DNA from: Gemmatimonadaceae bacterium
GTDB taxonomy: Bacteria > Gemmatimonadota > Gemmatimonadetes > Gemmatimonadales > Gemmatimonadaceae
Reading direction: 5' to 3'
NCBI GenBank assembly: GCA_035533015.1
Contig: DATLUQ010000051.1
Location: 62,001 to 126,000 of the forward strand
DNA: 64,000 nt
Shown here: positions 1-64,000 of the stretch, piece by piece
Layout: every line of letters starts with the position of its first letter
Numbering within the stretch: the stretch's first letter is position 1
Notes under the pieces: model-generated
Told to the model about the DNA's origin: nothing
Database searches by the model: none
The model's input: the letters and a program-made list of their open reading frames with translations, nothing else
Program-made: the position numbers and the translations under genes

Positions 1-1622
1 CTTGCCGCAGCCACCTGCTGCATGGCGGCGGCAAACGACTCCGTTCCGCGGGTGATCATCACCAGTCGCTCGCTCATGTCGCGTACCAGCGCGTCGGTGC
101 CGGCCGCCGTGCGCTCGATCGACGACGTCCACGTCTCCAATTCGGCCACGCTCGCCTCGAGATGCGCAAACGATGCCGACGCCTGCTCGGTGGCGCGCTG
201 CACGCCTCGAGCCGTGGCCGCCATGCGCTCCATGCCTTCACTCGATCGTTCGACGCCCGTGAGCACTCCGGTCACCACGCGGTGCGCGCGCTCGGCGGCG
301 TCGGACGACATGGCTGAGAGGCGGCGCACCTCGGCGGCGACCACGGCGAAACCCTCGCCCTGATCGCCGGCGCGGGCCGCCTCCATGGCGGCATTGAGGG
401 CGAGCAGCTTGGAGTGGCGGGCCAGTGATTGTACCAGCGCGACGAAGGTGCGGATCTCTTGTGATGCCTCCACCAAAGCGCGCACCGTCGCGGCGGTGGC
501 GGCCACGTCGCTGGTGAGTGTAGCGAGCGCGTTCGTGCTGTCATCCATCAGCCGCCGGTTCTCCAGCGCGAGCTCGCGCAGGCGCCCGTTCCGCTCTACA
601 CCTTCATGCGCGCCGGCGTTCAGTTGCTCGACGAGCGGTCCGAGACTGTCCGACGACGCGGCAAGCGACTGCACCGACTCGGCCATCTGCTCTGATTGCT
701 TGCTGAGGTCGCTGGCTGTCTGTGCGATCTGGGCCGCCGAGCCCGCCATCTGTTCCGAACTGGCGGTGATCTGAACCGACATCGTGGCCGTGTCGCCAGC
801 CGAAGCGCTGAGCACCCGGGCGAGCCGCGCGAGTTCGCCGACCATCGCGCCCAGTGCGCGCGCCAGCCGCTCGATCTCGTCGGTGGACCGCACGGTGGGC
901 ACGCGCGCGGTGAGATTGCCGGCGGCCACGGCTTCGGCGAGCACCGCGAGTTCCATGGCCGGGCGGCGGATGTGCTGGTTCACCAGCCGCTCGACGGCGA
1001 ATCCGATGCCGACGATGATCAGGAAGAGGAAAGCACCAACGGCGACGATCGTCTCGCGGACGTCGCGATACGTGGCGGTGGCGGGCGTTTCGTGGGCGAG
1101 CACCACCCACCGGCCGAGGTTGGCGGTGGCCAGCGCCACGCGCTCCTGGCCGCGCGACGTGACTACGGTGAAGACGGTGTCACCGCCGGTGCTCGCGGCC
1201 CTCGCGAACGCCTGCAGATCACTGCTCGTCGCGTCGCGCGAACTGATGAGCGGATGGCCCGCCGAGTCGGCCAGTTCTACTTCGATCTCCGAGGCCGACG
1301 CCGTCGCGAACACATCCTGGAGGGTGGTTCGAAGAGCCGGATCGGCGGTGAGGTCGGGGCTGGCCTGGGGCCGGGTTGCCGCCGCCACCTGCGCCAGCGC
1401 CGCGTATTGCTTGGCTACGGTCTGCAGGTGCCCGTCCGCCCGGCCACGAAGCGCCGACGCGACCTCGCCGCTGACGACCATTCCCAGGGTCACGAGGATC
1501 AATGCCGCGGCGAGCGCCGTGAGGGGCACGAACCGGATGGAGAGCGCGCTTCCGGGCGCGAACGCTTCCGGCGTGGCTCCCGTGGTCACGGGCGTGGGCG
1601 AGGGCGGACGTGAAGGGGGCAT
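1..1622 (-). CDS. Methyl-accepting chemotaxis protein, 3' end cut by window edge
   Basis: Reading the minus strand from the ATG at 1622 gives an open frame of 540 codons to the window edge, so the C-terminus is missing. Residues about 30-55 form a first membrane helix. A periplasmic region of roughly 140 residues follows, then a second helix and a HAMP linker (around RRPAMELAVLAEAV, with the DEIERL motif). After it comes a long helical signalling domain containing LALNAAMEAARAGDQGEGFA, the hairpin tip of chemoreceptors. The protein should sense a periplasmic stimulus and signal through CheA/CheW. The usual IAxQTNLLALNAA sequence reads LARHSKLLALNAA here, so the tip is somewhat divergent. No chemotaxis genes are visible nearby. 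The gene is divergent from leuS, with 163 bp between the two starts. Confidence 0.9.
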   Translation of the reverse strand, partial: MPPSRPPSPTPVTTGATPEAFAPGSALSIRFVPLTALAAALILVTLGMVVSGEVASALRGRADGHLQTVAKQYAALAQVAAATRPQASPDLTADPALRTTLQDVFATASASEIEVELADSAGHPLISSRDATSSDLQAFARAASTGGDTVFTVVTSRGQERVALATANLGRWVVLAHETPATATYRDVRETIVAVGAFLFLIIVGIGFAVERLVNQHIRRPAMELAVLAEAVAAGNLTARVPTVRSTDEIERLARALGAMVGELARLARVLSASAGDTATMSVQITASSEQMAGSAAQIAQTASDLSKQSEQMAESVQSLAASSDSLGPLVEQLNAGAHEGVERNGRLRELALENRRLMDDSTNALATLTSDVAATAATVRALVEASQEIRTFVALVQSLARHSKLLALNAAMEAARAGDQGEGFAVVAAEVRRLSAMSSDAAERAHRVVTGVLTGVERSSEGMERMAATARGVQRATEQASASFAHLEASVAELETWTSSIERTAAGTDALVRDMSERLVMITRGTESFAAAMQQVAAA

Positions 1623-1785
1623 CGGGGCTGGTGGGTGGACGCGCGGTACCCCGCGCCGGGCACCCCCCCCAATCTGGCTTGTTTGCCCTCTGGGGCCAAG
1701 TAAATTGCGGAAACCCCTGGCCATCGCCTCTTTGGCGCCCGCTCCGACCCGCCCCTGCGGGATCGCGGTGCGCCGCCCCGAACGA

Positions 1786-4293
1786 ATGACCGATACGAAT
1801 CACACGCCTACGACCGATCTTCCGGCCGCGTACGAGCCTACCGTTGTGGAACGGAAGTGGCAGGCGCGCTGGGACGAGCGCGGCACGAACCACACCGACC
1901 TCTCAGGCGCGAATCCGTACTACACGCTCATGATGTTCCCCTATCCGTCGGCTGAGGGGCTGCACGTGGGGAACTTGTTCGCGTTCACCGGCAACGACAT
2001 TCACGGCCGCTACCAGCGCATGCGCGGCCACACCGTGTTCGAGCCACTGGGCTACGACGCGTTCGGCATCCACTCGGAGAACTACGCCCTCAAAGTCGGG
2101 GTGCATCCGCTGGAGCTGATCCCACGCAACATCGCCAACTTCCGGCGTCAGCTGCGCCGGGCGGGCCTCATGGTGGACTGGCGCTACGAGCTGTCCACGA
2201 CCGATGCGTCGTACTACAAGTGGACGCAGTGGCTGTTCTTGCAGCTGTACAAACGCGGGCTGGCGTACAAGAAGCAGGCGGCCGTAAACTGGTGTCCGTA
2301 CGACAAGACCGTGCTGGCCAACGAGCAGGTGATCAACGGCGCGTGCGAGCGGTGCGGCACGCTGGTGGAGCAGCGGTTCCTGGAGCAGTGGTTCTTCCGG
2401 ATTACCGATTATGCGGGGCGCCTGCTCGACAACCTCGGCGCGCTCGACTGGTCGGAGAGCACCAAGACGGCGCAGCGCAACTGGATCGGCAAGTCGGAGG
2501 GTGCCGAACTGGCGTTTCGGGTGCAGGATCTGATGGAGTTCGCGGGGAGCGCAACGGTCAGCGGCGGCGGGCTGAGCGGCGAGGTGGTTTCGACGCCGGT
2601 GGACATCCGCGTGTTCACCACGCGCGCCGACACGATCTTCGGCGCGACGTTCCTGGTGGTGGCGCCTGAGCATCCGCTGGTCGATCTCGTCACCACCGAC
2701 GAACAGCGCGTCGAGGTCGAAGCCTACCGTGCGGCCACCGCCAAGCAGGACATCGTCACCCGCAAGGTGAACAAGGACAAGACGGGCGTGTTCACGGGCG
2801 CGTACGCGATCAACGCGGCTACCCGTGAGCCGATTCCGATCTGGACGGCCGACTACGTGCTGATGGAGTACGGTACCGGCGCGATCATGGCTGTGCCGGG
2901 CCACGACGAGCGCGATCACGAGTTCGCCCTCAAGTTCGGGCTGCCAATCGTGCGCGTGGTGGGCGCCGACCCGCACGACACGGCCCCCCCGATGGACGCC
3001 GCGTTCACCGACAACGTGAATGGCGTTCTGGTGAATTCGGGAAGATTCAATGGGCTCACCGTGCCCGAGGCGAAGCTCACCATCGTGAAGTGGCTCACGG
3101 AGCACGGCGCCGCACGGGCGGTGGTGAACTACCGGCTGCACGACTGGTGCATCTCGCGGCAGCGGTACTGGGGCCCGCCCATCCCGATCATCTACTGCGA
3201 CGCGTGCGGCCCGGTGCCGGTGCCGGAACAGGATCTCCCGGTGGTGCTGCCGCCGTTGGAGAACTTCCGCCCCGACGACTCGGGCGTCTCGCCGCTGGCC
3301 CGGGACGCGTCGTGGTACCGTGTGTCGTGCCCGCAGTGCGGCGCGCCGGCGCGTCGCGAGACGGACGTGTCGGACACCTTCCTCGACAGTTCGTGGTACT
3401 TCCTGCGCTATCCCAGCGCCGATCGCGACGACGTGGCCTTCGACCCCGAGATCACCAGGCACTGGCTGCCCGTGAACTCGTACATCGGCGGCAACGAGCA
3501 CGCCGTGCTGCACCTCTTGTACTCGCGCTTCATCACGATGGTGCTGCACGATGCCGGGCTGCTCGGCTTCGAGGAGCCGTTCACGCGCTTTCGGGCCCAC
3601 GGCACGATTGTGCGCGAAGGCGCCAAGATGTCGAAGAGCCGCGGCAATGTGGTGAACCCCGACGAATACGTGGAGCGGTGGGGGGCCGACTCGTTCCGCA
3701 CCTACCTCATGTTCCTGGGGCCGTACGAAGAGGGCGGCGACTTCCGCGATCAGAGCATCTCCGGAGTGCGACGGTTCCTCGACCGGTTGTGGACGTCGGT
3801 GCACGAGGCGGCGCGCGACGGCGAAGCCGACCCCGCCGTTATGCGCAAGGTGCACCAGACGATCGGCAAGGTGACCGACGACATCCCGGCGCTCAGCTAC
3901 AACACGGCCGTGGCCGCGATGATGGAGTGCGTGAACACGATCCGCGCCCACGACCGCACACCCCACGTGCGCGAGGTGGAACCACTGGTGCAACTCGTGG
4001 CGCCGTTCGCGCCGCACGTGGCCGAAGAGTTGTGGGAAATCCTTGGCCATGCGCGTAGCGTGTTCGACGACGGCTGGCCCGCATTCGACGCCGCTCTGGC
4101 AACCGAGGAATCGGTGACCGTGGCCGTCCAAGTGAACGGCAAGACCCGCGGCACCGTCCAGGTGCCCAAGGACGCTGAGCAGCCGGCGGCGCTGGAAGCG
4201 GCCCTGGCCGAGCCGAACATCGCCAAATTCGTTACGGGATCACCCAGGAAGGTGATCTACGTGAAGAACCGCCTGCTCAATCTGGTAGTGTAG
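1786..4293 (+). CDS. leuS: Leucyl-tRNA synthetase
   Basis: This 835-residue class I aminoacyl-tRNA synthetase charges tRNA-Leu with leucine in the cytoplasm. The HIGH-type motif is HVGN within FPYPSAEGLHVGN, and the KMSKS loop is intact (GAKMSKSRGNVVNP). The CP1 editing domain is present, with TTRADTIFGATF and then YGTGAIMAVPGHDERDHEFA, which includes the conserved editing aspartate. The C-terminal anticodon-binding region ends in VQVNGKTRGTVQVP, as expected. The frame is open far upstream, but the ATG at 1786 gives the family-like N-terminus (YEPTVVERKWQARWDERG). The part before 1786 overlaps the divergent receptor gene and has no family character. The motif usually read as GWDAFGLPAENAA is GYDAFGIHSENYA here, which marks a divergent LeuS subgroup. 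Confidence 0.97.
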   Translation: MTDTNHTPTTDLPAAYEPTVVERKWQARWDERGTNHTDLSGANPYYTLMMFPYPSAEGLHVGNLFAFTGNDIHGRYQRMRGHTVFEPLGYDAFGIHSENYALKVGVHPLELIPRNIANFRRQLRRAGLMVDWRYELSTTDASYYKWTQWLFLQLYKRGLAYKKQAAVNWCPYDKTVLANEQVINGACERCGTLVEQRFLEQWFFRITDYAGRLLDNLGALDWSESTKTAQRNWIGKSEGAELAFRVQDLMEFAGSATVSGGGLSGEVVSTPVDIRVFTTRADTIFGATFLVVAPEHPLVDLVTTDEQRVEVEAYRAATAKQDIVTRKVNKDKTGVFTGAYAINAATREPIPIWTADYVLMEYGTGAIMAVPGHDERDHEFALKFGLPIVRVVGADPHDTAPPMDAAFTDNVNGVLVNSGRFNGLTVPEAKLTIVKWLTEHGAARAVVNYRLHDWCISRQRYWGPPIPIIYCDACGPVPVPEQDLPVVLPPLENFRPDDSGVSPLARDASWYRVSCPQCGAPARRETDVSDTFLDSSWYFLRYPSADRDDVAFDPEITRHWLPVNSYIGGNEHAVLHLLYSRFITMVLHDAGLLGFEEPFTRFRAHGTIVREGAKMSKSRGNVVNPDEYVERWGADSFRTYLMFLGPYEEGGDFRDQSISGVRRFLDRLWTSVHEAARDGEADPAVMRKVHQTIGKVTDDIPALSYNTAVAAMMECVNTIRAHDRTPHVREVEPLVQLVAPFAPHVAEELWEILGHARSVFDDGWPAFDAALATEESVTVAVQVNGKTRGTVQVPKDAEQPAALEAALAEPNIAKFVTGSPRKVIYVKNRLLNLVV

Positions 4294-4302
4294 GGCTGGC
4301 GG

Positions 4303-5037
4303 TCAGGTCCACTCGGCGTAACGGACCTGGGAGTCGGGCTGCGAAAAGGCCACAGCCGCCAGATAATCCACGCGTCCGATGTCGAGTAGGCGCACCCAGA
4401 GGTGTTGTCGGTCGACGCCGGTGATCCCCGTGACGTCGACCTCCTGCTGCACCTCTTTGCCGAGCGATACGGTGAAGCCGTCAAAGGCCGCAGCGATGCC
4501 CGTGCCGAGCGCCTTCACCACCGACTCCTTGCGGACCCAGGCTCGGAAGAACGCGTCGGCGTGCTGCTCAGCGGGCAGGGCAAGCAGCGCGTCGTACTCG
4601 CCGCGCGCGAAGAACCGCGCCGCGATGCGCTCCACATCGGCCAGCCGCGTCATGCGCTCGAGGTCCACCCCCACATCGTCGGAGCGCGTGACAGCCACGA
4701 GCATGTGATCGGCCGAGTGCGATACGCTGAACTGAAGCGGCGCATCGGTGTCCTTGGCCACGACCTGCGGCTTGCCGCGCGCCGAGCGCCGGATGGTGAT
4801 GTCCGCAGGCGCCTCGCTCAGGTACCGAGCCAGGATGTCGCGCACCCAGGCGCGCGACAGCGTGAGCCGCGCCCGCTGGGCTTCGCTCGCTACGAGCGCG
4901 GTCTTTTCACGCTCATGGGCCGGGAGCATCTCGGCGGCGCTGGAGAGGTTCTCCGGGGTGGCCGCAAGGGTCGCATGCCACACGTGGATGTCGGTGGCGG
5001 AGAGGGCGGGAAGGGGATCCGGTGTGGTGGAGGGCAT
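4303..5037 (-). CDS. 4'-phosphopantetheinyl transferase, Sfp type
   Basis: The 244-residue protein carries the Sfp/Gsp signature motifs in order: RGKPQV, FSVSHSADHMLVAV, VGVDLERM, and WVRKESVVKALGTGI (the WxxKEAxxK motif). Enzymes of this family move the phosphopantetheine arm of coenzyme A onto a serine of acyl or peptidyl carrier proteins. The acidic residues of VGVDLE and the glutamate of RKES are the expected magnesium ligands. No polyketide or peptide synthetase is in the window, so the carrier partner is unknown; it may serve fatty acid synthesis. The gene converges on leuS with a 9-bp gap and lies 10 bp downstream of the barrel-protein gene. Confidence 0.92.
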   Translation of the reverse strand: MPSTTPDPLPALSATDIHVWHATLAATPENLSSAAEMLPAHEREKTALVASEAQRARLTLSRAWVRDILARYLSEAPADITIRRSARGKPQVVAKDTDAPLQFSVSHSADHMLVAVTRSDDVGVDLERMTRLADVERIAARFFARGEYDALLALPAEQHADAFFRAWVRKESVVKALGTGIAAAFDGFTVSLGKEVQQEVDVTGITGVDRQHLWVRLLDIGRVDYLAAVAFSQPDSQVRYAEWT

Positions 5038-5047
5038 GCGTGGAGGG

Positions 5048-5560
5048 CTAGAAGCTCAACCCGAACGTGATGGGCAGGGACAGGTAGGAACTACCATTCG
5101 TGAGGACCTTGTGCAACCGGGCCTCGAAATACGCCGTCATTCCGGTGAGCGGAATCTCGATTCCCAACCCGCCGTTGAAGCCGGGATTGGTACCGCTCGC
5201 GGTGACGTGGTATAGCCCCATGCCGCCGATCAGGTACGGGTGGTACGATACCCCCTGGATATGGTATACGGCGCTCACGATGGCGGCCGTGGCCTGGACG
5301 GAGTGGGCGCCTACCGCCTGTGGTTTGGCGGCGAAGTGCTCGTAGAACAGCTCTCCCCGCACGCCCACCGTCTCAAGCGGTGCCCGGTATTCGGCGGTGG
5401 CGGCGAGGTTGAATCCCGCGGAGTGTTCGTGCGACAGCGAGCTGGTCGGAAGGCTGACGCCGAACGCCGCCCCCAGATGGCCCGCCGACAGTCCGCCCTG
5501 CGCAACCGCGCTGGACGCGGCGAAGAGCAGCAGAGCACCAGTGATCCCGAATCGGCGCAT
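5048..5560 (-). CDS. Small outer-membrane beta-barrel protein
   Basis: This 170-residue protein starts with a clear signal peptide (MRRFGITGALLLFAASSAVAQG, cleavage near residue 20). The rest alternates polar and hydrophobic residues, as in transmembrane beta strands, with turns such as SHEHSAGF and GTNPGFNGG. It ends in PITFGLSF, whose terminal phenylalanine is the usual BAM recognition signal. The size fits an eight-stranded OmpA/OmpW/OmpX-like barrel. Substrate and role cannot be read from the sequence. It lies 15 bp downstream of the VIT1 metal transporter on the same strand, so the two may be co-transcribed. Confidence 0.75.
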   Translation of the reverse strand: MRRFGITGALLLFAASSAVAQGGLSAGHLGAAFGVSLPTSSLSHEHSAGFNLAATAEYRAPLETVGVRGELFYEHFAAKPQAVGAHSVQATAAIVSAVYHIQGVSYHPYLIGGMGLYHVTASGTNPGFNGGLGIEIPLTGMTAYFEARLHKVLTNGSSYLSLPITFGLSF

Positions 5561-5575
5561 GAGTCTAATGTAGCG

Positions 5576-6700
5576 TCAGAGCAGCCGGCCGATCCAATCG
5601 CCCACCAGGTAGCCCGCCGCCGCAACACCCAGACCGACGACGAACATATCGATCCCGGACCGGAACACGCCGCGTCCAGTGAACACGGAGCGCGCGGCCC
5701 CCACGAGCCAGTGCGAGAGCATGGCGATCGCGAACGAGATCACGATAGCCGTGGTGCCCGACCAGAACAGGAACGGCGCCACGGGGATGAACGCGCCCAC
5801 GGCTGTCGCCGTGCCCGTCACCCACCCCTCGCGCAGCGGCGACATGCTCCGCTCGCCGATCCCCAACTCCTCCTGCACCTGCTCGTCGAGCATTCGTCGC
5901 GGGTCGGCCATCACGTCCGTGGCCAGCGCGTGGGCGGAATCGGCGTCCATCCCCTTGGCCTGGTAGATGAGCGCGAGCTCGTCGCGCTCCACCTCGGGCA
6001 TCAGCGCGATCTCGTCGCGCTCCATCGCGATCTCGTGCGCGTATACTTCCTGCTCGCTCTTCGCCGCCAGGTACCCGCTCGATCCCATGGACAGCGAGTC
6101 GGCGATAAGCCCTGCTACACCTGCCACGATCACCGCGTGCGCTTGGTTGTTCGCCGAGGCGCCGATCACGCCGGCCACGAGGCCGAAGTTGGCCGTGAGT
6201 CCGTCGTTGAACCCATACACTACGTTGCGCAAGAATCCGCCCGACTCGGCACGGTGCCATGGCTCCCCTTCACGACCGGCCATCGTACCGAGCGTGCTGG
6301 CATGTTCCGCCGATTCGCGCGCCAGCGTCAGCGATTCGTCGCGCCCCGGCGCGCCCTTCGTGGTGCCGCGATGCATCTGGAGGTAGCTACGCACTTCGCG
6401 CCCTTCTTCGGCGAGCAACATTGGCAGCAGAAAGTTCGGCCCCAGCCAGCGTCCGAGGAGTGCGAGCAGGCGGGTGCGCGCCGTGGGCCGGAATTCTCGA
6501 ACCGGACGCCCATTGTCGGCCAGCAAACCGGCCCAGATGGTGGTATGACGGTCCTCGACCTCCGCCAATTCGAGATAGATGTGCTTCTTCTTAGCATCGG
6601 CCTCGAAGCCGGCCAGGACGCGGTACAGGTAGGCCGCGTCGGCCTCGTCCTGCCAGTGGTCGAGGAATGCGTCGAGGTCGGGGGTTGGGGTGGGGGGCAT
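5576..6700 (-). CDS. Ferritin-like/VIT1 (Er-VIT1, MbfA-type) metal transporter
   Basis: The 374-residue protein has two parts. Residues 1 to about 150 are helical and ferritin/rubrerythrin-like, with DEADAAYLYRVLAGFE, LELAEVEDRHTTIW and later ARESAEHAS supplying E and ExxH-type di-metal ligands. Residues from about 155 match the VIT1/CCC1 family, with five predicted helices, FLRNVVYGFNDGLTANFGL at the start, and GLIADSLSMGSSGYLAAKSE. In characterised MbfA-type relatives this fusion exports iron or manganese across the inner membrane, with the cytosolic ferritin-like domain sensing or delivering metal. The frame is open up to 6892, but the ATG at 6700 (MPPTPTPDLDAF) begins the conserved part; the longer version is low-complexity and overlaps the divergent gene. 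Confidence 0.88.
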   Translation of the reverse strand: MPPTPTPDLDAFLDHWQDEADAAYLYRVLAGFEADAKKKHIYLELAEVEDRHTTIWAGLLADNGRPVREFRPTARTRLLALLGRWLGPNFLLPMLLAEEGREVRSYLQMHRGTTKGAPGRDESLTLARESAEHASTLGTMAGREGEPWHRAESGGFLRNVVYGFNDGLTANFGLVAGVIGASANNQAHAVIVAGVAGLIADSLSMGSSGYLAAKSEQEVYAHEIAMERDEIALMPEVERDELALIYQAKGMDADSAHALATDVMADPRRMLDEQVQEELGIGERSMSPLREGWVTGTATAVGAFIPVAPFLFWSGTTAIVISFAIAMLSHWLVGAARSVFTGRGVFRSGIDMFVVGLGVAAAGYLVGDWIGRLL

Positions 6701-6726
6701 GGGCAGAAATATGGCGGAGTGAGAGT

Positions 6727-6790
6727 GGGACGGTAGGACGGTGAGAGGGATAACTGCCCACCGCAGTTCCCGTCCCACGGTCCTACGGTC
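6727..6790. repeat. Inverted GGTAGGAC-type repeat in intergenic region
   Basis: Between the divergent VIT1 and PDZ genes, GGACGGTAGGACGGT at about 6730-6745 is followed about 30 bp later by ACGGTCCTACGGTC, a near inverted copy (12 of 14 positions). Between them lies AACTGCCCACCGCAGTT. The same building blocks, a GGTAGGAC tandem unit and an AACTGC/ACCGC module, recur inside imuB at 37145-37200. This suggests a dispersed repeat family in this genome. It could form a hairpin in either transcript. Confidence 0.55.
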
Positions 6791-6879
6791 TGACCGGCCT
6801 ACCGGTGTTTTCCGTAAACCCTTCGTGGGTGCAGCTGTGTCCATTCCACAGTAGCCCCCAACCGAAGCACTGAGGAACC

Positions 6880-8058
6880 ATGCGCAACACATTCTGCATC
6901 ATGCTCTTGCTCACGGCCGGCACCGTCGCACCGGCCGCGGCTCAGGTCACCGTTCGTACCATGCCGGGGTCCGGCGTACGTAGCCTCTCGTGGACTCGCG
7001 TGCTCGCTCCCACGGCCGTGATCGGAGTGACCACTTCAGCGGGCGACGCGCGCGACACACTGGGTCTCCTCGTGACGGACGTGGCCGCCAAAGGGCCTGC
7101 CGCCAAGGCGGGCATCCAGGAAGGCGACCGCATCCAGTCCATAAACGGCATCGATCTCAAGCTCGCACCGATCGACATCGGAGATGAGGAGATGGCCAAT
7201 GCCATGTCAAACCGGTTGACGCGCGAACTGGGCAAGCTCACGGTTGGCGACAACGTGTCGCTCAGCGTCTACCACAACGGCCAAGTGAAACCGGTGGTCA
7301 TCAAGACCGTGAGTTCCGGCGATCTGTACGGCAACCCGGCCGGCATGATGCGCATGGCCGAGGACAACCGGGCCATGCTTGGCGTCTCGCTTTCGGTGAC
7401 CGGCAGCAAACGCGACACCCTCGGCGTGCTCGTTGTTGCCGTGGACGACAGCGGGCCGGCGGCCAAGGCTGGGCTCGAGGAGGGCAATCGACTCGCCGCG
7501 ATCAACGGCGTGAATCTCAAGGTCGATCGCGAGGACGCCGGCGACCGATACGTGGCCGAGGCGCGTTACCAGCGCCTACAGAAGGAGATGGCCAAGGTCA
7601 AACCCGGCGACGACGTGACGCTGCAGGTCTATGCGGACGGTCACTTCAAGACGGTCCACGTGAAGGCCACCAAGGCGTCGGAGCTGGGCAACGCCGGCAC
7701 CACGTTCATGTTCCGTGGCGACGGAGCCCCGATGATGCAGTTCAACGTGAACAGCCAACAGGTCCGCGCGCAGGTGCAGCGCGCCATGGACCAGGTGCGG
7801 CAGGAGATGCAGCGGGTGCGCATCGAAGCCCCGGCGCCCCGCGTGCGCTGGTTGGACGACAGCGCCGCACCGGCGGTGATCAGCAAATTCATCCCGTCGC
7901 CGGAACCGGCTCCTGCGACGACGGCCGCTCCGGAGGCTCCTGCGGCGCCGAGCATGTCTGCCCTACCCGTGATCGCCCGGATCCGCGCGTCGCGCGCTGC
8001 CATGATGCTCCGGCCTGTGCTCGCTTCCCCGGCACCGATTCGCATCATCAGGTTCTGA
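6880..8058 (+). CDS. Secreted protein with two PDZ domains
   Basis: This 392-residue protein has a signal peptide (MRNTFCIMLLLTAGTVAPAAAQ). Two homologous PDZ repeats follow: about 45-145 with DTLGLLVTDVAAKGPAAKAGIQ, and about 165-270 with DTLGVLVVAVDDSGPAAKAGLE. Each contains a carboxylate-binding-like loop and a GDRIQSING or GNRLAAING segment. The C-terminal third is proline- and alanine-rich, with a helical MQRVRIEAPAPR stretch. No protease domain is present, so it is probably a periplasmic scaffold or binding protein rather than a DegP/HtrA enzyme. The two PDZ units look like an internal duplication. Function is unknown. Confidence 0.8.
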   Translation: MRNTFCIMLLLTAGTVAPAAAQVTVRTMPGSGVRSLSWTRVLAPTAVIGVTTSAGDARDTLGLLVTDVAAKGPAAKAGIQEGDRIQSINGIDLKLAPIDIGDEEMANAMSNRLTRELGKLTVGDNVSLSVYHNGQVKPVVIKTVSSGDLYGNPAGMMRMAEDNRAMLGVSLSVTGSKRDTLGVLVVAVDDSGPAAKAGLEEGNRLAAINGVNLKVDREDAGDRYVAEARYQRLQKEMAKVKPGDDVTLQVYADGHFKTVHVKATKASELGNAGTTFMFRGDGAPMMQFNVNSQQVRAQVQRAMDQVRQEMQRVRIEAPAPRVRWLDDSAAPAVISKFIPSPEPAPATTAAPEAPAAPSMSALPVIARIRASRAAMMLRPVLASPAPIRIIRF

Positions 8059-8131
8059 TGGCGGCGGCCAGCCGCTGCGGCTCGAGGGCGCGGAGCTTCT
8101 CGCCGTGGGCGCCGGCGGGTAATATCCCGGC

Positions 8132-9376
8132 GTGACCACTGCTCACGTTTCGCGCGCGCGGGTCGCGCTGACGATCCTGTTCCTGAGCGCGACGGCGGCG
8201 CGCGCGCAGGGCACGCCGGCGCCGCGCGAGGCCGGCGTGGTGCCCGGCATCGAAGTCCTGCTGCGCGATTCGATGTCCCTCGTGCGTGGCAAGCGCGTGG
8301 GGCTCATCACCAATCAGACTGGCCGCGACCGGCGGGGCCGCAGCGACATCGACCTGCTCGCGCATGCGTCGGGCGTGCGGCTCGTAGCGCTGTTCGCGCC
8401 CGAACACGGCATCCGGGGGACGGCCGAGGCCGGGGCACGCATCGCGTCGGACACCGATGCGGCCACCGGAGTCCCCATCTACTCGCTCTATGGGGCCGTG
8501 CGCGCTCCCACACCAGCTATGCTCGACAGTGTGGACGTGCTGCTATATGACATTCAAGATGCTGGCGTCCGCTTCTACACGTACGTATGGACCATGGCGT
8601 TGTCGGCCGATGCCGCGGGACGGGCGCACAAGCCCTTTGTGGTGCTCGACCGGCCCGATCCTCTCGGCGGGAGCCGGGTTACGGGTGGCGTGCTCGACAC
8701 GGCATACCGCTCGTTCGTAGGGGAATATCCGGTGGCCCTGCGGTACGGCCTCACCCCGGGCGAGTTGCTGCGCTACCTCGTGGGTACCGGGCAGGTGCAT
8801 GCCAACGTGCACGTGATTCCGATGGACGGCTGGCACCGGGCCATGCGGTACGATCAGACGGGGCTGCCATGGGTGAGCCCATCGCCGAACCTCCGCTCGA
8901 TGGACGCCCTGCTGATGTATCCCGGAACCGTGTTCTTCGAAGGCACGAATCTGAGCGAGGGGCGCGGCACCGAGTCGCCATTTCTACTCGTAGGTGCGCC
9001 GTGGCTCACCGATGCCGGAGCGATCGCACGGGAACTGAACGCCATGGCGCTGCCGGGCGTGCGGTTCGAGTCCACGGCTTGCAGAATCGATGCTGGCCAG
9101 AAGTGGGGCGGCCAAACGATCCCGATGCTCCATGTTTCAGTGGTCGATCGCGACCGCGTGCGGCCCTTGGAGGTCGCCGCGTACATGCTGCAGGTCATTC
9201 GCCGCCGGCATCCCACCGATTTCAAATGGCTGCTGCCGCATATGGACGAGCTGGCCGGGTCCGACGCGTTGCGCAAGGCCGTTGACGCAGGCACAGTGGC
9301 CGCGCTGCTGCCCGTGTTGGATGCCCAGTCACGTGCATTCGAACGGGCGGCGGAACGCTACCGGATCTACCGCTGA
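8132..9376 (+). CDS. NamZ-like exo-beta-N-acetylmuramidase (DUF1343)
   Basis: The 414-residue protein starts with GTG and has a signal peptide ending near ATAARAQG. The body matches the DUF1343/NamZ family throughout: GKRVGLITNQTGRDRRG, LVALFAPEHGIRG, DVLLYDIQDAGVRFYTYVWTM, and later YPGTVFFEGTNLSEGRGTE. Characterised NamZ enzymes release terminal N-acetylmuramic acid from peptidoglycan fragments. The motif NQTG, the EHG segment and the EGTNLSEGRGT loop, all conserved in the family, are intact, so the protein is probably active in the periplasm in wall turnover or scavenging. It is 73 bp downstream of the PDZ gene on the same strand. It converges on the dehydratase gene with a 3-bp gap. Confidence 0.9.
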   Translation: MTTAHVSRARVALTILFLSATAARAQGTPAPREAGVVPGIEVLLRDSMSLVRGKRVGLITNQTGRDRRGRSDIDLLAHASGVRLVALFAPEHGIRGTAEAGARIASDTDAATGVPIYSLYGAVRAPTPAMLDSVDVLLYDIQDAGVRFYTYVWTMALSADAAGRAHKPFVVLDRPDPLGGSRVTGGVLDTAYRSFVGEYPVALRYGLTPGELLRYLVGTGQVHANVHVIPMDGWHRAMRYDQTGLPWVSPSPNLRSMDALLMYPGTVFFEGTNLSEGRGTESPFLLVGAPWLTDAGAIARELNAMALPGVRFESTACRIDAGQKWGGQTIPMLHVSVVDRDRVRPLEVAAYMLQVIRRRHPTDFKWLLPHMDELAGSDALRKAVDAGTVAALLPVLDAQSRAFERAAERYRIYR

Positions 9377-9379
9377 GCC

Positions 9380-10354
9380 CTACCCGGACGCGAGCACGCG
9401 TGCGAACACGTCCGAGTCCACGTTGGCGCCGGTGAACACGATTCCCACCGTGCGGCCGCGCAAGGCATCGCGCTCCTTCATGGCCGCGGCCAGCCCCAAC
9501 GCGCCGGCGCCTTCCACCACGTTGTGCGTGGCGCGGAAGATGTCGCGCATCGCCCGCTCGACCCCGGCGTCCGAAATCTCGACCACGCGCGCCACTCGGC
9601 CGCGCATGAGGCCCAACGCGGCCGCGTTGGGCGTGCGGCACGCGACCCCATCGGCGATCTGCGTACTCACGGCGCACGACACCGACTCCGCGCCCTCCAG
9701 CGACCGTTTGTACGCGGGCGCCGCCGCCGAGACCACGCCCACCACTTCGACGTCCCGGTTGAGCGCGTACATTGCCGAGAGCATACCGCAGATGCCGGAA
9801 CCCAAGCCGATGGGAACGTACACCGTCTGCAACTCGGGCACCGCGCGCAGGAACTCCATGGCGTACGTGCCAACGCCGGCCGCGAGCGCCGTGTCGAACG
9901 ACGGCATTCGGTGCCAGCCGCGCTGCTCGGCAACTTCCACCGCGTGCTCGAGCGCGTCCTGAAAATCGTCGCCGAACTCGATCAACTCGGCGCCGAGGGC
10001 GCGCATCGCGTCGTTCTTCTCGCGGCTGTTCCCGTGGGGGACCACCACGGCGGCCTTGAAGCCGTACCGTGCCGCGGCGAACGCCACCGACTGCCCGTGA
10101 TTGCCGCGCGTCGCCGTCACCACGCCCTCGGCGCCGGGCATGGCGCGCCGCAGGCGGTCCATGTACACCAGCCCGCCGCGGATCTTGAACGCGCCCACCG
10201 GCGTGAAGTTCTCGTGCTTCACCCATATCGCGGTGCCCACCAGCCGGTCGAGCAGGGGCCACCGGTACTGCGGCGTGGCCGGCATCACCGCCCTGACGAG
10301 GCGGTCGGCGGCTTCCAGTTCGCCGAACGTGGGGAGCGCAGGGGGCGGCGTCAT
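9380..10354 (-). CDS. Threonine/serine dehydratase-like PLP enzyme
   Basis: This 324-residue fold-type II PLP enzyme has the Schiff-base lysine in FTPVGAFKIRGGLVYM. The substrate loop is TRGNHGQSVAFAA, and the phosphate-binding glycine loop is GLGSGICGML. Members deaminate threonine or serine to the 2-oxoacid. The C-terminal ACT regulatory domain of biosynthetic IlvA is absent, so this looks like the short catabolic or broad-specificity type. The start at 10354 gives MTPPPALPTFGELEAA and overlaps the pyrE stop by four bases (ATGA), which points to translational coupling. The frame extends further upstream, but only inside pyrE. Confidence 0.87.
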   Translation of the reverse strand: MTPPPALPTFGELEAADRLVRAVMPATPQYRWPLLDRLVGTAIWVKHENFTPVGAFKIRGGLVYMDRLRRAMPGAEGVVTATRGNHGQSVAFAAARYGFKAAVVVPHGNSREKNDAMRALGAELIEFGDDFQDALEHAVEVAEQRGWHRMPSFDTALAAGVGTYAMEFLRAVPELQTVYVPIGLGSGICGMLSAMYALNRDVEVVGVVSAAAPAYKRSLEGAESVSCAVSTQIADGVACRTPNAAALGLMRGRVARVVEISDAGVERAMRDIFRATHNVVEGAGALGLAAAMKERDALRGRTVGIVFTGANVDSDVFARVLASG

Positions 10355-10908
10355 CGCGCGCCGCGGAATTGGGCGCGCACGTCGGACAGGGTGCACACGG
10401 CGCGGAAGGCGAACCCCGCGGCTTCGATTGCCTCGCGTCCGCCCTGTTCGCGATCCACGAGTCCTATCGCAACGACGATCTCCGCGCCCGCTTCCTGCAC
10501 GTGCGCGGCGGCCTTGAGCAGCGAGCCGCCTGACGTGATCACGTCGTCCACGATCGCGACCTTCTGGCCGGCCGGGTTGATTCCTTCGATCCATTTGCCG
10601 AGCCCGTGCTTCTTGGGCTCCTTGCGCACAACGAATCCGGTGAGCGGGCGGTCGCTGCCGCCGGACGCGTACACCGCGCACAGGACGATCGCGTCGGCGC
10701 CCATCGTCGGACCGCCGATCGCCGCCGCACCGAACTCGCGCGCGATGGCGTGCATCGCCGCGCCGACAAGCGCCACGCCGTCCGGGTGGTAGGTCACCTG
10801 TTTGGCGTCGAGGTAGAAATTGCTCGTGGCGCCCGAGGTGAGTGTGAAGTCGCCTTCACGGTACGACAGGCGAGCGAGCAACGCGGCGAGTTGATCGTGA
10901 GACGGCAT
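10351..10908 (-). CDS. pyrE: Orotate phosphoribosyltransferase
   Basis: This 185-residue enzyme of pyrimidine synthesis converts orotate plus PRPP to orotidine monophosphate. The N-terminus MPSHDQLAALLARLSYREGDFTL continues into SGATSNFYLDAKQVTYHP, typical of bacterial OPRTases. The catalytic loop is RKEPKKHGLGKWIEG, and the PRPP-binding motif is VAIVDDVITSGGSLL. The ATG at 10908 fits family length; the frame runs on upstream to 11178 without family character. The gene shares an ATGA overlap with the dehydratase, so the two are probably one transcript. No other pyr gene is close by. Confidence 0.95.
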   Translation of the reverse strand: MPSHDQLAALLARLSYREGDFTLTSGATSNFYLDAKQVTYHPDGVALVGAAMHAIAREFGAAAIGGPTMGADAIVLCAVYASGGSDRPLTGFVVRKEPKKHGLGKWIEGINPAGQKVAIVDDVITSGGSLLKAAAHVQEAGAEIVVAIGLVDREQGGREAIEAAGFAFRAVCTLSDVRAQFRGAR

Positions 10909-10982
10909 TCGGGCTCCGAACGGTGCGAGGCGTGGCTGCGGGCAAGCTAGGGAGCCGCGATGCGGGGCGGTAGGCGCACGGG

Positions 10983-12416
10983 TTAGCGGTATACCCCCGT
11001 CGTCCCCCCCAGCCAGAACACGGTGTCGGCCGGTGTCGCGGGGCCGATCGTGCCCTCCACCGACTTCATGAGCTTGGCCGGGTCGTACACGATGCCGGAT
11101 TTGATCACGAGACGAGCGTGGCGGACGTTGCGGATGTCGGCCAGCGGATTGCCCTCGACGATGACGGCGTCGGCCCACTTGCCGGTCTCGATGGAACCCA
11201 GCCGGTCGCCGAGCCCCATGGCGTTGGCGGCGTTGATGGTGGCGAAGCGCAGGACCGCTTCGGGGGGGATGCCCGACAGCACGAACGACAGCAACTCGCG
11301 GTGCACCGAGAACGGCGTGAAGTACTCGCCCCAGCTCGGGTGGTCGGTACCGAGCGTGATGAGATCGCCGCCGCCCGCGTCATAGAAGGCTTTGATCTCC
11401 TTTCGTTTGGCCCAGTAGATCCTCTCGAACTGCTCCATCACCGGCCGCGGCGGCCGCGAGTCCACGATCTTGCGCATGTACGGCGTGAGGAAGCGCTTCT
11501 CGTCGGTGAAGTAGGTGAATACCGCGGGGTCGCGCTTTCCGTAGTAGCCGTAGGCGCTGAGCGTAGCGTCGTAGTATACGTGATGTTGAATATAGAGCTG
11601 GAACGTGCGCCTGTAGGCCGCCGAAGCGAACGTCGCCGTCGTGAAATTCTCGAGTGACGCGTAGGCGCTGCGGTCGGGTGGATACGCGTCGCCGCCCATG
11701 AAGTGCTCGATGCGGTCGATCCCCATGAGGATCGCATCGCGCGGGTTCACCGTGTCGTGGAATCCGGAGTCGAGGTGCCCGGTGACGGTGAGCCCGTGCT
11801 GGTGGGCCCGCTCGATGAGCGCTTGCAGTTGATACGGGGCGATGCCCTTGGCCTTGAATCCGCCCACGCCGAGCTCGGCCCAGTGGTCCACCTCGGCGTA
11901 GATCGAGTCCACCGAGATGTCGCGCTTCCAGCCGGGGCGCGCGGTGCCGAAGTAGGGCCCTGAATTGAGCAGGCGGGGTCCGGGTTGGAGCCCGCGATCG
12001 ATACGGATGCGCAGGGCGCGCATGGAGTCGGCGTTCATCTCGCCGGCGGGCCACGTGGTGGTGACGCCGTTGGCGAGAAAGAGCGACGGATATGCCTTCG
12101 TCTCGTCCACGCGTCCATTGCCGAACAGTTGCATGGCGTAGTGCGCGTGGAGGTCGAACAAGCCGGGTATGATTGTTTCGGTATCAGCCACGCGGATGGT
12201 GTCGGCGCCGGGCTTGACCTCGGAAAGGTTGCCGCCAACGCGCTGGAACTTGCCGGCGCGGATGAGGATGCCGGGGTTTCGGACGCGCGTGTGGCCGGTG
12301 GAGGTGAACAGCCAGCCGCCGAGCAGCACGACATCGTGGGTCTGGGTCTGGGCGCGGGTGGTGCTCGGCGCGAGGAGGGCGGCGGCGAGGGCGGCGACGA
12401 GTGGAAAGCGGCGCAT
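10983..12416 (-). CDS. Secreted metal-dependent amidohydrolase
   Basis: This 477-residue protein has a signal peptide (MRRFPLVAALAAALLAPSTTRAQ). The amidohydrolase superfamily pattern follows: TIIPGLFDLHAHYAMQ gives the HxH metal ligands, TVTGHLDSGFHDTV and IEHFMGGD supply further histidines, and TLGTDHPSWGEYF supplies the late aspartate. The end reads INAANAMGLGDRLGSIETGKWADAVIV, the usual C-terminal strand block of imidazolonepropionase- and dipeptidase-like enzymes. The substrate cannot be assigned. A carboxylated lysine is plausible at KAKGIAPY but unproven. The ATG at 12416 is chosen because the signal peptide begins there; a longer open frame upstream overlaps the PadR operator and gene. 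Confidence 0.85.
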   Translation of the reverse strand: MRRFPLVAALAAALLAPSTTRAQTQTHDVVLLGGWLFTSTGHTRVRNPGILIRAGKFQRVGGNLSEVKPGADTIRVADTETIIPGLFDLHAHYAMQLFGNGRVDETKAYPSLFLANGVTTTWPAGEMNADSMRALRIRIDRGLQPGPRLLNSGPYFGTARPGWKRDISVDSIYAEVDHWAELGVGGFKAKGIAPYQLQALIERAHQHGLTVTGHLDSGFHDTVNPRDAILMGIDRIEHFMGGDAYPPDRSAYASLENFTTATFASAAYRRTFQLYIQHHVYYDATLSAYGYYGKRDPAVFTYFTDEKRFLTPYMRKIVDSRPPRPVMEQFERIYWAKRKEIKAFYDAGGGDLITLGTDHPSWGEYFTPFSVHRELLSFVLSGIPPEAVLRFATINAANAMGLGDRLGSIETGKWADAVIVEGNPLADIRNVRHARLVIKSGIVYDPAKLMKSVEGTIGPATPADTVFWLGGTTGVYR

Positions 12417-12493
12417 GGCGACGGTGGGGTAGCGGGTGGGTGGGGGCTTGGGAAAGATACGAAACCGGCGCCGGAGAGGCGAAAACCGTCCAA

Positions 12494-12545
12494 TACCTTG
12501 ACATCCGACAACGACAGCCCCATCGTATTGTCGAATGACAAGGTA
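12494..12545. promoter_or_regulatory. 19-bp imperfect dyad, probable PadR operator
   Basis: TACCTTGACATCCGACAAC (12494-12512) and ATTGTCGAATGACAAGGTA (12527-12545) are inverted copies matching at 16 of 19 positions, with a 14-bp spacer. The left arm contains TTGACA (12498-12503), which would serve as a -35 box with a weak CATCGT 17 bp further on. The element ends 21 bp before the PadR start codon. It is therefore well placed for autoregulation of the PadR/ADOP operon. Operator function is inferred from position and symmetry. Confidence 0.6.
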
Positions 12546-12566
12546 ATCCGCCGGCCTGGAGGTGCG

Positions 12567-12896
12567 ATGGCGCAACGCGCCGATCTGCTGCAGGGCACGC
12601 TCGATCTGCTGATCCTCAAGACGCTCGTGCTTGGGCCGCTGCACGGCTGGGCGATCTCCAAGCGATTGCGCCAGCTGTCCGACGACGTGCTCGACGTGGG
12701 GCAGGGGAGCCTCTATCCCGCGCTCTACCGCTTGGAAGACAAGGGATGGATCGAAGCTGAGTGGGGGACGAGTCCCGAAGGGCGGCGCGCGAAGATCTAC
12801 ACGCTGACCACCGATGGGCGGAAGCAGTGGGCCGCCGAGCGATCGGAGTGGAAGCTGTTCTCGGCGGCAGTGGATCAAGTGTTGAAGGCGACCTGA
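12567..12896 (+). CDS. PadR-family transcriptional regulator
   Basis: This 109-residue winged-helix protein begins LLQGTLDLLILKTLVLGPLHGWAISKRL and has GSLYPALYRLEDKGWIEAEW, the PadR DNA-binding core. It ends in a short dimerisation helix, so it is a short (PadR-s1-like) form. The start at 12567 has a GGAGG-type ribosome site (CTGGAGGTGCG) just upstream. The stop is 13 bp before the ADOP permease. This arrangement is typical of regulators paired with ADOP permeases in Acidobacteriota and Gemmatimonadota. It probably represses its own operon through the upstream dyad, and its ligand is unknown. Confidence 0.93.
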   Translation: MAQRADLLQGTLDLLILKTLVLGPLHGWAISKRLRQLSDDVLDVGQGSLYPALYRLEDKGWIEAEWGTSPEGRRAKIYTLTTDGRKQWAAERSEWKLFSAAVDQVLKAT

Positions 12897-12909
12897 GCGG
12901 AACGCGCCT

Positions 12910-15576
12910 ATGCGGAACTGGCTGAAGCTCGTGGGGCGACGGCTGCGGGCGCTCGTACGGGGCGAGCGGCTCGACGCCGAGTTGACGGACGAGATCCGGC
13001 TGCACATCGAGCTCGAGACCGAGGATCTGATGCGCATGCATGGGCTGTCGCGCGACGAGGCGCGGCGCCGGGCGATGATCGGGTTTGGGGGCGTGGAGCG
13101 CTACCGCGAGGCCCAGCGCGACGCGCGCGGGGTGCGGTGGATCGAGCAGTTGGCGCAGGACGCGAAGTACGCCGTGCGGTCGTTGCGCAAGAGCCCGGGG
13201 TTCGTGGTGACGTCGGCGTTGACGATTGCGCTTGGGATTGGGGTGACGACGACGATGTACAGTGTGGTGAATCGGTTGATCCTGCATCCACTGCCGTTCG
13301 CCAACGGGGATCGGTGGCGCGTGTTCGGGATACTAATTCCGGCAGAGGGAAACCTGCGGGCCTCGGCCATGTCGCAGGACATGGTGGACTGGGCCAAGCG
13401 CGCAACGACGGTGGACGCCGTGAGCATCGTATTCGAAACCGGCGGCGTGCTTTCCGCTCCGGGGCATTCGACGGTGGCTTCGGGGGCGGACATCTCGCCT
13501 GAATTGCTGCTGCAACTCGGTGTCAAGCCGACTATCGGGCGTGTGTTCGGGCCAGCCGATGCGTCGCAGGGCGCCGAACGGACGATGGTGCTCTCCGATC
13601 ACTTCTGGCGCGCGGAATTCGGCGGAAGCCGGGACGTGCTGGGCGAGCACGTCACGATTCACGACACGAGTTACGTCATCGTCGGCGTCGTGCCCGACCA
13701 GCTCGACGCGATCAACGACTACTCGAACACAGCCTTCTGGGCTCCGCTGACTCCGACCCAGATGGCGCTGTTCACCCGCCAGGACTGGGGGGTGCGGGGC
13801 GTCGCCCGGTTGAAGCCCAAGGTGACCGTGGAGCGTGCCGAGCAGGAGCTGAATCTGCTCAAGCGCCAAGAGGTGCTGGCTGCTGGAGGGAAGGTCAGCG
13901 GGGTGATCCCGACCCGACTCGTCCGGCCGGGCGACGTCATGGGTACGAACCTGCAGGTGGGGCTCTGGGTGCTCGTGGGCGCAACGCTGCTGGTGCTTCT
14001 CATCACCTGTGCGAACGTTGCGAGTCTGCACCTCGTCCGAGCGGCGAACCGAGCCCGGGAGCTCTCGGTGCGCGCCGCGCTCGGTGCGTCCCGCGGCCGG
14101 CTCGTACGCCAGATGTCGGTCGAGGGATTGATCCTCGCCGCCTTCGGCGGCACGGCGGGAATCATTTTCGGCTACTGGATGCTTCGCGCGGTGATCCTGC
14201 TGCGCCCGCAGCAGCTCCGGCAGCTCGACGTCGTCCAGTTCGATCGGTGGGTGCTGCTGGTCGGCATCGCGTTGGCCGGATTGACGAGTCTGGCCTACGG
14301 CGTGCTGCCCGCGTGGCACGCGACGAGTGCGCGGTTTGCGACGCTGCTGCGAAGCGTTGCATCGACCGGGCTTTCGCGGGCACGCAGCCGGCTGCAGTCC
14401 GCGGTGATCGTTGGCGAACTCGCGCTCTCCGTCGTCTTGCTGACCGGCGCCGGACTTCTCGTGACGAGCTTCGCTCGCATGAACGCGAAGGATCCAGGCT
14501 TTGCTCCGGACGGGCTGTTGGAGATGGGAATCGTCCTGCCGGCACCAGCGTTTCCCGACTCCGTGGCCCGCACCACGTTCTGGTCCGGTCTCACGATCCG
14601 GGCAGACGCGGCGCCGGACGTGGCGGCGGCGATACCCGTCGGATACAGCCTGTTGCAGTCATCGAGTGGGTGGAGTGGCAGCGCTCTCGAAATCGAAGGA
14701 GCCCCGCCGGGACCCAAGGATCAGGAGTTCATCTACAGCGTGCGCCGGGTGCCGGCCGCCTATTTTGCCATCCTGGGAATTCACGTCCTGGCAGGGCGCA
14801 CGTTCACCCCCGAGGATGAGCGCGGCCAGGACCAGAACGTCGTCATCGGACAGGAAATGGCGCGGCGGTTCTGGCCGAACGGCAGCGCCGTCGGCCATCG
14901 GTTCAGGACCTATCGTGCGAACCCATGGCTGACCGTCGAAGGCGTCGTGAGCGACGTGGGATTGATAGGCCCGTCGCCGGTGAATCGAGATCTTCAGTTC
15001 TATTATCCCACGCCACGAGCGGGACTCGATCAGGCGGCGGGAATCATGGTGCGCCTCCGGCCGGGCGCTGACGTGAGCAGGACACTGGCGGTATTGCGAA
15101 GCATCGTGAAATCAGTGAATCCACGCGCCGTGATCACTGATGCGCGGAGCGAGCGGAGCATTCTCGACGACAACCTGGCCAGCCCGCGATTCAGCACGAC
15201 GCTGATGATCGTGTTCGCCGCGTTGGCGCTTGTGCTTGCCGCGGTGGGGCTCTACGGCCTCATCGCATATGCCGTGAGTCAGCGGACCCACGAAATCGGC
15301 GTGCGCGTAGCGCTGGGGGCGGGGGCGGGCGACGTGGTGCGGATGGTTTTGGGCGATGGGGTTCGGCTCGCGGTTGCTGGACTCATTCTCGGCCTGGGCG
15401 CTGCGCTGGCCGCGGCGCGACTGCTCACGACGCTGCTATATGGCGTGAGTCCGACCGACCCCCTGGTCCTCGTCACGATCCCGATCGTGCTGGTGGCGAC
15501 GTCTCTTCTTGCGAGCTACCTCGCTGCCCGCCGCGCCGCCTGCGTGGACCCGGTCATTGCGCTGCGCGCCGAATAG
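12910..15576 (+). CDS. ADOP-family MacB-like ABC permease 1
   Basis: This 888-residue protein starts with a PadR-linked ADOP N-terminal segment (RRLRALVRGERLDAELTDEIRLHIELETEDLMR). A first MacB-type unit follows: helix at SPGFVVTSALTIALGIGVTTTMYSVVN, periplasmic core, then three helices around 355-460 with ITCANVASLHLVRAANRARELSVRAALGASRGRL. The second unit has a core containing YFAILGIHVLAGRTF and terminal helices with LYGLIAYAVSQRTHEIGVRVALGAG. Each unit is an FtsX-like permease, so the gene is an internal duplication. No ATP-binding domain is present or adjacent. The substrate of these orphan permeases is not known. It lies in one operon with PadR and ADOP 2. Confidence 0.9.
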   Translation: MRNWLKLVGRRLRALVRGERLDAELTDEIRLHIELETEDLMRMHGLSRDEARRRAMIGFGGVERYREAQRDARGVRWIEQLAQDAKYAVRSLRKSPGFVVTSALTIALGIGVTTTMYSVVNRLILHPLPFANGDRWRVFGILIPAEGNLRASAMSQDMVDWAKRATTVDAVSIVFETGGVLSAPGHSTVASGADISPELLLQLGVKPTIGRVFGPADASQGAERTMVLSDHFWRAEFGGSRDVLGEHVTIHDTSYVIVGVVPDQLDAINDYSNTAFWAPLTPTQMALFTRQDWGVRGVARLKPKVTVERAEQELNLLKRQEVLAAGGKVSGVIPTRLVRPGDVMGTNLQVGLWVLVGATLLVLLITCANVASLHLVRAANRARELSVRAALGASRGRLVRQMSVEGLILAAFGGTAGIIFGYWMLRAVILLRPQQLRQLDVVQFDRWVLLVGIALAGLTSLAYGVLPAWHATSARFATLLRSVASTGLSRARSRLQSAVIVGELALSVVLLTGAGLLVTSFARMNAKDPGFAPDGLLEMGIVLPAPAFPDSVARTTFWSGLTIRADAAPDVAAAIPVGYSLLQSSSGWSGSALEIEGAPPGPKDQEFIYSVRRVPAAYFAILGIHVLAGRTFTPEDERGQDQNVVIGQEMARRFWPNGSAVGHRFRTYRANPWLTVEGVVSDVGLIGPSPVNRDLQFYYPTPRAGLDQAAGIMVRLRPGADVSRTLAVLRSIVKSVNPRAVITDARSERSILDDNLASPRFSTTLMIVFAALALVLAAVGLYGLIAYAVSQRTHEIGVRVALGAGAGDVVRMVLGDGVRLAVAGLILGLGAALAAARLLTTLLYGVSPTDPLVLVTIPIVLVATSLLASYLAARRAACVDPVIALRAE

Positions 15577-15719
15577 CGGCAAACGATTCTCGCCGGGCCG
15601 GTGTCAAAGGAGCAGATTGTGTCAGCGGGAAACCGGCCGTTGCCGGCGCTCGTGTGCCCCCCCGTGAACCGTCCGCCGCAAGCAGTGACCTCCCGCTGGC
15701 CGAGGATTCTCCCCCTCCC

Positions 15720-18212
15720 ATGCCTGCCTCCCTCGAAGCGTTCCTCCAGGACGTCCGCTACGCCGCCCGCGGGCTACGCGCCAAGCCGGGCTTCACCATC
15801 GCCGTGGTGGTCACGCTTGCCCTCGGTATCGGCGCCAATGCCTCCATGTTCTCCATCGTCGACCGGTTGCTCTTCCGCCCGCCGCCGATGCTCGCCCACC
15901 CGGCGCTCGCCAACCGCGTCTACATCGGCAGCACCTACCGCGGCAAGGAGTTCATTGGCAGCAACGTGCAGTTCGCCCGCTACGTGGACCTCACCAACTT
16001 CACCCGGTCATTCTCGCGCACGGCCGAGGTCGCCCAACGCAAGCTGGCCATCGGAACCGGAACCGACGCCGAAGAGGTGAACGTCAGCGCGGTGAGCGCC
16101 AGCTTCTTTGGCTTCTTCAACGCGCCGCCGGTGCTCGGCCGCTACTTCTCGACCGCCGAAGACGCCGCGCTGACCGGAACGCCGGTGGTGGTACTCGGCT
16201 ACGGCTACTGGCAGATGAAGTTCGGCGGACGTAAGAACGTCCTGGGCCAGGCGATGCACATCGGCGCCACGACGTACACCGTGATCGGTGTCGCCCCTCA
16301 GGGATTCGTCGGGCTCTGGCCGAACGCGCCGCCGGCCGCGTTCGTCCCGCTCTCGGCGATGGGCCGCGAAATGGGTGCTGATCTTCGGTTACGCGGCGAA
16401 AGTTGGAACACCACCTACCACTGGACCTGGGCGTCGATGATCGCCGAGCGGAAGCCAGGCGTGAGTGACGCGATGGCCGATGCCGACCTCACGCAGGCCG
16501 TACTGCGCAGCTACACGATCGAGGCCGCGACCGACAAGGGCATGCAGCCGCTGTCAGTGACCAAGCCGCGCGGCATCGCCGCGTCGATACTCAGCGATCG
16601 CGGGCCCAACGAATCGAGCCTAGCCCGGATCGTCACCTGGATCAGCGGCGTGGCCCTCATCGTGTGGCTCATCGCCTGCGCCAACGTCGCGAATCTGCTG
16701 CTGGCGCGCGCCCTGCGCCGCCGCCGCGAGATCGCCGTGCGGCTGGCCCTCGGCGTGAGCCGCGGGCGATTGGCGTCGCAGCTGCTCACTGAGAGCTTCG
16801 CGCTCGCCCTGCTCGGGGGCGTGGCCGGCGCTGCGGTGGCCCAGTGGGGCGGGGCGCTCCTCCGCGCACTGTTCCTCTCCAAGACGACCACGGCCACGGT
16901 GATCGACGATCCCCGGACCCTGATCTTCATCGCGCTCACCGCGGCCGCCGCGGGGCTGCTCACCGGGCTCGCCCCGTTGTTCCAGACCGCACACACGGAC
17001 CTCACCCGCGATCTCAAGGCGGGCGCACGCGAGGGAACGTATCATAGTTCACATATACGCACCGGCTTGCTCGTGTTCCAGGGCATGCTATCGGTGCTGC
17101 TGCTCGTGGGCGCGGGGCTGTTCGTGCGCAGCCTGGCCCATGTGAGAGCTACGCCGCTTGGGTATGAAGCCGATCCGGTGGCCGTGGTGAACCTCAACAT
17201 GCGGGGTGTGACGCTGGACAGCGCGCAGGCGCACGCGCTTCGCATGAGGATGCTCGAGGCGGCCCAGGCCATTCCAGGCGCGGAGCACGCGTCGCTCCAA
17301 GTGACGATGCCCTTCTGGAGCACGTGGGACACCCAACTGACCGTGGCCGGAATCGATACGGTCGAGAAACTCGGCGAATTCGATCTCAACGCCGTCTCGC
17401 CCGACTATTTCGCCACCATGGGCACCCGCATCCTGCGTGGCCGCGGCATCACGGCGCAGGACGTGGCCGGTGCACCGGGCGCCATGGTCGTGAGCCAGGC
17501 CATGGCACGGAAACTCTGGCCCCACGCCGACGCCATCGGGCAATGCGTGAAAGTGGGCGCCGACACGATGCCATGCACCTACGTGGTGGGGGTGGCCGAG
17601 AACATCAAGAACAGCAGCCTGAACAGTGAGCCGGGGCTGTATTACTACATGTCGTGGCAGCAGTTTGCGCCGAGCCAGGGCGGCCTGTTCGTGCGCATGC
17701 ACGGCGCCGCGGCCTCCCAGACGGAGGCCATTCGCCGGGCGCTGCAGCCGCTCATGCCTGGCGTATCGTACGTCACCGTCACGTCGATGAGCGACGTGCT
17801 CGGCAATGAGACGCAGTCGTGGAAGCTTGGTGCCACCATGTTCCTGGCGTTCGGCGTGCTGGCGCTCGTGCTCGCCGCCGTGGGACTGTATAGCGTTATC
17901 GCATACAACGTGGCGCAGCGCGCGCATGAGATGGGCGTCCGCGTCGCACTCGGTGCGCAGATGCGGGATCTCATGGGTCTGGTGCTCCGCCAGGGGATCG
18001 GCGTTTCGACAGTGGGCATCGTGTTCGGCGCCGCGATCGCGCTGGGGGCAGGCCGTTGGGTGAAGCCGCTGCTGTTCAACGAGTCGCCTCGCGATCCGGC
18101 GGTTTACGCGGCTGTGGCCGTGACGCTGCTCGTGGTCGCGACGCTGGCCAGCCTCATCCCGGCACGCCGCGCCGCCAAGGCGGATCCGATGCAGGCGTTA
18201 CGGTCGGAGTAG
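15720..18212 (+). CDS. ADOP-family MacB-like ABC permease 2
   Basis: This 830-residue permease has the same duplicated FtsX/MacB layout. The first helix is KPGFTIAVVVTLALGIGANASMFSIVD. The middle helices include WLIACANVANLLLARALRRRREIAVRLALGVSRGRL, and the end is YSVIAYNVAQRAHEMGVRVALGAQ followed by PARRAAKADPMQALRSE. It lacks the 60-residue ADOP N-terminal extension of its neighbour. The ATG at 15720 (MPASLEAFLQDVRYAARGL) gives a family-like start; an in-frame GTG at 15654 would add 22 low-complexity residues. Neither start has a good ribosome site, while a strong AAAGGAG at 15606-15612 sits upstream in the wrong place. No ATPase gene is close. Confidence 0.88.
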   Translation: MPASLEAFLQDVRYAARGLRAKPGFTIAVVVTLALGIGANASMFSIVDRLLFRPPPMLAHPALANRVYIGSTYRGKEFIGSNVQFARYVDLTNFTRSFSRTAEVAQRKLAIGTGTDAEEVNVSAVSASFFGFFNAPPVLGRYFSTAEDAALTGTPVVVLGYGYWQMKFGGRKNVLGQAMHIGATTYTVIGVAPQGFVGLWPNAPPAAFVPLSAMGREMGADLRLRGESWNTTYHWTWASMIAERKPGVSDAMADADLTQAVLRSYTIEAATDKGMQPLSVTKPRGIAASILSDRGPNESSLARIVTWISGVALIVWLIACANVANLLLARALRRRREIAVRLALGVSRGRLASQLLTESFALALLGGVAGAAVAQWGGALLRALFLSKTTTATVIDDPRTLIFIALTAAAAGLLTGLAPLFQTAHTDLTRDLKAGAREGTYHSSHIRTGLLVFQGMLSVLLLVGAGLFVRSLAHVRATPLGYEADPVAVVNLNMRGVTLDSAQAHALRMRMLEAAQAIPGAEHASLQVTMPFWSTWDTQLTVAGIDTVEKLGEFDLNAVSPDYFATMGTRILRGRGITAQDVAGAPGAMVVSQAMARKLWPHADAIGQCVKVGADTMPCTYVVGVAENIKNSSLNSEPGLYYYMSWQQFAPSQGGLFVRMHGAAASQTEAIRRALQPLMPGVSYVTVTSMSDVLGNETQSWKLGATMFLAFGVLALVLAAVGLYSVIAYNVAQRAHEMGVRVALGAQMRDLMGLVLRQGIGVSTVGIVFGAAIALGAGRWVKPLLFNESPRDPAVYAAVAVTLLVVATLASLIPARRAAKADPMQALRSE

Positions 18213-18328
18213 GGGAAAGCACCACGGGTTGACGCTGTTCTTCGGTGTGTTCTTCGGCGTAGATTGACCAGGAGACCCGGTTTCCCCGGGATGCTCGTGG
18301 GCCATGCCGAACATCGAGGGCGAAGCCG

Positions 18329-18793
18329 ATGCCTGTCACCTTCAAGGTCAACGGAAAGTCGCACACCGTGGACGTCGCCGCGGACATGCCCCTGCTCTGG
18401 GTGCTCCGCGACATCCTCGATCTCAAAGGCACGAAGTTCGGATGCGGCGTCGGCCAGTGCGCCGCGTGTACCGTGCACGTGAACGGACGGCCTGCGCGGT
18501 CGTGCCTCCTGCCCGCGTCCGGCCTCGACGGTGTTGACGTCACCACGATCGAAGGCCTGTCGGAAGACGGTCGCCATCCGCTCCAGCAGGCGTGGGAGGA
18601 GTTGGACGTTCCGCAGTGCGGTTACTGCCAGACGGGACAGCTCATGTCGGCCGCGGCGTTGCTCAAACGGAATCCGCATCCGTCCGATGCCGATATCGAT
18701 CTCGCGATGAGCGGCAATATCTGCCGGTGCACCACCTACCTGCGAATCCGCGCGGCCGTCCATCGCGCCGCTGGTACGGAGGCCACCCGATGA
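18329..18793 (+). CDS. 2Fe-2S subunit of IorAB-type molybdenum hydroxylase
   Basis: The 154-residue protein has two iron-sulfur domains. The N-terminal plant-ferredoxin-like cluster is [19 protein letters not shown] with a fourth cysteine in RSCLLP. The C-terminal four-helix cluster is [19 protein letters not shown] and [14 protein letters not shown]. All eight cysteine ligands are present. It passes electrons from the molybdenum subunit encoded next, whose start overlaps this stop (ATGA), so the two are translationally coupled. GAGGGCGAAGCC precedes the ATG as ribosome site. No FAD (CoxM-like) subunit is encoded here, which matches the two-subunit isoquinoline-1-oxidoreductase or aldehyde-dehydrogenase type. 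Confidence 0.93.
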
Positions 18794-20979
18794 GGAACGC
18801 CACAGTCACCCGCCGCGACTTCCTGCGCGTGTCTGCCATCGCGGGCGGCGGCATCCTGCTTGCCACCTACATCCCCGGATTGGCCGGGGCAGAAACGTTG
18901 GCCGCGAAAGCGTCCGACGAATTTCAGCCCGATGCGTACATCCGTATGACGCCCGACGGTATGGTCACGATCATGGCCAAGAATCCCGAGATCGGGCAGG
19001 GTGTGAAGACGATGCTGCCTATGATCATCGCCGACGAGCTGGACGTGGAGTGGAAGAACGTCCGCGTGGAACAGGCGTCGCTCGACACGACCAAGTTCGA
19101 GAACCAATGGGCCGGCGGCAGCACGGCCACGCCCATCAACTGGATGCCCCTGCGTCGCGTGGGTGCGGCTGGCCGCGCGATGCTGATCACCGCCGCGGCC
19201 GCCGCGTGGGGCGTACCGGAATCCGCATGCAGCACGGAGCCGGGCGCCGTGGTCCACGCCGCGAGCGGACGCAAGCTCAGCTACGGCCAACTGGTGGATC
19301 GCGCCACAACCGTGCCCGCTCCCGATCTGAATTCGGTGAAACTCAAGGATCCGAAGGATTTCCGGATCATAGGCACGCCGGTGCACGAGGTGGACAACCA
19401 CGCCATCGTCACCGGCCAGCCGCTCTATGGCATTGACGTCACGCTGCCCGGGATGGTGCATGCCGTATTCCAGAAGTGCCCGGTCTTCGGCGGTACGGTG
19501 AAGAGCGCCAACCTCGACGTGATCAAGGCGCAGCCGGGTGTGAAGGACGCGTTCGTGGTGGAGCCGGCGCCGGGCGGCGATCTCAGCGGTCTGCTCGGCG
19601 GCGTCGCGATCATCGGCGAGACCTGGTGGGCCGCCCAATCGGCGCGCAAGAAGTTGAAGGTGGTGTGGGACGAAGGCGCGGCGGCGCAACAGAGCAGCGC
19701 GTCGTTCGCCTCCCGGGCCGCGGCGTTGTCGAAGCAGGCGCCGCAACGCTCCCTCCGCAGCGACGGCGACGTGGATGCCGCACTCAAGGGGGCAGCGAAA
19801 GTGGTGAGCGGCGACTACTTCTATCCATTCATTTCGCACGCGACGCTGGAGCCGCAGAACTGCACCGCCCATTATCGTGCCGGGAAGCTCGAGATCTGGG
19901 CGCCCACGCAGATGCCGGCGCGCGGGCGCACGATGGTGGCGACCACGCTGGGGATGAAGGAGGACGACATCACCGTTCACCTGACGCGGAGCGGCGGCGG
20001 CTTCGGCCGTCGATTGAACAACGACTACATGGTCGAAGCGGCGCGCATCGCAAGGCAGGTGGACGCGCCGGTCAAGCTGCTCTGGTCGCGGGAAGACGAC
20101 ATGCAGCACGACTTCTATCGCCCGGCGGGGTTCCACTATTTCACCGGCGGCGTGGACGCTTCGGGCAAGCTGGTGGCCTGGAAGGACCACTTCGTGACCT
20201 TCGGCGATGCGCCCCGCTACGCGGCCAGCGCCGGGATCTCAGCCGCCGAGTTCCCGTCGCGATTCATCCCGAATTTCTCGCTCGGTGTGTCGTCGATGCC
20301 GCTGGGCGTGCCCACCGGAGCGCTGCGCGCGCCGGGCAGCAATGCCATCGCGTTCGTGATGCAGTCGTTCATCGACGAATTGGCGCACGCCGCTGGGCGC
20401 GACCCCGTGCAGTTCCGACGCGATCTGCTGGTGGCCGCCGAAGACGGCGCGGCAATGGACGCCCGGCGAATGCAAGGCGTGCTCGACCTCGTGGCCGAGA
20501 AGTCGGGGTGGGGCAAGCAGACCTTCCCGCGCGGAACGGCGCAGGGCGTCGCCTTCCACTTCAGCCACCGCGGCTACTTCGCCGAGGTCGTGCAGGCCAC
20601 GGTAACCAAGGCCGGCGCCGTGAAGGTGGACAAGGTCTGGGTGGCCGGCGACATCGGCAGCCAGGTCATCAACCCGCTCAACGCCGAGAGCCAGGCGCAG
20701 GGCGCTGTGCTCGACGGGTTGTCCGAAGCGTTTGGCCAGGAGATCACGATCAAGGACGGGCGCACCGAACAGGCGAACTTCAACCAGTATCGGTTGATGC
20801 GCATCCGCGACGTACCACCGGTGGATGTGCACTTTCTCGCCACCGACTTTCCGCCCACGGGCCTTGGTGAGCCGGCACTGCCGCCAGCGGTGGCCGCTCT
20901 GTGCAACGCGATCTTCTCGGCGACAGGAAAGCGCGTGCGGTCGCTGCCGCTGTCGAAGCACGACCTGAGCTGGGCGTAG
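18790..20979 (+). CDS. Molybdopterin subunit of IorAB-type hydroxylase/aldehyde dehydrogenase
   Basis: This 729-residue protein starts with a Tat signal ([24 protein letters not shown]), so it folds in the cytoplasm and is exported with its cofactor. The body follows the IorB-type layout. An N-terminal molybdopterin-binding part includes [21 protein letters not shown] central aldehyde-oxidase hammerhead-like part contains [13 protein letters not shown]. The main cofactor domain has [19 protein letters not shown] and [23 protein letters not shown]. Near the C-terminus [13 protein letters not shown] carries the catalytic glutamate. The substrate is probably an N-heterocycle or aldehyde in the periplasm, but sequence alone does not decide. 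Cytochrome partners are not visible nearby. Confidence 0.93.
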
Positions 20980-20998
20980 CGGCGGGTACGTTGCACCG

Positions 20999-21035
20999 AA
21001 CGGAGCCCGTTCTCAAGTCCGAGACCGGGCCCGTT
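20999..21035. terminator. Bidirectional hairpin between converging genes
   Basis: AACGGAGCCCGTTCT (20999-21013) pairs with AGACCGGGCCCGTT (21022-21035), with one bulged A and one mismatch around an 8-base loop. It lies exactly between the ends of iorB and the third ADOP permease, so it can terminate both transcripts. The downstream T run is short. Confidence 0.6.
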
Positions 21036-21038
21036 TCA

Positions 21039-23531
21039 CTATTCGTACCGCAAGGCGTGCATCGGATCGGTCCGCGATGCACGCTGGGCCGGCAGGTACC
21101 CCGCCGCCAGGGCCACCAATGTGAGAACGACCGCGGCCGCCAGCGTGACGGCAGGATCGTAGCCCTTGAGCTGATAGAGCAGCGACTGCGCGCCGCGTCC
21201 CAAGGCGATCGCCCCTCCTACGCCGATCGCCCCGCCGATCAACGTCATGAGACCCACCTGGCGCAATACCATGCGGCGCACGCGAGCGGCGTCCGCGCCA
21301 AGGGCCATACGGACGCCGATCTCCCGCGTGCGCTGCGCCACCGAGTATGCCAGCACGCCATACAGCCCGACCGCAGCGAGCAGCGTGGCCAGCACTGCGA
21401 AGGCGGTGGACAGCGTGCCGATCATGCGATCGAGGAAGACGTTCTCCTTGACCTGCTCGGACAGGGTCTTGAGTTCCTCCACCGGCAGGTTCGGGTCGAG
21501 CTTCTTGACCACGCTCGGGATAGCCTGCAGAAGCTGCTCTGGATCCTGGGCGCTCCGCACGTAGTAGTTGAGTCCGCCGAGCGCGGTGTCGGCCCGCCAC
21601 GGGAGGAAGAACACCGGAGGCACCGAATCCTTCACGTCACTGTACTTCGCGTTCTTCGTGAGCCCCACGATCTCGATGTCCAGATCGTTGCCTCCCGTGG
21701 ACATGTGCTTGCCGACCGCGTCACGTCCGAGGTGGAACTTCCTGGCGAACGCCTCGTTGACCACGGCCACCTTGGGCGCACCGGCGATGTCGGACGTCGT
21801 GAAGTCGCGGCCTGCCAGTATCGGGACGCCCATGACGTGGAAGTAGTTCGCCCCCACCTCGTTGAACCGCGAGTTATTGTCCACGTCGGGGCCACGCGGA
21901 AACCCCTCGACGTTGACGTCGTTGCCCCAATTGTCGCCCGCGAGGAGCGGAACGCGCGCTTCCGTCACGCCGGTCACGCCCGGAAGACCGCTCAACTCCT
22001 GGTCCAGGCGGCCGAAGAACACCGCCGAGCGGGCACTTGAATACCCGTTGAGCTCCGGCGACACGCCGAACGTCGCCACGTGCTCGACGTTGATACCGAG
22101 ATCCACGCGGCTCACGTTGCGCAGGCTCTTGATGAACAGGCCGGCCGAGATGAGCAGCGCCATGGACAGCGCGATCTGTGCGGTGACGAGCGACGTGCGG
22201 AAGCGCGCCGCTCCGCGCGTACCGGAGAGCTTGCCGGAGTTGTTGCGCAATGCGGTGACCAGATCTGGGCGCGTACTCTGGAGTGCCGGGAACAGGCCGA
22301 AGAGAATGCCGGTGCCGACGGACATGGCCGCCGCGAACCAGACCACTGACAGGTGCAGTTGGAAGTTGAGCGTCTGCGCCGAGTCGGGCGGCAGCATGAC
22401 CATGATCGACACCAAAGTCCAGTGCGCGACGAAGATGCTCATCGCCCCTCCGACCAGGGCGAGCAGCACTGACTCGGTGAGCAACTGCCTGATGATCTGC
22501 CACCGCGTGGCGCCGAGCGAGAGGCGCACGGCCATCTCCATCGTGCGATTGGCGCCGCGGGCGAGCAGCAGGTTGGCGATGTTGGCGCAGGCGATGAGCA
22601 GGACAATGCCGGTGATCGCGAACAGGAACAGCAGCGGCGTCTTCGCACTCTGCGCCAGGGTATTCTGGCCGCGGCGCCCATCGTCCACGGTCAGCAGCTT
22701 GGCCTTGAACCGTGCCATCGTCGCGTCGCTCATCCCCTTCTGGAGCGGGGCCTCGACGTCGGTGACGATCGGGTGATAGATGGCGTTCATCGCCGCGCGC
22801 GCCTGGTCCACCGTCACGCCCGGCTTGAGCCGCCCGAACACATACGCCCAGTAGCTCGTGCGGTTGGTGAACCCTTTCCAGGTCGGTAACATGACGCCAC
22901 GCATCGAAAGCGGCACGAACACCGCCGGTTGCGTGCCGATCGTCGTTCCCGTGAACGTCTGGGGCGCGACGCCGACGATCGTCATCGTCTGGCCGTTGAT
23001 CACGATCGGTTTGCCGATCACGCGGCGGTCGCCGCCCAGGTGCGCCTGCCAGTACCCGTAGCTCAGCACCGCCAGGAAGTTCGCCCCGATGGCCTGGTCG
23101 TCACTTGGCGTGAATAGCCGGCCGAGCGTCGGCGAGAGTTCGAGCGTCGGGAAATACGACCCCGAGACCTCCTCCCCTTCCGTGTTCATGGTCTGGTCGC
23201 CGTAGGCCACGTTGGCGCCGAACAGCACGTGGGCGGCCAGGCCGGTGAACACCGTCTGGGCCTTCTCGAGATCGCGGAACATCGGGTAGCTGAACACGAC
23301 GTCGCAGCCGCCTGCCTGCCCACACGACTGTGAGCCCGGATTGGGGCCGGGCGCTCCCAGATTGACCAGTTGCTCGGGGTGCGGTACCGGGAGGGGCTGC
23401 CGCAGCAATTCGTTGAACAGCGAATAGATTGCGGCGTTCGCGCCGATCCCGAGGGCCAGCGACAGCGCTGCCACGCCGGTCACGAAGGGCGTCTTGAACA
23501 GCGTCCGGAAGGCGAGTTTCAGATGGGACAT
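21039..23531 (-). CDS. ADOP-family MacB-like ABC permease 3
   Basis: This 830-residue duplicated MacB/FtsX permease begins MSHLKLAFRTLFKTPFVTGV with helix ALSLALGIGANAAIYSLFNE. Middle helices contain IVLLIACANIANLLLARGANRTMEMAVRLSLGAT. The end has LYGVLAYSVAQRTREIGVRMALGAD and PAQRASRTDPMHALRYE. The first periplasmic core contains a short GSQSCGQAGGCDVVFSYPMF segment with two cysteines that could form a disulfide. Unlike ADOP 1 it has no PadR partner and no N-terminal extension. It lies 136 bp downstream of the oxidoreductase gene on the same strand. No ATP-binding protein is adjacent. Confidence 0.9.
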   Translation of the reverse strand: MSHLKLAFRTLFKTPFVTGVAALSLALGIGANAAIYSLFNELLRQPLPVPHPEQLVNLGAPGPNPGSQSCGQAGGCDVVFSYPMFRDLEKAQTVFTGLAAHVLFGANVAYGDQTMNTEGEEVSGSYFPTLELSPTLGRLFTPSDDQAIGANFLAVLSYGYWQAHLGGDRRVIGKPIVINGQTMTIVGVAPQTFTGTTIGTQPAVFVPLSMRGVMLPTWKGFTNRTSYWAYVFGRLKPGVTVDQARAAMNAIYHPIVTDVEAPLQKGMSDATMARFKAKLLTVDDGRRGQNTLAQSAKTPLLFLFAITGIVLLIACANIANLLLARGANRTMEMAVRLSLGATRWQIIRQLLTESVLLALVGGAMSIFVAHWTLVSIMVMLPPDSAQTLNFQLHLSVVWFAAAMSVGTGILFGLFPALQSTRPDLVTALRNNSGKLSGTRGAARFRTSLVTAQIALSMALLISAGLFIKSLRNVSRVDLGINVEHVATFGVSPELNGYSSARSAVFFGRLDQELSGLPGVTGVTEARVPLLAGDNWGNDVNVEGFPRGPDVDNNSRFNEVGANYFHVMGVPILAGRDFTTSDIAGAPKVAVVNEAFARKFHLGRDAVGKHMSTGGNDLDIEIVGLTKNAKYSDVKDSVPPVFFLPWRADTALGGLNYYVRSAQDPEQLLQAIPSVVKKLDPNLPVEELKTLSEQVKENVFLDRMIGTLSTAFAVLATLLAAVGLYGVLAYSVAQRTREIGVRMALGADAARVRRMVLRQVGLMTLIGGAIGVGGAIALGRGAQSLLYQLKGYDPAVTLAAAVVLTLVALAAGYLPAQRASRTDPMHALRYE

Positions 23532-23667
23532 CGGGCGGTGGGCCGAAGGAACGGGAGAGCGCAGCTTTCGCGCTTAGACAGCGAACGCCCGCCGAAGGTT
23601 GGCGAAGCGGGCTGCCCGTCCTACGGCGGAAGTTGCCGAAAGGTTTTTACGCCGGCTCGGCCCAACA

Positions 23668-24558
23668 TCACCCCATGGGGCCGCGCTGCCCCGAGTCGTG
23701 GGCGGCAAGCGCCCCGATGGCCGACCAGTCGAGCGCTTCGCCTCCCATGGCCAGCAGCGCCAGGAACCGGTCGCGCAGCAGGCTTGCCAGCGGCAGCGGC
23801 ACCCGCAGCTCTTCGCCGGCGGCGAGCGCCAGCCGCACGTCCTTCAGTCCCAGCGGAGCCGCGAAGCCCACCTTGGTGAAATCTCCGTCGACTACCAGCC
23901 CGCCATACGTCCTGTACACGGGGGCGTCGAACAGCGTGTTCGTGAGGAATTCGAGGTACGCACGGCGGTCGATCCCCTCCTTGCCTACCAGCGCCATGGC
24001 TTCGCCCACCGACTCGATCACTGACATGATGAGAAAGTTGGTGGCGAGCTTCACCAGATTCGCCGAGCGTGGCGCGTCGCCCATGAAGAGCACGTGCTGT
24101 CCCATGGCCGCGAACAACGGCGTGCACTCGGTAACCGCGTCAGGAGCGCCCGCCGCCAGTATGTAGAGCCTTGCTGCGGCGGCGGCATCGGGGCGCCCGA
24201 CCACGGGCGCGCAGACGAACCGCAGTCCCGCCTCGGCGTGCGCCGCGGTCAGCCGGTTGGCCAGCGCGACGCTGATCGTGCTCATGGAGATGTGGAGTCC
24301 GCCCCTTCCGAGGTTGGAGATAATGCCGCCGTCGCCCAACGATACGGCTTCCACAGCGGCATCGTCGGCGAGCATGGTGATCACGGCGCCAGCGGTGCAG
24401 GCCCCGGCCACCGCGGCCGCCGCGTGTGCTCCGCGTTCGACCAGCGGTTGCACCTTGGCCGCAGTGCGGTTGTACACGGTGACATCGTGACCGGCCGCGA
24501 GCAGGTTGGGCACCATCCCTTCTCCCATGCGGCCGAGGCCGATGAATCCCAGTTTCAT
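23668..24558 (-). CDS. 3-hydroxyisobutyrate dehydrogenase-family oxidoreductase
   Basis: This 296-residue NAD(P)-dependent enzyme begins MKLGFIGLGRMGEGMVPNLL, a Rossmann GxGxxG start. The substrate-binding motif DGGIISNLGRGGLHISMSTI follows. The catalytic lysine is in ANLVKLATNFLIMSVIESVGEAMAL, the SANLVKLxxN signature of beta-hydroxyacid dehydrogenases. The C-terminal half is the all-helical domain, ending near residue 296. Possible substrates include 3-hydroxyisobutyrate, tartronate semialdehyde and succinic semialdehyde; the sequence does not separate them. No valine-catabolism gene is near. The upstream gap of 150 bp holds the terminator of the TPR gene. Confidence 0.88.
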   Translation of the reverse strand: MKLGFIGLGRMGEGMVPNLLAAGHDVTVYNRTAAKVQPLVERGAHAAAAVAGACTAGAVITMLADDAAVEAVSLGDGGIISNLGRGGLHISMSTISVALANRLTAAHAEAGLRFVCAPVVGRPDAAAAARLYILAAGAPDAVTECTPLFAAMGQHVLFMGDAPRSANLVKLATNFLIMSVIESVGEAMALVGKEGIDRRAYLEFLTNTLFDAPVYRTYGGLVVDGDFTKVGFAAPLGLKDVRLALAAGEELRVPLPLASLLRDRFLALLAMGGEALDWSAIGALAAHDSGQRGPMG

Positions 24559-24651
24559 ACCGTTTCCTCAATGGGTTGACCGATCACCGCAATCCGGGCC
24601 CGGGTTCGCCGTACCCGGCGAACGATGGCTGGCCCGTTCCTGGAATGACAA

Positions 24652-24684
24652 CCGAGCCCCGCAGATGCAATCCGCGGGGCTCGG
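24652..24684 (-). terminator. Intrinsic terminator downstream of TPR lipoprotein gene
   Basis: CCGAGCCCCGC (24652-24662) and GCGGGGCTCGG (24674-24684) form a perfect 11-bp GC-rich stem with an 11-base loop, 25 bp past the TPR stop codon. The minus-strand sequence after the stem (TTGTCATTCC) is only weakly T-rich. Confidence 0.65.
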
Positions 24685-24708
24685 CCGTCGTTCCTCCCGT
24701 GTAGCGTC

Positions 24709-25779
24709 CTACCGTCCAGAATCCGGCCGGATCTTGATCGGATCACCCACCGTCCGGACGATCGTGATCGTGCTGTCGAGCTTCACGATTCCCGAGTCAG
24801 GCTTCGCGGTGGGCGTGTCCTTCCACGCCTTCACTTTCAGCCGGAATTGCTCGGCCAGGTCCTGGATGCTGACCTCGTCAACGGCCATCGAGTCGGTGAC
24901 GGTGCTCTGCATCCGCTCCAGATTCTTCACGGCCTTGGTGAACGTGGAGTCGTCATGGACGGCGGCCTCGTACGCGTGCTTGGCCGTCACCGGGTATCCC
25001 GACCGTTCGAGCGCCATGCCGAAGTTGTTCTGAAACAGCGGCGCGGTCGGCTTGAGTTGTACGGCGCGGGCGAGCGGACCGAGCGCGTCCTTGTAATCCC
25101 CCGAATCCAGCAGCAGCACGCCAAGGTTGTTCAACCCCCAGAGGTCCTCGCCGTCGCGCACCAGCAACTGCCGGTAGGTCTCCCTGGCCCCGTCGAGGTC
25201 GCCGCTGCCGGCCTGCGCCCGGGCCTTGAGCCGCCAGCCGTCGGCCGACACGGAATCGATCGCCAACCCCTTCTCCACGCGCTCCAGCGCTTCGGGTGCC
25301 CGCTTCAGGTCGAGCAGTACCCGGGCCGAGTTGAAGTACCCCTTGGCGTAGGTGGGATCGATGTCGATGGATCTCTCGAACGCCTTCTCGGCGCGCGTGA
25401 AGTCGCCGGCCTTCCACGAGGACAGGCCGAGCATGTAGAAGCCGAACGCGTCGTTGGGCTTGGACGCCACGTAGCGCTCGAACATCGCCGCCGCCTCGTC
25501 GTAGTGGCCGGCTTTGAAGATGTCATTAGCGTTTGAATATGTAGCGGGCAGTACGAACTCCGAGGTGCGGGACGTTACCGAACCGCCCGTGGTGTTGGTG
25601 GCCGGCCGGACCTTGCCGGTCACCGCGGAGCCGGTGGGCCGTGCGACGTCCGTCTTGCCGGAACCGACGGGACGAGCCTCGGCGTTGTCGTTGCCGCACG
25701 CCGCGAGGGCGAAGGGCACGATGACGAGTGCGGTCCACGAGAAGCCGCGGATGCGGGTGCTGCGAGTGATGGTGTACAT
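24709..25779 (-). CDS. TPR-repeat lipoprotein, probable sigma-54 target
   Basis: The 356-residue protein has a lipoprotein signal with lipobox LAAC (VPFALAACGND, Cys at about 28), then a threonine/serine-rich linker. From about residue 85 come five to six tetratricopeptide repeats, such as AAAMFERYVASKPNDAFGFY, AEKAFERSIDIDPTYAKGYF and ALGPLARAVQLKPTAPLFQN. TPRs bind other proteins, so it is probably a membrane-anchored assembly factor. The ATG at 25779 has a perfect AGGAGG just upstream. A longer ATG at 25833 would lie at or before the predicted sigma-54 transcription start, which supports 25779. It sits downstream of a two-component sigma-54 activator operon on the same strand. Confidence 0.85.
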   Translation of the reverse strand: MYTITRSTRIRGFSWTALVIVPFALAACGNDNAEARPVGSGKTDVARPTGSAVTGKVRPATNTTGGSVTSRTSEFVLPATYSNANDIFKAGHYDEAAAMFERYVASKPNDAFGFYMLGLSSWKAGDFTRAEKAFERSIDIDPTYAKGYFNSARVLLDLKRAPEALERVEKGLAIDSVSADGWRLKARAQAGSGDLDGARETYRQLLVRDGEDLWGLNNLGVLLLDSGDYKDALGPLARAVQLKPTAPLFQNNFGMALERSGYPVTAKHAYEAAVHDDSTFTKAVKNLERMQSTVTDSMAVDEVSIQDLAEQFRLKVKAWKDTPTAKPDSGIVKLDSTITIVRTVGDPIKIRPDSGR

Positions 25780-25839
25780 GGGGTCCTCCTCATTGGGGGC
25801 GCCGGAGCGCCTTGGCGGTGGTGAGACGCCCATTGAGAA

Positions 25840-25855
25840 GGCAAGGAGGCGGCCA
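25840..25855 (-). promoter_or_regulatory. Candidate sigma-54 (-24/-12) promoter
   Basis: On the minus strand TGGCCGCCTCCTTGCC matches the core of the sigma-54 consensus TGGCACGN4TTGCW: TGGC and TTGC are exact, with 7 bp between them (GG to GC spacing 10). The variable ACG and final W do not match. Transcription would start near 25830, about 50 bp before the TPR start codon. An NtrC-type activator with a GAFTGA loop is encoded immediately upstream. Confidence 0.55.
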
Positions 25856-25937
25856 CGGATCAGGGTGTTCGGGCAATTCCCCTAAGCCGTTGCTCGCGAG
25901 CGAGTTGGGGGCTCGCGGCGGTTCGGGCTGCCAGGCG

Positions 25938-25957
25938 CCGTGTCCGTGCGAACACGG
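25938..25957. promoter_or_regulatory. Dyad site 1 (CGTGT-N8-ACACG), possible activator site
   Basis: CCGTGT (25938-25943) and ACACGG (25952-25957) are inverted with 8 bp between. The site is about 115 bp upstream of the predicted sigma-54 start, the usual range for enhancer sites of NtrC-type activators. A second site with the same architecture lies 34 bp further upstream. Confidence 0.5.
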
Positions 25958-25972
25958 TTGCCACGAGCGCGA

Positions 25973-25990
25973 CGTGTCCGGCGGGACACG
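25973..25990. promoter_or_regulatory. Dyad site 2 (CGTGT-N8-ACACG), possible activator site
   Basis: CGTGTCC (25973-25979) and GGACACG (25984-25990) form a perfect 7-bp inverted repeat around GGCG. Read as CGTGT-N8-ACACG it has the same arms and spacing as site 1, and the centres are 34 bp apart, close to three helical turns. It could also form a hairpin after the response-regulator gene, which ends 70 bp away. Confidence 0.5.
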
Positions 25991-26060
25991 AGACGGCGAA
26001 CGTGACGCTGAGAACGCAGAGTCGGGAGCTCCAGGGCTCACCGTGAGCTGCCAACGACGG

Positions 26061-27422
26061 TCAACTTTCGACCGCTCGCTGGATTTCCAGCCGCCGCATG
26101 ATCTTGAGCAGGCTCGCGTGGTCGGCCAGTCCCAGCGACTCGGCGGCCCGGGTCACGTGCCAGTCGTGCCGCTCCAATGCGGCGAGGACGATCTTTCGCT
26201 CGGCGTCCTCGCGCAGAGCCTGGAACGAATGGTCCGAAGTACCGTCTGCCGCCGGCGTCTCGCCGCGCAACTCGGGCGGCAGGTGCTCGGCGCGAATCAC
26301 CTCGCCGTTCGCGGCCACGACGCAGCGTTCGATCACGTTCCGCAACTCGCGGACGTTGTTGCGCTGCCAGTCGTACTGCACCAGCGCTTCGCGGGCATCG
26401 GGAGCCAGCTGCTTGGGTAGCACGCCGAACTGGCGGCAGGTGTCCGCCACGAACCGCTCGGCGAGCACCGGCACGTCCTCGGGCCGCTCCCGAAGCGGAG
26501 GCACATGCAGCATATGCACGTTGAGCCGGAAGAGCAGGTCCTCGCGAAAGCGACCCTCCGCCACCAATCGGTCGACATCGCGATGCGTGGCCGCCACGAC
26601 GCGCGCATTCACCGGGATGTCCTTGTTGCTGCCCACCCGGGTCACGGTGCGCTGCTCCAGCGCCCGCAGGAGTTTGGGCTGCACGGCCAGTGGAAGCTCG
26701 CCAATTTCGTCCAGAAAGAGCGTACCGCGCTCGGCAGCTTCGAACGCGCCCTTGCGCATGCTCACCGCCCCGGTAAACGCGCCGCGTTCGTGCCCGAACA
26801 GCTCGCTCTCCACCAGGTGTTCTGGCAGCGCCGCCGAATTGATGACCACGAACGGGCCTGCGGGGTTGGCCCCGAGGCGGTGCAGTTCGCGCGCCACCAG
26901 TTCCTTGCCGGTTCCACTCTCGCCCAGGATCAGCACAGCGCTGGGAATGGGCGCGACGCGCGCGATGGCGCGGCGAAGCTGATCCATCGCCGCGCTGGCA
27001 CCGACCAGGGTCGACTCGCCCAGCCGCTGCTGAAGCGCGAACACTTCCTGCCGCAGCGCGCGGCGCTCGATTGCGTGCTCCAGTTCCTGCGCCACGCGCT
27101 CCATGGGTTCGGCCTTGTCGATGAACCCGGCCGCACCCAGGCGTACGGCTTCGATGCAGCGATCGAAGTTCCCCGTGCCCGTATATACGATCACCGGTGT
27201 CTCCACTCCGTGGTGCTTGAGCGCGCGCAGCACCTCGAATCCGTCCATGCCGGGCATCTCGAGGTCGAGAATCGCGCAGTCGATGGCTTCGGACCGCAGT
27301 CGCTCGACGGCCTCGGCCCCGTTCGTCGCCACCGACACGTCATGGCCGGCGATCCGCTTCAGATCATACGCGTATTGCTCGGCGAGGGGGGCGACGTCGT
27401 CGACAATCAGGATATTGCTCAT
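26061..27422 (-). CDS. NtrC-family sigma-54-dependent response regulator
   Basis: This 453-residue protein has three domains. Residues 1-120 are a receiver with acidic residues (IVDDVAP) and the phosphorylated aspartate in CAILDLEMPGMDG. Residues about 135-370 are an AAA+ domain with Walker A GESGTGKELVAREL, the sigma-54 contact loop ERGAFTGAVS, and Walker B GTLFLDEIGELP. The end is a Fis-type helix-turn-helix (WHVTRAAESLGLADHASLLKIM). It should activate sigma-54 promoters after phosphorylation by the kinase encoded 7 bp upstream. A sigma-54-like promoter and two dyads lie just downstream of its gene, so the TPR lipoprotein is the likely local target. Confidence 0.95.
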   Translation of the reverse strand: MSNILIVDDVAPLAEQYAYDLKRIAGHDVSVATNGAEAVERLRSEAIDCAILDLEMPGMDGFEVLRALKHHGVETPVIVYTGTGNFDRCIEAVRLGAAGFIDKAEPMERVAQELEHAIERRALRQEVFALQQRLGESTLVGASAAMDQLRRAIARVAPIPSAVLILGESGTGKELVARELHRLGANPAGPFVVINSAALPEHLVESELFGHERGAFTGAVSMRKGAFEAAERGTLFLDEIGELPLAVQPKLLRALEQRTVTRVGSNKDIPVNARVVAATHRDVDRLVAEGRFREDLLFRLNVHMLHVPPLRERPEDVPVLAERFVADTCRQFGVLPKQLAPDAREALVQYDWQRNNVRELRNVIERCVVAANGEVIRAEHLPPELRGETPAADGTSDHSFQALREDAERKIVLAALERHDWHVTRAAESLGLADHASLLKIMRRLEIQRAVES

Positions 27423-27429
27423 CGTGTGC

Positions 27430-29088
27430 TCACCCAGCAGGAATTTCCACCGTGAATGTACTCCCCTCGCCCGGTGCCGTCTCCACCCGAATCGAGCCGC
27501 CCAGGTCGGTGAGCAGGCGACGTACGACGGAGAGCCCGAGCCCCGTGCCCGTTGGCTTCGTCGTATAGAAGTCGTCGAAAGCGCGGTCCAGCTGCTGACG
27601 GGTCATGCCGCGGCCCGTGTCCGAGATGGTGAATCGGACCCGTCGTTCGAGGTCCGTGCCGGCCGGCTCGGCGGCGAGCGTTACGTCGCCCGGCGCGCCA
27701 TCGAGGGCGTCGACGGCGTTCGAGACGAGGTTCTCGAGAATGCGTCGGAGGACGACCGCGTCGGCCCTGACGTTTGGCAACCCGTCGGGGATGCGCGCGT
27801 GCACGCGCGCGGCGTCCGCGGTCACACCATGGACCACCTCCATCGCCACGAGCCCGGGAGCACACGACGACCGGTCGAGCACGGGTGAAAGTCGCGCGTA
27901 GTTGCGCGCCAACTCGTCCAGGTACTGCACGCTCGATTCGAGCGTGCCACGGCGCTCGTCGTAGATGGCCGCGAGCTGGTCGGGATGCTGTTCGGCCGTC
28001 TGTGTAAGGTGGCGGAGCACGTTGCGGATCGGGGCCAGTCCGTTCTTGATGTCGTGATTGATCTGGCGGGCCAGGTCTCCCGTGGCGGCCAGTCGTTCGG
28101 TCTCGCGCACTCGCGCGGCACTGGACCGCAGTCGCGCGGTCATGGCATCGAGTAGGCGGGAAAGGGCGCCGATCTCGTCGCTGCGATCGGTCCCGAATTT
28201 CTGATCGAGCCGATCGAGATCCAGTCGCGCAGTCTTGTCGGCCAGGTCGGCGATCGGTCTGGAAACCCGACCGGCGACGAGCACGCCGGCAAGGATCGCC
28301 GCGATGAGCGTACTGCCGAGCGTGAGGAGCAGCCACCGGTTCACACTCTCACGGAGCGCACGAGCCGGGCCCAGATCCTGGAGCAGTACGAGCCGGGCAG
28401 TGGCAGTCGGGTGGGGGCCAGCCTGGTCGTCGAAGTATGGGAGCGCGATGGTCTGGGCCACGTCACGTGGGGCGGTGGCGTGGCCAACCACCAGTGCTGT
28501 GGTGATCTGCGCGTCGCGCGACAGTTGCGCCACCGCGCTGGAGTCGAACGCGCGTCCGCCCACGAGCGAGAATCGGCGCCCACCGATCGTGAAGGCATCG
28601 GTTACTGCCAGCACCCGGACCGGGCCGTCGGGTGTGCGCACGGAGATCACTCCCGATTCATCCGGCGCGGCAGCCAGCGAGGCCGGCAGCGCCGGATCCA
28701 GGCGGTCGAAGTCATTGCGAAATTGGCCGGAACTCAGAATATGGCCGGAGCTGTCCTGCAGCTGAAGGACGGCGAGGCCGCCCAGCCTCATCGTGTTCGA
28801 CGCCCAGTCGAGCAGCCAGCGATGCTCCGCTGAATTCCGGTCGACGAGTGCGATGCGAAAGCGGTTGTCGGCAGCGAGATCGGCTGCGAACGATCGAAGG
28901 CGGGCGTGGTCGGCGGCGGCGGCTTGCGCGAGTTCGACGAGGACCGTCGAAGTGGCGGTGGCCACCCGTCGCTCTGCCTCGGCGTCCAGCGTCGAGCTCA
29001 TCTCACGGCGCACGCCATATCCGAATGTCAACAGCGGCACGATGGCGATGGCGCTGAAGGCCAGCGTCAGCCGGGTTCGGAACGTCAC
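27430..29088 (-). CDS. Membrane histidine kinase, NtrB/PrsK-like
   Basis: This 552-residue kinase has helix 1 at about 8-25 and an extracytoplasmic sensor region to about 245. Helix 2 (NRWLLLTLGSTLIAAILAGV) is followed by HAMP, then a dimerisation domain with the phosphorylated histidine in RQINHDIKNGLAPIRN. The ATPase domain has LVSNAVDAL, SDTGRGM and KPTGTGLGLSVVRRL. The H-D-I-K-N box and ATPase resemble kinases that pair with NtrC-type regulators. The start is GTG at 29088, overlapping the preceding stop (GTGA); the longer open frame upstream only repeats the preceding gene in another frame. The regulator follows 7 bp downstream. Confidence 0.93.
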   Translation of the reverse strand: MTFRTRLTLAFSAIAIVPLLTFGYGVRREMSSTLDAEAERRVATATSTVLVELAQAAAADHARLRSFAADLAADNRFRIALVDRNSAEHRWLLDWASNTMRLGGLAVLQLQDSSGHILSSGQFRNDFDRLDPALPASLAAAPDESGVISVRTPDGPVRVLAVTDAFTIGGRRFSLVGGRAFDSSAVAQLSRDAQITTALVVGHATAPRDVAQTIALPYFDDQAGPHPTATARLVLLQDLGPARALRESVNRWLLLTLGSTLIAAILAGVLVAGRVSRPIADLADKTARLDLDRLDQKFGTDRSDEIGALSRLLDAMTARLRSSAARVRETERLAATGDLARQINHDIKNGLAPIRNVLRHLTQTAEQHPDQLAAIYDERRGTLESSVQYLDELARNYARLSPVLDRSSCAPGLVAMEVVHGVTADAARVHARIPDGLPNVRADAVVLRRILENLVSNAVDALDGAPGDVTLAAEPAGTDLERRVRFTISDTGRGMTRQQLDRAFDDFYTTKPTGTGLGLSVVRRLLTDLGGSIRVETAPGEGSTFTVEIPAG

Positions 29089-30071
29089 CGTCGCTCGCTC
29101 GGCATGACGCGGATGGAACCGTCGGTGACGATGTAGAACGCCGCGCCACTGCCGCGCCGAATCAGCACATGGGCCCGCGAGTCGATCAACGGGATCGTTG
29201 CCGCCCCGGCTGGCGTTCGCCGCGCCGCATCGCACCCCGGTGGGCGAATGCGCGGGTACGCGAGCACCGCCGCCGCTACCCGTCCTGATGCGATCGCCTC
29301 GCCCAGCGAGTCGGCGGCCATCGGCGCCGTGCGCAGCGGCCCGCGCCGACTCGCGCCGAGCTCCGGCGGAATCCATGCTGGCCGTCCGGGCGACGTCGCG
29401 AGCGCGACGATCCGCTCCGCCAGCTCACGGCCGATCGAATCGCCGGCTGCGAATCCCACCACGGGCAGGGCGGCGGCGCCCGGCGCGGGCAGGTTGCAGG
29501 TCGTGTCGCCCTGCCACCAGAAGGGACCCGCCGCGCCCCGTGCATCGCTCCGCACGGCGTCGCGCGCCAGTGCCTCGCGCTCGACGGAATCCGGCGGCGC
29601 CGTGGAATCGGCGTTCGGAACCACGAGTGCGTACGTGCGGTCCCAGGGAAGCGCCACGGCGCGGTAGTCGTCTCGGCGCGCTGCGTAGGCGAGCACGCCG
29701 GGATCGCGCGTGAATACGAGGTCGGCCCGGGCGGCGCCGGCGCCTGGAATGCCGCGATCGAGCACGTCGCGAAGGTCGGTGCCGGGCGGCAGCTCGTCGT
29801 ACTCGATCACCGGTAGATCCGCCGCCGGTATCGCGGGCGCCGGGTTACCGTTGCAGTCCACGGCCGCAACCGTTACCGACGGCGGCCGGCCGTCGGCCAC
29901 GTAGTGAAGCGTGTCCGCGGGCGACGCCGACGTATCGGCCACCAAGCAGGTCGTCGCCGGCTCGCGGTTGGTTGCTGCGGGGGCAGGCGGCGCTCCGGCC
30001 TGTGCACCGGCGCAGGCGGACGCGCAGGCAACAAGGACGAACCGGCACAGGCTCTCACGCGTAAAAGACAT
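29085..30071 (-). CDS. Periplasmic lipoprotein, possible solute-binding input to the kinase
   Basis: The 328-residue protein has an export signal with two candidate lipobox cysteines (FVLVACASACAGAQ). I do not recognise a specific family. Segments such as GIPGAGAARADLVFTRDPGVLAYAARRDDYRAVALPW and YALVVPN look like type II periplasmic binding proteins of the amino-acid/phosphate type: a test for the domain, then a hinge strand. The gene's stop overlaps the kinase start (GTGA), and both are transcribed leftward with the regulator. This suggests it senses a ligand and modulates the kinase. It could also be an unrelated lipoprotein. Base composition matches its neighbours. Confidence 0.6.
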   Translation of the reverse strand: MSFTRESLCRFVLVACASACAGAQAGAPPAPAATNREPATTCLVADTSASPADTLHYVADGRPPSVTVAAVDCNGNPAPAIPAADLPVIEYDELPPGTDLRDVLDRGIPGAGAARADLVFTRDPGVLAYAARRDDYRAVALPWDRTYALVVPNADSTAPPDSVEREALARDAVRSDARGAAGPFWWQGDTTCNLPAPGAAALPVVGFAAGDSIGRELAERIVALATSPGRPAWIPPELGASRRGPLRTAPMAADSLGEAIASGRVAAAVLAYPRIRPPGCDAARRTPAGAATIPLIDSRAHVLIRRGSGAAFYIVTDGSIRVMPSERR

Positions 30072-30222
30072 CGCTCTCGAAACTATGGCATACGGAGCGT
30101 TCCATCCAGCACGACGGCGCCGATAGTGGCCGCCACCCGGCCTTCGGTGCCGGGCTGGTTACGCGAGCGGTTCGGCGACGGCTATTGTTCCACCATACGT
30201 CAATTGGAGGCGTGGGGTCCAT

Positions 30223-30690
30223 ATGAAATCACGGTTCGATTACCAAAGGGCGTCCGCTGGCTTCTATCGCGCGATGGTCGGGTTGGAGAAGTATCTGCAT
30301 GAGTGCGGGTTGGACGAGCCGCTCATCCACCTGGTCAAGCTCCGAGCCTCGCAGATCAATGGCTGTGCCTATTGTATCGATATGCACTGGAAGGACCTGC
30401 GGGCGATCGGTGAGCCCGAGCAACGGCTGTACGGGTTGGACGCGTGGCGTGAAAGCCCCTACTACACCGACCGCGAGCGCGCGGCGCTGATGTGGGCGGA
30501 GGCCGTGACCTTGGTGGCCGGCGGGCAGGTGGACGACCTCGTATACGAGTCCGTGAAGCTGCAGTTCACCGAGAAGGAACTGGCCGATCTCACCTGTGTG
30601 GTCGCCACGATCAATGTGTGGAACCGACTCGCGATTTCCGGGCGAACCGAGCCGGGTCTGTACGTGTCAGAGTTGACTCTGGCCAGGTGA
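30223..30690 (+). CDS. AhpD-like carboxymuconolactone-decarboxylase family protein
   Basis: This 155-residue alpha-helical protein has the AhpD/CMD core LVKLRASQINGCAYCIDMHWKDLRAIGE, with the redox-active CxxC (CAYC) and the downstream histidine. Family members act as peroxidases or thiol reductants with alkylhydroperoxidase partners. No ahpC lies nearby. It is divergent from the sensor operon (151 bp between) and 38 bp upstream of the RidA-like gene on the same strand. GGAGG lies 14 bp before the ATG, slightly far. Confidence 0.9.
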   Translation: MKSRFDYQRASAGFYRAMVGLEKYLHECGLDEPLIHLVKLRASQINGCAYCIDMHWKDLRAIGEPEQRLYGLDAWRESPYYTDRERAALMWAEAVTLVAGGQVDDLVYESVKLQFTEKELADLTCVVATINVWNRLAISGRTEPGLYVSELTLAR

Positions 30691-30728
30691 CGAATGGCGG
30701 GAGAACCCGAGACCAGGAGGCGGTAGGC

Positions 30729-31115
30729 ATGGCCAGACAGTTGATCTCGTCAGGCACGAGTTGGGAGACGCTCTACGGTTACAGCCGCGCGGTGAAGCTC
30801 GGTAATGCCGTCTACGTCGCCGGAACCACCGCCGTGGACGAAACGGGCAAGGTCGTGGGCGAGGGTGATCCCTATCGCCAGACGAAGTTCGTGTATGAGA
30901 AGATCGGAACGGCCCTCGCCGAAGCGGGGGCTTCCCTGAAAGACGTGGTCCGTGTCCGTACCTTCGTCACCGACATCTCGTGGTGGACCGAAGTGGCACG
31001 GGCGCAGGGCGAAGTGTTCTCGGACATTCGCCCCGCGGCCACGTTGGTTCAGGTGAGTGCGCTGGTGGATCCGAAGTTACTCGTGGAGATCGAAGCGGAT
31101 GCTGTCGTCACGTAG
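30729..31115 (+). CDS. RidA/YjgF-family protein
   Basis: This 128-residue protein carries the RidA fold: YSRAVKLGNAVYVAGTTAVD, then AGASLKDVVRVRTFVTDIS with the family arginine, and RPAATLVQVSALVDPKLLVEIEADAV. RidA enzymes hydrolyse reactive enamine/imine intermediates from PLP enzymes such as threonine dehydratase. A dehydratase gene is in the same window at 9380-10354, but about 20 kb away, so no direct link is shown. The ATG at 30729 is preceded by an AGGAGGCGG ribosome site. It is probably co-transcribed with the AhpD-like gene. Confidence 0.9.
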   Translation: MARQLISSGTSWETLYGYSRAVKLGNAVYVAGTTAVDETGKVVGEGDPYRQTKFVYEKIGTALAEAGASLKDVVRVRTFVTDISWWTEVARAQGEVFSDIRPAATLVQVSALVDPKLLVEIEADAVVT

Positions 31116-31141
31116 CCTCGCTGTCCTGCCGGCCGGCCCTT

Positions 31142-33091
31142 CTACCGTCCGACGATCGGCAACTCCACGAAACTCTCATGCTCCGGTTCGTGGTAGATCC
31201 GCTGTGTCGCCGCCTTGTAATCGCCGGGCTTGGCCCAGAAGATGTTCGGCACGAACGTCTGCGGATTGCGGTCGTAGAGCGGGAACCAGCTCGATTGGAT
31301 CTGCACCATGATCCGATGGCCCGGCAGGAAGACATGGTTCGCGGTCGGGAGCGGGAACTTGTAGAGCAGCGGCGTGTCCGGCGTGATCGGCCCGGGGTTC
31401 GCGTAGCTCGTGCGGTAGCGGCCGCGGAAGATGTCCATGGACACGGCGAGTTCGTAGCCGCCCATCGAGGCGTCGCCCGCCACTTCGGGCGGATAGACGT
31501 CGATCACCTTCACCACCCAGTCGGCGTCGGTGCCCGTGGTGCTGGCGATGATGTTGGCCATCGGCTGGCCGCTGATCTGCACGGGCTTGGTGAGCACGTC
31601 CGATTCGTAGGAGAGCACGTCGGTGCGGCTCCCGACCTCGCGCTGGTCGTCCACCAGCCACTGCGGCCAGGTGAGCGGCAGGTCATAGCCGATCGGCTGG
31701 CTCGGACGCGTGCGGTAGGGCACCGGCTTCGAAGGATCGGACACGTATTCGTCGAATGCACTGCCGCCGGATGAGGGCGCGGAGAACCCGACTTTCATAC
31801 TTGATTCCAGATAAAGTGGCGTCGGCGTGACCGTGCAGCCGCGGGCGCACCCCGACGGCCAACTGTTCAGCCGCTCCCATTCGTTGGCGCCCGTGAGGTA
31901 CGCGTTCACCGGGGCGACGTCGTCGGCCGGCGCGCCGTCTTTGAGGTAGTGCGCGAGAAAGGGCCCCAGGATCTTGCTCTGGAAGTCGTACGACGTATTG
32001 GTCGGGAATCTGAGCGCGCCCAGCGAACTGCCGTCCTCGATCTCCTGGCCGTGGTGCCAGGGACCCATGGTGAGGAAGACCATGTCATTGTTGACGTCCT
32101 TGGGCTTGATCGCGTCGTACACCGCGATCGCGCCGTAGATGTCCTCCTGGTCCCAGAGCGACGAAACCAACATCACCGGCACCTTGAGCGGCTGCTTGGC
32201 GAGGATCTTGTCCATCGCCTGATCCTGCCACCATGCATCGTAGCTCGGATGCGCGAGGATCTGGTTCCAGAAGCCCACCTGCTGCATGCCGCGCGACGCG
32301 CCGAGCGCGCCGGCCGATCCGGCCGACATGTATACGTCGTAGTCGTCGAAGTGGTCCGTCCACCACTTGACGGAATTGTCGCGCGTCGCTTCCTGCTCCA
32401 GGATGTACGGCATGTTCTGTTCGCGGAACGCGCCGTGGTGGAACCAGTCGTCGCCCATCCAGCCGTCCACCATCGGGTTCATGGGGACGGAGACTTTGAG
32501 TGCCGGGTGCGGGTTCACGAGTCCCATGAGCGGCTCGAAGCCGTCGTACGAGATGCCCAGTTCGCCCACGCGGCCGTTGGACTGCGGGATGTTCTTCACC
32601 AGCCAGTCGATCGTGTCGTAGGTGTCGGTGGACTCGTCCACTTTGGTGTCGTTGAGCGGGCCGACGAGCGGCCGGTTCATTACGTAGTCGCCCTCGGAAC
32701 CGTACTTGCCGCGGATATCCTGCACGACGCGGATGTACCCGCCGGGAATGATGACGTCGAGCGCGTTGTCGTAGCCGTTGAGTTCGGGTGCGAGGTGTGA
32801 ACTCTGGGCGTACGTGGTGGTGGCGCTGGCGTCATACGGCGTGCGCGTGAGCAGGATTGGGGCGTCGTGCGCCCCCTTCGGGATGAGAATCACGGTGTGG
32901 AGCTTCACCCCGTCGCGCATCGGGATCATGACGTCTCGGCGTACGTAGTTCCACGAACTGTCCACAGGGGTGAAATGCGCGGGCGTTTCGTTGGTGAGCG
33001 TGGGCTTCTGCGCACTCGCCGCCGTGGCAATGAGCGACGCGACGAACAGGGCGGATGTGACGAACGGAAGGGAGCGGACGCGGGGAAGCAT
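31142..33091 (-). CDS. Secreted CocE/NonD-type (X-Pro/ester) hydrolase
   Basis: This 649-residue exported protein has a signal peptide (ALFVASLIATAASAQ). Its alpha/beta-hydrolase domain starts RRDVMIPMRDGVKLHTVILIPKG, the usual entry of CocE and alpha-amino-acid ester hydrolases. The nucleophile serine is in GELGISYDGFEP (about residue 182), with later catalytic residues near GPWHHGQE. The C-terminal half is a jelly-roll beta domain ending with NPQTFVPNIFWAKPGDY. Members cleave X-Pro peptides, amino acid esters or acylases' substrates; the GxSYxG form with this start is closest to alpha-amino-acid ester hydrolases. It converges with RidA after 26 bp. Confidence 0.88.
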   Translation of the reverse strand: MLPRVRSLPFVTSALFVASLIATAASAQKPTLTNETPAHFTPVDSSWNYVRRDVMIPMRDGVKLHTVILIPKGAHDAPILLTRTPYDASATTTYAQSSHLAPELNGYDNALDVIIPGGYIRVVQDIRGKYGSEGDYVMNRPLVGPLNDTKVDESTDTYDTIDWLVKNIPQSNGRVGELGISYDGFEPLMGLVNPHPALKVSVPMNPMVDGWMGDDWFHHGAFREQNMPYILEQEATRDNSVKWWTDHFDDYDVYMSAGSAGALGASRGMQQVGFWNQILAHPSYDAWWQDQAMDKILAKQPLKVPVMLVSSLWDQEDIYGAIAVYDAIKPKDVNNDMVFLTMGPWHHGQEIEDGSSLGALRFPTNTSYDFQSKILGPFLAHYLKDGAPADDVAPVNAYLTGANEWERLNSWPSGCARGCTVTPTPLYLESSMKVGFSAPSSGGSAFDEYVSDPSKPVPYRTRPSQPIGYDLPLTWPQWLVDDQREVGSRTDVLSYESDVLTKPVQISGQPMANIIASTTGTDADWVVKVIDVYPPEVAGDASMGGYELAVSMDIFRGRYRTSYANPGPITPDTPLLYKFPLPTANHVFLPGHRIMVQIQSSWFPLYDRNPQTFVPNIFWAKPGDYKAATQRIYHEPEHESFVELPIVGR

Positions 33092-33214
33092 CGTGGTGGT
33101 CTCCGAAGTAGTCCGGGCGCGTTGAACATAGCGTGCAGGTCGTCGCGCGATAGAGAAACGGCCGCGCTGCTGGGTTGGGCGGTGCGGCCGCGGCGTGCAG
33201 TGGGCCGGGGTCGA

Positions 33215-33781
33215 CTACCGGCCGTACAGGGCTGTCAGCTCCGCCTTGCCCAATAGATGTCCATGGATGTTGAACCCGACGTAGGCCGCCGTGGCGCCGG
33301 CGGGGATGTCCATCTTGTCGGTATTGAGCGCGTATACCGTGAAGTGGTAGTGATGGGGCTTGTCGCCCGCCGGCGGGCAGGGGCCGCCGTAGCCGGCGGA
33401 GCCGAAGTCCGTTTTGCCCTGCACCGCGCTTGCGGGCAGGAGGTGCCGGGTCGCATCGCCGGCGCCGGCCGGCAATGAGGTGACGCTGGCGGGAATGTTG
33501 TACACCACCCAGTGCCACCAGCCGCTGCCCGTCGGCGCGTCGGGGTCATAGACCGTGATCGCGAAGCTCTTGGTGCCGGCTGGCGCGTCGGACCAGGAAA
33601 GGGCGGGGGAGATGTTGTTGCCGGTGCAGCCCATGCCGTTGAAGATGTGGGCGGCGGGGATCGTCTTACCAGCGTGCACGTCGGAACTGGTGAGGGTGAA
33701 TTTCGCGGCGGGCTTCTGGGCGGAGGCGCCGGAGAAGGCGGCCGCGGCGATGACGACGGCGGTGGTCAGGGGCTTGAACAT
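33215..33781 (-). CDS. YbhB/YbcL family Raf-kinase-inhibitor-like (PEBP) protein
   Basis: This 188-residue protein has a signal peptide (TTAVVIAAAAFSGASAQ). The body is a full PEBP fold: CTGNNISPALSWSDAPAGTKSFAITVYDPDAPTGSGWWHWVVYNIPA, split across the family's DPDAP and GxxHW motifs, then YGGPCPPAGDKPHHYHFTVYAL. Two cysteines (NGMGCTGN and GGPCPP) could pair in the periplasm. Bacterial PEBP-like proteins have poorly defined roles and bind small ligands. It is 123 bp downstream of the CocE-like gene on the same strand. No special promoter is visible in the gap. Confidence 0.9.
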   Translation of the reverse strand: MFKPLTTAVVIAAAAFSGASAQKPAAKFTLTSSDVHAGKTIPAAHIFNGMGCTGNNISPALSWSDAPAGTKSFAITVYDPDAPTGSGWWHWVVYNIPASVTSLPAGAGDATRHLLPASAVQGKTDFGSAGYGGPCPPAGDKPHHYHFTVYALNTDKMDIPAGATAAYVGFNIHGHLLGKAELTALYGR

Positions 33782-33928
33782 GAGGGGCCTCTGCGGTCGG
33801 AAACGTTCGGTAATGGGCGCGCGAATGCTCGCTTACATCATACCTGTTTTCGGTGGGAAGTGAATCCGGCGCCCGGGCTCAGCGTTGGGGCAGACTGACT
33901 CCGACCGTTGGCGGAGTTCGGGGAGTCG

Positions 33929-36900
33929 TTAATGAAAGTCGTGCGACAGGTGTGCGATCTTCCGGCCCCCCTCCAGCACCGTCAACTCCCGGAACTTCCG
34001 CCCCACGACATTCACCGCCCCCGAGTCCTTTTCCAATCTCCCCTGCACGAGCACGAACGGCGCCCGCTTCACGACCTCCTCGTTCGCCGCCACCAGGCTC
34101 TTATGCACCACGATGTTCACGAACCCCCATTCGTCTTCCAGCAACAGGAAAATCGTCCCCCCGGCGGTGCTCGGCCGCTGCCGCACCGTGACCAGCCCCC
34201 CGATCGTCACTGTCCGCCCAGTCGGCAGCCCGGCCAGATCCCGGCTCGACACTGCCCCTCCCGCCTCCAGCCTCGCCCGCGCCACTTGCATCGGATGCCC
34301 GTCCAGACTCAACCCGATGGCGTAGTAATCGAGCAGCACCTGGCGGTCCCGATCCATCGGCGGCGGATCGTGCAACTCCCGTGATGCCGGTGCCAGGGAC
34401 AAGAGATCCCCAACCGCCCTGAGCCCCTCCCACGCGGCATGCCGCCGGTCTGGCGCCCATACTCCAAGCGCCCCCGCCTGCGCGAACGCCAACACGTCCG
34501 CCCGCGACAACCTGGCCCGCCGCACCACATCCGCAATCGAGATGAACGGTCCGGCCATCCGCGCATCCTTCAGCGCGTCGATCACCCGCGTACCGACGCT
34601 CCGCACGTGCCGCCACCCGATCCTCAACGCCGGCCGCGCCGGATCCGCGGTTTCCTCCACGCTGCACTCCCAATCCCCGTCGCGCAGGCATGGCGGCAGC
34701 AACGGCACGCCATGCCGCTTGGCATCGTGGATCAGCGTCGAGACCGGATAGAACCCCATCGGCCACGAATTCAGCAATCCGTAAAAGAATTCGGTCGGGT
34801 AATGCGCCTTCAACCACGCCGTGGCATATGCGATGAGCGCAAAGCTCCACGCGTGCGACTCGGGAAACCCGTAGTTCGCGAAGCTCACGAGGTCGGCGCA
34901 GATCCGGTCGGCGACGTCGCCCTTCACCCCGTGCTCCACCATCGCCGCGCGCAGTCTGGTGAGCGCCCCCACCAACCGCTCCTTCTTCCGGATGTTCCCC
35001 ATGGTCCGGCGCAGCTCGTCGGCCTGGCTGCCGGTATAGCCGCCCAGCGCCATGGCGATGGCCATGGCCTGCTCCTGGAAGATCGGAATTCCCTGCGTGC
35101 GCTCGAGAATGGGTTCGAGCGCCGGGTGCAGATAGGTCACCGGCTCGCGACCCAGCCGCCGCTCGGTGTACGGATGCACGAACTTCGCCTGGATGGGCCC
35201 CGGCCGTATCAACGCCACCTGCACCACGATGTCGTACAACCGCTCGGGCTTGGTCTTGAGAATGGATCCGATCTGCGCCCGGCTCTCGATCTGGAACGTG
35301 CCGATGGTCTCCCCGCTCTGGATCAACTCATAGGTCTTCTTATCATCGTACGGCAGCGCGTACATCACCGGACGCGCACCCCCCCGCCGCTCGATCACGT
35401 CAAAGGCACGCCGTATGGCTGACAATCCACCCAATCCCAGAAAATCGAACTTGGGCACGCCCACGGCATCGAGATCGTCTTTGTCGAACTGCACGATGGT
35501 CCGACCCATCGCGGTCTGCTCGATGGGCAGATAGCTCCCCAACGCCTGCGCCGACAACACGAACCCGCCCACGTGCGTGGACCGCATGCGCGGCACACCG
35601 TCGAATGCCGCGATTCCCCTCAACAGTGCCTGCGCCCGCGCGTCGCCCACGTCCAGCCCCTGCTCGGCGCCCAGTCCGTTGCGGATGGCCTCCGCCGCCT
35701 CTGCGGGCTCGGCGTGATGTAAGCGTTTTGATATGGAGACGGCGAGTTCCGGCGGGTACCCGAACGCCCGCATCGCGTCCTGCACGGCGTTGGGCGCGCG
35801 GTAGGTCTGCACGGTGCAGGCGATGGCTGCCTTCTCGCGCGCGTAGTTCGCGTACATGTAGTCGAGCACCTCCTCGCGCCGGTTGTGTTCGAAGTCCACG
35901 TCGATGTCGGGCGCCTCGGCCTTCCCGTCCACGCGCACCTCGCTCAGGAAGCGCTCGAACAACAGCCCGTGCTCCACCGGATCCACCGCCGTGACCCCCA
36001 GGCAAAACGCGGTCACCGAATTCGCGGCGCTCCCGCGCCCCTGACAGAGAATTCCCCGCCCGCGGGCGAACCGCACGGCGTCCCACATCACGAGAAAGAA
36101 CCCCGCGAAGCCGAGCCGGTTGATCACCGCCAGCTCGTGCTCGATCTGCGCGGCCTGCCGGGGCGTGACCGCGCCGCCCCACCGCTCGCGCGCCCCGATG
36201 TACACCTGCTCGCGCAGGAAGGTGATGTCGTTGTGGTTGGCCGGAACGGCGTACCTGGGCATCGGTGGACGCATCCACGCGAAATCCGCGGGCTCGCACT
36301 CGGCTGCGATGCGCGCACTCTCGCACAACCCCTCCGTGCGCCCTCGCCATCGCCGCTCCATCTCGCAGGGCGCGAGCAGGCGCCATTCACCATTCGGATG
36401 CAGCACGCCATGCGCCGCCGCTTCATCAATGGTCAGCTCGGCCCTCAGCGCGGTGAGCATGTCGTGCACCAACCGCCCGCCCTCATCCACGTACCGCGGG
36501 TCGTGCGTCACCACCCACGGCACGCGCTCACGCTCGGCCAGCGACACGAGTGCGCCGGCCAGCGCCGCCTCCGCGCCCCCGGTGTGATGCAGCTGCACCT
36601 CCACGGCCAGCCGGTCGCCGAATACCTCGTACCAATCGCCGAGCAGGCGGCGCGCACCGCTGTCGTCGCCAGCCCGGATACGCGACGCGAGCGGACCCGA
36701 CCCAGGGCCGGTGAGCGCGTGCACCCCCTCGGCGTGCCGTGCCACCTGCTGCCACGTCACGCCGGCATGACCGCGGCGCCGGTGCTGTGCGTCCTTGTCC
36801 CAGGCAGTCCAGCTGCCCACCCGCGCCGCGGTGACGAGTGCCGCGACATTCCGATAGCCCTGCGCGTTGCGGGCCAGGAACGCGCAGGGCATGCCGTCCA

Positions 36901-37111
36901 CGTTGATCTCCGCGCCGACGATCAGCTCGAGCGGCGGATCGCACGCCCGTGCGGCGAGTTGCGCGCGCACGATGGCGCCGAGATCTGCGTTGTCCGTAAT
37001 GGCGATTCTGCGGTAGCCGAGATTGTGCGCCCTGGCAATGAGCGACTCGGGTGTGGCGCTCCCATCGCCAAAGGAAAAGGCAGTGTGCCCGCGGAGTTCC
37101 GCGTACGGCAT
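33929..37111 (-). CDS. dnaE2: Error-prone DNA polymerase DnaE2
   Basis: This 1060-residue polymerase of the C family is the catalytic partner in the ImuA/ImuB/DnaE2 mutasome, used for translesion synthesis after damage. The PHP domain is N-terminal (ELRGHTAFSFGDGSATPESL); the first His of the usual HxH pair is Arg here, so PHP metal binding is probably lost. The polymerase core has GRGSAANSVTAFCLG and the catalytic aspartates in APDIDVDFEHNRREEVLDYM. Later come GIPIFQEQAMAIAMALGGY and a C-terminal OB fold (VTIGGLVTVRQRPSTAGGTIF). It starts 3 bp past the imuB stop, so the genes are one operon. The length is slightly short for DnaE2. Confidence 0.96.
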   Translation of the reverse strand: MPYAELRGHTAFSFGDGSATPESLIARAHNLGYRRIAITDNADLGAIVRAQLAARACDPPLELIVGAEINVDGMPCAFLARNAQGYRNVAALVTAARVGSWTAWDKDAQHRRRGHAGVTWQQVARHAEGVHALTGPGSGPLASRIRAGDDSGARRLLGDWYEVFGDRLAVEVQLHHTGGAEAALAGALVSLAERERVPWVVTHDPRYVDEGGRLVHDMLTALRAELTIDEAAAHGVLHPNGEWRLLAPCEMERRWRGRTEGLCESARIAAECEPADFAWMRPPMPRYAVPANHNDITFLREQVYIGARERWGGAVTPRQAAQIEHELAVINRLGFAGFFLVMWDAVRFARGRGILCQGRGSAANSVTAFCLGVTAVDPVEHGLLFERFLSEVRVDGKAEAPDIDVDFEHNRREEVLDYMYANYAREKAAIACTVQTYRAPNAVQDAMRAFGYPPELAVSISKRLHHAEPAEAAEAIRNGLGAEQGLDVGDARAQALLRGIAAFDGVPRMRSTHVGGFVLSAQALGSYLPIEQTAMGRTIVQFDKDDLDAVGVPKFDFLGLGGLSAIRRAFDVIERRGGARPVMYALPYDDKKTYELIQSGETIGTFQIESRAQIGSILKTKPERLYDIVVQVALIRPGPIQAKFVHPYTERRLGREPVTYLHPALEPILERTQGIPIFQEQAMAIAMALGGYTGSQADELRRTMGNIRKKERLVGALTRLRAAMVEHGVKGDVADRICADLVSFANYGFPESHAWSFALIAYATAWLKAHYPTEFFYGLLNSWPMGFYPVSTLIHDAKRHGVPLLPPCLRDGDWECSVEETADPARPALRIGWRHVRSVGTRVIDALKDARMAGPFISIADVVRRARLSRADVLAFAQAGALGVWAPDRRHAAWEGLRAVGDLLSLAPASRELHDPPPMDRDRQVLLDYYAIGLSLDGHPMQVARARLEAGGAVSSRDLAGLPTGRTVTIGGLVTVRQRPSTAGGTIFLLLEDEWGFVNIVVHKSLVAANEEVVKRAPFVLVQGRLEKDSGAVNVVGRKFRELTVLEGGRKIAHLSHDFH

Positions 37112-37114
37112 GGA

Positions 37115-38515
37115 TCAGTCCCACCAGCCGTGGAGGTACCAACCGGTAGGACGGTAGGACGGTAGGACGGTAGGAGGGGAAACCGCTAACTGCGAACCGC
37201 CGACCTCCAACTGTGAACCGCCACCGCTCCCCACCGCATCGCGATACAACCACACCAGCGTGCCGTCCTCCCGCACACACCGGAAATACTCGCGCGCGTA
37301 TGGGCCGCCCTGTTCCCACTGGCCTCCCGACACACGTTCGGGGCCGGCGGCGTCCACGATCGCGTACGACGTCTGGCCATCCCGATACTGCACCGGCACC
37401 TGATGATCCCGGCGCTCCGCCGTGCGCACGGACACGGGCCGCGGCGGTGACACGAGCTGCAGCGTGAGCCGCGGGGTGGGTCTTGCCCCGCTCTGCGCCT
37501 TGGCCACGCCGCGTTCCCCGCTCGTTGCCGCCACCGCAGGATCTTCTCGTGTCCACTCCGTGCGCGCGTCCACGAGCGGGTGTGCCGAATTCCTGGGGGT
37601 GAGCACCACGTCGCCCTGGTCGTCCATCAACTGCGATACGGCGCGCTCCACCTGCGGCGCGCTGGCAAATCCCTTGTCGAACAGGTCGCCCTGCACGCCG
37701 TCGTTGCCGATCGCCGACTCCACGCATAGCGTCACGCCGGTGACCGCGTCGGGGAGCGTGATGCGGTCGAGCGCGGTGCGAATGAGCCGCATCCAAGCCT
37801 TCTGGCTGGCCGTGGGGCGCGCCGAGCGAATGCGGTGCACGAACTCGGTACGGTCGGCGAGCGCGAAGGCGAGCGACACCTCGCGTGCCCGGTGCCCGCC
37901 GGCGGCGAGCGCGTCGCACACGGTGGCGGCCTGCGCGTTCACCACGAACAGCAACCGTTCGGCGTCCCGCAACGCGTAGTCCACCCAGTCGACGGACGCG
38001 CTGGGGAGCGCGCGGGCGGGCGACGCGAAGAGCAGCCGCGGATCGTCGGCCCGGGCGAGCTTCCACAGTCGGACACCTTCGGCGCCCATTAGTATTTCTA
38101 TACTAGCCGCGTCGAGGGCGGCCAGCGCGCCGCAGGTCTCCACGCCGATGCCGTCGAGCAGGTGGTCGAGCAATGTCGATGGATCCAGAACGTCTATCGG
38201 AAACGGCGCCATGAAGTCGCGGTCGTGCCCCGGCTTCACGATGGTGAACGGGATACGGCGCTGCGTGGCCGCCAACTCGGCGGCGATCGCCGTGGTGGCG
38301 GCGCCGGCGTGCGCGTTGGAATAGCCGTGACGGTGTGCCACGTCCACGAGCGTCAGGGCGAGGGCGCCCGCGTCGAGGCCGCGTGCGTCGGCCCACACGC
38401 GGCCGCCGGCGCCGAGGCGCACGCGCGGGACGTGCTGCAGTAGATCGGTGATCAGTTCAGCGGGAAACGCCGCGCCGGTCGGCCAGCTCGGGCTCCAGAG
38501 ACAGACGTAACTCAT
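37115..38515 (-). CDS. imuB: ImuB, Y-family-like mutasome protein with repeat-bearing C-terminal insert
   Basis: This 466-residue inactive Y-family relative bridges DnaE2 and the beta clamp. It begins MSYVCLWSPSWPTGA, and the catalytic carboxylates of true Y polymerases are not seen. The palm and little-finger-like regions are followed by a QGDLF motif (in GVQGDLFDKGF), a plausible clamp-binding QxxLF. Near the end REYFRCVREDGTLVWLYRD and WYLHGWWD match the conserved ImuB tail. Between them sit about 30 extra residues (AVGSGGGSQLEVGGSQLAV and PPTVLPSYRPT). These are encoded by a GGTTC-CAGTT duplication and an 8-bp tandem repeat. Its start overlaps imuA by 59 bp. Confidence 0.93.
   Translation of the reverse strand: MSYVCLWSPSWPTGAAFPAELITDLLQHVPRVRLGAGGRVWADARGLDAGALALTLVDVAHRHGYSNAHAGAATTAIAAELAATQRRIPFTIVKPGHDRDFMAPFPIDVLDPSTLLDHLLDGIGVETCGALAALDAASIEILMGAEGVRLWKLARADDPRLLFASPARALPSASVDWVDYALRDAERLLFVVNAQAATVCDALAAGGHRAREVSLAFALADRTEFVHRIRSARPTASQKAWMRLIRTALDRITLPDAVTGVTLCVESAIGNDGVQGDLFDKGFASAPQVERAVSQLMDDQGDVVLTPRNSAHPLVDARTEWTREDPAVAATSGERGVAKAQSGARPTPRLTLQLVSPPRPVSVRTAERRDHQVPVQYRDGQTSYAIVDAAGPERVSGGQWEQGGPYAREYFRCVREDGTLVWLYRDAVGSGGGSQLEVGGSQLAVSPPTVLPSYRPTGWYLHGWWD
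37145..37176. repeat. 8-bp tandem repeat GGTAGGAC x4 inside imuB
   Basis: GGTAGGAC occurs three times, followed by GGTAGGAG, in exact register. It lies about 30 bp before the imuB stop and 35 bp before the dnaE2 start. Because 8 is not a multiple of 3, gain or loss of one unit would shift the imuB frame. Just upstream in the gene, GGTTC(A/G)CAGTT occurs twice, 20 bp apart. Similar units occur at 6727-6790. Confidence 0.85.
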
Positions 38516-39161
38516 GATGCGTGACCGGAAGAACGAATGCGGCATGCGCCTGCCACCCGAGAGCCACCGCGTCCACGCGCACGCGGGCGTGCGTGATCTC
38601 GGCGGGGTCGCCGAACGGCGTGCGCGTGTAGCGGTAGTCCGCGGGTTGAATGCGCGAGGTGAGCTTCAAGGCCGACATCGCGGCGTGCGTGGTGAGCGCG
38701 ACGAGCGCGCTCCCGCCGTCGCGCGTGGCGCGGGTGAGACGGACGGTCTCCTGTCCCTTGGGTTCCGCACCGGCCAGCACGACGAGCGCGAACCCGCCCG
38801 AGCGCAGTAACTCCTCAGCCGATCGCAGCGCATTGAGTCGGCTGGAGGGGCGGACGAGCAGGGGGCCATCGTCCCAGAACGCGCCGGCCACGGTGCCGAC
38901 GCTGTCGATCCAGGCGGCACGCTCGCCGACGGCCAGGATACCCTGGCAGGCGGCGCGGAGGATGGCGGTCGCGCCGCCGTGTGGCGCCCAGACGGATAGC
39001 CGGCCGCGGGGAAGTCCTCCGCTGGGCAAGGCCTGGTCGAGCTGGGCAATGCCCGTGGCTAATTGGGTGGCGGCCCGCCGAGTGATGGGCGAGGCATCGG
39101 GAAAGCGCTCCTCGAGGAGGGCACGGAGGGCAAGAAGGTCCTGGGCAGCGGCGCCTGTCAT
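38457..39161 (-). CDS. imuA: ImuA-like RecA-fold mutasome protein
   Basis: This 234-residue RecA-like protein opens the mutasome operon. It contains LATGIAQLDQALPSGGLPRGRLSVWAP, the typical ImuA start of the RecA fold. The phosphate loop reads APHGGATAIL, so the lysine of GK(S/T) is missing and ATP binding is doubtful. The middle has GAFWDDGPLLVRP and the end HHELRLSLEPELADRRG. The ATG at 39161 gives a family-like start (MTGAAAQDLLALRALLEERF); the open frame runs upstream to 39266. Its 3' end overlaps imuB by 59 bp in another frame. I see no clear LexA box upstream, though SOS control would be expected. Confidence 0.82.
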   Translation of the reverse strand: MTGAAAQDLLALRALLEERFPDASPITRRAATQLATGIAQLDQALPSGGLPRGRLSVWAPHGGATAILRAACQGILAVGERAAWIDSVGTVAGAFWDDGPLLVRPSSRLNALRSAEELLRSGGFALVVLAGAEPKGQETVRLTRATRDGGSALVALTTHAAMSALKLTSRIQPADYRYTRTPFGDPAEITHARVRVDAVALGWQAHAAFVLPVTHHELRLSLEPELADRRGVSR

Positions 39162-39292
39162 ACCCGAATAAATACCGAAGATCAGAGGGCGTGGTAAGGG
39201 GTGCTGATGAACTTCTGGAGCCGGAGGATTTGGGCCGAGGGCCGGGAAGGCTCGACCGTTGGGCACCGATGCGGTCGCGCGGGAAGAAGTTC

Positions 39293-39321
39293 TTGCATCC
39301 TCTCAACACCAATTGCATACT
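39293..39321 (+). promoter_or_regulatory. Sigma-70-type promoter upstream of the regulatory-like-domain gene
   Basis: TTGCAT (39293-39298) and CATACT (39316-39321) are separated by exactly 17 bp and resemble the -35 and -10 boxes TTGACA/TATAAT. The predicted start near 39328 is about 28 bp before the ATG at 39356. The area is more AT-rich than its surroundings. Confidence 0.5.
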
Positions 39322-39355
39322 CAACTGCGTACAACAGGCCAATACTCGTTCTTAC

Positions 39356-40174
39356 ATGAACTGCCCCCCCGTTCCATTCATCGTGCGTACCGCGACGTTG
39401 GCCGCGGCCGCCCTCGTGGTCGCCGCCAGCTCGGCGCGCCCCCAGAACACGGCGCCCCCGCCGCACGCCGACAGCATCGCCGTTCACCTGCGGGTGATCG
39501 GCGTGTTCGACGATCAGACCGGCCAGCCCGTCGAGGGCGTCGAGGTGAAGGACGTGTTCACCGGCTTCTCGGCGCTCACCACCAGCACCGGGACGGTGGT
39601 GCTCCCGCTCGACACGTCGGGCGCGCTGCTGCGCATCCGGAAGGTGGGCTATCTGATGCGCACGTATCCCCTGCCGAACGCCGCGGAGGACACGACGCCG
39701 GCGACGTTCACGATCGACGCCGCGCTCCCGCAACTCCCGACGGTGCACACCCGGGCGCGCGGCATCGCGCGGGGGCCGGCCGACACGATTGTGCGGCTGG
39801 AGCGCGTCGGATTCTACGAGCGCCGGGAGTACGGCGGCGCGCCGCCTACCGCGTATGTGACCGAGGACCAGTTGAAGCGCTGGGCGCCGACGTTGATGAC
39901 CGACATCGGGCACTTCTCCGGCCGCGACCTCTGCACCGGCAACGTGTACATCGACGGCGTGCGCGTGCAGGTCCCGAGTCGCGCCGTCGCGCCGGGGCAC
40001 GTGAGCCGCGTGCTCAAAACTGGGCTCGACGCACTCGTCGATCCGGCGATGGTCGCCGGGATCGAGACCTACACGACGGGCGAGACTCCGCCCGGATTCA
40101 ACGCGACGGGAGCGGGCAGCGCAGCGCCGATAGCCGATGGGAGCGGCTGCGTGACGTTGATCTGGACCCGGTAG
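39356..40174 (+). CDS. Exported carboxypeptidase-regulatory-like / TonB-plug-like protein
   Basis: This 272-residue protein has an export signal (RTATLAAAALVVAASSARPQ). Residues about 40-115 resemble a carboxypeptidase-regulatory (CnaB-like) beta-sandwich: VIGVFDDQTGQPVEGVEVKDV, then TSTGTVVLPL and LRIRKVGYL. The second half resembles a TonB-receptor plug (NVYIDGVRVQVPS, AGIETYTTG), and the end GSGCVTLIWTR is a common tail of such small proteins in this group. No beta-barrel follows, so it is not a receptor. The function is unknown. The ATG at 39356 is chosen because the signal peptide starts there; a longer open frame overlaps the divergent imuA region. Confidence 0.7.
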   Translation: MNCPPVPFIVRTATLAAAALVVAASSARPQNTAPPPHADSIAVHLRVIGVFDDQTGQPVEGVEVKDVFTGFSALTTSTGTVVLPLDTSGALLRIRKVGYLMRTYPLPNAAEDTTPATFTIDAALPQLPTVHTRARGIARGPADTIVRLERVGFYERREYGGAPPTAYVTEDQLKRWAPTLMTDIGHFSGRDLCTGNVYIDGVRVQVPSRAVAPGHVSRVLKTGLDALVDPAMVAGIETYTTGETPPGFNATGAGSAAPIADGSGCVTLIWTR

Positions 40175-40244
40175 CAGCGGCAACCGCAAGCAGCAGGTGA
40201 ACGGCTGTGAACCGAGAGCGGTCAGCTGTTCGCCAAACAAAACA

Positions 40245-40282
40245 CTGGGACGCACTCCGACCGGAGTCGCGATGCGTCCCAG
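40245..40282. terminator. Intrinsic terminator between convergent genes
   Basis: CTGGGACGCA (40245-40254) and TGCGTCCCAG (40273-40282) are a perfect 10-bp inverted repeat, with a smaller ACTCC/GGAGT hairpin inside. On the minus strand the stem is followed by TGTTTTGTTT, a good T tract. It should end the S9 peptidase transcript, and on the plus strand may also stop the opposite gene. Confidence 0.8.
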
Positions 40283-40350
40283 CGTCGTTGCACACGGCGT
40301 TCGGCCAACAACTCACAGCATCGAACCTGTGGTCGTTGTTCCCGCCGGTG

Positions 40351-42906
40351 CTAGTGCGCCGTCATCTCCGCGCTGCCGCCGTAGTCGTCCCCCAGGAAAT
40401 GGGTGGCGAAGAATTCCATCATCATCACCTGCGCGTACGGGGCCATGTCGCCGTAGCCGTGCGGCTTCGGTGGATAGACCATGAGGGAGAACCTCTTGTT
40501 GGCCTTGATGAGCGCGTTCACCAACCGCATGGTGTTGGCTGGATGCACGTTGTTGTCCATGAGCCCAGTTTCGAGGAGCAGCGCGCCCTTGAGGTTCGCC
40601 GCCAACTCCACCGTGGTCGGCACGTGGATTTCGTACTTCGTGCCGGTATCGGCCGGCGTACCGGCAGCCGGCATCCCGCCCGCGTCACCGCCGCCCCGCG
40701 CTCCGCCACGTCCACCGCGCCCGCCCCGCCCGCCGCGTGCCCGGGCGCTGTCGGCTGCCGACTCGATGCGCAGCCCGTGGTACTGCTCGCTCCAGTTCTG
40801 GTTGTAGACGTTGTTGTCGTGGTTGCCCGATTCGCTCACGCCAACCTTGAAGAAATCGTTATAGGGCGGCAGCAGCATGGCCGCCGCCGTCTGGAAGCCA
40901 CCACCCGAATGCCCGTAGATCCCCACCCGGTTGAGGTCGATGTAGCGGTGTTCGGCGCCCAGTTCCTCGATCACGTATTTCTTGTCGGCCAGCCCGTAGT
41001 CGCGGAGATTGAGGTACCCGAAGGTGTCGTACGCTCGCGACCGTTCGGGGCTGCCCCCGCGGTTGCCGAAGGTGACGACGATGAAACCGAGCTGTGCCAG
41101 CCGCTGCTGCTGCGCCGAGGGTGAGAAGTTGAAGATCACCGACTCGGTCTGTGGTCCGGGGTAGGTGTAGGTGATGATCGGGTACGACTTGGACGAATCG
41201 AAGTCGAATGGCTTCCACATCTCACCCCAGATGTCGGTGATCCCGTCGGCCGCCTTCACGTGAAAGGGTTCGGGGGGCTTCCAGCCCAGCGTCCTGAGCC
41301 CGGAGACATCCATCGTTTCGAGGTCCATCACGACCTTGCCCGTTTCGTTACGGATCACGGCATGCGGCTCCACGTCGATCCGTGAAGAGTTGTCCACGTC
41401 GTACCTGAAACTGGGCGAGAGATCGGACGTATGCGTGGCGTTGCCGGCGTCGACGAGCGTGAGCCCTGTGCCGTCGAGATTGACCTTGTACAGGTGGTGG
41501 TAGTAGGGGTCCTCGCCGGGCTCGCGACCCACGCCGGTGACCCAGGCCGCGCCATGTACCGAGTCGACCTCGACGAGATTCTCGGCCCGCCAGGGACCCG
41601 ACGTGAGCGCGTTCTTGAGCTTTCCATCGTGCGAATAGAGGTAGTACTCGCCCCATCCCGTGCTGTCGGACCACCAGATGAAGTCGCCGCCGGCCTTCAC
41701 GTAACGCGGCTCCTGCGTCTGCAGTCCACCCCAGTCGCTCTTCTCGGTGAGGATGGTCTTGATGTCGTGCGTCTGGAGGTTGATGTCGATCATCTCCAGT
41801 TCGCGCTGGGTGCGGTCGCGCCGGACCAGGCTCAGCACATCGTGGCCCGCATCGGGCCACACGAGATTCATGATTCTCTGGTCCTTGTACTTGCTCACGT
41901 CCAACGGCGTCACCGACTTGTCGCCGAGCACGTACGTGTAAAGCTCCATCTGCGGCACGTCCGCCTCGCCCGGCATGGCGTACGGATACTCCATGAGCGT
42001 GGGACGCGGATTGGCGAGGTAGTTCACCAGATAGAGGTCCTTCACCTTGCGTTCGTCCTGGCGCGTGACCGCGAATGCCTTGGAGTCGCGCGACCAGGTC
42101 ACGTTGGCCCGCACGCGCGAGTCAAGCGGCGGCGCGCCGCGACCGCCGGCGGCCATGCCTTCGCGGGCCAGCAGCACGGCGGCCGTATCGAGGTAGCCGA
42201 ACGTCCGCTTACGCTCGCCGTCGGTGGAGATCTGCACCGTGTCCTTCGTCAACGTATCGACGAGGAACAGGTTGTTGTCGCGCGCGAACACGAAGTGCGT
42301 GCTGTCGGGTGAGAAGTTGCGGAAGTTGCCTCCGCGGCCGCCGAAGCCGCCGCCCCTCCCGCCTCCCCGGCCGTCGGCCCCGCCGGTCTCGCGCGTGGCC
42401 TTGCCCACGCGCTCCAGCGTTTCGGCGGCCAGCGTCCACTTCCAGCGCGAACTGTCGGCGTTGAACTCGAAGGTCTTGTGATCCTTGCTGAGATCGAGCG
42501 TGGTGAACGGCAGGTTGTAGCCGTCGTACGCGCGCCCCGATGCAGCGGTGAGCGCGGCGGCGAGCTTGGTTTGATCGAACAGCGGCCGCTTGACATTGAG
42601 CGCCGGCACCACGAGGAAGAAGGTGGACCCCGTGTGGTCCTTCCAGTTGTACCACATCGAATCGGTCTTGCCGATCCAGTGCGGATCCACCGCCGAGCTG
42701 TAGAGGATCGGCCGCAACGCCTCCGGGGTGAACTTGTCGGCGAGCGTCCAGTTGGCCGTGTTGGTGTGCGTCGGGTGCTGCGCCGCGCCCGGTGCTGCGA
42801 TGCCGAGCGACGCGGCCATCACCGCCCCGAGGGCAAGTCCAGCAACGCCGAACCGGCTGGGCGATTGTCCGAGCGCGTGGCGAAACAGTAGCGGATGGGC
42901 GGGCAT
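40351..42906 (-). CDS. S9 prolyl-oligopeptidase/DPP-IV-like peptidase with RGG-rich inserts
   Basis: This 851-residue protein has a signal sequence (VAGLALGAVMAASLGIAAPGAAQ). A beta-propeller N-terminal domain with VTWSRDSKAFAV is followed by a C-terminal alpha/beta-hydrolase domain. The nucleophile is in GIYGHSGGGFQTAAAML (about residue 664), with the acid in LMDNNVHP and the histidine in PKPHGYGD. It should cleave dipeptides or short peptides in the periplasm. Two glycine-arginine-rich inserts, at about 170-197 (GGRGGGFGGRGGNFRN) and 720-745 (ARARGGRGGRGGRGGARGGG), interrupt conserved parts. The second lies between nucleophile and acid residues. The ATG at 42906 is chosen for the signal peptide. 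Confidence 0.92.
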   Translation of the reverse strand: MPAHPLLFRHALGQSPSRFGVAGLALGAVMAASLGIAAPGAAQHPTHTNTANWTLADKFTPEALRPILYSSAVDPHWIGKTDSMWYNWKDHTGSTFFLVVPALNVKRPLFDQTKLAAALTAASGRAYDGYNLPFTTLDLSKDHKTFEFNADSSRWKWTLAAETLERVGKATRETGGADGRGGGRGGGFGGRGGNFRNFSPDSTHFVFARDNNLFLVDTLTKDTVQISTDGERKRTFGYLDTAAVLLAREGMAAGGRGAPPLDSRVRANVTWSRDSKAFAVTRQDERKVKDLYLVNYLANPRPTLMEYPYAMPGEADVPQMELYTYVLGDKSVTPLDVSKYKDQRIMNLVWPDAGHDVLSLVRRDRTQRELEMIDINLQTHDIKTILTEKSDWGGLQTQEPRYVKAGGDFIWWSDSTGWGEYYLYSHDGKLKNALTSGPWRAENLVEVDSVHGAAWVTGVGREPGEDPYYHHLYKVNLDGTGLTLVDAGNATHTSDLSPSFRYDVDNSSRIDVEPHAVIRNETGKVVMDLETMDVSGLRTLGWKPPEPFHVKAADGITDIWGEMWKPFDFDSSKSYPIITYTYPGPQTESVIFNFSPSAQQQRLAQLGFIVVTFGNRGGSPERSRAYDTFGYLNLRDYGLADKKYVIEELGAEHRYIDLNRVGIYGHSGGGFQTAAAMLLPPYNDFFKVGVSESGNHDNNVYNQNWSEQYHGLRIESAADSARARGGRGGRGGRGGARGGGDAGGMPAAGTPADTGTKYEIHVPTTVELAANLKGALLLETGLMDNNVHPANTMRLVNALIKANKRFSLMVYPPKPHGYGDMAPYAQVMMMEFFATHFLGDDYGGSAEMTAH

Positions 42907-43143
42907 GGAGGGATCTCCGGGATGGGAACGGCGACGGAGGAGGGGGCAGGACGGGGGAGGGCGAGATCGCCGCGACATTGATTTGCGTCCGGGACCGGGC
43001 CTGGGGAAGGGGGCCCGCCGGGGCGCTGCGTTGCCCGTGGCGGCATGGCCGTATCGCGGACCCCTGCGCGCGCTCGTGGGGGGAGGGGCGGTCGATCGGC
43101 GGCTCACTCGTACCCTTCCACCCTCGTACTTTCCACCCAGCCC

Positions 43144-45183
43144 TCAGAACTCGACCTGGGCTCCCAGTTCCACCACGCGATTCGGCGGAATGCTGAAGAA
43201 TTCAGTTGCCGAACGCGCGTTGCGCGACATCACGACGAATAGCTTCTTGCGCCACCGCGCCATCTCGAGCACCGGTCCCTCTTCCGCATCGGGTACCGCT
43301 CCCCGGCCGGTGCGCTTCTCGCCCTTGCCGAGCACGATGATACGTTCGCGCCCCAGGTAGAAGGTCGTATCGAGTGGCTTGGCCCGGAGGCCGAGCGCGC
43401 GCGCCCGGTTGAGCACCTCGGGAACGTCGGGCGTTTCCATGAAGCCGTAGCGCGCCGTGACCCGCCAGAAGCCCTCTTCAAATTTCTCCAGCGTGATCCG
43501 CTCGGCGTTGTCCACCTCGGGCACCTCGAGCGTCATGATCGACATCAGCACCACCTGGTCGTGCAGCACTTTGTTGTGCTTGAGATGGTGCAGCAGCACC
43601 ACCGGCACGCCCTTGGGCGACGAGGTCATGAACACCGCCGTGCCCGGCACCCGGGTGGGCTTGCGGCGGGCCACATCGTCGAGGAATAGATCGAGCGGCA
43701 ACGCCCCCGAATGCAGGACACGGTTGAGCATGATGCGCCCCCGCTTCCAAGTGCTCATCAGTGCGAAGATCGCCACGGCGATGGCGATCGGCACCCAGCC
43801 GCCATACCTGATCTTCACCAGGTTGGCGGCCATCAGCGCCACATCCACGATGAGGAAAGCGAGGGTGAGCGATCCCGCCTTGAGCAACGACCACTTCCAC
43901 CGGGTGCGCGCGACGGAGTAGAACAGCAACGATGTGATCACCATGGTGCCGGTGACGGCGATGCCGTAGGCGGCACTCAGGTTGGCCACCGACCGGAAAC
44001 TCAGCACGAGCACGATCGTGCCGATGCGCAGCACGTCGTTGACCTCGGGAATGTAGATCTGCCCTGCTTCGCGGCTCGATGTGTGGATGATCGTCACGCG
44101 CGGCGAGTATCCGAGTTGCACGCTCTGCTGCATGAGGGAGAACGCACCCGAGATGAGGGCCTGCGACGCCACGATGGCGGCCAGCGTGGCGATCACGACA
44201 AGCGGGTACAACAGGACGTGCGGTGCCAAGAGGAAGAACGGGTTGGTGACCGCGCTCGGCTCGCGCAGCAAGATGGCGCCCTGGCCAAAGTAGTTGAGCA
44301 GCAGCGCGGGGAACACGAACGCGAACCAGGCCAGGCGAATGGGCCGCTTTCCGAAATGCCCCATGTCGGCGTAGAGGGCCTCCGCTCCCGTGACCACGAG
44401 CACCACCGCGCCGAGGATGAAGAACCCGGCTTCGCCGTGCTCGAGAAAGAACTGCACCCCCCACCACGGGTTGATCGCGAGCAGGATGGCCGGCGCGCGG
44501 AGGATCTCTGCGATTCCCAACGCGGCGATGGCCACGAACCAGACGGCCATGATCGGCCCGAACAGGCCCCCCACTCGAGACGTGCCGTGCTTCTGCAGCG
44601 AGAACAACGCGAACAGGATGAGGACGGTAGACACGACCACGGTGAATTCGCCCAGGTGCGGGGCTGCGATCTGCAGGCCCTCCATCGCGCCGAGCACCGA
44701 GATGGCCGGCGTGATCATGCCGTCGCCGTAGAGCAGCGCCGCCCCGAAGATCCCGAGCACCACCAGCCACCGCCGGCTCACCGCGGGACGGGGTGTCGCG
44801 CTGTCACGGAGGAGCAGTGCGAGCAGGGCCAGGATGCCGCCCTCTCCCCGGTTGTCGGCCCGCATGATGAACACCAGGTACTTCACGCAGACCACGAGGA
44901 TCAGGATCCAGACGAGCAGCGATAGCACGCCATAGACATTGCGCTGCACTGGATCGATCCCGTATTCCGGCCGGAAGCACTCCTTGAGCGCGTACAGCGG
45001 GCTGGTGCCGATGTCGCCGTAGACCACGCCCAGCGCGGCCAGCGATAGGAACGCCAGCCGTTTGCCGGTGGGATTGGATTCGACGTGCTGCCGTTCGCGG
45101 GGGATGGCGCTATGGAAGCCGCTCGTACCGTTGGCCGTTGGGTCGGCCAACGGCTCGCCCGAGCGGGAGGGCTCAGCGGGCAT
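43144..45183 (-). CDS. kup: Kup-family potassium transporter
   Basis: This 679-residue KUP/HAK/KT protein has the N-terminal signature LAALGVVYGDIGTSPLYALKEC, then about twelve membrane helices to residue about 470. YGDGMITPAISVLGAMEGLQ and GTVMITSLLFYSV belong to conserved helices. A C-terminal cytosolic part of about 150 residues follows (VFMTSSPKGVPVVLLHHLKHN, and HPTTFYLGRE-like TTFYLGRERI). These transporters import potassium with protons at the inner membrane. The first 40 residues are a proline-rich extension before the signature. No regulatory riboswitch is apparent in the 134-bp upstream gap, which holds the PadR terminator. Confidence 0.96.
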   Translation of the reverse strand: MPAEPSRSGEPLADPTANGTSGFHSAIPRERQHVESNPTGKRLAFLSLAALGVVYGDIGTSPLYALKECFRPEYGIDPVQRNVYGVLSLLVWILILVVCVKYLVFIMRADNRGEGGILALLALLLRDSATPRPAVSRRWLVVLGIFGAALLYGDGMITPAISVLGAMEGLQIAAPHLGEFTVVVSTVLILFALFSLQKHGTSRVGGLFGPIMAVWFVAIAALGIAEILRAPAILLAINPWWGVQFFLEHGEAGFFILGAVVLVVTGAEALYADMGHFGKRPIRLAWFAFVFPALLLNYFGQGAILLREPSAVTNPFFLLAPHVLLYPLVVIATLAAIVASQALISGAFSLMQQSVQLGYSPRVTIIHTSSREAGQIYIPEVNDVLRIGTIVLVLSFRSVANLSAAYGIAVTGTMVITSLLFYSVARTRWKWSLLKAGSLTLAFLIVDVALMAANLVKIRYGGWVPIAIAVAIFALMSTWKRGRIMLNRVLHSGALPLDLFLDDVARRKPTRVPGTAVFMTSSPKGVPVVLLHHLKHNKVLHDQVVLMSIMTLEVPEVDNAERITLEKFEEGFWRVTARYGFMETPDVPEVLNRARALGLRAKPLDTTFYLGRERIIVLGKGEKRTGRGAVPDAEEGPVLEMARWRKKLFVVMSRNARSATEFFSIPPNRVVELGAQVEF

Positions 45184-45252
45184 GGAAAGGCAGATTGGTT
45201 ACCCAGGGTAGCCGAGCCGAATGCTCGCCAGGCCGGACCCCGCCAAATGCAA

Positions 45253-45279
45253 ACGGGCCGCGAGGGATTCGCGGCCCGT
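45253..45279 (-). terminator. Intrinsic terminator of the PadR gene
   Basis: ACGGGCCGCGA (45253-45263) and TCGCGGCCCGT (45269-45279) form a perfect 11-bp stem with a 5-base loop. On the minus strand TTTGCATTT follows the stem. It lies 38 bp past the PadR stop and upstream of kup, so it separates the two transcripts. Confidence 0.8.
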
Positions 45280-45317
45280 ACACCAATCTAGCGATCCGTT
45301 GGAGCGCGTCCAGCGCG

Positions 45318-45890
45318 CTACCCGGTGATCGCGTCGATCTCGCCGGCGGCGCGGTTCAGGACTTCGGCGATTTTGCCCAGAACTTCCCTGCTCTCGGCGT
45401 GCTTCATGGCCGTGCCCAAGCTGCTCCTCGCCAGATGCCGCATGGCGCTGCGGACGTCGGCCATGGACGAGCTGAAAAAGGGCTCCACCGCCTCGGAAAT
45501 GCGCGCGAATATCGACTCGACGGTGCTCGAGTTCTCCTCGAGATGCTTCTTGCCCTCGGCGGTGATCTCGTAGACCTTCTTGCCTCCGTCCTCAGCGGTC
45601 GCCTTGGCGTAACCCATCTCCTCGAGCATCGTGAGAGTGGGGTACACCGTGCCCGCGCTGGGCGAATAGGCACCGTGAGAGCGCTCCTCCAATGCCTTGA
45701 TGATGTCGTAACCGTGACGGGGCTTCTCGTCGAGCAATTGGAGGATGACGAACTTCAAATCACCCTGCTCGAACATGCGACCCATGCGGCCGCGGAAGTG
45801 CCGGCCTCGCGGCCCACGCCCCCAGAACCCTCCGGCAAAAGCGTCCCAGTCCCAGCGAGCCCGGCGGGGCCCAAAGCAGTCATCGCGCAT
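45318..45890 (-). CDS. PadR-family transcriptional regulator
   Basis: The 190-residue protein has an N-terminal glycine/arginine-rich tail of about 55 residues (FAGGFWGRGPRGRHFRGRMGR). The winged helix follows: DLKFVILQLLDEKPRHGYDIIKALEE and SAGTVYPTLTMLEEMGYA, with KKVYEITAEGKKHLEEN. The C-terminal half forms helices for dimerisation, so it is a long-type PadR. The ATG at 45890 has GAGGAGA upstream as ribosome site; earlier in-frame codons are inside the operator. It is transcribed in the same direction as the upstream macAB block but behind its own promoter and operator, so it probably represses itself and may respond to efflux substrates. Confidence 0.93.
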   Translation of the reverse strand: MRDDCFGPRRARWDWDAFAGGFWGRGPRGRHFRGRMGRMFEQGDLKFVILQLLDEKPRHGYDIIKALEERSHGAYSPSAGTVYPTLTMLEEMGYAKATAEDGGKKVYEITAEGKKHLEENSSTVESIFARISEAVEPFFSSSMADVRSAMRHLARSSLGTAMKHAESREVLGKIAEVLNRAAGEIDAITG

Positions 45891-45904
45891 TGGTATCTTC
45901 TCCT

Positions 45905-45968
45905 CTGCGATATAGCAGAGATATATCGTTGGTGACATTACGATATATCGTGCGATATGTCTTGTCAA
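45905..45968 (-). promoter_or_regulatory. PadR promoter with four phased GATATA-type operator repeats
   Basis: On the minus strand TTGACA (45968-45963) and TATCGT (45945-45940) are 17 bp apart and form a -35/-10 pair for the PadR gene. Overlapping it are GATAT(A) elements at 45909, 45920, 45942 and 45954 (11, 22 and 12 bp apart), including the perfect palindrome CGATATATCG (45941-45950). The AT-rich block stands out in a GC-rich region. PadR-type regulators bind such ATAT palindromes, so autorepression is likely. Confidence 0.7.
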
Positions 45969-46039
45969 GCAGTCTTGGCCAGTCAACATTGGATTGCTGC
46001 CGGTTGACTCGCAGCATGAGCCGAATTTCAGGTGGCTGC

Positions 46040-47266
46040 CTACTCGTACCGCAACGCTACGATCGGATCCATGACTGACGCGCGCCGAGCTGGCCATACA
46101 CCAAAGATCACGCCAACCCCCGCCGAAAAGGCAAAGGCGACGGCGATCGCGGCGATCGAGATCTGGGTGTTCCAGCCGGCGGTCTTGCTCATGAGTTGCG
46201 CGCCCCCGGCGCCTAACGCAATACCCACGATGCCGCCCAGGCAGCACAACACCACGGCCTCGATGAGGAATTGCAGGAGGATGTTCCAGCGGGTGGCTCC
46301 GAGGGCCTTGCGAATGCCGATCTCTCGGGTGCGCTCGGTGACCGACACGAGCATGATGTTCATGATGCCAATGCCACCGACGAGCAGACTGACGCCCGCG
46401 ATGCCGGCGAGCAGGTAGGTGAACACCTGCGTCGTTTCGGCGGTCGTGGTGAGGAAGTCGGTCTGACTGCGAATCTGGAAGTCGTCGGGATCGCTGGTGC
46501 GCAGCCGGTGCTGGCGACGGAGGGCCTTCTGGATCTCGGCCATGGCCAGGGGGATGTTATCCTCGGTGGACGCGAGGAGGTTGATCGAGCGCACCCAATT
46601 GGAGCCGAACACGCGATAACGGCCAGTGGTGATCGGAATCAGCACCTGATCGTCCGGATCGCCGAACGTACTTCCCTGGCCCTTCGGTTCGGTGGCGCCG
46701 ATCACCGTGAACAGCACGCCGCCGACGCGGATGTCCTCACCCACCAGCGCATCGGCGGTGGTGAGGCCGAGGTTCGCCGCCACGGTGGGGCCGACGATGG
46801 CCACCCGGCGTTGCCCCGCGTCTTCAGCCTCCGTGAACATGCGGCCCGAGGAAAGCTTGTAGTTGCGCACCGTCAGGTAGTTGGCGGCGGTTCCGATGAT
46901 CGAAGTGTTCGTATTCCGGTTGGTCCAGGTGACCTGCGAACTCTTCTGCATCTCCGGCTCCACGGCGATCACGTCGGGGAGGTTTTCCGGGTCGTCCAGC
47001 GCCTTGGCGTCCTCGATGGTCATGCGCTTGCGCTGGCCCCCGATGGCGGCGCCGAACCCCCGCGCCTGGCCGGGACTCACGCTCAGGAGGGTGGTACCGA
47101 GCGACGCGATGCGGTCCTTCACGGCCTGCTGCGCGCCGCTGCCGAGCGCCACCATGGCGATGACGGCGGCCACGCCGATCACGATGCCGAGCATGGTGAG
47201 CAGCGAGCGGAGCTTGTTGGCACGTAGCGCGCCCAGCGCCACACTGATGATTTCGCCGATGAGCAT
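46040..47266 (-). CDS. MacB-type ABC transporter permease without ATPase domain
   Basis: The 408-residue protein is a MacB/LolCE-like permease. The first helix is in LRANKLRSLLTMLGIVIGVAAVIAMVALGSGAQ. The periplasmic core holds GQRRVAIVGPTVAANLG and ITTGRYRVFGSNWVRSINLLAS. Three C-terminal helices include AGIAGVSLLVGGIGIMNIMLVSVTERTREIGIRKALGATR, ending PARRASVMDPIVALRYE. True MacB fuses an ABC ATPase to its N-terminus; here it is absent and no ATPase gene lies adjacent. It follows macA by 11 bp in the leftward operon. The ATPase must be encoded elsewhere or this is a mechanical permease with an unlinked partner. Confidence 0.9.
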   Translation of the reverse strand: MLIGEIISVALGALRANKLRSLLTMLGIVIGVAAVIAMVALGSGAQQAVKDRIASLGTTLLSVSPGQARGFGAAIGGQRKRMTIEDAKALDDPENLPDVIAVEPEMQKSSQVTWTNRNTNTSIIGTAANYLTVRNYKLSSGRMFTEAEDAGQRRVAIVGPTVAANLGLTTADALVGEDIRVGGVLFTVIGATEPKGQGSTFGDPDDQVLIPITTGRYRVFGSNWVRSINLLASTEDNIPLAMAEIQKALRRQHRLRTSDPDDFQIRSQTDFLTTTAETTQVFTYLLAGIAGVSLLVGGIGIMNIMLVSVTERTREIGIRKALGATRWNILLQFLIEAVVLCCLGGIVGIALGAGGAQLMSKTAGWNTQISIAAIAVAFAFSAGVGVIFGVWPARRASVMDPIVALRYE

Positions 47267-47277
47267 ATTGCGTTTCC

Positions 47278-48909
47278 CTAGCGGCCGCGGCCGCCACCGC
47301 CACCGCCGAGGGGCGACGACTGCATCTGGCGGAACCGGTCCTGCTGCTGATCCCGTGCCGCCTGCAGCGCCAGCACGTTGAGCATCACGACCTTCTCTCC
47401 TTCTTTGAGCCCGCTCAGCACCTCGGTGTAGTCGAAGTTGCTCTGGCCAAGCATCACGACGCGGGCCTTGTATCCGCCGCTGTCGGCGACGAACACGAGG
47501 CCCGTGCGCGGCCGTATGGTCATCCCTGTCTCCGAGGCACCGGCGGCAAGGCCGCCGGCCCCGCCGTTGGCGGCCACCATGTCACGACGGCGGCAGGCAC
47601 CCACCTTGGTACGGTCGAGGCCCATCTTCTCGTACAGTGGGGCCATCTGGCCCACCAGCGCCTGACGGTCGGCATCCGGGTCGCGCATCTTCGCCATGAG
47701 ATCGTCGAGCTGCTTCTTCTCCTTGGGGAACTTCTTGTAGGCGGCCGCGATCGCCGCACAATCCTGGTCGGTGACCTGAACCTGCTGGCCGCCGCCGCGC
47801 CGTCTCGCGCCCTGCGCGCTCTGCTGAGGATCGAGCTCCACGTCGCCTCGGGTTACTGCCGCACCTGTAGCCCCGCCCCCGTTTCCGCTGTTCCCACGCC
47901 GGCTTCCGCGCCGCCCACTGCCCATGCCGGCGAGCCCGCCACTCATCTGGGCGCGTATATTGGCCTGAACGCTATCCGGGTTGAGTCCAAGCATCGGCGC
48001 CACGGTCACCCCCTCGCGGGTGGTCTTGATGGCGTCGTTGGAGACGGCGATCACGTTGTTGCGTTGATCGACGATGGCGGAGACTTCGCCGTTCATGCCG
48101 GGAAGCAGCGCGCCGTCAAAGTTCTCGAGGTTGACGAGCACGGAGAACATCGTCACGCCCTGTTGGACCACGGCTTGGGGCTCGATCTTCTCGACCTTGC
48201 CTTCGAATCGGCGGTCGGGGAATGCATCCACGGTAACCGTGGCCGGCTCACCAGCGCGGATGTTGCCGATATCGGTTTCGTTGAAGTACGCGCGCATGCG
48301 CACGTGCGACAGATCGGCCATCTTGAGCAGCGTGGTGCCGCCGTTCACCGAACTGGTGGACGATTGAATGATCTGGCCCACCTGGACGTCCTTCTCGATA
48401 ATGGTGCCGACGGTCGTCGCGCGGACGGTTGCGTCCTGCAGCGCCTGAACGGCGAGGTCGAGGGCGGCGCGTTGGCGCACCACGGTAGCCTGCGCACTCT
48501 CGTACGTGAGCCGCGCCTGCTCGTTTTCCTGGGGCGTGATCACCTTGGCGGCCAGCATGTCGTCGCTGCGCTTCTTCTGCACGATGGCGACGTCGAGTTG
48601 CGCCGTGGCGGAGTTGAGATCGGCCTGGGCCTGCTCGAACTGCTTCTGCACGGTCTGGGTGTCGATCTGCGCGAGCAGGTTGCCCGGCTTGACGGACGTT
48701 CCGGTCTCCACCGGCATGTCGGTGATCATGCCCGAGGCTTTGGAGCGCACCTCGACGATCACGATCGGCTCGATCGCGCCATTGGCGTCGGCGGACACTA
48801 CGATGTCGCGTCGCGTGATGGTCTGCGTCTGCACGGGCAGTTGCTTGCTCTTGCCGGTGCCGCAGCCGACCACCAGGGCGATCACGATCGGGGGGAGAAA
48901 TCGATTCAC
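47278..48909 (-). CDS. MacA-like efflux adaptor with large insertion
   Basis: This 543-residue lipoprotein (lipobox VVGC, Cys 16) is a periplasmic adaptor linking an inner-membrane pump to TolC. A biotinyl-lipoyl half starts near ASGMITDMPVETGTSVKPGN. A coiled-coil hairpin runs from about 88 to 160, the beta-barrel domain is at about 200-290 (FEGKVEKIEPQA), and the membrane-proximal part resumes at residue about 465 (GLVFVADSGGYKARVVMLG). Between 300 and 465 there is an extra block of about 165 residues. It has a GR-rich linker (GSGRRGSRRGNSGNGGG) and a helical domain with two cysteines. GTG at 48909 has a GAGGAGCAGG ribosome site. Confidence 0.92.
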   Translation of the reverse strand: MNRFLPPIVIALVVGCGTGKSKQLPVQTQTITRRDIVVSADANGAIEPIVIVEVRSKASGMITDMPVETGTSVKPGNLLAQIDTQTVQKQFEQAQADLNSATAQLDVAIVQKKRSDDMLAAKVITPQENEQARLTYESAQATVVRQRAALDLAVQALQDATVRATTVGTIIEKDVQVGQIIQSSTSSVNGGTTLLKMADLSHVRMRAYFNETDIGNIRAGEPATVTVDAFPDRRFEGKVEKIEPQAVVQQGVTMFSVLVNLENFDGALLPGMNGEVSAIVDQRNNVIAVSNDAIKTTREGVTVAPMLGLNPDSVQANIRAQMSGGLAGMGSGRRGSRRGNSGNGGGATGAAVTRGDVELDPQQSAQGARRRGGGQQVQVTDQDCAAIAAAYKKFPKEKKQLDDLMAKMRDPDADRQALVGQMAPLYEKMGLDRTKVGACRRRDMVAANGGAGGLAAGASETGMTIRPRTGLVFVADSGGYKARVVMLGQSNFDYTEVLSGLKEGEKVVMLNVLALQAARDQQQDRFRQMQSSPLGGGGGGRGR

Positions 48910-48969
48910 GAACCTGCTCCTCGGGGTCAGTTGATGGGGGGCAACTGCCTCTAATACGGAAAACACAAA

Positions 48970-49011
48970 GAAAGCGCTGGCCGGGCCCATGGAGGCCCGA
49001 CCAGCGCTTTC
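48970..49011 (-). terminator. Intrinsic terminator after tolC-like gene
   Basis: GAAAGCGCTGGCCGGGCC (48970-48987) and GGCCCGACCAGCGCTTTC (48994-49011) form an 18-bp stem with one mismatch and a 6-base loop. The minus-strand sequence after it is TTTGTGTTTTCC, a T-rich tract. It lies 15 bp past the TolC stop and before macA, so macAB probably has its own promoter or relies on read-through. Confidence 0.8.
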
Positions 49012-49026
49012 GGCATTTGTGCGGGG

Positions 49027-50328
49027 TTACTGCAGGTCGCGCCCGATGATCTGTTCGATCTGCGCCTTGGTGGTGCGGTAGTTGAGGCGGTACTGGATGA
49101 GCTGCGCCCGCGCCTGATTCAGCGTGGTCTCGGCCGTGAGGACGTCGAGCAGGGTGGAGGCGCCGACCGCGTACCGCTGCTCCTGAACGCGCAGGTTCTC
49201 CTCGGCGGCCACGATCGACTGCTGCTGGATCTGGATCTCCTCCTGCAGCGTCTGCAGTCCCGTGACGTACTGGACGACGTTCTGTTGCGCCGCGAACTGC
49301 GCGTCGCGAAGCGTGGCCCGGGCGTTGTTGAGGGAGACACTGGCCGAAACTGACCCGGCCTCACGCGTCCAGTTGTCGAACAGGCTGTAGCTGAGCGACA
49401 GCGATAGGCTCTTGCTGTAGCTCAGCTGTCCCCCCCCGATTCCGAAGTACTTGTCGAAGCCGCTGCCGTTGCGGCCGTACGAAATGCTGATCGAGGGCAA
49501 GTACGGGGCCCTGCTCGCACTGACGCCGGCTTCGGCGGACGCCACACCTGCCTGGGCGCCTCTGATGCTCGGCCCTTGGGCGGCGAGATGCGCCACGAGG
49601 GCGCTGTCCACGGGCGTGAGTTCCTGCGCCAGGGTGTCCGAGGGGTCGGCGGTTACCAGGTACGGAGTGGCGACGAGCCGGGTCAGCGACGCCGAGGCCA
49701 CCTGGAGGTTGTTCTGAGCTGTGAGCAGCGCGAGGCGCGCGTTGGCCACCTGGATACCGGACTGGAGCGAGTCGGACTTGGTGGACGCGCCGGCAATGAC
49801 TTTGGCGACCGACACCTTCATCTGCTCGACCGCCTGCTGGAGCTGGGCGCGTGCCGCGCCCTCCGACTCCATGGCGGCGAGAATGTTGTAGTACTGCGTC
49901 TTCACCTGAAGCGCGATGCTGAACTTCTGCGCGACCTCGTTAGCCTCGGCGCTCTTTACGGCGGCTTTGGCGGTGCGGAGGCCGGCAAGGCGTTGACCGC
50001 CGTCGAACAGGGTGAGTCCGAACCGCAGGCCATCAGAGTACGACCAGGGGGTCAGGTACTGGATGATCGTGCCGTCCTGGCCCAATCGAGGGCCGCTCTG
50101 CTGACTCTGCCCCATGGACCAGGAGAGGCTCGGGATGAATTGCGCGTAGGCCGACGTGACCCCGGCCCGGGCCGTGGAAATCTGCCCTTCGGCGGACACC
50201 GCCGCCGGCGCGTACTGGGTGGCGAGGGCGATGGCGTCCTTGAGGGATATGGGGCGCAGCGAATCGACGGCGGGCTGCTGTGCCGCGAGCGCGGCGGGCA
50301 GCGCCGCCAGAATCAGAAACTTCTTCAT
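49027..50328 (-). CDS. TolC-family outer-membrane efflux protein
   Basis: This 433-residue protein has a signal peptide (MKKFLILAALPAALAAQ). Two TolC-type repeats follow: the first begins ISLKDAIALATQYAPAAVSAEGQI, and the second near SAEAGVSASRAPYLPSISISYG. Helices rich in A and Q (AQLQQAVEQMKVSVAKVIAGAS) form the periplasmic barrel, with the membrane strands at FDNWTREAGSVSAS. The protein is the outer-membrane exit duct of the MacA system. It overlaps the preceding Spy-like gene by four bases (ATGA), so it belongs to the sigma/anti-sigma operon. A terminator lies between it and macA. Confidence 0.93.
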   Translation of the reverse strand: MKKFLILAALPAALAAQQPAVDSLRPISLKDAIALATQYAPAAVSAEGQISTARAGVTSAYAQFIPSLSWSMGQSQQSGPRLGQDGTIIQYLTPWSYSDGLRFGLTLFDGGQRLAGLRTAKAAVKSAEANEVAQKFSIALQVKTQYYNILAAMESEGAARAQLQQAVEQMKVSVAKVIAGASTKSDSLQSGIQVANARLALLTAQNNLQVASASLTRLVATPYLVTADPSDTLAQELTPVDSALVAHLAAQGPSIRGAQAGVASAEAGVSASRAPYLPSISISYGRNGSGFDKYFGIGGGQLSYSKSLSLSLSYSLFDNWTREAGSVSASVSLNNARATLRDAQFAAQQNVVQYVTGLQTLQEEIQIQQQSIVAAEENLRVQEQRYAVGASTLLDVLTAETTLNQARAQLIQYRLNYRTTKAQIEQIIGRDLQ

Positions 50329-50753
50329 TTTTTGCAGGCGTCCTGTCTCGAATTGGATTGTCTGCCGCGATGGGTGGTGTCCCCGCGCGCCCGTCGAGTG
50401 GAATCGGCTCGGGCGCGGTGGAGGGAGTCATCCCGGATGCGGGCGTCCAGGGTGGAGAGCTGGCTCGGCGTGAGCAGGGCGCGGAACTTGCGCCTGCTGT
50501 CGAGGCGAATGGAATCAAGTGTCGGGTGCAACGGGGTGAACACCGTCGAGATCGCGCAATTGGTGGCGTCGAACACCGAGTCGGCGGCGGCGCGCTGCGC
50601 GGGGGTGAGCCCGATGTCGTCGTACATCGTCGTGCGTTCGGCCCAGCTATGGGGCCGGCGCTGCATGACGCGGTCGGCGGAGAATCCGAGCACTCCGCCC
50701 ACCAGCACGGCACCGAGCAAGAGAATCAGGGCCTGCAGCTTCGGCCGGTCCAT
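50325..50753 (-). CDS. Spy/CpxP-like (LTxxQ) periplasmic protein
   Basis: This 142-residue protein has an N-terminal membrane anchor (LQALILLLGAVLVGGVLGF) and a helical periplasmic part with IGLTPAQRAAADSVFDAT and ALLTPSQLSTLDARIRDD. These two LTPxQ motifs are the mark of Spy/CpxP/heavy-metal-sensor proteins, which bind misfolded proteins or metals. A basic, arginine-rich tail ends it (STRRARGDTTHRGRQS). It overlaps tolC by ATGA and follows the anti-sigma gene by 12 bp. In context it is likely a stress-sensing or chaperone part of the sigma-controlled block. Confidence 0.75.
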   Translation of the reverse strand: MDRPKLQALILLLGAVLVGGVLGFSADRVMQRRPHSWAERTTMYDDIGLTPAQRAAADSVFDATNCAISTVFTPLHPTLDSIRLDSRRKFRALLTPSQLSTLDARIRDDSLHRARADSTRRARGDTTHRGRQSNSRQDACKK

Positions 50754-50765
50754 GATCCGTTCTCC

Positions 50766-51128
50766 TCAGTCCCGCGTCAGGACGTAGCGCGCCGTTCCGT
50801 CGCGCGTGTCCTGCAGCATGGGTCGCACGGCTGTCTCGAGGGGGCCCGGGATGGGCGCCAGCAGTGCTTCGTATGCGGTGGTCTGTTCGGCCTGGTGCGC
50901 GCGGAAGACCGCCGCCGTGCAGGCCAGGATGAGGGCCGCCGCGGCGAGCAGCGCCGGACGCGTCCAATGATCGAGTTCGGTCCACCACCCCAACTCGACG
51001 CCGGCGATGCGGGATGTGATGCGCGCTTCGAGCTCGCTCCAGTACGCCTCACTGCTCGGGGCGGCGTACATCTCGCGCAGTCCGCGCGTGATCTCGTCGT
51101 CCTCGTGCACCAGTCGCAGATCGCTCAT
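50766..51128 (-). CDS. Probable membrane anti-sigma factor
   Basis: This 120-residue protein has no clear family motif by eye. The first 60 residues are acidic and soluble (DLRLVHEDDEITRGLREMY). One membrane helix is at about 75-92 (PALLAAAALILACTAAVF), and a short extracytoplasmic tail follows. The gene's start overlaps the ECF sigma stop by four bases (ATGA), the classic sigma/anti-sigma layout. The zinc-binding HxxxCxxC motif of ZAS anti-sigma factors is not present. It is an anti-sigma factor by position and topology; direct evidence is limited. Confidence 0.65.
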   Translation of the reverse strand: MSDLRLVHEDDEITRGLREMYAAPSSEAYWSELEARITSRIAGVELGWWTELDHWTRPALLAAAALILACTAAVFRAHQAEQTTAYEALLAPIPGPLETAVRPMLQDTRDGTARYVLTRD

Positions 51129-51721
51129 AGATCACTCCATACGTCTTTCAAGAGCCCGCGCAACGTTGCGCGGGCGTGGTGCAGGTCCGACCGGGCAGTT
51201 CCCTCGGGAATCCCGAGCATGCCGCCGATCTCGCCGTGCGTGAACCCCTCTACGTCGTGCAATACGATGACCGATCGCTGCCGCTCCGTGAGGTGCGTTA
51301 CCGCTTCATTCAACCGCCGCCGCAACTCGTCCGCCTCTCCCGGATCGCGGAATGGCAGCGCGACCGTTTCCGGCAATTCATCCGCATCGCGGACCTTGCG
51401 ACGCCTAACCAGATCGAGCGCCGAGTTGGCCATGATGCGGTACAACCAGGCGCCGAAGGGCTGGTCGGGCAGGAACCGGTCGAGCGCGCGGTAGGCGTGC
51501 AAGAACCCTTCCTGGACCGCGTCTTCCGCGTCCTCATGCGTCGAGACGATTGCCCGCGTGACCGCGTATGCGCGGCGCTGGTGCAGGTGCACGAGTGCCG
51601 CGAACGCTTCCTGGTCGCCGTGTTGCGCCGCAAGAACGTACTCCCGCTCCGGCCTGCCCACGTCAACCACGGGCGCCCTCAGTTGTGGCTGCCTGGGAGC
51701 GATCGCTACGGTCATTGGCAT
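51125..51721 (-). CDS. ECF-type RNA polymerase sigma factor
   Basis: This 198-residue sigma factor has region 2 with DAEDAVQEGFLHAYRALDRFLPDQPFGAW and the RRRKVRD end. Region 4 has LTERQRSVIVLHDVEGFTHGEIGGMLGIPEGTARSDLHHARATL, its DNA-binding helix-turn-helix. It directs RNA polymerase to stress promoters and is probably held by the anti-sigma gene it overlaps (ATGA). Two starts are possible, at 51721 (MPMTVAIAP) and 51715; the frame upstream has no family sequence. Only 55 bp separate it from the HD-domain gene upstream. Confidence 0.94.
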   Translation of the reverse strand: MPMTVAIAPRQPQLRAPVVDVGRPEREYVLAAQHGDQEAFAALVHLHQRRAYAVTRAIVSTHEDAEDAVQEGFLHAYRALDRFLPDQPFGAWLYRIMANSALDLVRRRKVRDADELPETVALPFRDPGEADELRRRLNEAVTHLTERQRSVIVLHDVEGFTHGEIGGMLGIPEGTARSDLHHARATLRGLLKDVWSDL

Positions 51722-51776
51722 CTCGACGTTGTTCAACTGGATGTACGCGGGGAGCCAAAAGGGCGTTGAACATTGG

Positions 51777-52376
51777 TCAGGAGGGACCAGGCGTCCCGGC
51801 CAGCCCCAACTGGGGCGCCACACCGCGCATGGCCTCGATCACAAACTGAACGTGGGCGTCGAGGTCCACGCCCAGTTCCTGCGCGCCGAGCAGCACGTCC
51901 TCCCGGCTCACTCCGCGGGCGAACGCCTTGTCCTTCATCTTCTTCCGTACCGAACGGGCATCCACGTCGTGGACGCTCCGCGTCGGCTTGACGAGGGCAG
52001 TGGCCGTGATGAGGCCAGTCAGTTCGTCCACGGCAAACAACGTCTTGGCCATCGGAGTCTCCCGCGGCACGTTGCAGTAGGTGGCGTGGCCAAGGATGGC
52101 CTGCAGGATGTCCTCGGGCCAGCCCATGCTGCGGAGCAGTCCGACGCCGTGCGCGGGATGTTCGTCGATAGCCGAGTGCTCGGCGTTGGGATACCGCTCG
52201 TAGTCGAAATCGTGGATCAGCCCCGCAAGTCCCCACCGAGCGGGGTCCTCGTCGAATCTGACGGCATAGGCGCGCATAGCAGCCTCGACCGCAAGCATGT
52301 GTTTACGGAGCGACTCGCTGGCCGTGTACTCATGCATCAGGGCGAGCGCGGATTCGCGGGATGGTAGATCGGGCAT
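51777..52376 (-). CDS. HD-domain phosphohydrolase
   Basis: This 199-residue protein has the HD motif in LRKHMLAVEAAMRAYAVRF, GLIHDFDYERYPN and HPAHGVGLLRSMG. Further ligands are in LGHATYCNVPRET and LFAVDELTGLIT. HD proteins hydrolyse phosphate esters such as nucleotides. No partner domain exists, and the substrate is unknown. The ATG at 52376 begins MPDLPSRESALALMHEY; a TTG at 52397 would add seven residues. It lies 55 bp upstream of the sigma factor on the same strand, and read-through is possible. Confidence 0.87.
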   Translation of the reverse strand: MPDLPSRESALALMHEYTASESLRKHMLAVEAAMRAYAVRFDEDPARWGLAGLIHDFDYERYPNAEHSAIDEHPAHGVGLLRSMGWPEDILQAILGHATYCNVPRETPMAKTLFAVDELTGLITATALVKPTRSVHDVDARSVRKKMKDKAFARGVSREDVLLGAQELGVDLDAHVQFVIEAMRGVAPQLGLAGTPGPS

Positions 52377-52728
52377 GGCGGTTGGTGTGGCTCCCAATTC
52401 GATAGGCCTTCGGAATATTGTCTCTTCTGACCGCGGACCGATAGGCGCCAGCTCGGCATGAGAAACCGCTCGATGCGTGCGGCCCTCGCATCAGGAACGG
52501 AGACGGGAATGGCACGTGATCCGCCAGCGACCGATGACGCCGATCTGAAAGGGCGAGGGCCTCAGGGCGAGGCATGATACGCGGAGTGCATCATGCCTCC
52601 CACCGAAGCCCCCACGTTGTCGATCGCTCTCGTCCGGTGTTTCCGGATCTTCCTGTTCCAGTCGCTGTGCTTGATGCTCGGCGGCGTGCGCAGCCGGAAC
52701 GGTCGCGGACTCACGCCGCTATGCTCAC
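52377..52728. other. Non-coding stretch with one inverted repeat
   Basis: No convincing gene is seen in these 352 bp. GAGGCATGAT (52569-52578) and ATCATGCCTC (52590-52599) form a perfect 10-bp inverted repeat around an 11-base loop. It has no T tract, so it may be an operator or a weak terminator for the small gene to the right. A short plus-strand frame from 52592 lacks family character. Confidence 0.5.
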
Positions 52729-52896
52729 CTACTTCGTGGCCTGAGCCGCCGGCTTTTCAGAATTGAAATGACGGTTGGTGAGCCGGACGATGCCGTACAG
52801 GATGGCGAAGATGCAGATCGCACCGAAGATGAGGCCCATGAAGCCGGCCTTCATGTCGCTGGCGTGCGTCTGGTGTGCGTCGTGCGAGTCGGTCAT
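52729..52896 (-). CDS. 55-residue single-helix membrane protein
   Basis: The minus strand encodes 55 residues starting MTDSHDAHQTHASDMK. One membrane helix follows (AGFMGLIFGAICIFAILYGI), then a short basic tail (VRLTNRHFNSEKPAAQATK). The ATG has an AGGAG ribosome site 5 bp upstream. It lies 24 bp downstream of the cyclophilin gene and is probably co-transcribed with it. The histidine-rich N-terminus (HDAHQTH) is notable and could bind metal, but this is a guess. I recognise no family. Confidence 0.6.
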   Translation of the reverse strand: MTDSHDAHQTHASDMKAGFMGLIFGAICIFAILYGIVRLTNRHFNSEKPAAQATK

Positions 52897-52920
52897 GTGA
52901 GCTCCTGGGCGGCGGTGCGG

Positions 52921-53382
52921 CTACGCGACCCGCACCGTGTTCATCACATCGTTCTGGCGAATGGACTGCATGGCGTCGAGGCCCTGCGTGATCTGGCCAA
53001 AGACGGTGTGGACTCCGTTGAGGTGCCGGGTGTTCGCTTCGCTCAGCACCATGAAGAACTGGCTGCCGCCGGTGTCCTTTCCGGCGTGCGCCATGGACAG
53101 GGCGCCCACCTGATGGCGGCGGGGATTCCCAGCGGTCTCACACTTGATCTTGTAGCCCGGACCTCCGGTGCCGATGCGCCGGTCGCCTTCGGGGAGGTCG
53201 CGGGAGAGCGGGTCGCCCCCCTGGACGACGAAATCGGGAATCACTCGGTGAAACTTCACGCCGTCGTAGAAGCCCGAGTTGGCCAACTTCTCGAAGTTGG
53301 CAACGGTGTTCGGCGCCTCACCGTCGTAGAGTTCGGCGACGATCGTGCCGCGGTTGGTTTCAAAGGTGGCGGTCTTGCTCAC
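52921..53382 (-). CDS. Cyclophilin-type peptidyl-prolyl isomerase
   Basis: This 153-residue protein is a cyclophilin. It begins [26 protein letters not shown], has the active-site region [19 protein letters not shown] with Arg and Phe, then [27 protein letters not shown]. It has no signal peptide, so it is cytosolic (PpiB-like) and speeds folding at proline bonds. The usual loop before the core is [24 protein letters not shown], similar to bacterial PpiB. The small membrane-protein gene follows it. Confidence 0.94.
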
Positions 53383-53529
53383 GGGAATACCAGCCAGGGA
53401 AAGAAGAGAACTTCGCCGAGGATAAACTAGGCGTTTCTGGCGCGGCGCGGGAGTGATCGCGTGTGCCGGGCATCGAGATTGGAGGAACAGTCAAGGAACT
53501 CCCGGTCGGGCGAGCCAGCCGGAGTTCAA

Positions 53530-54213
53530 TCAGAAGATCGCGCTGGGGCAGATGTCGGCGAGCACGCACTCAACGCATTTCGGTTTCCGAGCCAGGCAGA
53601 CGCGCCGCCCGTGCTCGATGAGCAGGTGCGAGAGGATGGTCCACTGTTGGCGCGGAAAGAGCGGGGTGAGGCTGGCCTCGATCTTTTCCGCTGTGTTCGC
53701 CCGGGTCAGGCCAAGTCGTTGGCTGAGCCGCGTGACGTGGGTGTCGACGACGATCCCTTCGTTCTGGTCGAAGGCGTTTCCGAGAATGACGTTGGCCGTC
53801 TTGCGTCCGACGCCAGGCAGATTCGTGAGCGCTTCCATGGTGTGGGGCACCGCGCCCCCGTGCGTTTCCGTGATCGCAGCGGCCATGCCGATGAGGCTCT
53901 TGGCTTTGTTGCGGAAGAAGCCTGTGCTCTTGATGAGTGCCTCAAGGTCTTCACGACGGGCGTGGGCCAAGGCGTGCGGCGTGGGATATTTCTTGAACAG
54001 CGCCGGCGTGACCATGTTCACGCGCTTGTCGGTGCACTGCGCGCTGAGAATGGTCGCCACGAGGAGCTGAAACGGATTTTGAAAGTCGAGGGCGCAGTGG
54101 GCGTCGGGGTACTCTGCGAGGAGCCGGCCCAGGACCTCACTGGCCTGCCGTTCGAGCGCTGGGCCGCGCAGTGCTCCGCGCCGGACCCGGGACCTAGCCT
54201 TCGACACCGGCAT
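53530..54213 (-). CDS. nth: Endonuclease III (DNA glycosylase/AP lyase)
   Basis: This 227-residue base-excision repair enzyme removes oxidised pyrimidines and cuts the abasic site. The helix-hairpin-helix is LPGVGRKTANVILGNAFDQ with the catalytic lysine within GRKTAN, and the catalytic aspartate is in GIVVDTHVTRLSQRLGL. The iron-sulfur cluster loop is C-x6-C-x2-C-x5-C (CLARKPKCVECVLADICP). The first residues overlap the unknown gene upstream by 20 bp, so translation may be coupled. Confidence 0.95.
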   Translation of the reverse strand: MPVSKARSRVRRGALRGPALERQASEVLGRLLAEYPDAHCALDFQNPFQLLVATILSAQCTDKRVNMVTPALFKKYPTPHALAHARREDLEALIKSTGFFRNKAKSLIGMAAAITETHGGAVPHTMEALTNLPGVGRKTANVILGNAFDQNEGIVVDTHVTRLSQRLGLTRANTAEKIEASLTPLFPRQQWTILSHLLIEHGRRVCLARKPKCVECVLADICPSAIF

Positions 54214-54649
54214 GCTGCTTCAGCCGGTCCACGCACTCATGGAGCTGCTTCTCGGTGAGCTCGATTTCCTGTCTGGCGCCTTCTTTGTCGAGCAGGCCGG
54301 CTCGCATCGAGATGGCGACCTGGTTCAAGTAGCGAATCTTCGCGAGGACTTCGTCGGTGGCCCTGCGCAGTTGCATGAAGCGCCGCTTCTCGGCGAGCGC
54401 ACGCCGGTAGCGCAGCGTGAGTTCGGTGGCGTTGAGCCGTTTGGCGAGCGCCAGCACCTCGTCGTGTGACCGGCCCGGCAGGGCGCCCCGGTCGGGAATG
54501 CCCGAGTCCTCCCAGCCATCGTCGGCGAACCAGAGGCGACCGACGTACTCGATGCCGTCGAACGCCACGCGGCAGGATACGTGCAGCTTCTGTCCGTCGG
54601 GTTCGATGGTCGTGATGTACGGCTGAATGACAGTGTCGGTCTGAGACAT
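54194..54649 (-). CDS. Conserved-looking protein of unknown function
   Basis: The 151-residue protein is not recognised. The N-terminal half looks like a small beta domain (IQPYITTIEPDGQKLHVSCRVAFDGIEYVGRLWFADDGWEDSGIPDR). The C-terminal half is helical, with a coiled-coil-like KEGARQEIELTEKQLHECVDRLKQ. It has no signal peptide and no membrane helix. The 3' end overlaps the start of nth by 20 bp, which suggests the two are expressed together. It begins after a 37-bp gap from the hydrolase gene. No function is proposed. Confidence 0.7.
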   Translation of the reverse strand: MSQTDTVIQPYITTIEPDGQKLHVSCRVAFDGIEYVGRLWFADDGWEDSGIPDRGALPGRSHDEVLALAKRLNATELTLRYRRALAEKRRFMQLRRATDEVLAKIRYLNQVAISMRAGLLDKEGARQEIELTEKQLHECVDRLKQHAGVEG

Positions 54650-54686
54650 CGGGTCGTCTCGAAAGGGCCGTGCGGGCGAGCCGCGA

Positions 54687-55586
54687 TCATGCGAGAAACT
54701 TACGCAGCGCCCCGAAGAGCGCCGCGGGCTGTTCGACGTACGGCACGTGTCCGCACGCTTCCAACGTCACCAACTCGGCGCCCGTCGCGCGGGCGCACGC
54801 TTCTGACGATGCCAGCGGGATCGGATCCTGCATGCCGTGCACGATCAACGTCGGGCAGCGGACCGCCGCCAACCGCCCATCGCGCACGAGATCGTAATCT
54901 CCCAGGCTTTCCCACACCGTTCGCTGCACGCGTTCCACGATCCGGAACGGGGTCAGGTCACGCGCTGCGTGCGGATCGGCGAAGTAGCCTGCCACACTCA
55001 ACTCGAATGCCCGGTGGCGGTACCCCTGGGGATCCCGCTCCCGCAGGCCCGAAGCGACCAACTCGTCGCGCATCGCCTGGACCGCCGGAGCGGCTTGGCG
55101 CCGAGCGAACTCCGCCTCGAACTCCTCCCGAAATTGCCGTGAGATCGGAGCCGGGTCAATGAGCGCGAGCCGATCGGGGGCAGGCGAGGCGGGGTCGGAC
55201 TCCGCGGCCGCCGCATACAACAGCGCCAACAGCCCGCCCCAGGAATAGCCGATGATGGTGGGTCGCGAGAGCGTGAATTCCCGGAGTACCGCCGCGAGAT
55301 CAGCGACGTGAGTCTGCCACGTGATGGGCTCGCGATCGTCGGTCCGCGACCGGCCGCCGCCGCGTTGATCGTAGAACAGGAGTTCCCGATCGTGGGCGAG
55401 TTCGAGCATCTGCGGCAAGAGATATCTGTGGTCTGCTCCGGGGCCGCCGTGGAGCACCAGCGCGCGGGGGCCCACGTCCGGACCGTACGCTGTCCAGTAC
55501 AGCGGAACCGGGGTGGTCGTCGTGAAACCGGAGGCGCGAGGAGGTGGAGGGTTCGGAGGCATGCTGGTGGTGGAGAATCCACACAT
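54687..55586 (-). CDS. Alpha/beta hydrolase, proline-iminopeptidase-like
   Basis: This 299-residue (or 291) hydrolase has the oxyanion motif LVLHGGPGADHRYLLPQM, HGGPG being typical of proline iminopeptidases. LLFYDQRGGGRSRTDD follows, then the nucleophile in IIGYSWGGLLALLYAAAA (GxSxG). Near the end come the acid in IVHGMQDPIPLASS and the histidine in EACGHVPYVEQPAA. It has no export signal, so the activity is cytosolic. Two starts, at 55586 and 55562, are possible; neither has a good ribosome site. A TATACT box lies about 20 bp upstream of 55586, so a nearly leaderless transcript from that start is plausible. Confidence 0.88.
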   Translation of the reverse strand: MCGFSTTSMPPNPPPPRASGFTTTTPVPLYWTAYGPDVGPRALVLHGGPGADHRYLLPQMLELAHDRELLFYDQRGGGRSRTDDREPITWQTHVADLAAVLREFTLSRPTIIGYSWGGLLALLYAAAAESDPASPAPDRLALIDPAPISRQFREEFEAEFARRQAAPAVQAMRDELVASGLRERDPQGYRHRAFELSVAGYFADPHAARDLTPFRIVERVQRTVWESLGDYDLVRDGRLAAVRCPTLIVHGMQDPIPLASSEACARATGAELVTLEACGHVPYVEQPAALFGALRKFLA

Positions 55587-55611
55587 CGTCGCGCGTCGTG
55601 ACTCGAGTATA

Positions 55612-55649
55612 ACAGAGGGGCCGGACGCGTGTGCGTCCGGCCCCTCTGT
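55612..55649. terminator. Perfect 17-bp hairpin between pilin and hydrolase genes
   Basis: ACAGAGGGGCCGGACGC (55612-55628) and GCGTCCGGCCCCTCTGT (55633-55649) form a perfect stem around GTGT, just past the pilin stop codon. The minus-strand sequence after it is TATACTCGAG, so the T tract is poor. The TATACT overlaps the stem foot and may be the hydrolase -10 box. Confidence 0.75.
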
Positions 55650-55668
55650 GCCGCCGACTACCCCAGCC

Positions 55669-56052
55669 TCAGTTACAGACCGGCTCGCCTTCGCCCGCGC
55701 TCGTGACCAGCGGGTTCGTGGTGTTGATGGCGATGGCGCAGGTGTGCCCGGTCAGCATCGTGTGGGTGATCGTCGCCGACCAATAGCCGGCGCCCACCGT
55801 GATCGTCGGCGCATTGACGCCCGTCGACTGCTTGAAGTTCATCGCAGTTTCGTTGGTCGTGTAGGCCGACGAATCGGAGAAGAAGGCTTCCTCAGCCGTA
55901 ACCATGTTGCGGAGGTCCGACTTCATGGCGGTGATGTATGCCTTGTCCTTGGTATTCGCGAACTTCGGAATCGCAATCGCCGCCAGAATGCCGATGATGA
56001 CGACGACGATCAGAAGTTCGATCAGCGTGAAGCCCTTGCGATTCTGCAACAT
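55669..56052 (-). CDS. Type IV pilin-like protein
   Basis: The 127-residue prepilin has a short leader MLQNRKG followed by FTLIELLIVVVIIGILAAIA, the class III signal and N-terminal helix of type IVa pilins. The cleavage site is G/F and glutamate 5 is intact. The globular part has about 100 residues, with a C-terminal cysteine pair (GHTCAIAINTT and EGEPVCN) as in the pilin D-region loop. The start at 56052 is chosen because the leader fits; the frame runs further upstream. No pilus assembly gene is near, so it is an isolated major or minor pilin. A CRP-like site lies 160 bp upstream. Confidence 0.92.
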   Translation of the reverse strand: MLQNRKGFTLIELLIVVVIIGILAAIAIPKFANTKDKAYITAMKSDLRNMVTAEEAFFSDSSAYTTNETAMNFKQSTGVNAPTITVGAGYWSATITHTMLTGHTCAIAINTTNPLVTSAGEGEPVCN

Positions 56053-56205
56053 GGTGGGGGGGTCTCCGAAATGGGAAATGGGGGGCATGACTAGTTGTTG
56101 CCCGGCAGTAGTGGTCGCGCCGTCGCTACCGGCAGCCCAGAAGGGCAAGAGGGGTGCCGTTCTTGAGACGTTTAGAACCCTTTGTTGGTAAAGAACTTAC
56201 AATGA

Positions 56206-56221
56206 TGTGATATAGATCACA
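56206..56221. promoter_or_regulatory. CRP/FNR-family binding site upstream of the pilin gene
   Basis: TGTGATATAGATCACA has the perfect TGTGA-N6-TCACA arms of the enterobacterial CRP consensus, flanked by AT-rich bases (GA before, TTT after). It lies about 155-170 bp upstream of the pilin start codon, with TTGTAA on the minus strand at 56202-56197 as a possible -35 region. Another CRP/FNR-family regulator could use it, as Gemmatimonadota regulator specificity is not known to me. Confidence 0.7.
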
Positions 56222-56274
56222 TTTGGCTAAGCCCATGCATTACGCGAGCTTCGGGGTAGAATGCCACGGCTGCG

Positions 56275-57177
56275 TCAGCTGAACTGCGACGCGATTCGGG
56301 CGGTCTGCACATGGAGGGCGACCGTGGTCGAGGGGTCGCGACCATAGCCGCCAGCGATTGTGATGGTCAGCGGGAGTCCCACCTCGCGACAGTGTTGGAC
56401 CACCAACAGGTCGCGGCGCGCCAGCCCTTGCTGGGTGAGCGACAATCGGCCGAGCGCGTCGTGCTCGTGCGCGTCTGCGCCGGCGAGGTACACCACTAGG
56501 TCCGGGTGGGCACGAGCGATGACGCCGGGGAGGGCCGCAGCCAGCCGATTCAGGTATTCGGCGTCGTCGGCGCCGTCCGGCAGTTCCACGTCGAGGTCGC
56601 CGGCCACCTTGCGGAACGGGTAATTCCGACCTCCGTGCATGCTGAAGGTGAACACCGATGCATCGCCGGCGAAGATGGCGTGGGTTCCATTGCCCTGGTG
56701 TACGTCGAGATCGACGATGGCGGCTCGCTCGATCTGCCCGCGGTGCTGCAGGGCACGAATGGCCACGGCGACGTCGTTGAACACGCAGAAGCCTTCGCCG
56801 TGGTCGGGGAACGCGTGGTGCGTGCCGCCAGCTAGGTTCATGCTGATTCCGAAGTCGAGCGCGTGTCTGGCCGCCTCGCAGGTGCCGCCCGTGGCCCGGT
56901 ACGACCGCTCGACGAGCGCCGGTGACCACGGGAACCCCAGCCGCCGCACTTCCGCCGCGGTAAGCGCGCCGCGGGTGAACCGCTGCACGTAGTCGGGCGT
57001 GTGCACGCGCAGGAGATCGTCTGCGCTGACGCGGTCGGGTTCGTGCAGGCGGTCGGCCGGCACGATGCCCAGATCGAGTACCCGCTGGCGAAGCAGTTGG
57101 TACTTGGCGATCGGAAACCGGTGCCCCTCGGGGAGCGGAAAGGTATATCGCGCGCTCGACCAGGCGTGGAGCGTCAC
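56275..57177 (-). CDS. Histone-deacetylase-family (AcuC/APAH-like) hydrolase
   Basis: This 300-residue zinc enzyme of the arginase/deacetylase superfamily contains NLAGGTHHAFPDHGEGFCVFNDVAVAI with the catalytic His-His pair. AIVDLDVHQGNGTHAIFAGD carries the zinc-binding Asp and His, and VVYLAGADAHEHDALGRLSL carries the second Asp. The final loop has TIAGGYGRDPSTT. It should deacetylate acetylated proteins, polyamines or acetoin-related substrates; the target cannot be read. GTG at 57177 starts VTLHAWSSARYTFPLPEGHRFPI, the family N-terminus. It is 28 bp past the M28 peptidase gene and likely in its operon. Confidence 0.92.
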   Translation of the reverse strand: MTLHAWSSARYTFPLPEGHRFPIAKYQLLRQRVLDLGIVPADRLHEPDRVSADDLLRVHTPDYVQRFTRGALTAAEVRRLGFPWSPALVERSYRATGGTCEAARHALDFGISMNLAGGTHHAFPDHGEGFCVFNDVAVAIRALQHRGQIERAAIVDLDVHQGNGTHAIFAGDASVFTFSMHGGRNYPFRKVAGDLDVELPDGADDAEYLNRLAAALPGVIARAHPDLVVYLAGADAHEHDALGRLSLTQQGLARRDLLVVQHCREVGLPLTITIAGGYGRDPSTTVALHVQTARIASQFS

Positions 57178-57205
57178 ACAGCGGCGGTAGCCGGCACCGC
57201 GCCGG

Positions 57206-58510
57206 CTACCCTCCTCGCTTGCTGAGCGTGACGCGCAACGTGACGCGCGCTCCGTCGCGCACCACGACGACCTGGACCACGTCGCCCGGCTTGTGGCTGT
57301 ACAGCGCTGCCGAGTAGGTCTCGAGATCGGTGACTTCCTGGCCGCCGAATTCCACCACGACGTCGCCCGCCTTGATGCCGCCCGCGTCGGCGGGACTTCC
57401 GGCGGTGACGCCGGTGAGCCGCTCACCTCTGATGTCGCCGGCTGCCATGTCGGGAATGGACCCGAAATAGACATCGCTGCTCGAACTCGACGCGGCCGTG
57501 CTGGGCTTGGCTGGCACGCGGACGAACGTGATGCGCGCCGGCCGGTCGGCGATGTCGCGAATCACGCGTTCGCCAATGCCCACCACGGTGGCTTCGCCGG
57601 CGGCGTCGATCTTGCTCACGACGTCAGTGGCGCGGTGGTAGTCCGCGTGGAGGTCGGTAAAGAAGTGGAGCACGGGGATGTTCTTGGCGTAGAACGAGGA
57701 CTGGTCCGAGGGGCCGAATCCGTCGCCCTGACCAAAGATCGTGAGGCGCCCGGCGTTGGCGCTGTCGAGGAGGGCCGGGAATTCGGCGCCGGTGGCCACG
57801 CCGTAGACGATCAATCGCCGGTTCCGGAGCCGGCCCACCATGTCGAAGTTCACCATGGCATCCATGCTGTCGAGCGCCACCGGGCTGTGCTCCACGAAGT
57901 AGGCCGAGCCGAGCAGCCCTTCCTCTTCGGCGCTGAAGTTGATGAACATGAGCGAACGACGTGTTGGAGCGGCGCGGAACATGCGGGCCAGTTCGAGCAC
58001 CGCCGCGGTGCCGGACGCGTTGTCGTCGGCGCCGTGGCGGATGGCGTCCGTGGCCTCTGGGTCGAGCGCCCCCTCGGTGGAGCGCCCCAAGTGGTCGAAG
58101 TGGGCACCGACGACCACGTATTCCTGGCGTAGCGCCGGGTCCGTGCCAGGCAGCATGGCGATGACGTTCTGCGTGGGCAGCAGTTCGGGCGCGCCGGGGT
58201 GAGCCGACGCGGCGGGCCGCGCGACGAAGGGCTGGAGATACGAGGTAGGCGTCATGGCGGCGAGCCCGAGGGCTTGATAGCGGCGCTCGATAAACGCAGC
58301 GGCGCTGTCGTTGCCCGGCGTGCCGGCACGCCGGCCCTCGAGCCGGTCGCTGGCGAGATAAGCGATGTCGGCGCGCATCCGCGCCGAGTCGGCCGCGGCC
58401 ACGGGGGCGGGCGTCGGGGCGCTGGTTGGCCCCGAAACGACCGGTTGGCAGGCGCCGGCGATCATTACGGCGAACAGCAGCGAAGAACGGGAGAGGATCT
58501 TCATGGCCAT
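57206..58510 (-). CDS. Secreted M28 metallopeptidase with C-terminal PDZ domain
   Basis: This 434-residue lipoprotein has a lipobox AGAC (Cys 20). The M28 domain carries zinc ligands in VVVGAHFDHLGRS, GADDNASGTAAVLELARMF, FSAEEEGLLGSAYF, and DMVGRLRN, with a final His in HFFTDLHADYHRATD. A linker and a PDZ domain follow (about 345-430: RGERLTGVTAGSPADAGGIKAGDVVVEFGGQEV). It should remove N-terminal amino acids from peptides in the periplasm. Two starts (58510, 58504) are possible. It is 28 bp upstream of the deacetylase gene. Confidence 0.92.
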   Translation of the reverse strand: MAMKILSRSSLLFAVMIAGACQPVVSGPTSAPTPAPVAAADSARMRADIAYLASDRLEGRRAGTPGNDSAAAFIERRYQALGLAAMTPTSYLQPFVARPAASAHPGAPELLPTQNVIAMLPGTDPALRQEYVVVGAHFDHLGRSTEGALDPEATDAIRHGADDNASGTAAVLELARMFRAAPTRRSLMFINFSAEEEGLLGSAYFVEHSPVALDSMDAMVNFDMVGRLRNRRLIVYGVATGAEFPALLDSANAGRLTIFGQGDGFGPSDQSSFYAKNIPVLHFFTDLHADYHRATDVVSKIDAAGEATVVGIGERVIRDIADRPARITFVRVPAKPSTAASSSSSDVYFGSIPDMAAGDIRGERLTGVTAGSPADAGGIKAGDVVVEFGGQEVTDLETYSAALYSHKPGDVVQVVVVRDGARVTLRVTLSKRGG

Positions 58511-58652
58511 CTTACAAGGAGGGAATTGAGGAGTTTAGCGCCGCCTCGCCCGGGGAACCAGTTGGGCGTGAGCCGGCTGCTGGCGGCCCCGCACTGGGGG
58601 GGCCTACTTTTGGGGACACTCACCAGCCCACTGCGGGGCGGAACGCCACGTC

Positions 58653-60134
58653 ATGGACCACTCGGCTACCTTCGCACGCCTCTTCTCCCGACTCGTCTCC
58701 CTGCTGATCCACGACGCGCACAACGTCGACCAGCAGAAGGTGACGCTGCGGGCTGCCGTCGCGGTCGGCAAGCAGGGGCCGGTTCGGCTGACCGTGCGCG
58801 AGGGTGAACTCATGGCCGATGACGAGCCGATGCCCACGGTGCTCCCCGGGGTATCCGACGTGGCGGCACGGATGGCGGCGTGCGGGCTGCGCGAGATCAT
58901 TTTCGAAGCCAGTCCGCGTGCAGCGGCGGTGCTGGACCGCGCGCGCGAGCTAGCCGGGGGCCGCATGAACGGGTCGGGCGTCGCCGAGCCTGTGGCGGCC
59001 CTGGCACCCCTGACAGAGTTCGCAGTGCCCGAAGCCGCGCGCAACGACCAGGAACGGGGGCCGGAACGTGAGGCGGGGGTGCCGGGCCTCGTGTCGGAAG
59101 ACATCAGCGCGATGTTCTTCCAATTCTCGGCGATCGGCGCGGCGAAGGATTCCCCCGAGACGTTAGTTGCGCGTCTCGAGACGGTGGAGAACCCGTCCGA
59201 AGCCATCCGGTTGCTCGACGGTGCCGTCACGCAGGCCGAAACGGCCGCGCGCGAAGGGAAGCCGGCGGTGGTGGCCGACCTCATGTATGGGGTCGTGCGG
59301 TGCGAGCGATCGGCAGCGGACGAGGATGTGAAACGGGCCTACGTCCTGGCACTGCGCCGCATGTCCAGGCAACTCACGCTGCGCCCGGTCGCGGCGCTCA
59401 TGTCGCGGGATCCCGAGCGCCGGGCGCACGTGGTTGAAGTGCTGGCGCGGACCGGGCAGGACGGCGCCGAAGCGCTGATCGATCAGATGACGCAGGCGCA
59501 GACGACCGAAGACCGACAAGCGATGTTCGATGTGCTGATGCAACTCGACGCCGCCGTTCCCGCACTGATCAATATGCTCGGCGATGCGCGGTGGTTCGTG
59601 GCGCGGAACGCAGCGGACCTGTTGGCGGAGATGAAGCCGGTGGCCGCGGAGAGTTCGCTGGTGGGGTTGCTGCACCACCCCGAAGGCCGGGTGCGCCGCT
59701 CGGCGACGAACGCACTCATGCAGCTCGGAACGGAGAGCGCGCGACAGGCGGTGCGGGCGGCGGTGCGCGATCCGGAGCCGGAGGTGCGGATGCAGGCAGC
59801 ATTCGCGATCGCGGCGCACCGCGATCCCGAGACCGCTGCCACACTGATCACCGCGATCGACAAGGAGGCCGATACCGACGTGCAGTTGGCAATGCTGCTT
59901 GCGTTGGGCCGTGTGGGCACGCTGGAGGCCGTGCAGCGGCTGATTCGCGCGGCCGAGCCGGAGCACGGGTTGTTCAAGAAGAAGGCGACGGCGGTTCGGG
60001 TGGCGGCGGTCCAGGCCCTGGCCTCGGTGAATTCGGCTGCGGCGCGGGACGCGCTCAAGGCGCTGGCGTCGGACCGGGACAAGGACGTCCGCGACACCGT
60101 GGCGCGCCTGGCACAGCAGAACCAGCGCCCCTGA
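58653..60134 (+). CDS. HEAT-repeat protein
   Basis: This 493-residue cytosolic protein has an N-terminal helical/beta segment of about 120 residues (FARLFSRLVSLLIHDAHNVD, then VGKQGPVRLTVREGEL). From about residue 245 it has HEAT-type repeats: ARNAADLLAEMKPVAAESSLVGLLHHPEGRVRRSATNALMQL, and AAVQALASVNSAAARDALKALASD. HEAT arrays bind proteins. The unrelated N-terminal part probably sets the partner. The gene stands alone between leftward genes and converges on the M42 peptidase with 10 bp. The function is unknown. Confidence 0.8.
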   Translation: MDHSATFARLFSRLVSLLIHDAHNVDQQKVTLRAAVAVGKQGPVRLTVREGELMADDEPMPTVLPGVSDVAARMAACGLREIIFEASPRAAAVLDRARELAGGRMNGSGVAEPVAALAPLTEFAVPEAARNDQERGPEREAGVPGLVSEDISAMFFQFSAIGAAKDSPETLVARLETVENPSEAIRLLDGAVTQAETAAREGKPAVVADLMYGVVRCERSAADEDVKRAYVLALRRMSRQLTLRPVAALMSRDPERRAHVVEVLARTGQDGAEALIDQMTQAQTTEDRQAMFDVLMQLDAAVPALINMLGDARWFVARNAADLLAEMKPVAAESSLVGLLHHPEGRVRRSATNALMQLGTESARQAVRAAVRDPEPEVRMQAAFAIAAHRDPETAATLITAIDKEADTDVQLAMLLALGRVGTLEAVQRLIRAAEPEHGLFKKKATAVRVAAVQALASVNSAAARDALKALASDRDKDVRDTVARLAQQNQRP

Positions 60135-60144
60135 GGCGCTCCGC

Positions 60145-61215
60145 TTATCGTGCGGTGAAGTCGGTGCGGTCGTCCACACCGCGGCAGGCCTCGGCAATGA
60201 GGGCCGCGGTGTGGTCCACGTCGGCCAGGCTCACCATTTCATTGGGCGAGTGCATGTAGCGGTTGGGAATCGAGACGAGCGCCGTGGCCACTCCCTCGCG
60301 CGCCAGATGAATGGCGTCGGCGTTGGTATGGGTGGCGCGCCCCTCGGCGTGCACGGTGTACGGGATGTTGGCGGCCTTCGCCGCCTCGCGAAGCAACTCG
60401 AACACGACCGGCGAGACCAGGGAGCCGCGCACGAGCACTGGACCGCTGCCGAGCCGGTGGTCGCCGATCTCCTTCTTCTCGAGGCCGGGATGATCGGTGG
60501 CGAAGGTGACGTCCACGGCGATGGCCATCTGGGGCCGGATGGTATTGGCGGACACCAGCGCGCCGCCGCCGTTCCAGGCGATCTCCTCCTGGGTCGTCGC
60601 GGCGGCGACCACGCGTGCCTTGCCCGGCCGCTCCTTATATCGGCGCAGTGCCTCGAGCACCGCGAAGGCCCCGATCCGATCGTCAATCGACCGCGAGATG
60701 ATTCGGTCGTTCGGGAAGTCCATTGAGCGCGAGTCGATCACGGCGGCGTCGCCCACGGCGACGCGGGCTTCGGCCTGAGCGCGGTCCCTGGCTCCGATGT
60801 CAACCCAGAAGTCAGTGATCTTGGACGCCTTCTCACGGTCCGCCGTCTTGATGAGATGGATGGGCTTCTTGCCCACCACACCCACGACCTCGGGGTCGTC
60901 GGACAGGAAGCGGAGCCGCTGGCCGACGAGGACCTCGGGATCCCAACCGCCGATCGGGGAGATGTACAGGTAGCCGTCGTCGTCGATGTACTGCACGATG
61001 ACGCCGATCTCGTCGATGTGGCCGTCGAGCATGATGGTCGGCGATCCTTCGGGATTCACTTCAGCGATGCTGTTGCCGGCCACGTCGCTGCGCACGACGT
61101 CGGCGAATGTCTGTGCTTCGGCGCGCCAGACACGGGCAGCGGCGGTCTCGTAGCCGGAAGGGCCTGGCGTGTCGAGCAGCCGCTTGAGAAAGGCCATGGA
61201 AGACGAAGCGAGCAT
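60145..61215 (-). CDS. M42-family aminopeptidase/endoglucanase-like metallopeptidase
   Basis: The 356-residue protein belongs to the M42 (FrvX-like) group. It starts AFLKRLLDTPGPSGYETAAARV. The metal ligands are in IMLDGHIDEIGVIVQYIDDDGYL, DDRIGAFAVLEAL, AAATTQEEIAWNG, and AIAVDVTFATDHPG, ending with a final His in PNRYMHSPNEMVSL. These enzymes are cytosolic dodecameric aminopeptidases that trim peptides. The ATG at 61215 is used; 61197 is also possible. No ribosome site is clear for either. Confidence 0.93.
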   Translation of the reverse strand: MLASSSMAFLKRLLDTPGPSGYETAAARVWRAEAQTFADVVRSDVAGNSIAEVNPEGSPTIMLDGHIDEIGVIVQYIDDDGYLYISPIGGWDPEVLVGQRLRFLSDDPEVVGVVGKKPIHLIKTADREKASKITDFWVDIGARDRAQAEARVAVGDAAVIDSRSMDFPNDRIISRSIDDRIGAFAVLEALRRYKERPGKARVVAAATTQEEIAWNGGGALVSANTIRPQMAIAVDVTFATDHPGLEKKEIGDHRLGSGPVLVRGSLVSPVVFELLREAAKAANIPYTVHAEGRATHTNADAIHLAREGVATALVSIPNRYMHSPNEMVSLADVDHTAALIAEACRGVDDRTDFTAR

Positions 61216-61329
61216 GGGACGGAGGAGCGGAGGGAATTTTGAGACTTCGCGTAATCCCGCATATGGTAGCCAGGATGGCTGCCGGGGGGAAGCAGGCACC
61301 GCTGCCGGTGGAGACGCGCGCCGCGATGA

Positions 61330-61746
61330 TCAGTGGTCGCGACGGATCGGGAAGGCCGCGAAGCTCACGATGAGGATGGCCAAGCCGGCCGCGTACCAGC
61401 GCGCATCGGCGGTGAGGGCGTAATACACGATGCCGAACCAGGCGAGCATCTGGCCCAGGAGCCAGCCGAACAGACTCTCGGGAATGCTCAGCGCTGCCCG
61501 GCGCCGCCGTGCGAAGCGGCTGTTCCAGAACCGGTGGTCGAGCATCTGGACGAGCGCGTAGATCCAGGTCATGGCTCCCACCGCGCGCAGTTTGCCCGCC
61601 AGGTGTGGACCCCGCGCGTCGAATCCGATGCTGTACAGCACCCAAACGGCGAGCGCGAAGAACAGCGTGAGGCCGAGCAGGACGGCGCGGATCTGGACCA
61701 GTCGCTCGGCCGTGAGCCACGCGTTCGTGGTCGCCGGAGGCGTCAT
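61330..61746 (-). CDS. Four-helix integral membrane protein of unknown function
   Basis: The 138-residue protein has hydrophobic segments at about 17-40 (AVLLGLTLFFALAVWVLYSIG), 55-70 (LRAVGAMTWIYALVQML), 92-112 (ESLFGWLLGQMLAWFGIVYYAL), and 118-133 (WYAAGLAILIVSFAAFPI). Basic loops (RFARRRRAAL) suggest cytosolic sides. No family motif is recognised. The frame extends upstream to 61812; the ATG at 61746 (MTPPATTNAWL) is a likelier start. It is transcribed leftward, 115 bp upstream of the M42 peptidase gene. Confidence 0.65.
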   Translation of the reverse strand: MTPPATTNAWLTAERLVQIRAVLLGLTLFFALAVWVLYSIGFDARGPHLAGKLRAVGAMTWIYALVQMLDHRFWNSRFARRRRAALSIPESLFGWLLGQMLAWFGIVYYALTADARWYAAGLAILIVSFAAFPIRRDH

Positions 61747-62252
61747 GTTCTGCGCTTGCGTCACGTGCTCCGGCTGCGTGCGCGAGCCGGATGGGGGTGA
61801 TCCCATCAGCACTCCCGGTGTGGCGAGCCCCGTGGCCTACGGCATTCGTTGGCAGACCGCTCTGCCACCAATATACGTAGTCGGGATATTGGTTCGGACG
61901 ACGTCCTGATCGAGCGGTGTCATAATGTCCCGGTGCTGCGCCACGAAATCGGCGTCCCTGCCCGCGGCATTGGACCCCATGCCGTGTCCGCCGGGCATAG
62001 GCGCCGGCGAGGCCCACGGATCCCAGGCGGTTGCTGGTCCAGTCTATGGCGCTCGTGGCGTGGGTGGCCTGCCTGAACCGGATCACGCCCAGTTCGGCGA
62101 ATCGCCGGACAAAGGTGGCGATATTCCCCCTGGCCGCGCCGGCCTCCAGTCGCGCCCCTGGCGGTTCCTCGTATAGGTTGGGGCATCAGGCGCGGCGCTC
62201 GTGACTCCTCCCCGCCCGGCCCGCACACTCTCACCCTCCGCCCTCCCGTACC
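61747..62252. other. Intergenic stretch with no supported gene
   Basis: About 500 bp between divergent genes. No frame shows family character, no tRNA-like fold is apparent, and I see no repeat. CTCGTATAGGTT near 62168-62179 contains a TATAGG that might be a -10 box for the metalloprotease, but no good -35 box accompanies it. Confidence 0.5.
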
Positions 62253-64000
62253 ATGCATTCGAACCTCCTTGCCGCCCTGCTCGCGCTGGTCTTCGTGGCG
62301 CCGGCCACCGCCGCGCAGAATCCACCGGCCCCCGCGCACAAGCCGGCCGTCGTGGACACGAGCATTGCCGCCAAGACGGCGGGCTTCGTGAAGCACGACG
62401 GCTTCATTCCGTTCTATCTGAACCAATCCACAGGCAAGATCCTCCTCGAGATCCCACACGATTCCTTCCCCGCCCTCATGGACGTGATGCAGGCCACGGG
62501 ACTCGGGTCCAATCCCATCGGCATCGATCGCGGGGCAGGCGGTCAGAGCGAGATCGTGCAGTTCGATCGGAACGCCGAGCATGTGTTTGTGGTGTTCCAG
62601 AACACGCGCTTCCGGGGAGCCACGAACAATCCGGACCACGAGCGCACGGTGGCCGAGGCGTTTCCGGTGAGTACCGTGGCCGCGCTGCCACTGCTGGCGG
62701 TGGAAAACGGGCGGCTGCTGGTGGACGCGACCGATTTCTTCATCCACGATTGGACCAATGTGGTGGCCACGCTGCAGCGCAGTAAGCAGGGCGCGTACGC
62801 GGTGGCCAAGGACCGGTCGTCGATCTATGCACCATACACGAAGGCATTTCCGAAGAACACCGAAGTGGACGTCTCGCTCACCTTCGCGGCAAGTGGACCG
62901 CCGGGCGGCATCGTGAGCCGGATGGCGCCCGACGGCCACGCCTTCACGTTGCGGGACCACATCTCGCTGGTCGAACTGCCCGACTCGGGCTACCGGCCGC
63001 GCGAATGGGACCCGCGCATCGGGTACTTCGGGATCACCTTCAACGATTACGCCCAGCCCGTCGACCAGCCGCTGCAGCAGCGGTGGATCGAGCGGCATCG
63101 GCTGGAGCGGGTGAATCCAAACGATCCCAACTCTCCGATCAAGAATCCGATCGTGTACTGTGTGGACCGCGGGATCCCCGAGCCGATCCGGACAGCGACG
63201 CTGCAGGGGGTGAAGTGGTGGGAGCAGGCGTTCGACGAGGCGGGGCTCAAGGGCGGGTTCAAGGTGGACCTCTGCCCCGAAGGCATCGATCCGATGGACA
63301 TCCGCTACAATGTGCTCGTGTGGGAGAACCGGAACGAGCGCGGGTGGTCGGTGAGTGGTTCGGTGGACGACCCGCGGACTGGTGAGATTCTGAAGGGCAT
63401 CTCCCGGCTGGACTCGCACCGTGCGCGCACCGACTACAACCTGTACGCGGCACTGATGGGCGCCGCCCAGACGCCGGCCGACACGCACTTCGTCCTGGCC
63501 CGTGTGCGGCAGGTGAGCGCGCACGAGATCGGGCACACCCTGGGACTCTCACACAACTACATCGCGTCAACGTACAGCCGCGCGTCGGTGATGGATTATC
63601 CGGCGCCCCGTATCACGCTCGACAAGAACGGCAACATCGACATGTCGCAGGCATATGCCGTGGGGCCCGGCGCCTACGACGTGTGGGCCATTCACTGGGG
63701 TTACGGGATCTTTCCGCCGGGGCAGGAGCAGGATTCGCTCAAGGCGATCGTGGCTGAGGGGCTGAAGAAGGGGTACCTCTTTCTGTCCGATGCTGACGCT
63801 CGGCCGGACGACGCATCCGATCCGCGCGTGAACCTGTGGGACGATCAGTCCACCGCCGCGCAGTTCCTCAAGAACCAGATGGATGTGCGACGGGTGGCGA
63901 TGGCGCGGTTCGGGCTGCGCAACCTGCGGCCTGGCGAGCCATTGACGATGCTACAGGAGCGGCTCGCGCCGCTGTACTTCTTCCACCGGTTCGCGCTGAA
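62253..64000 (+). CDS. Large zinc-dependent metalloprotease (DUF5117/DUF4953-like), cut by window edge
   Basis: The open frame runs 582 codons to the window edge. It begins with a signal peptide (LLAALLALVFVAPATAAQ). Residues about 50-230 are the DUF5117-like N-terminal part (KHDGFIPFYLNQSTGKILLEIP). The catalytic domain has the zinc motif HEIGHTLGLSHNY (about residue 424), a metzincin-like HExxHxxGxxH, followed by SVMDYPAP, the Met-turn. The C-terminal helical part is missing. Such proteins are secreted peptidases of unknown substrate. The gene stands alone, transcribed rightward. Confidence 0.9.
   Translation, partial: MHSNLLAALLALVFVAPATAAQNPPAPAHKPAVVDTSIAAKTAGFVKHDGFIPFYLNQSTGKILLEIPHDSFPALMDVMQATGLGSNPIGIDRGAGGQSEIVQFDRNAEHVFVVFQNTRFRGATNNPDHERTVAEAFPVSTVAALPLLAVENGRLLVDATDFFIHDWTNVVATLQRSKQGAYAVAKDRSSIYAPYTKAFPKNTEVDVSLTFAASGPPGGIVSRMAPDGHAFTLRDHISLVELPDSGYRPREWDPRIGYFGITFNDYAQPVDQPLQQRWIERHRLERVNPNDPNSPIKNPIVYCVDRGIPEPIRTATLQGVKWWEQAFDEAGLKGGFKVDLCPEGIDPMDIRYNVLVWENRNERGWSVSGSVDDPRTGEILKGISRLDSHRARTDYNLYAALMGAAQTPADTHFVLARVRQVSAHEIGHTLGLSHNYIASTYSRASVMDYPAPRITLDKNGNIDMSQAYAVGPGAYDVWAIHWGYGIFPPGQEQDSLKAIVAEGLKKGYLFLSDADARPDDASDPRVNLWDDQSTAAQFLKNQMDVRRVAMARFGLRNLRPGEPLTMLQERLAPLYFFHRFAL

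Follow-up and report, generated by a model that had tools for sequence, protein, structure and literature searches.

Rickettsia palindromic elements (RPE) are, according to a review, dispersed repeats that were inserted in frame in protein genes (PMC10969869, citing Ogata 2000, 2002). We analyzed a comparable case in a 64,000-nucleotide stretch of a Gemmatimonadaceae contig (the window), in which the imuB gene of a DNA-damage mutagenesis operon carries repeat DNA in the part that encodes the conserved C-terminus. The C-terminal region of ImuB (ImuB-C) has been discussed as the primary candidate for DnaE2 binding (PMC6511836), and a mycobacterial ImuB without the ImuB-C region still binds ImuA' (PMC11791113). 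Our preferred explanation, to which we assign a probability of about 0.8, is that half of a dispersed palindromic element specific to this genus was captured in frame, in a tolerant loop of an ancestral ImuB.

The imuB gene and the insert in its C-terminal tail

The imuB gene lies on the reverse strand between imuA and dnaE2 and encodes a Y-family fold followed by ImuB-C, which places it in the ImuB family (Table 1). The imuB stop codon is followed by 3 nt and then by the dnaE2 ATG at position 37111. At the other end of the gene, the ImuB proteins of relatives start with MSYVCLW, a point 10 codons downstream of the listed imuB start (window positions 38515-38545); judging from these homologous starts, the true start may be near 38515, and the overlap of imuB and imuA is probably shorter than annotated. 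Upon alignment of 29 ImuB orthologues, residues W469, G473, W475 and D476 of the terminal strand were found to be invariant. A Pfam search with the ImuB tail alone gave no family match for ImuB-C.

The earlier note, which was made from the letters of the sequence, had described an in-frame repeat insertion that splits this conserved C-terminus, and the alignment bore this out: 32 residues separate WLYRD (residues 432-436) from WYLHGWWD, so that the link is approximately 27 residues longer than in most relatives. The two components that had been named, four 8-bp units and a duplicated GGTTC-CAGTT element, were both present. In the reading direction of imuB, the octamer tract reads TCCTACCG and contains no stop in any frame. 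No other short tandem repeat of the window was as strong as this tract, which had a lag-8 run of 24 compared with at most 12 in 30 dinucleotide shuffles. The two copies of the second component are 20-21 nt each, 85% alike and in frame.

Table 1. Positions of the genes, the insert and the element copy in the window.
Feature	Position	Strand	Description	Evidence
imuB	37115..38545	-	476 aa, C-terminal end WYLHGWWD	IMS_C match and operon with imuA/dnaE2; alignment of 29 orthologues
dnaE2	33929..37111	-	Error-prone DNA polymerase	PRK05672, 1006 bits
imuA	38457..39266	-		Weak ImuA match, E 8.8e-9, and operon position
Conserved C-terminal strand WYLHGWWD	37118..37141	-	Residues 469-476, distal to the insert
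Insert-bearing link	37142..37237	-	ImuB residues 437-468, AVGSGGGSQLEVGGSQLAVSPPTVLPSYRPTG	Orthologue alignment; pLDDT <50 at 440-466
Four perfect CGGTAGGA 8-bp units	37144..37175	+		TRF; dispersed copies; covariance-model match E 8.6e-7
Degenerate two-copy GGTTCGCAGTT element	37182..37222	-	GGTTC(G/A)CAGTT type	Repeat search
Complete intergenic element copy	6717..6802		Between two divergently placed genes	Covariance model E 7.9e-14

An AlphaFold2 model of ImuB was built with 29 sequences and showed a mean pLDDT of 75 and a pTM of 0.42. In this model, the low-confidence residues formed a disordered loop between the strands at 430-436 and 469-475; the insert is thus predicted to lie, disordered, in the loop that joins the last two strands of the β-rich ImuB-C.

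Comparison of the ImuB tail with relatives and with a congener

The short link that had been taken as the norm of the family was seen in most orthologues, where 3-9 residues, for example WLYRDAREDEWYLHGWWD, stand in place of the insert, but not in six relatives, which have independent and clearly shorter expansions at the same point, one of them to a lesser degree. These independent expansions indicated that the loop is a place where length changes are tolerated. An alignment of the ImuB tails of related genomes, proposed earlier as a check, thus revealed a short link in other genera, and on the sequences compared only this genus has the long insert made of repeats. In other genera, we also observed short tandem units of their own directly behind the imuB stop (AGCTATC, GGAGTCA and AACTGCA-like, at four loci).

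Within the genus, imuB and dnaE2 were present in two of four genomes, our own (G000) and the congener G001, and both of these species, and only these, carry the insert. In G035 and G058, both incomplete assemblies (93% and 80%), we found no imuB and no close dnaE2 but only a distant homologue (32-33%); this pattern could reflect loss, gain or incomplete assembly. The G001 ImuB protein is 86% identical to our own and has the same insert, with a similar peptide in both species (GGSQ...SPPT.LPSYRPT). Its octamer tract also comprises four units, in which three substitutions break the repeat, and its third unit is TAGGGGGG, which is typical of the intergenic arms described below. In G001, the second half of the insert, its heptamer part, has 12 additional nt and is again in frame. 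Unit number and reading frame were therefore the same in both species. A frame kept since the insertion is the outcome that selection on the tail would be expected to give, although two sequences cannot prove selection.

A dispersed palindromic element of the genus

From the reading of sites, we found that the octamer belongs to an element in which two inverted arms, left GTAGGACG and right CGTCCTAC, face inward around a core near ACTGCGGAACGCCGT; each arm has about four 8-bp units. The arm 17-mer GTAGGACGGTAGGACGG was present in 12, 35, 5 and 2 copies in G000, G001, G035 and G058, respectively, and in none of the reversed controls of these four genomes. Its exact sequence was found in just two of 175 other genomes of the family, both of one other genus, and viral contigs gave 14 matches. 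A covariance model of the element, built without imuB in the training set, gave 87, 92, 45 and 16 matches in the same four genomes; since nearly every site was found on both strands, these numbers correspond to approximately 44 sites in G000 and 46 in G001. In the window, only the intergenic copy of Table 1 and, as the next best, the imuB insert had significant scores.

Three intergenic copies folded as hairpins (z-scores of -3.8, -10.4 and -7.5). In an RNAalifold consensus, 3 of 15 pairs were changed on both sides and the covariation term was +0.59; because this sign is wrong for support, a selected RNA structure of the element was not supported. An Rfam search of window positions 6500-7000, which include the complete copy, gave no match, and the titles and abstracts of the literature on Gemmatimonadota contained no description of such repeats.

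As evident from an exact match of the 17-mer, the imuB tract is an arm of this family, and it has the four units of such an arm. The insert contains one arm and no significant hairpin (z-score of -1.2), so a complete element inside imuB was rejected and the insert is a half-element instead of a full member. The origin of its second half is less clear-cut: compared with the element core, our own copy scored 6.1 bits, more than 1000 of 1000 shuffles, and the G001 copy gave no match. By sequence resemblance, this half may be a heptamer-type repeat or element core, and the insert may be a two-part chimera if it came from the separate heptamer family that is abundant in G058. No target-site duplication was seen at the imuB insert.

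Additionally, we observed related arrangements in other genomes. The second dispersed family of G058 is arranged in the same way, with inverted arms of 7 bp (AGTTGGC / GCCAACT), and is sparse in the congeners. In a genome of another genus (G063), elements of approximately 170 bp have outer arms made of octamers, inner arms that resemble heptamers, and a stem at the center. G063 and this genus have the octamer unit in common, and nearly all other genomes of the family are without it.

Position of the elements relative to genes and their spread between species

Genes around the elements were called with a simple codon-likelihood script. We found that 58 of 60 arm clusters were intergenic or overlapped just a gene end, the two exceptions being the two imuB genes. 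Likewise, all 21 further model sites examined in our own genome were intergenic, and many of them fill gaps of 47-200 bp. Of 56 genes that carry an arm at the 3' end, 25 have their stop codon within it, and TAG accounted for 57% of the stops of such arm-ended genes, against 27% for the remaining genes of these loci (p 1e-4). At five loci and others, the TAG stop of the neighboring gene was seen to be supplied by the element arm. It follows from its sequence that an arm read towards the gene end has a TAG in each frame within three units; the reverse orientation, which is that of imuB, is stop-free in all frames. This difference explains which arm orientation can live inside a gene.

The intergenic copy of the window is also filled in G001, and the same place is empty in G035 and G058; an array of our own genome is likewise absent in G001. 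Such empty sites in sister species indicated that the elements disperse. At another site, our own genome has a four-unit right arm only, whereas the orthologous site of G001 has a whole element, which provides a precedent for a lone arm or half-element. No IS200/REP-type (Y1_Tnp) transposase was found in the four genus genomes, which are incomplete assemblies, with the positive controls detected, and mobilization of the REP/RAYT type was therefore rejected. A broader reading, which we put a little short of even odds, is that an undescribed palindromic family, specific to the genus and with arms of tandem 8-bp units, spreads between genes by a non-RAYT route, takes over gene ends through the TAG stops that it supplies and now and then contributes peptide to proteins, ImuB being the captured case.

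Origin of the insert and alternative explanations

In the capture that we propose, one arm together with core- or heptamer-type sequence would have entered the last β-hairpin loop of ImuB-C before the split of G000 and G001. A half-element may have inserted as such, or a whole element may have inserted and subsequently lost its other arm. Three properties would account for the survival of the insert: in the orientation that imuB reads, no frame of the unit is closed, the inserted length is divisible by three, and the loop accommodates changes in length. The frame would have been kept since, possibly by selection, which would have left both the conserved C-terminal strand and the close spacing of imuB and dnaE2 intact, and the added peptide itself may be functionally neutral.

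The earlier note had raised a different possibility, namely that the mutagenesis cassette is itself slippage-prone. As a switch, the gain or loss of 8 bp would reversibly shift the frame, swap the ImuB tail for a long tail overlapping dnaE2 and thereby tune the activity of the mutasome. Four perfect units are indeed present in imuB, and the tail in question is the proposed DnaE2-binding module (PMC6511836). The predicted consequence of a single-unit change was also confirmed computationally: loss or gain of 8 bp removes WYLHGWWD and lets the frame run 587 or 193 nt, respectively, past the normal stop. However, four 8-bp units are a short tract for phase variation. The expected variability was not what we observed, since the sister species likewise has exactly four units, their repetition broken there by substitutions, and the insert otherwise differs in length by 12 nt, in frame. 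Moreover, unit number was equal at two orthologous intergenic arms (4 = 4 and 5 = 5), and the arm is found genome-wide outside genes. Octamer arms at dozens of intergenic sites of the genus and equal unit numbers at two of them show that the tract is neither specific to the cassette nor visibly hypervariable, and we consider a slippage switch very improbable.

Selection for the insert as a protein feature, such as a flexible linker or a short binding motif acquired for mutasome assembly, would agree with the kept frame and similar peptide in both imuB-bearing species and with the independent expansions of the same loop in other relatives. Against this, the insert has the sequence of a dispersed DNA repeat, is predicted to be disordered and is absent from most relatives, and its heptamer part differs by 12 nt between the sisters; we therefore regard this explanation as unlikely. 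The least probable alternative is that the units arose by chance or by a local tandem duplication de novo within imuB, with no connection to the intergenic elements. Local duplication can generate tandem units, and the heptamer part is only weakly related to the element core, but about 44 other sites of the same genome have arms built of exactly the imuB unit, the G001 gene carries the third unit of the intergenic arms, and the insert was matched by the covariance model.

With capture of a half-element as the preferred reading, a supposed mutation-rate switch becomes a clear case in which intergenic repeat DNA came to serve, or at least to be tolerated, as protein sequence by domestication, and the host of the captured repeat is a DNA-damage mutagenesis complex. 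More generally, the case points to a dispersed family of elements that influences where genes end and which stop codons they use in Gemmatimonadaceae, and the filled and empty sites of this family make its spread testable.

Comparison with known repeat systems

The insert and its family resemble RPE, the GGGAATC repeats of Xanthomonas and the TAACTGA repeats of Beggiatoaceae in kind, by analogy; we do not claim that they belong to those families by sequence. REP and BIME sequences with a RAYT (IS200-like) transposase are similar in being dispersed intergenic palindromes at gene borders, and they differ in that no Y1_Tnp gene was found in the four genomes searched and that the arms here are tandem octamers. 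The Xanthomonas heptamers also consist of short tandem units that are mostly intergenic and often form convergent inverted pairs near genes, but their unit is G-rich, 7 bp long and quadruplex-forming, with extensive length variation, compared with the 8-bp unit here (PMC4692102). The Beggiatoaceae repeats likewise contain a stop codon in one orientation, are readable in the other and slightly overlap gene ends; in contrast, they are 7-bp direct repeats directed towards start codons, with no palindrome described (PMC4679880). In the tandem repeats of Borg proteins, as outlined in PMC9879509, repeat DNA similarly creates a disordered protein segment, although these are rapidly evolving tandem arrays of extrachromosomal elements. 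Relative to RPE as summarized in the review cited above, the ImuB case involves one gene of those sampled, with one arm and no palindrome in the coding copy, and the arms are built of 8-bp tandem units; whereas RPE hit many unrelated genes, imuB stood alone among 60 arm clusters and 21 model sites. The likeness to RPE, as far as that review describes them (PMC10969869), is that a dispersed palindromic repeat lies in frame inside a protein gene and is apparently tolerated there.
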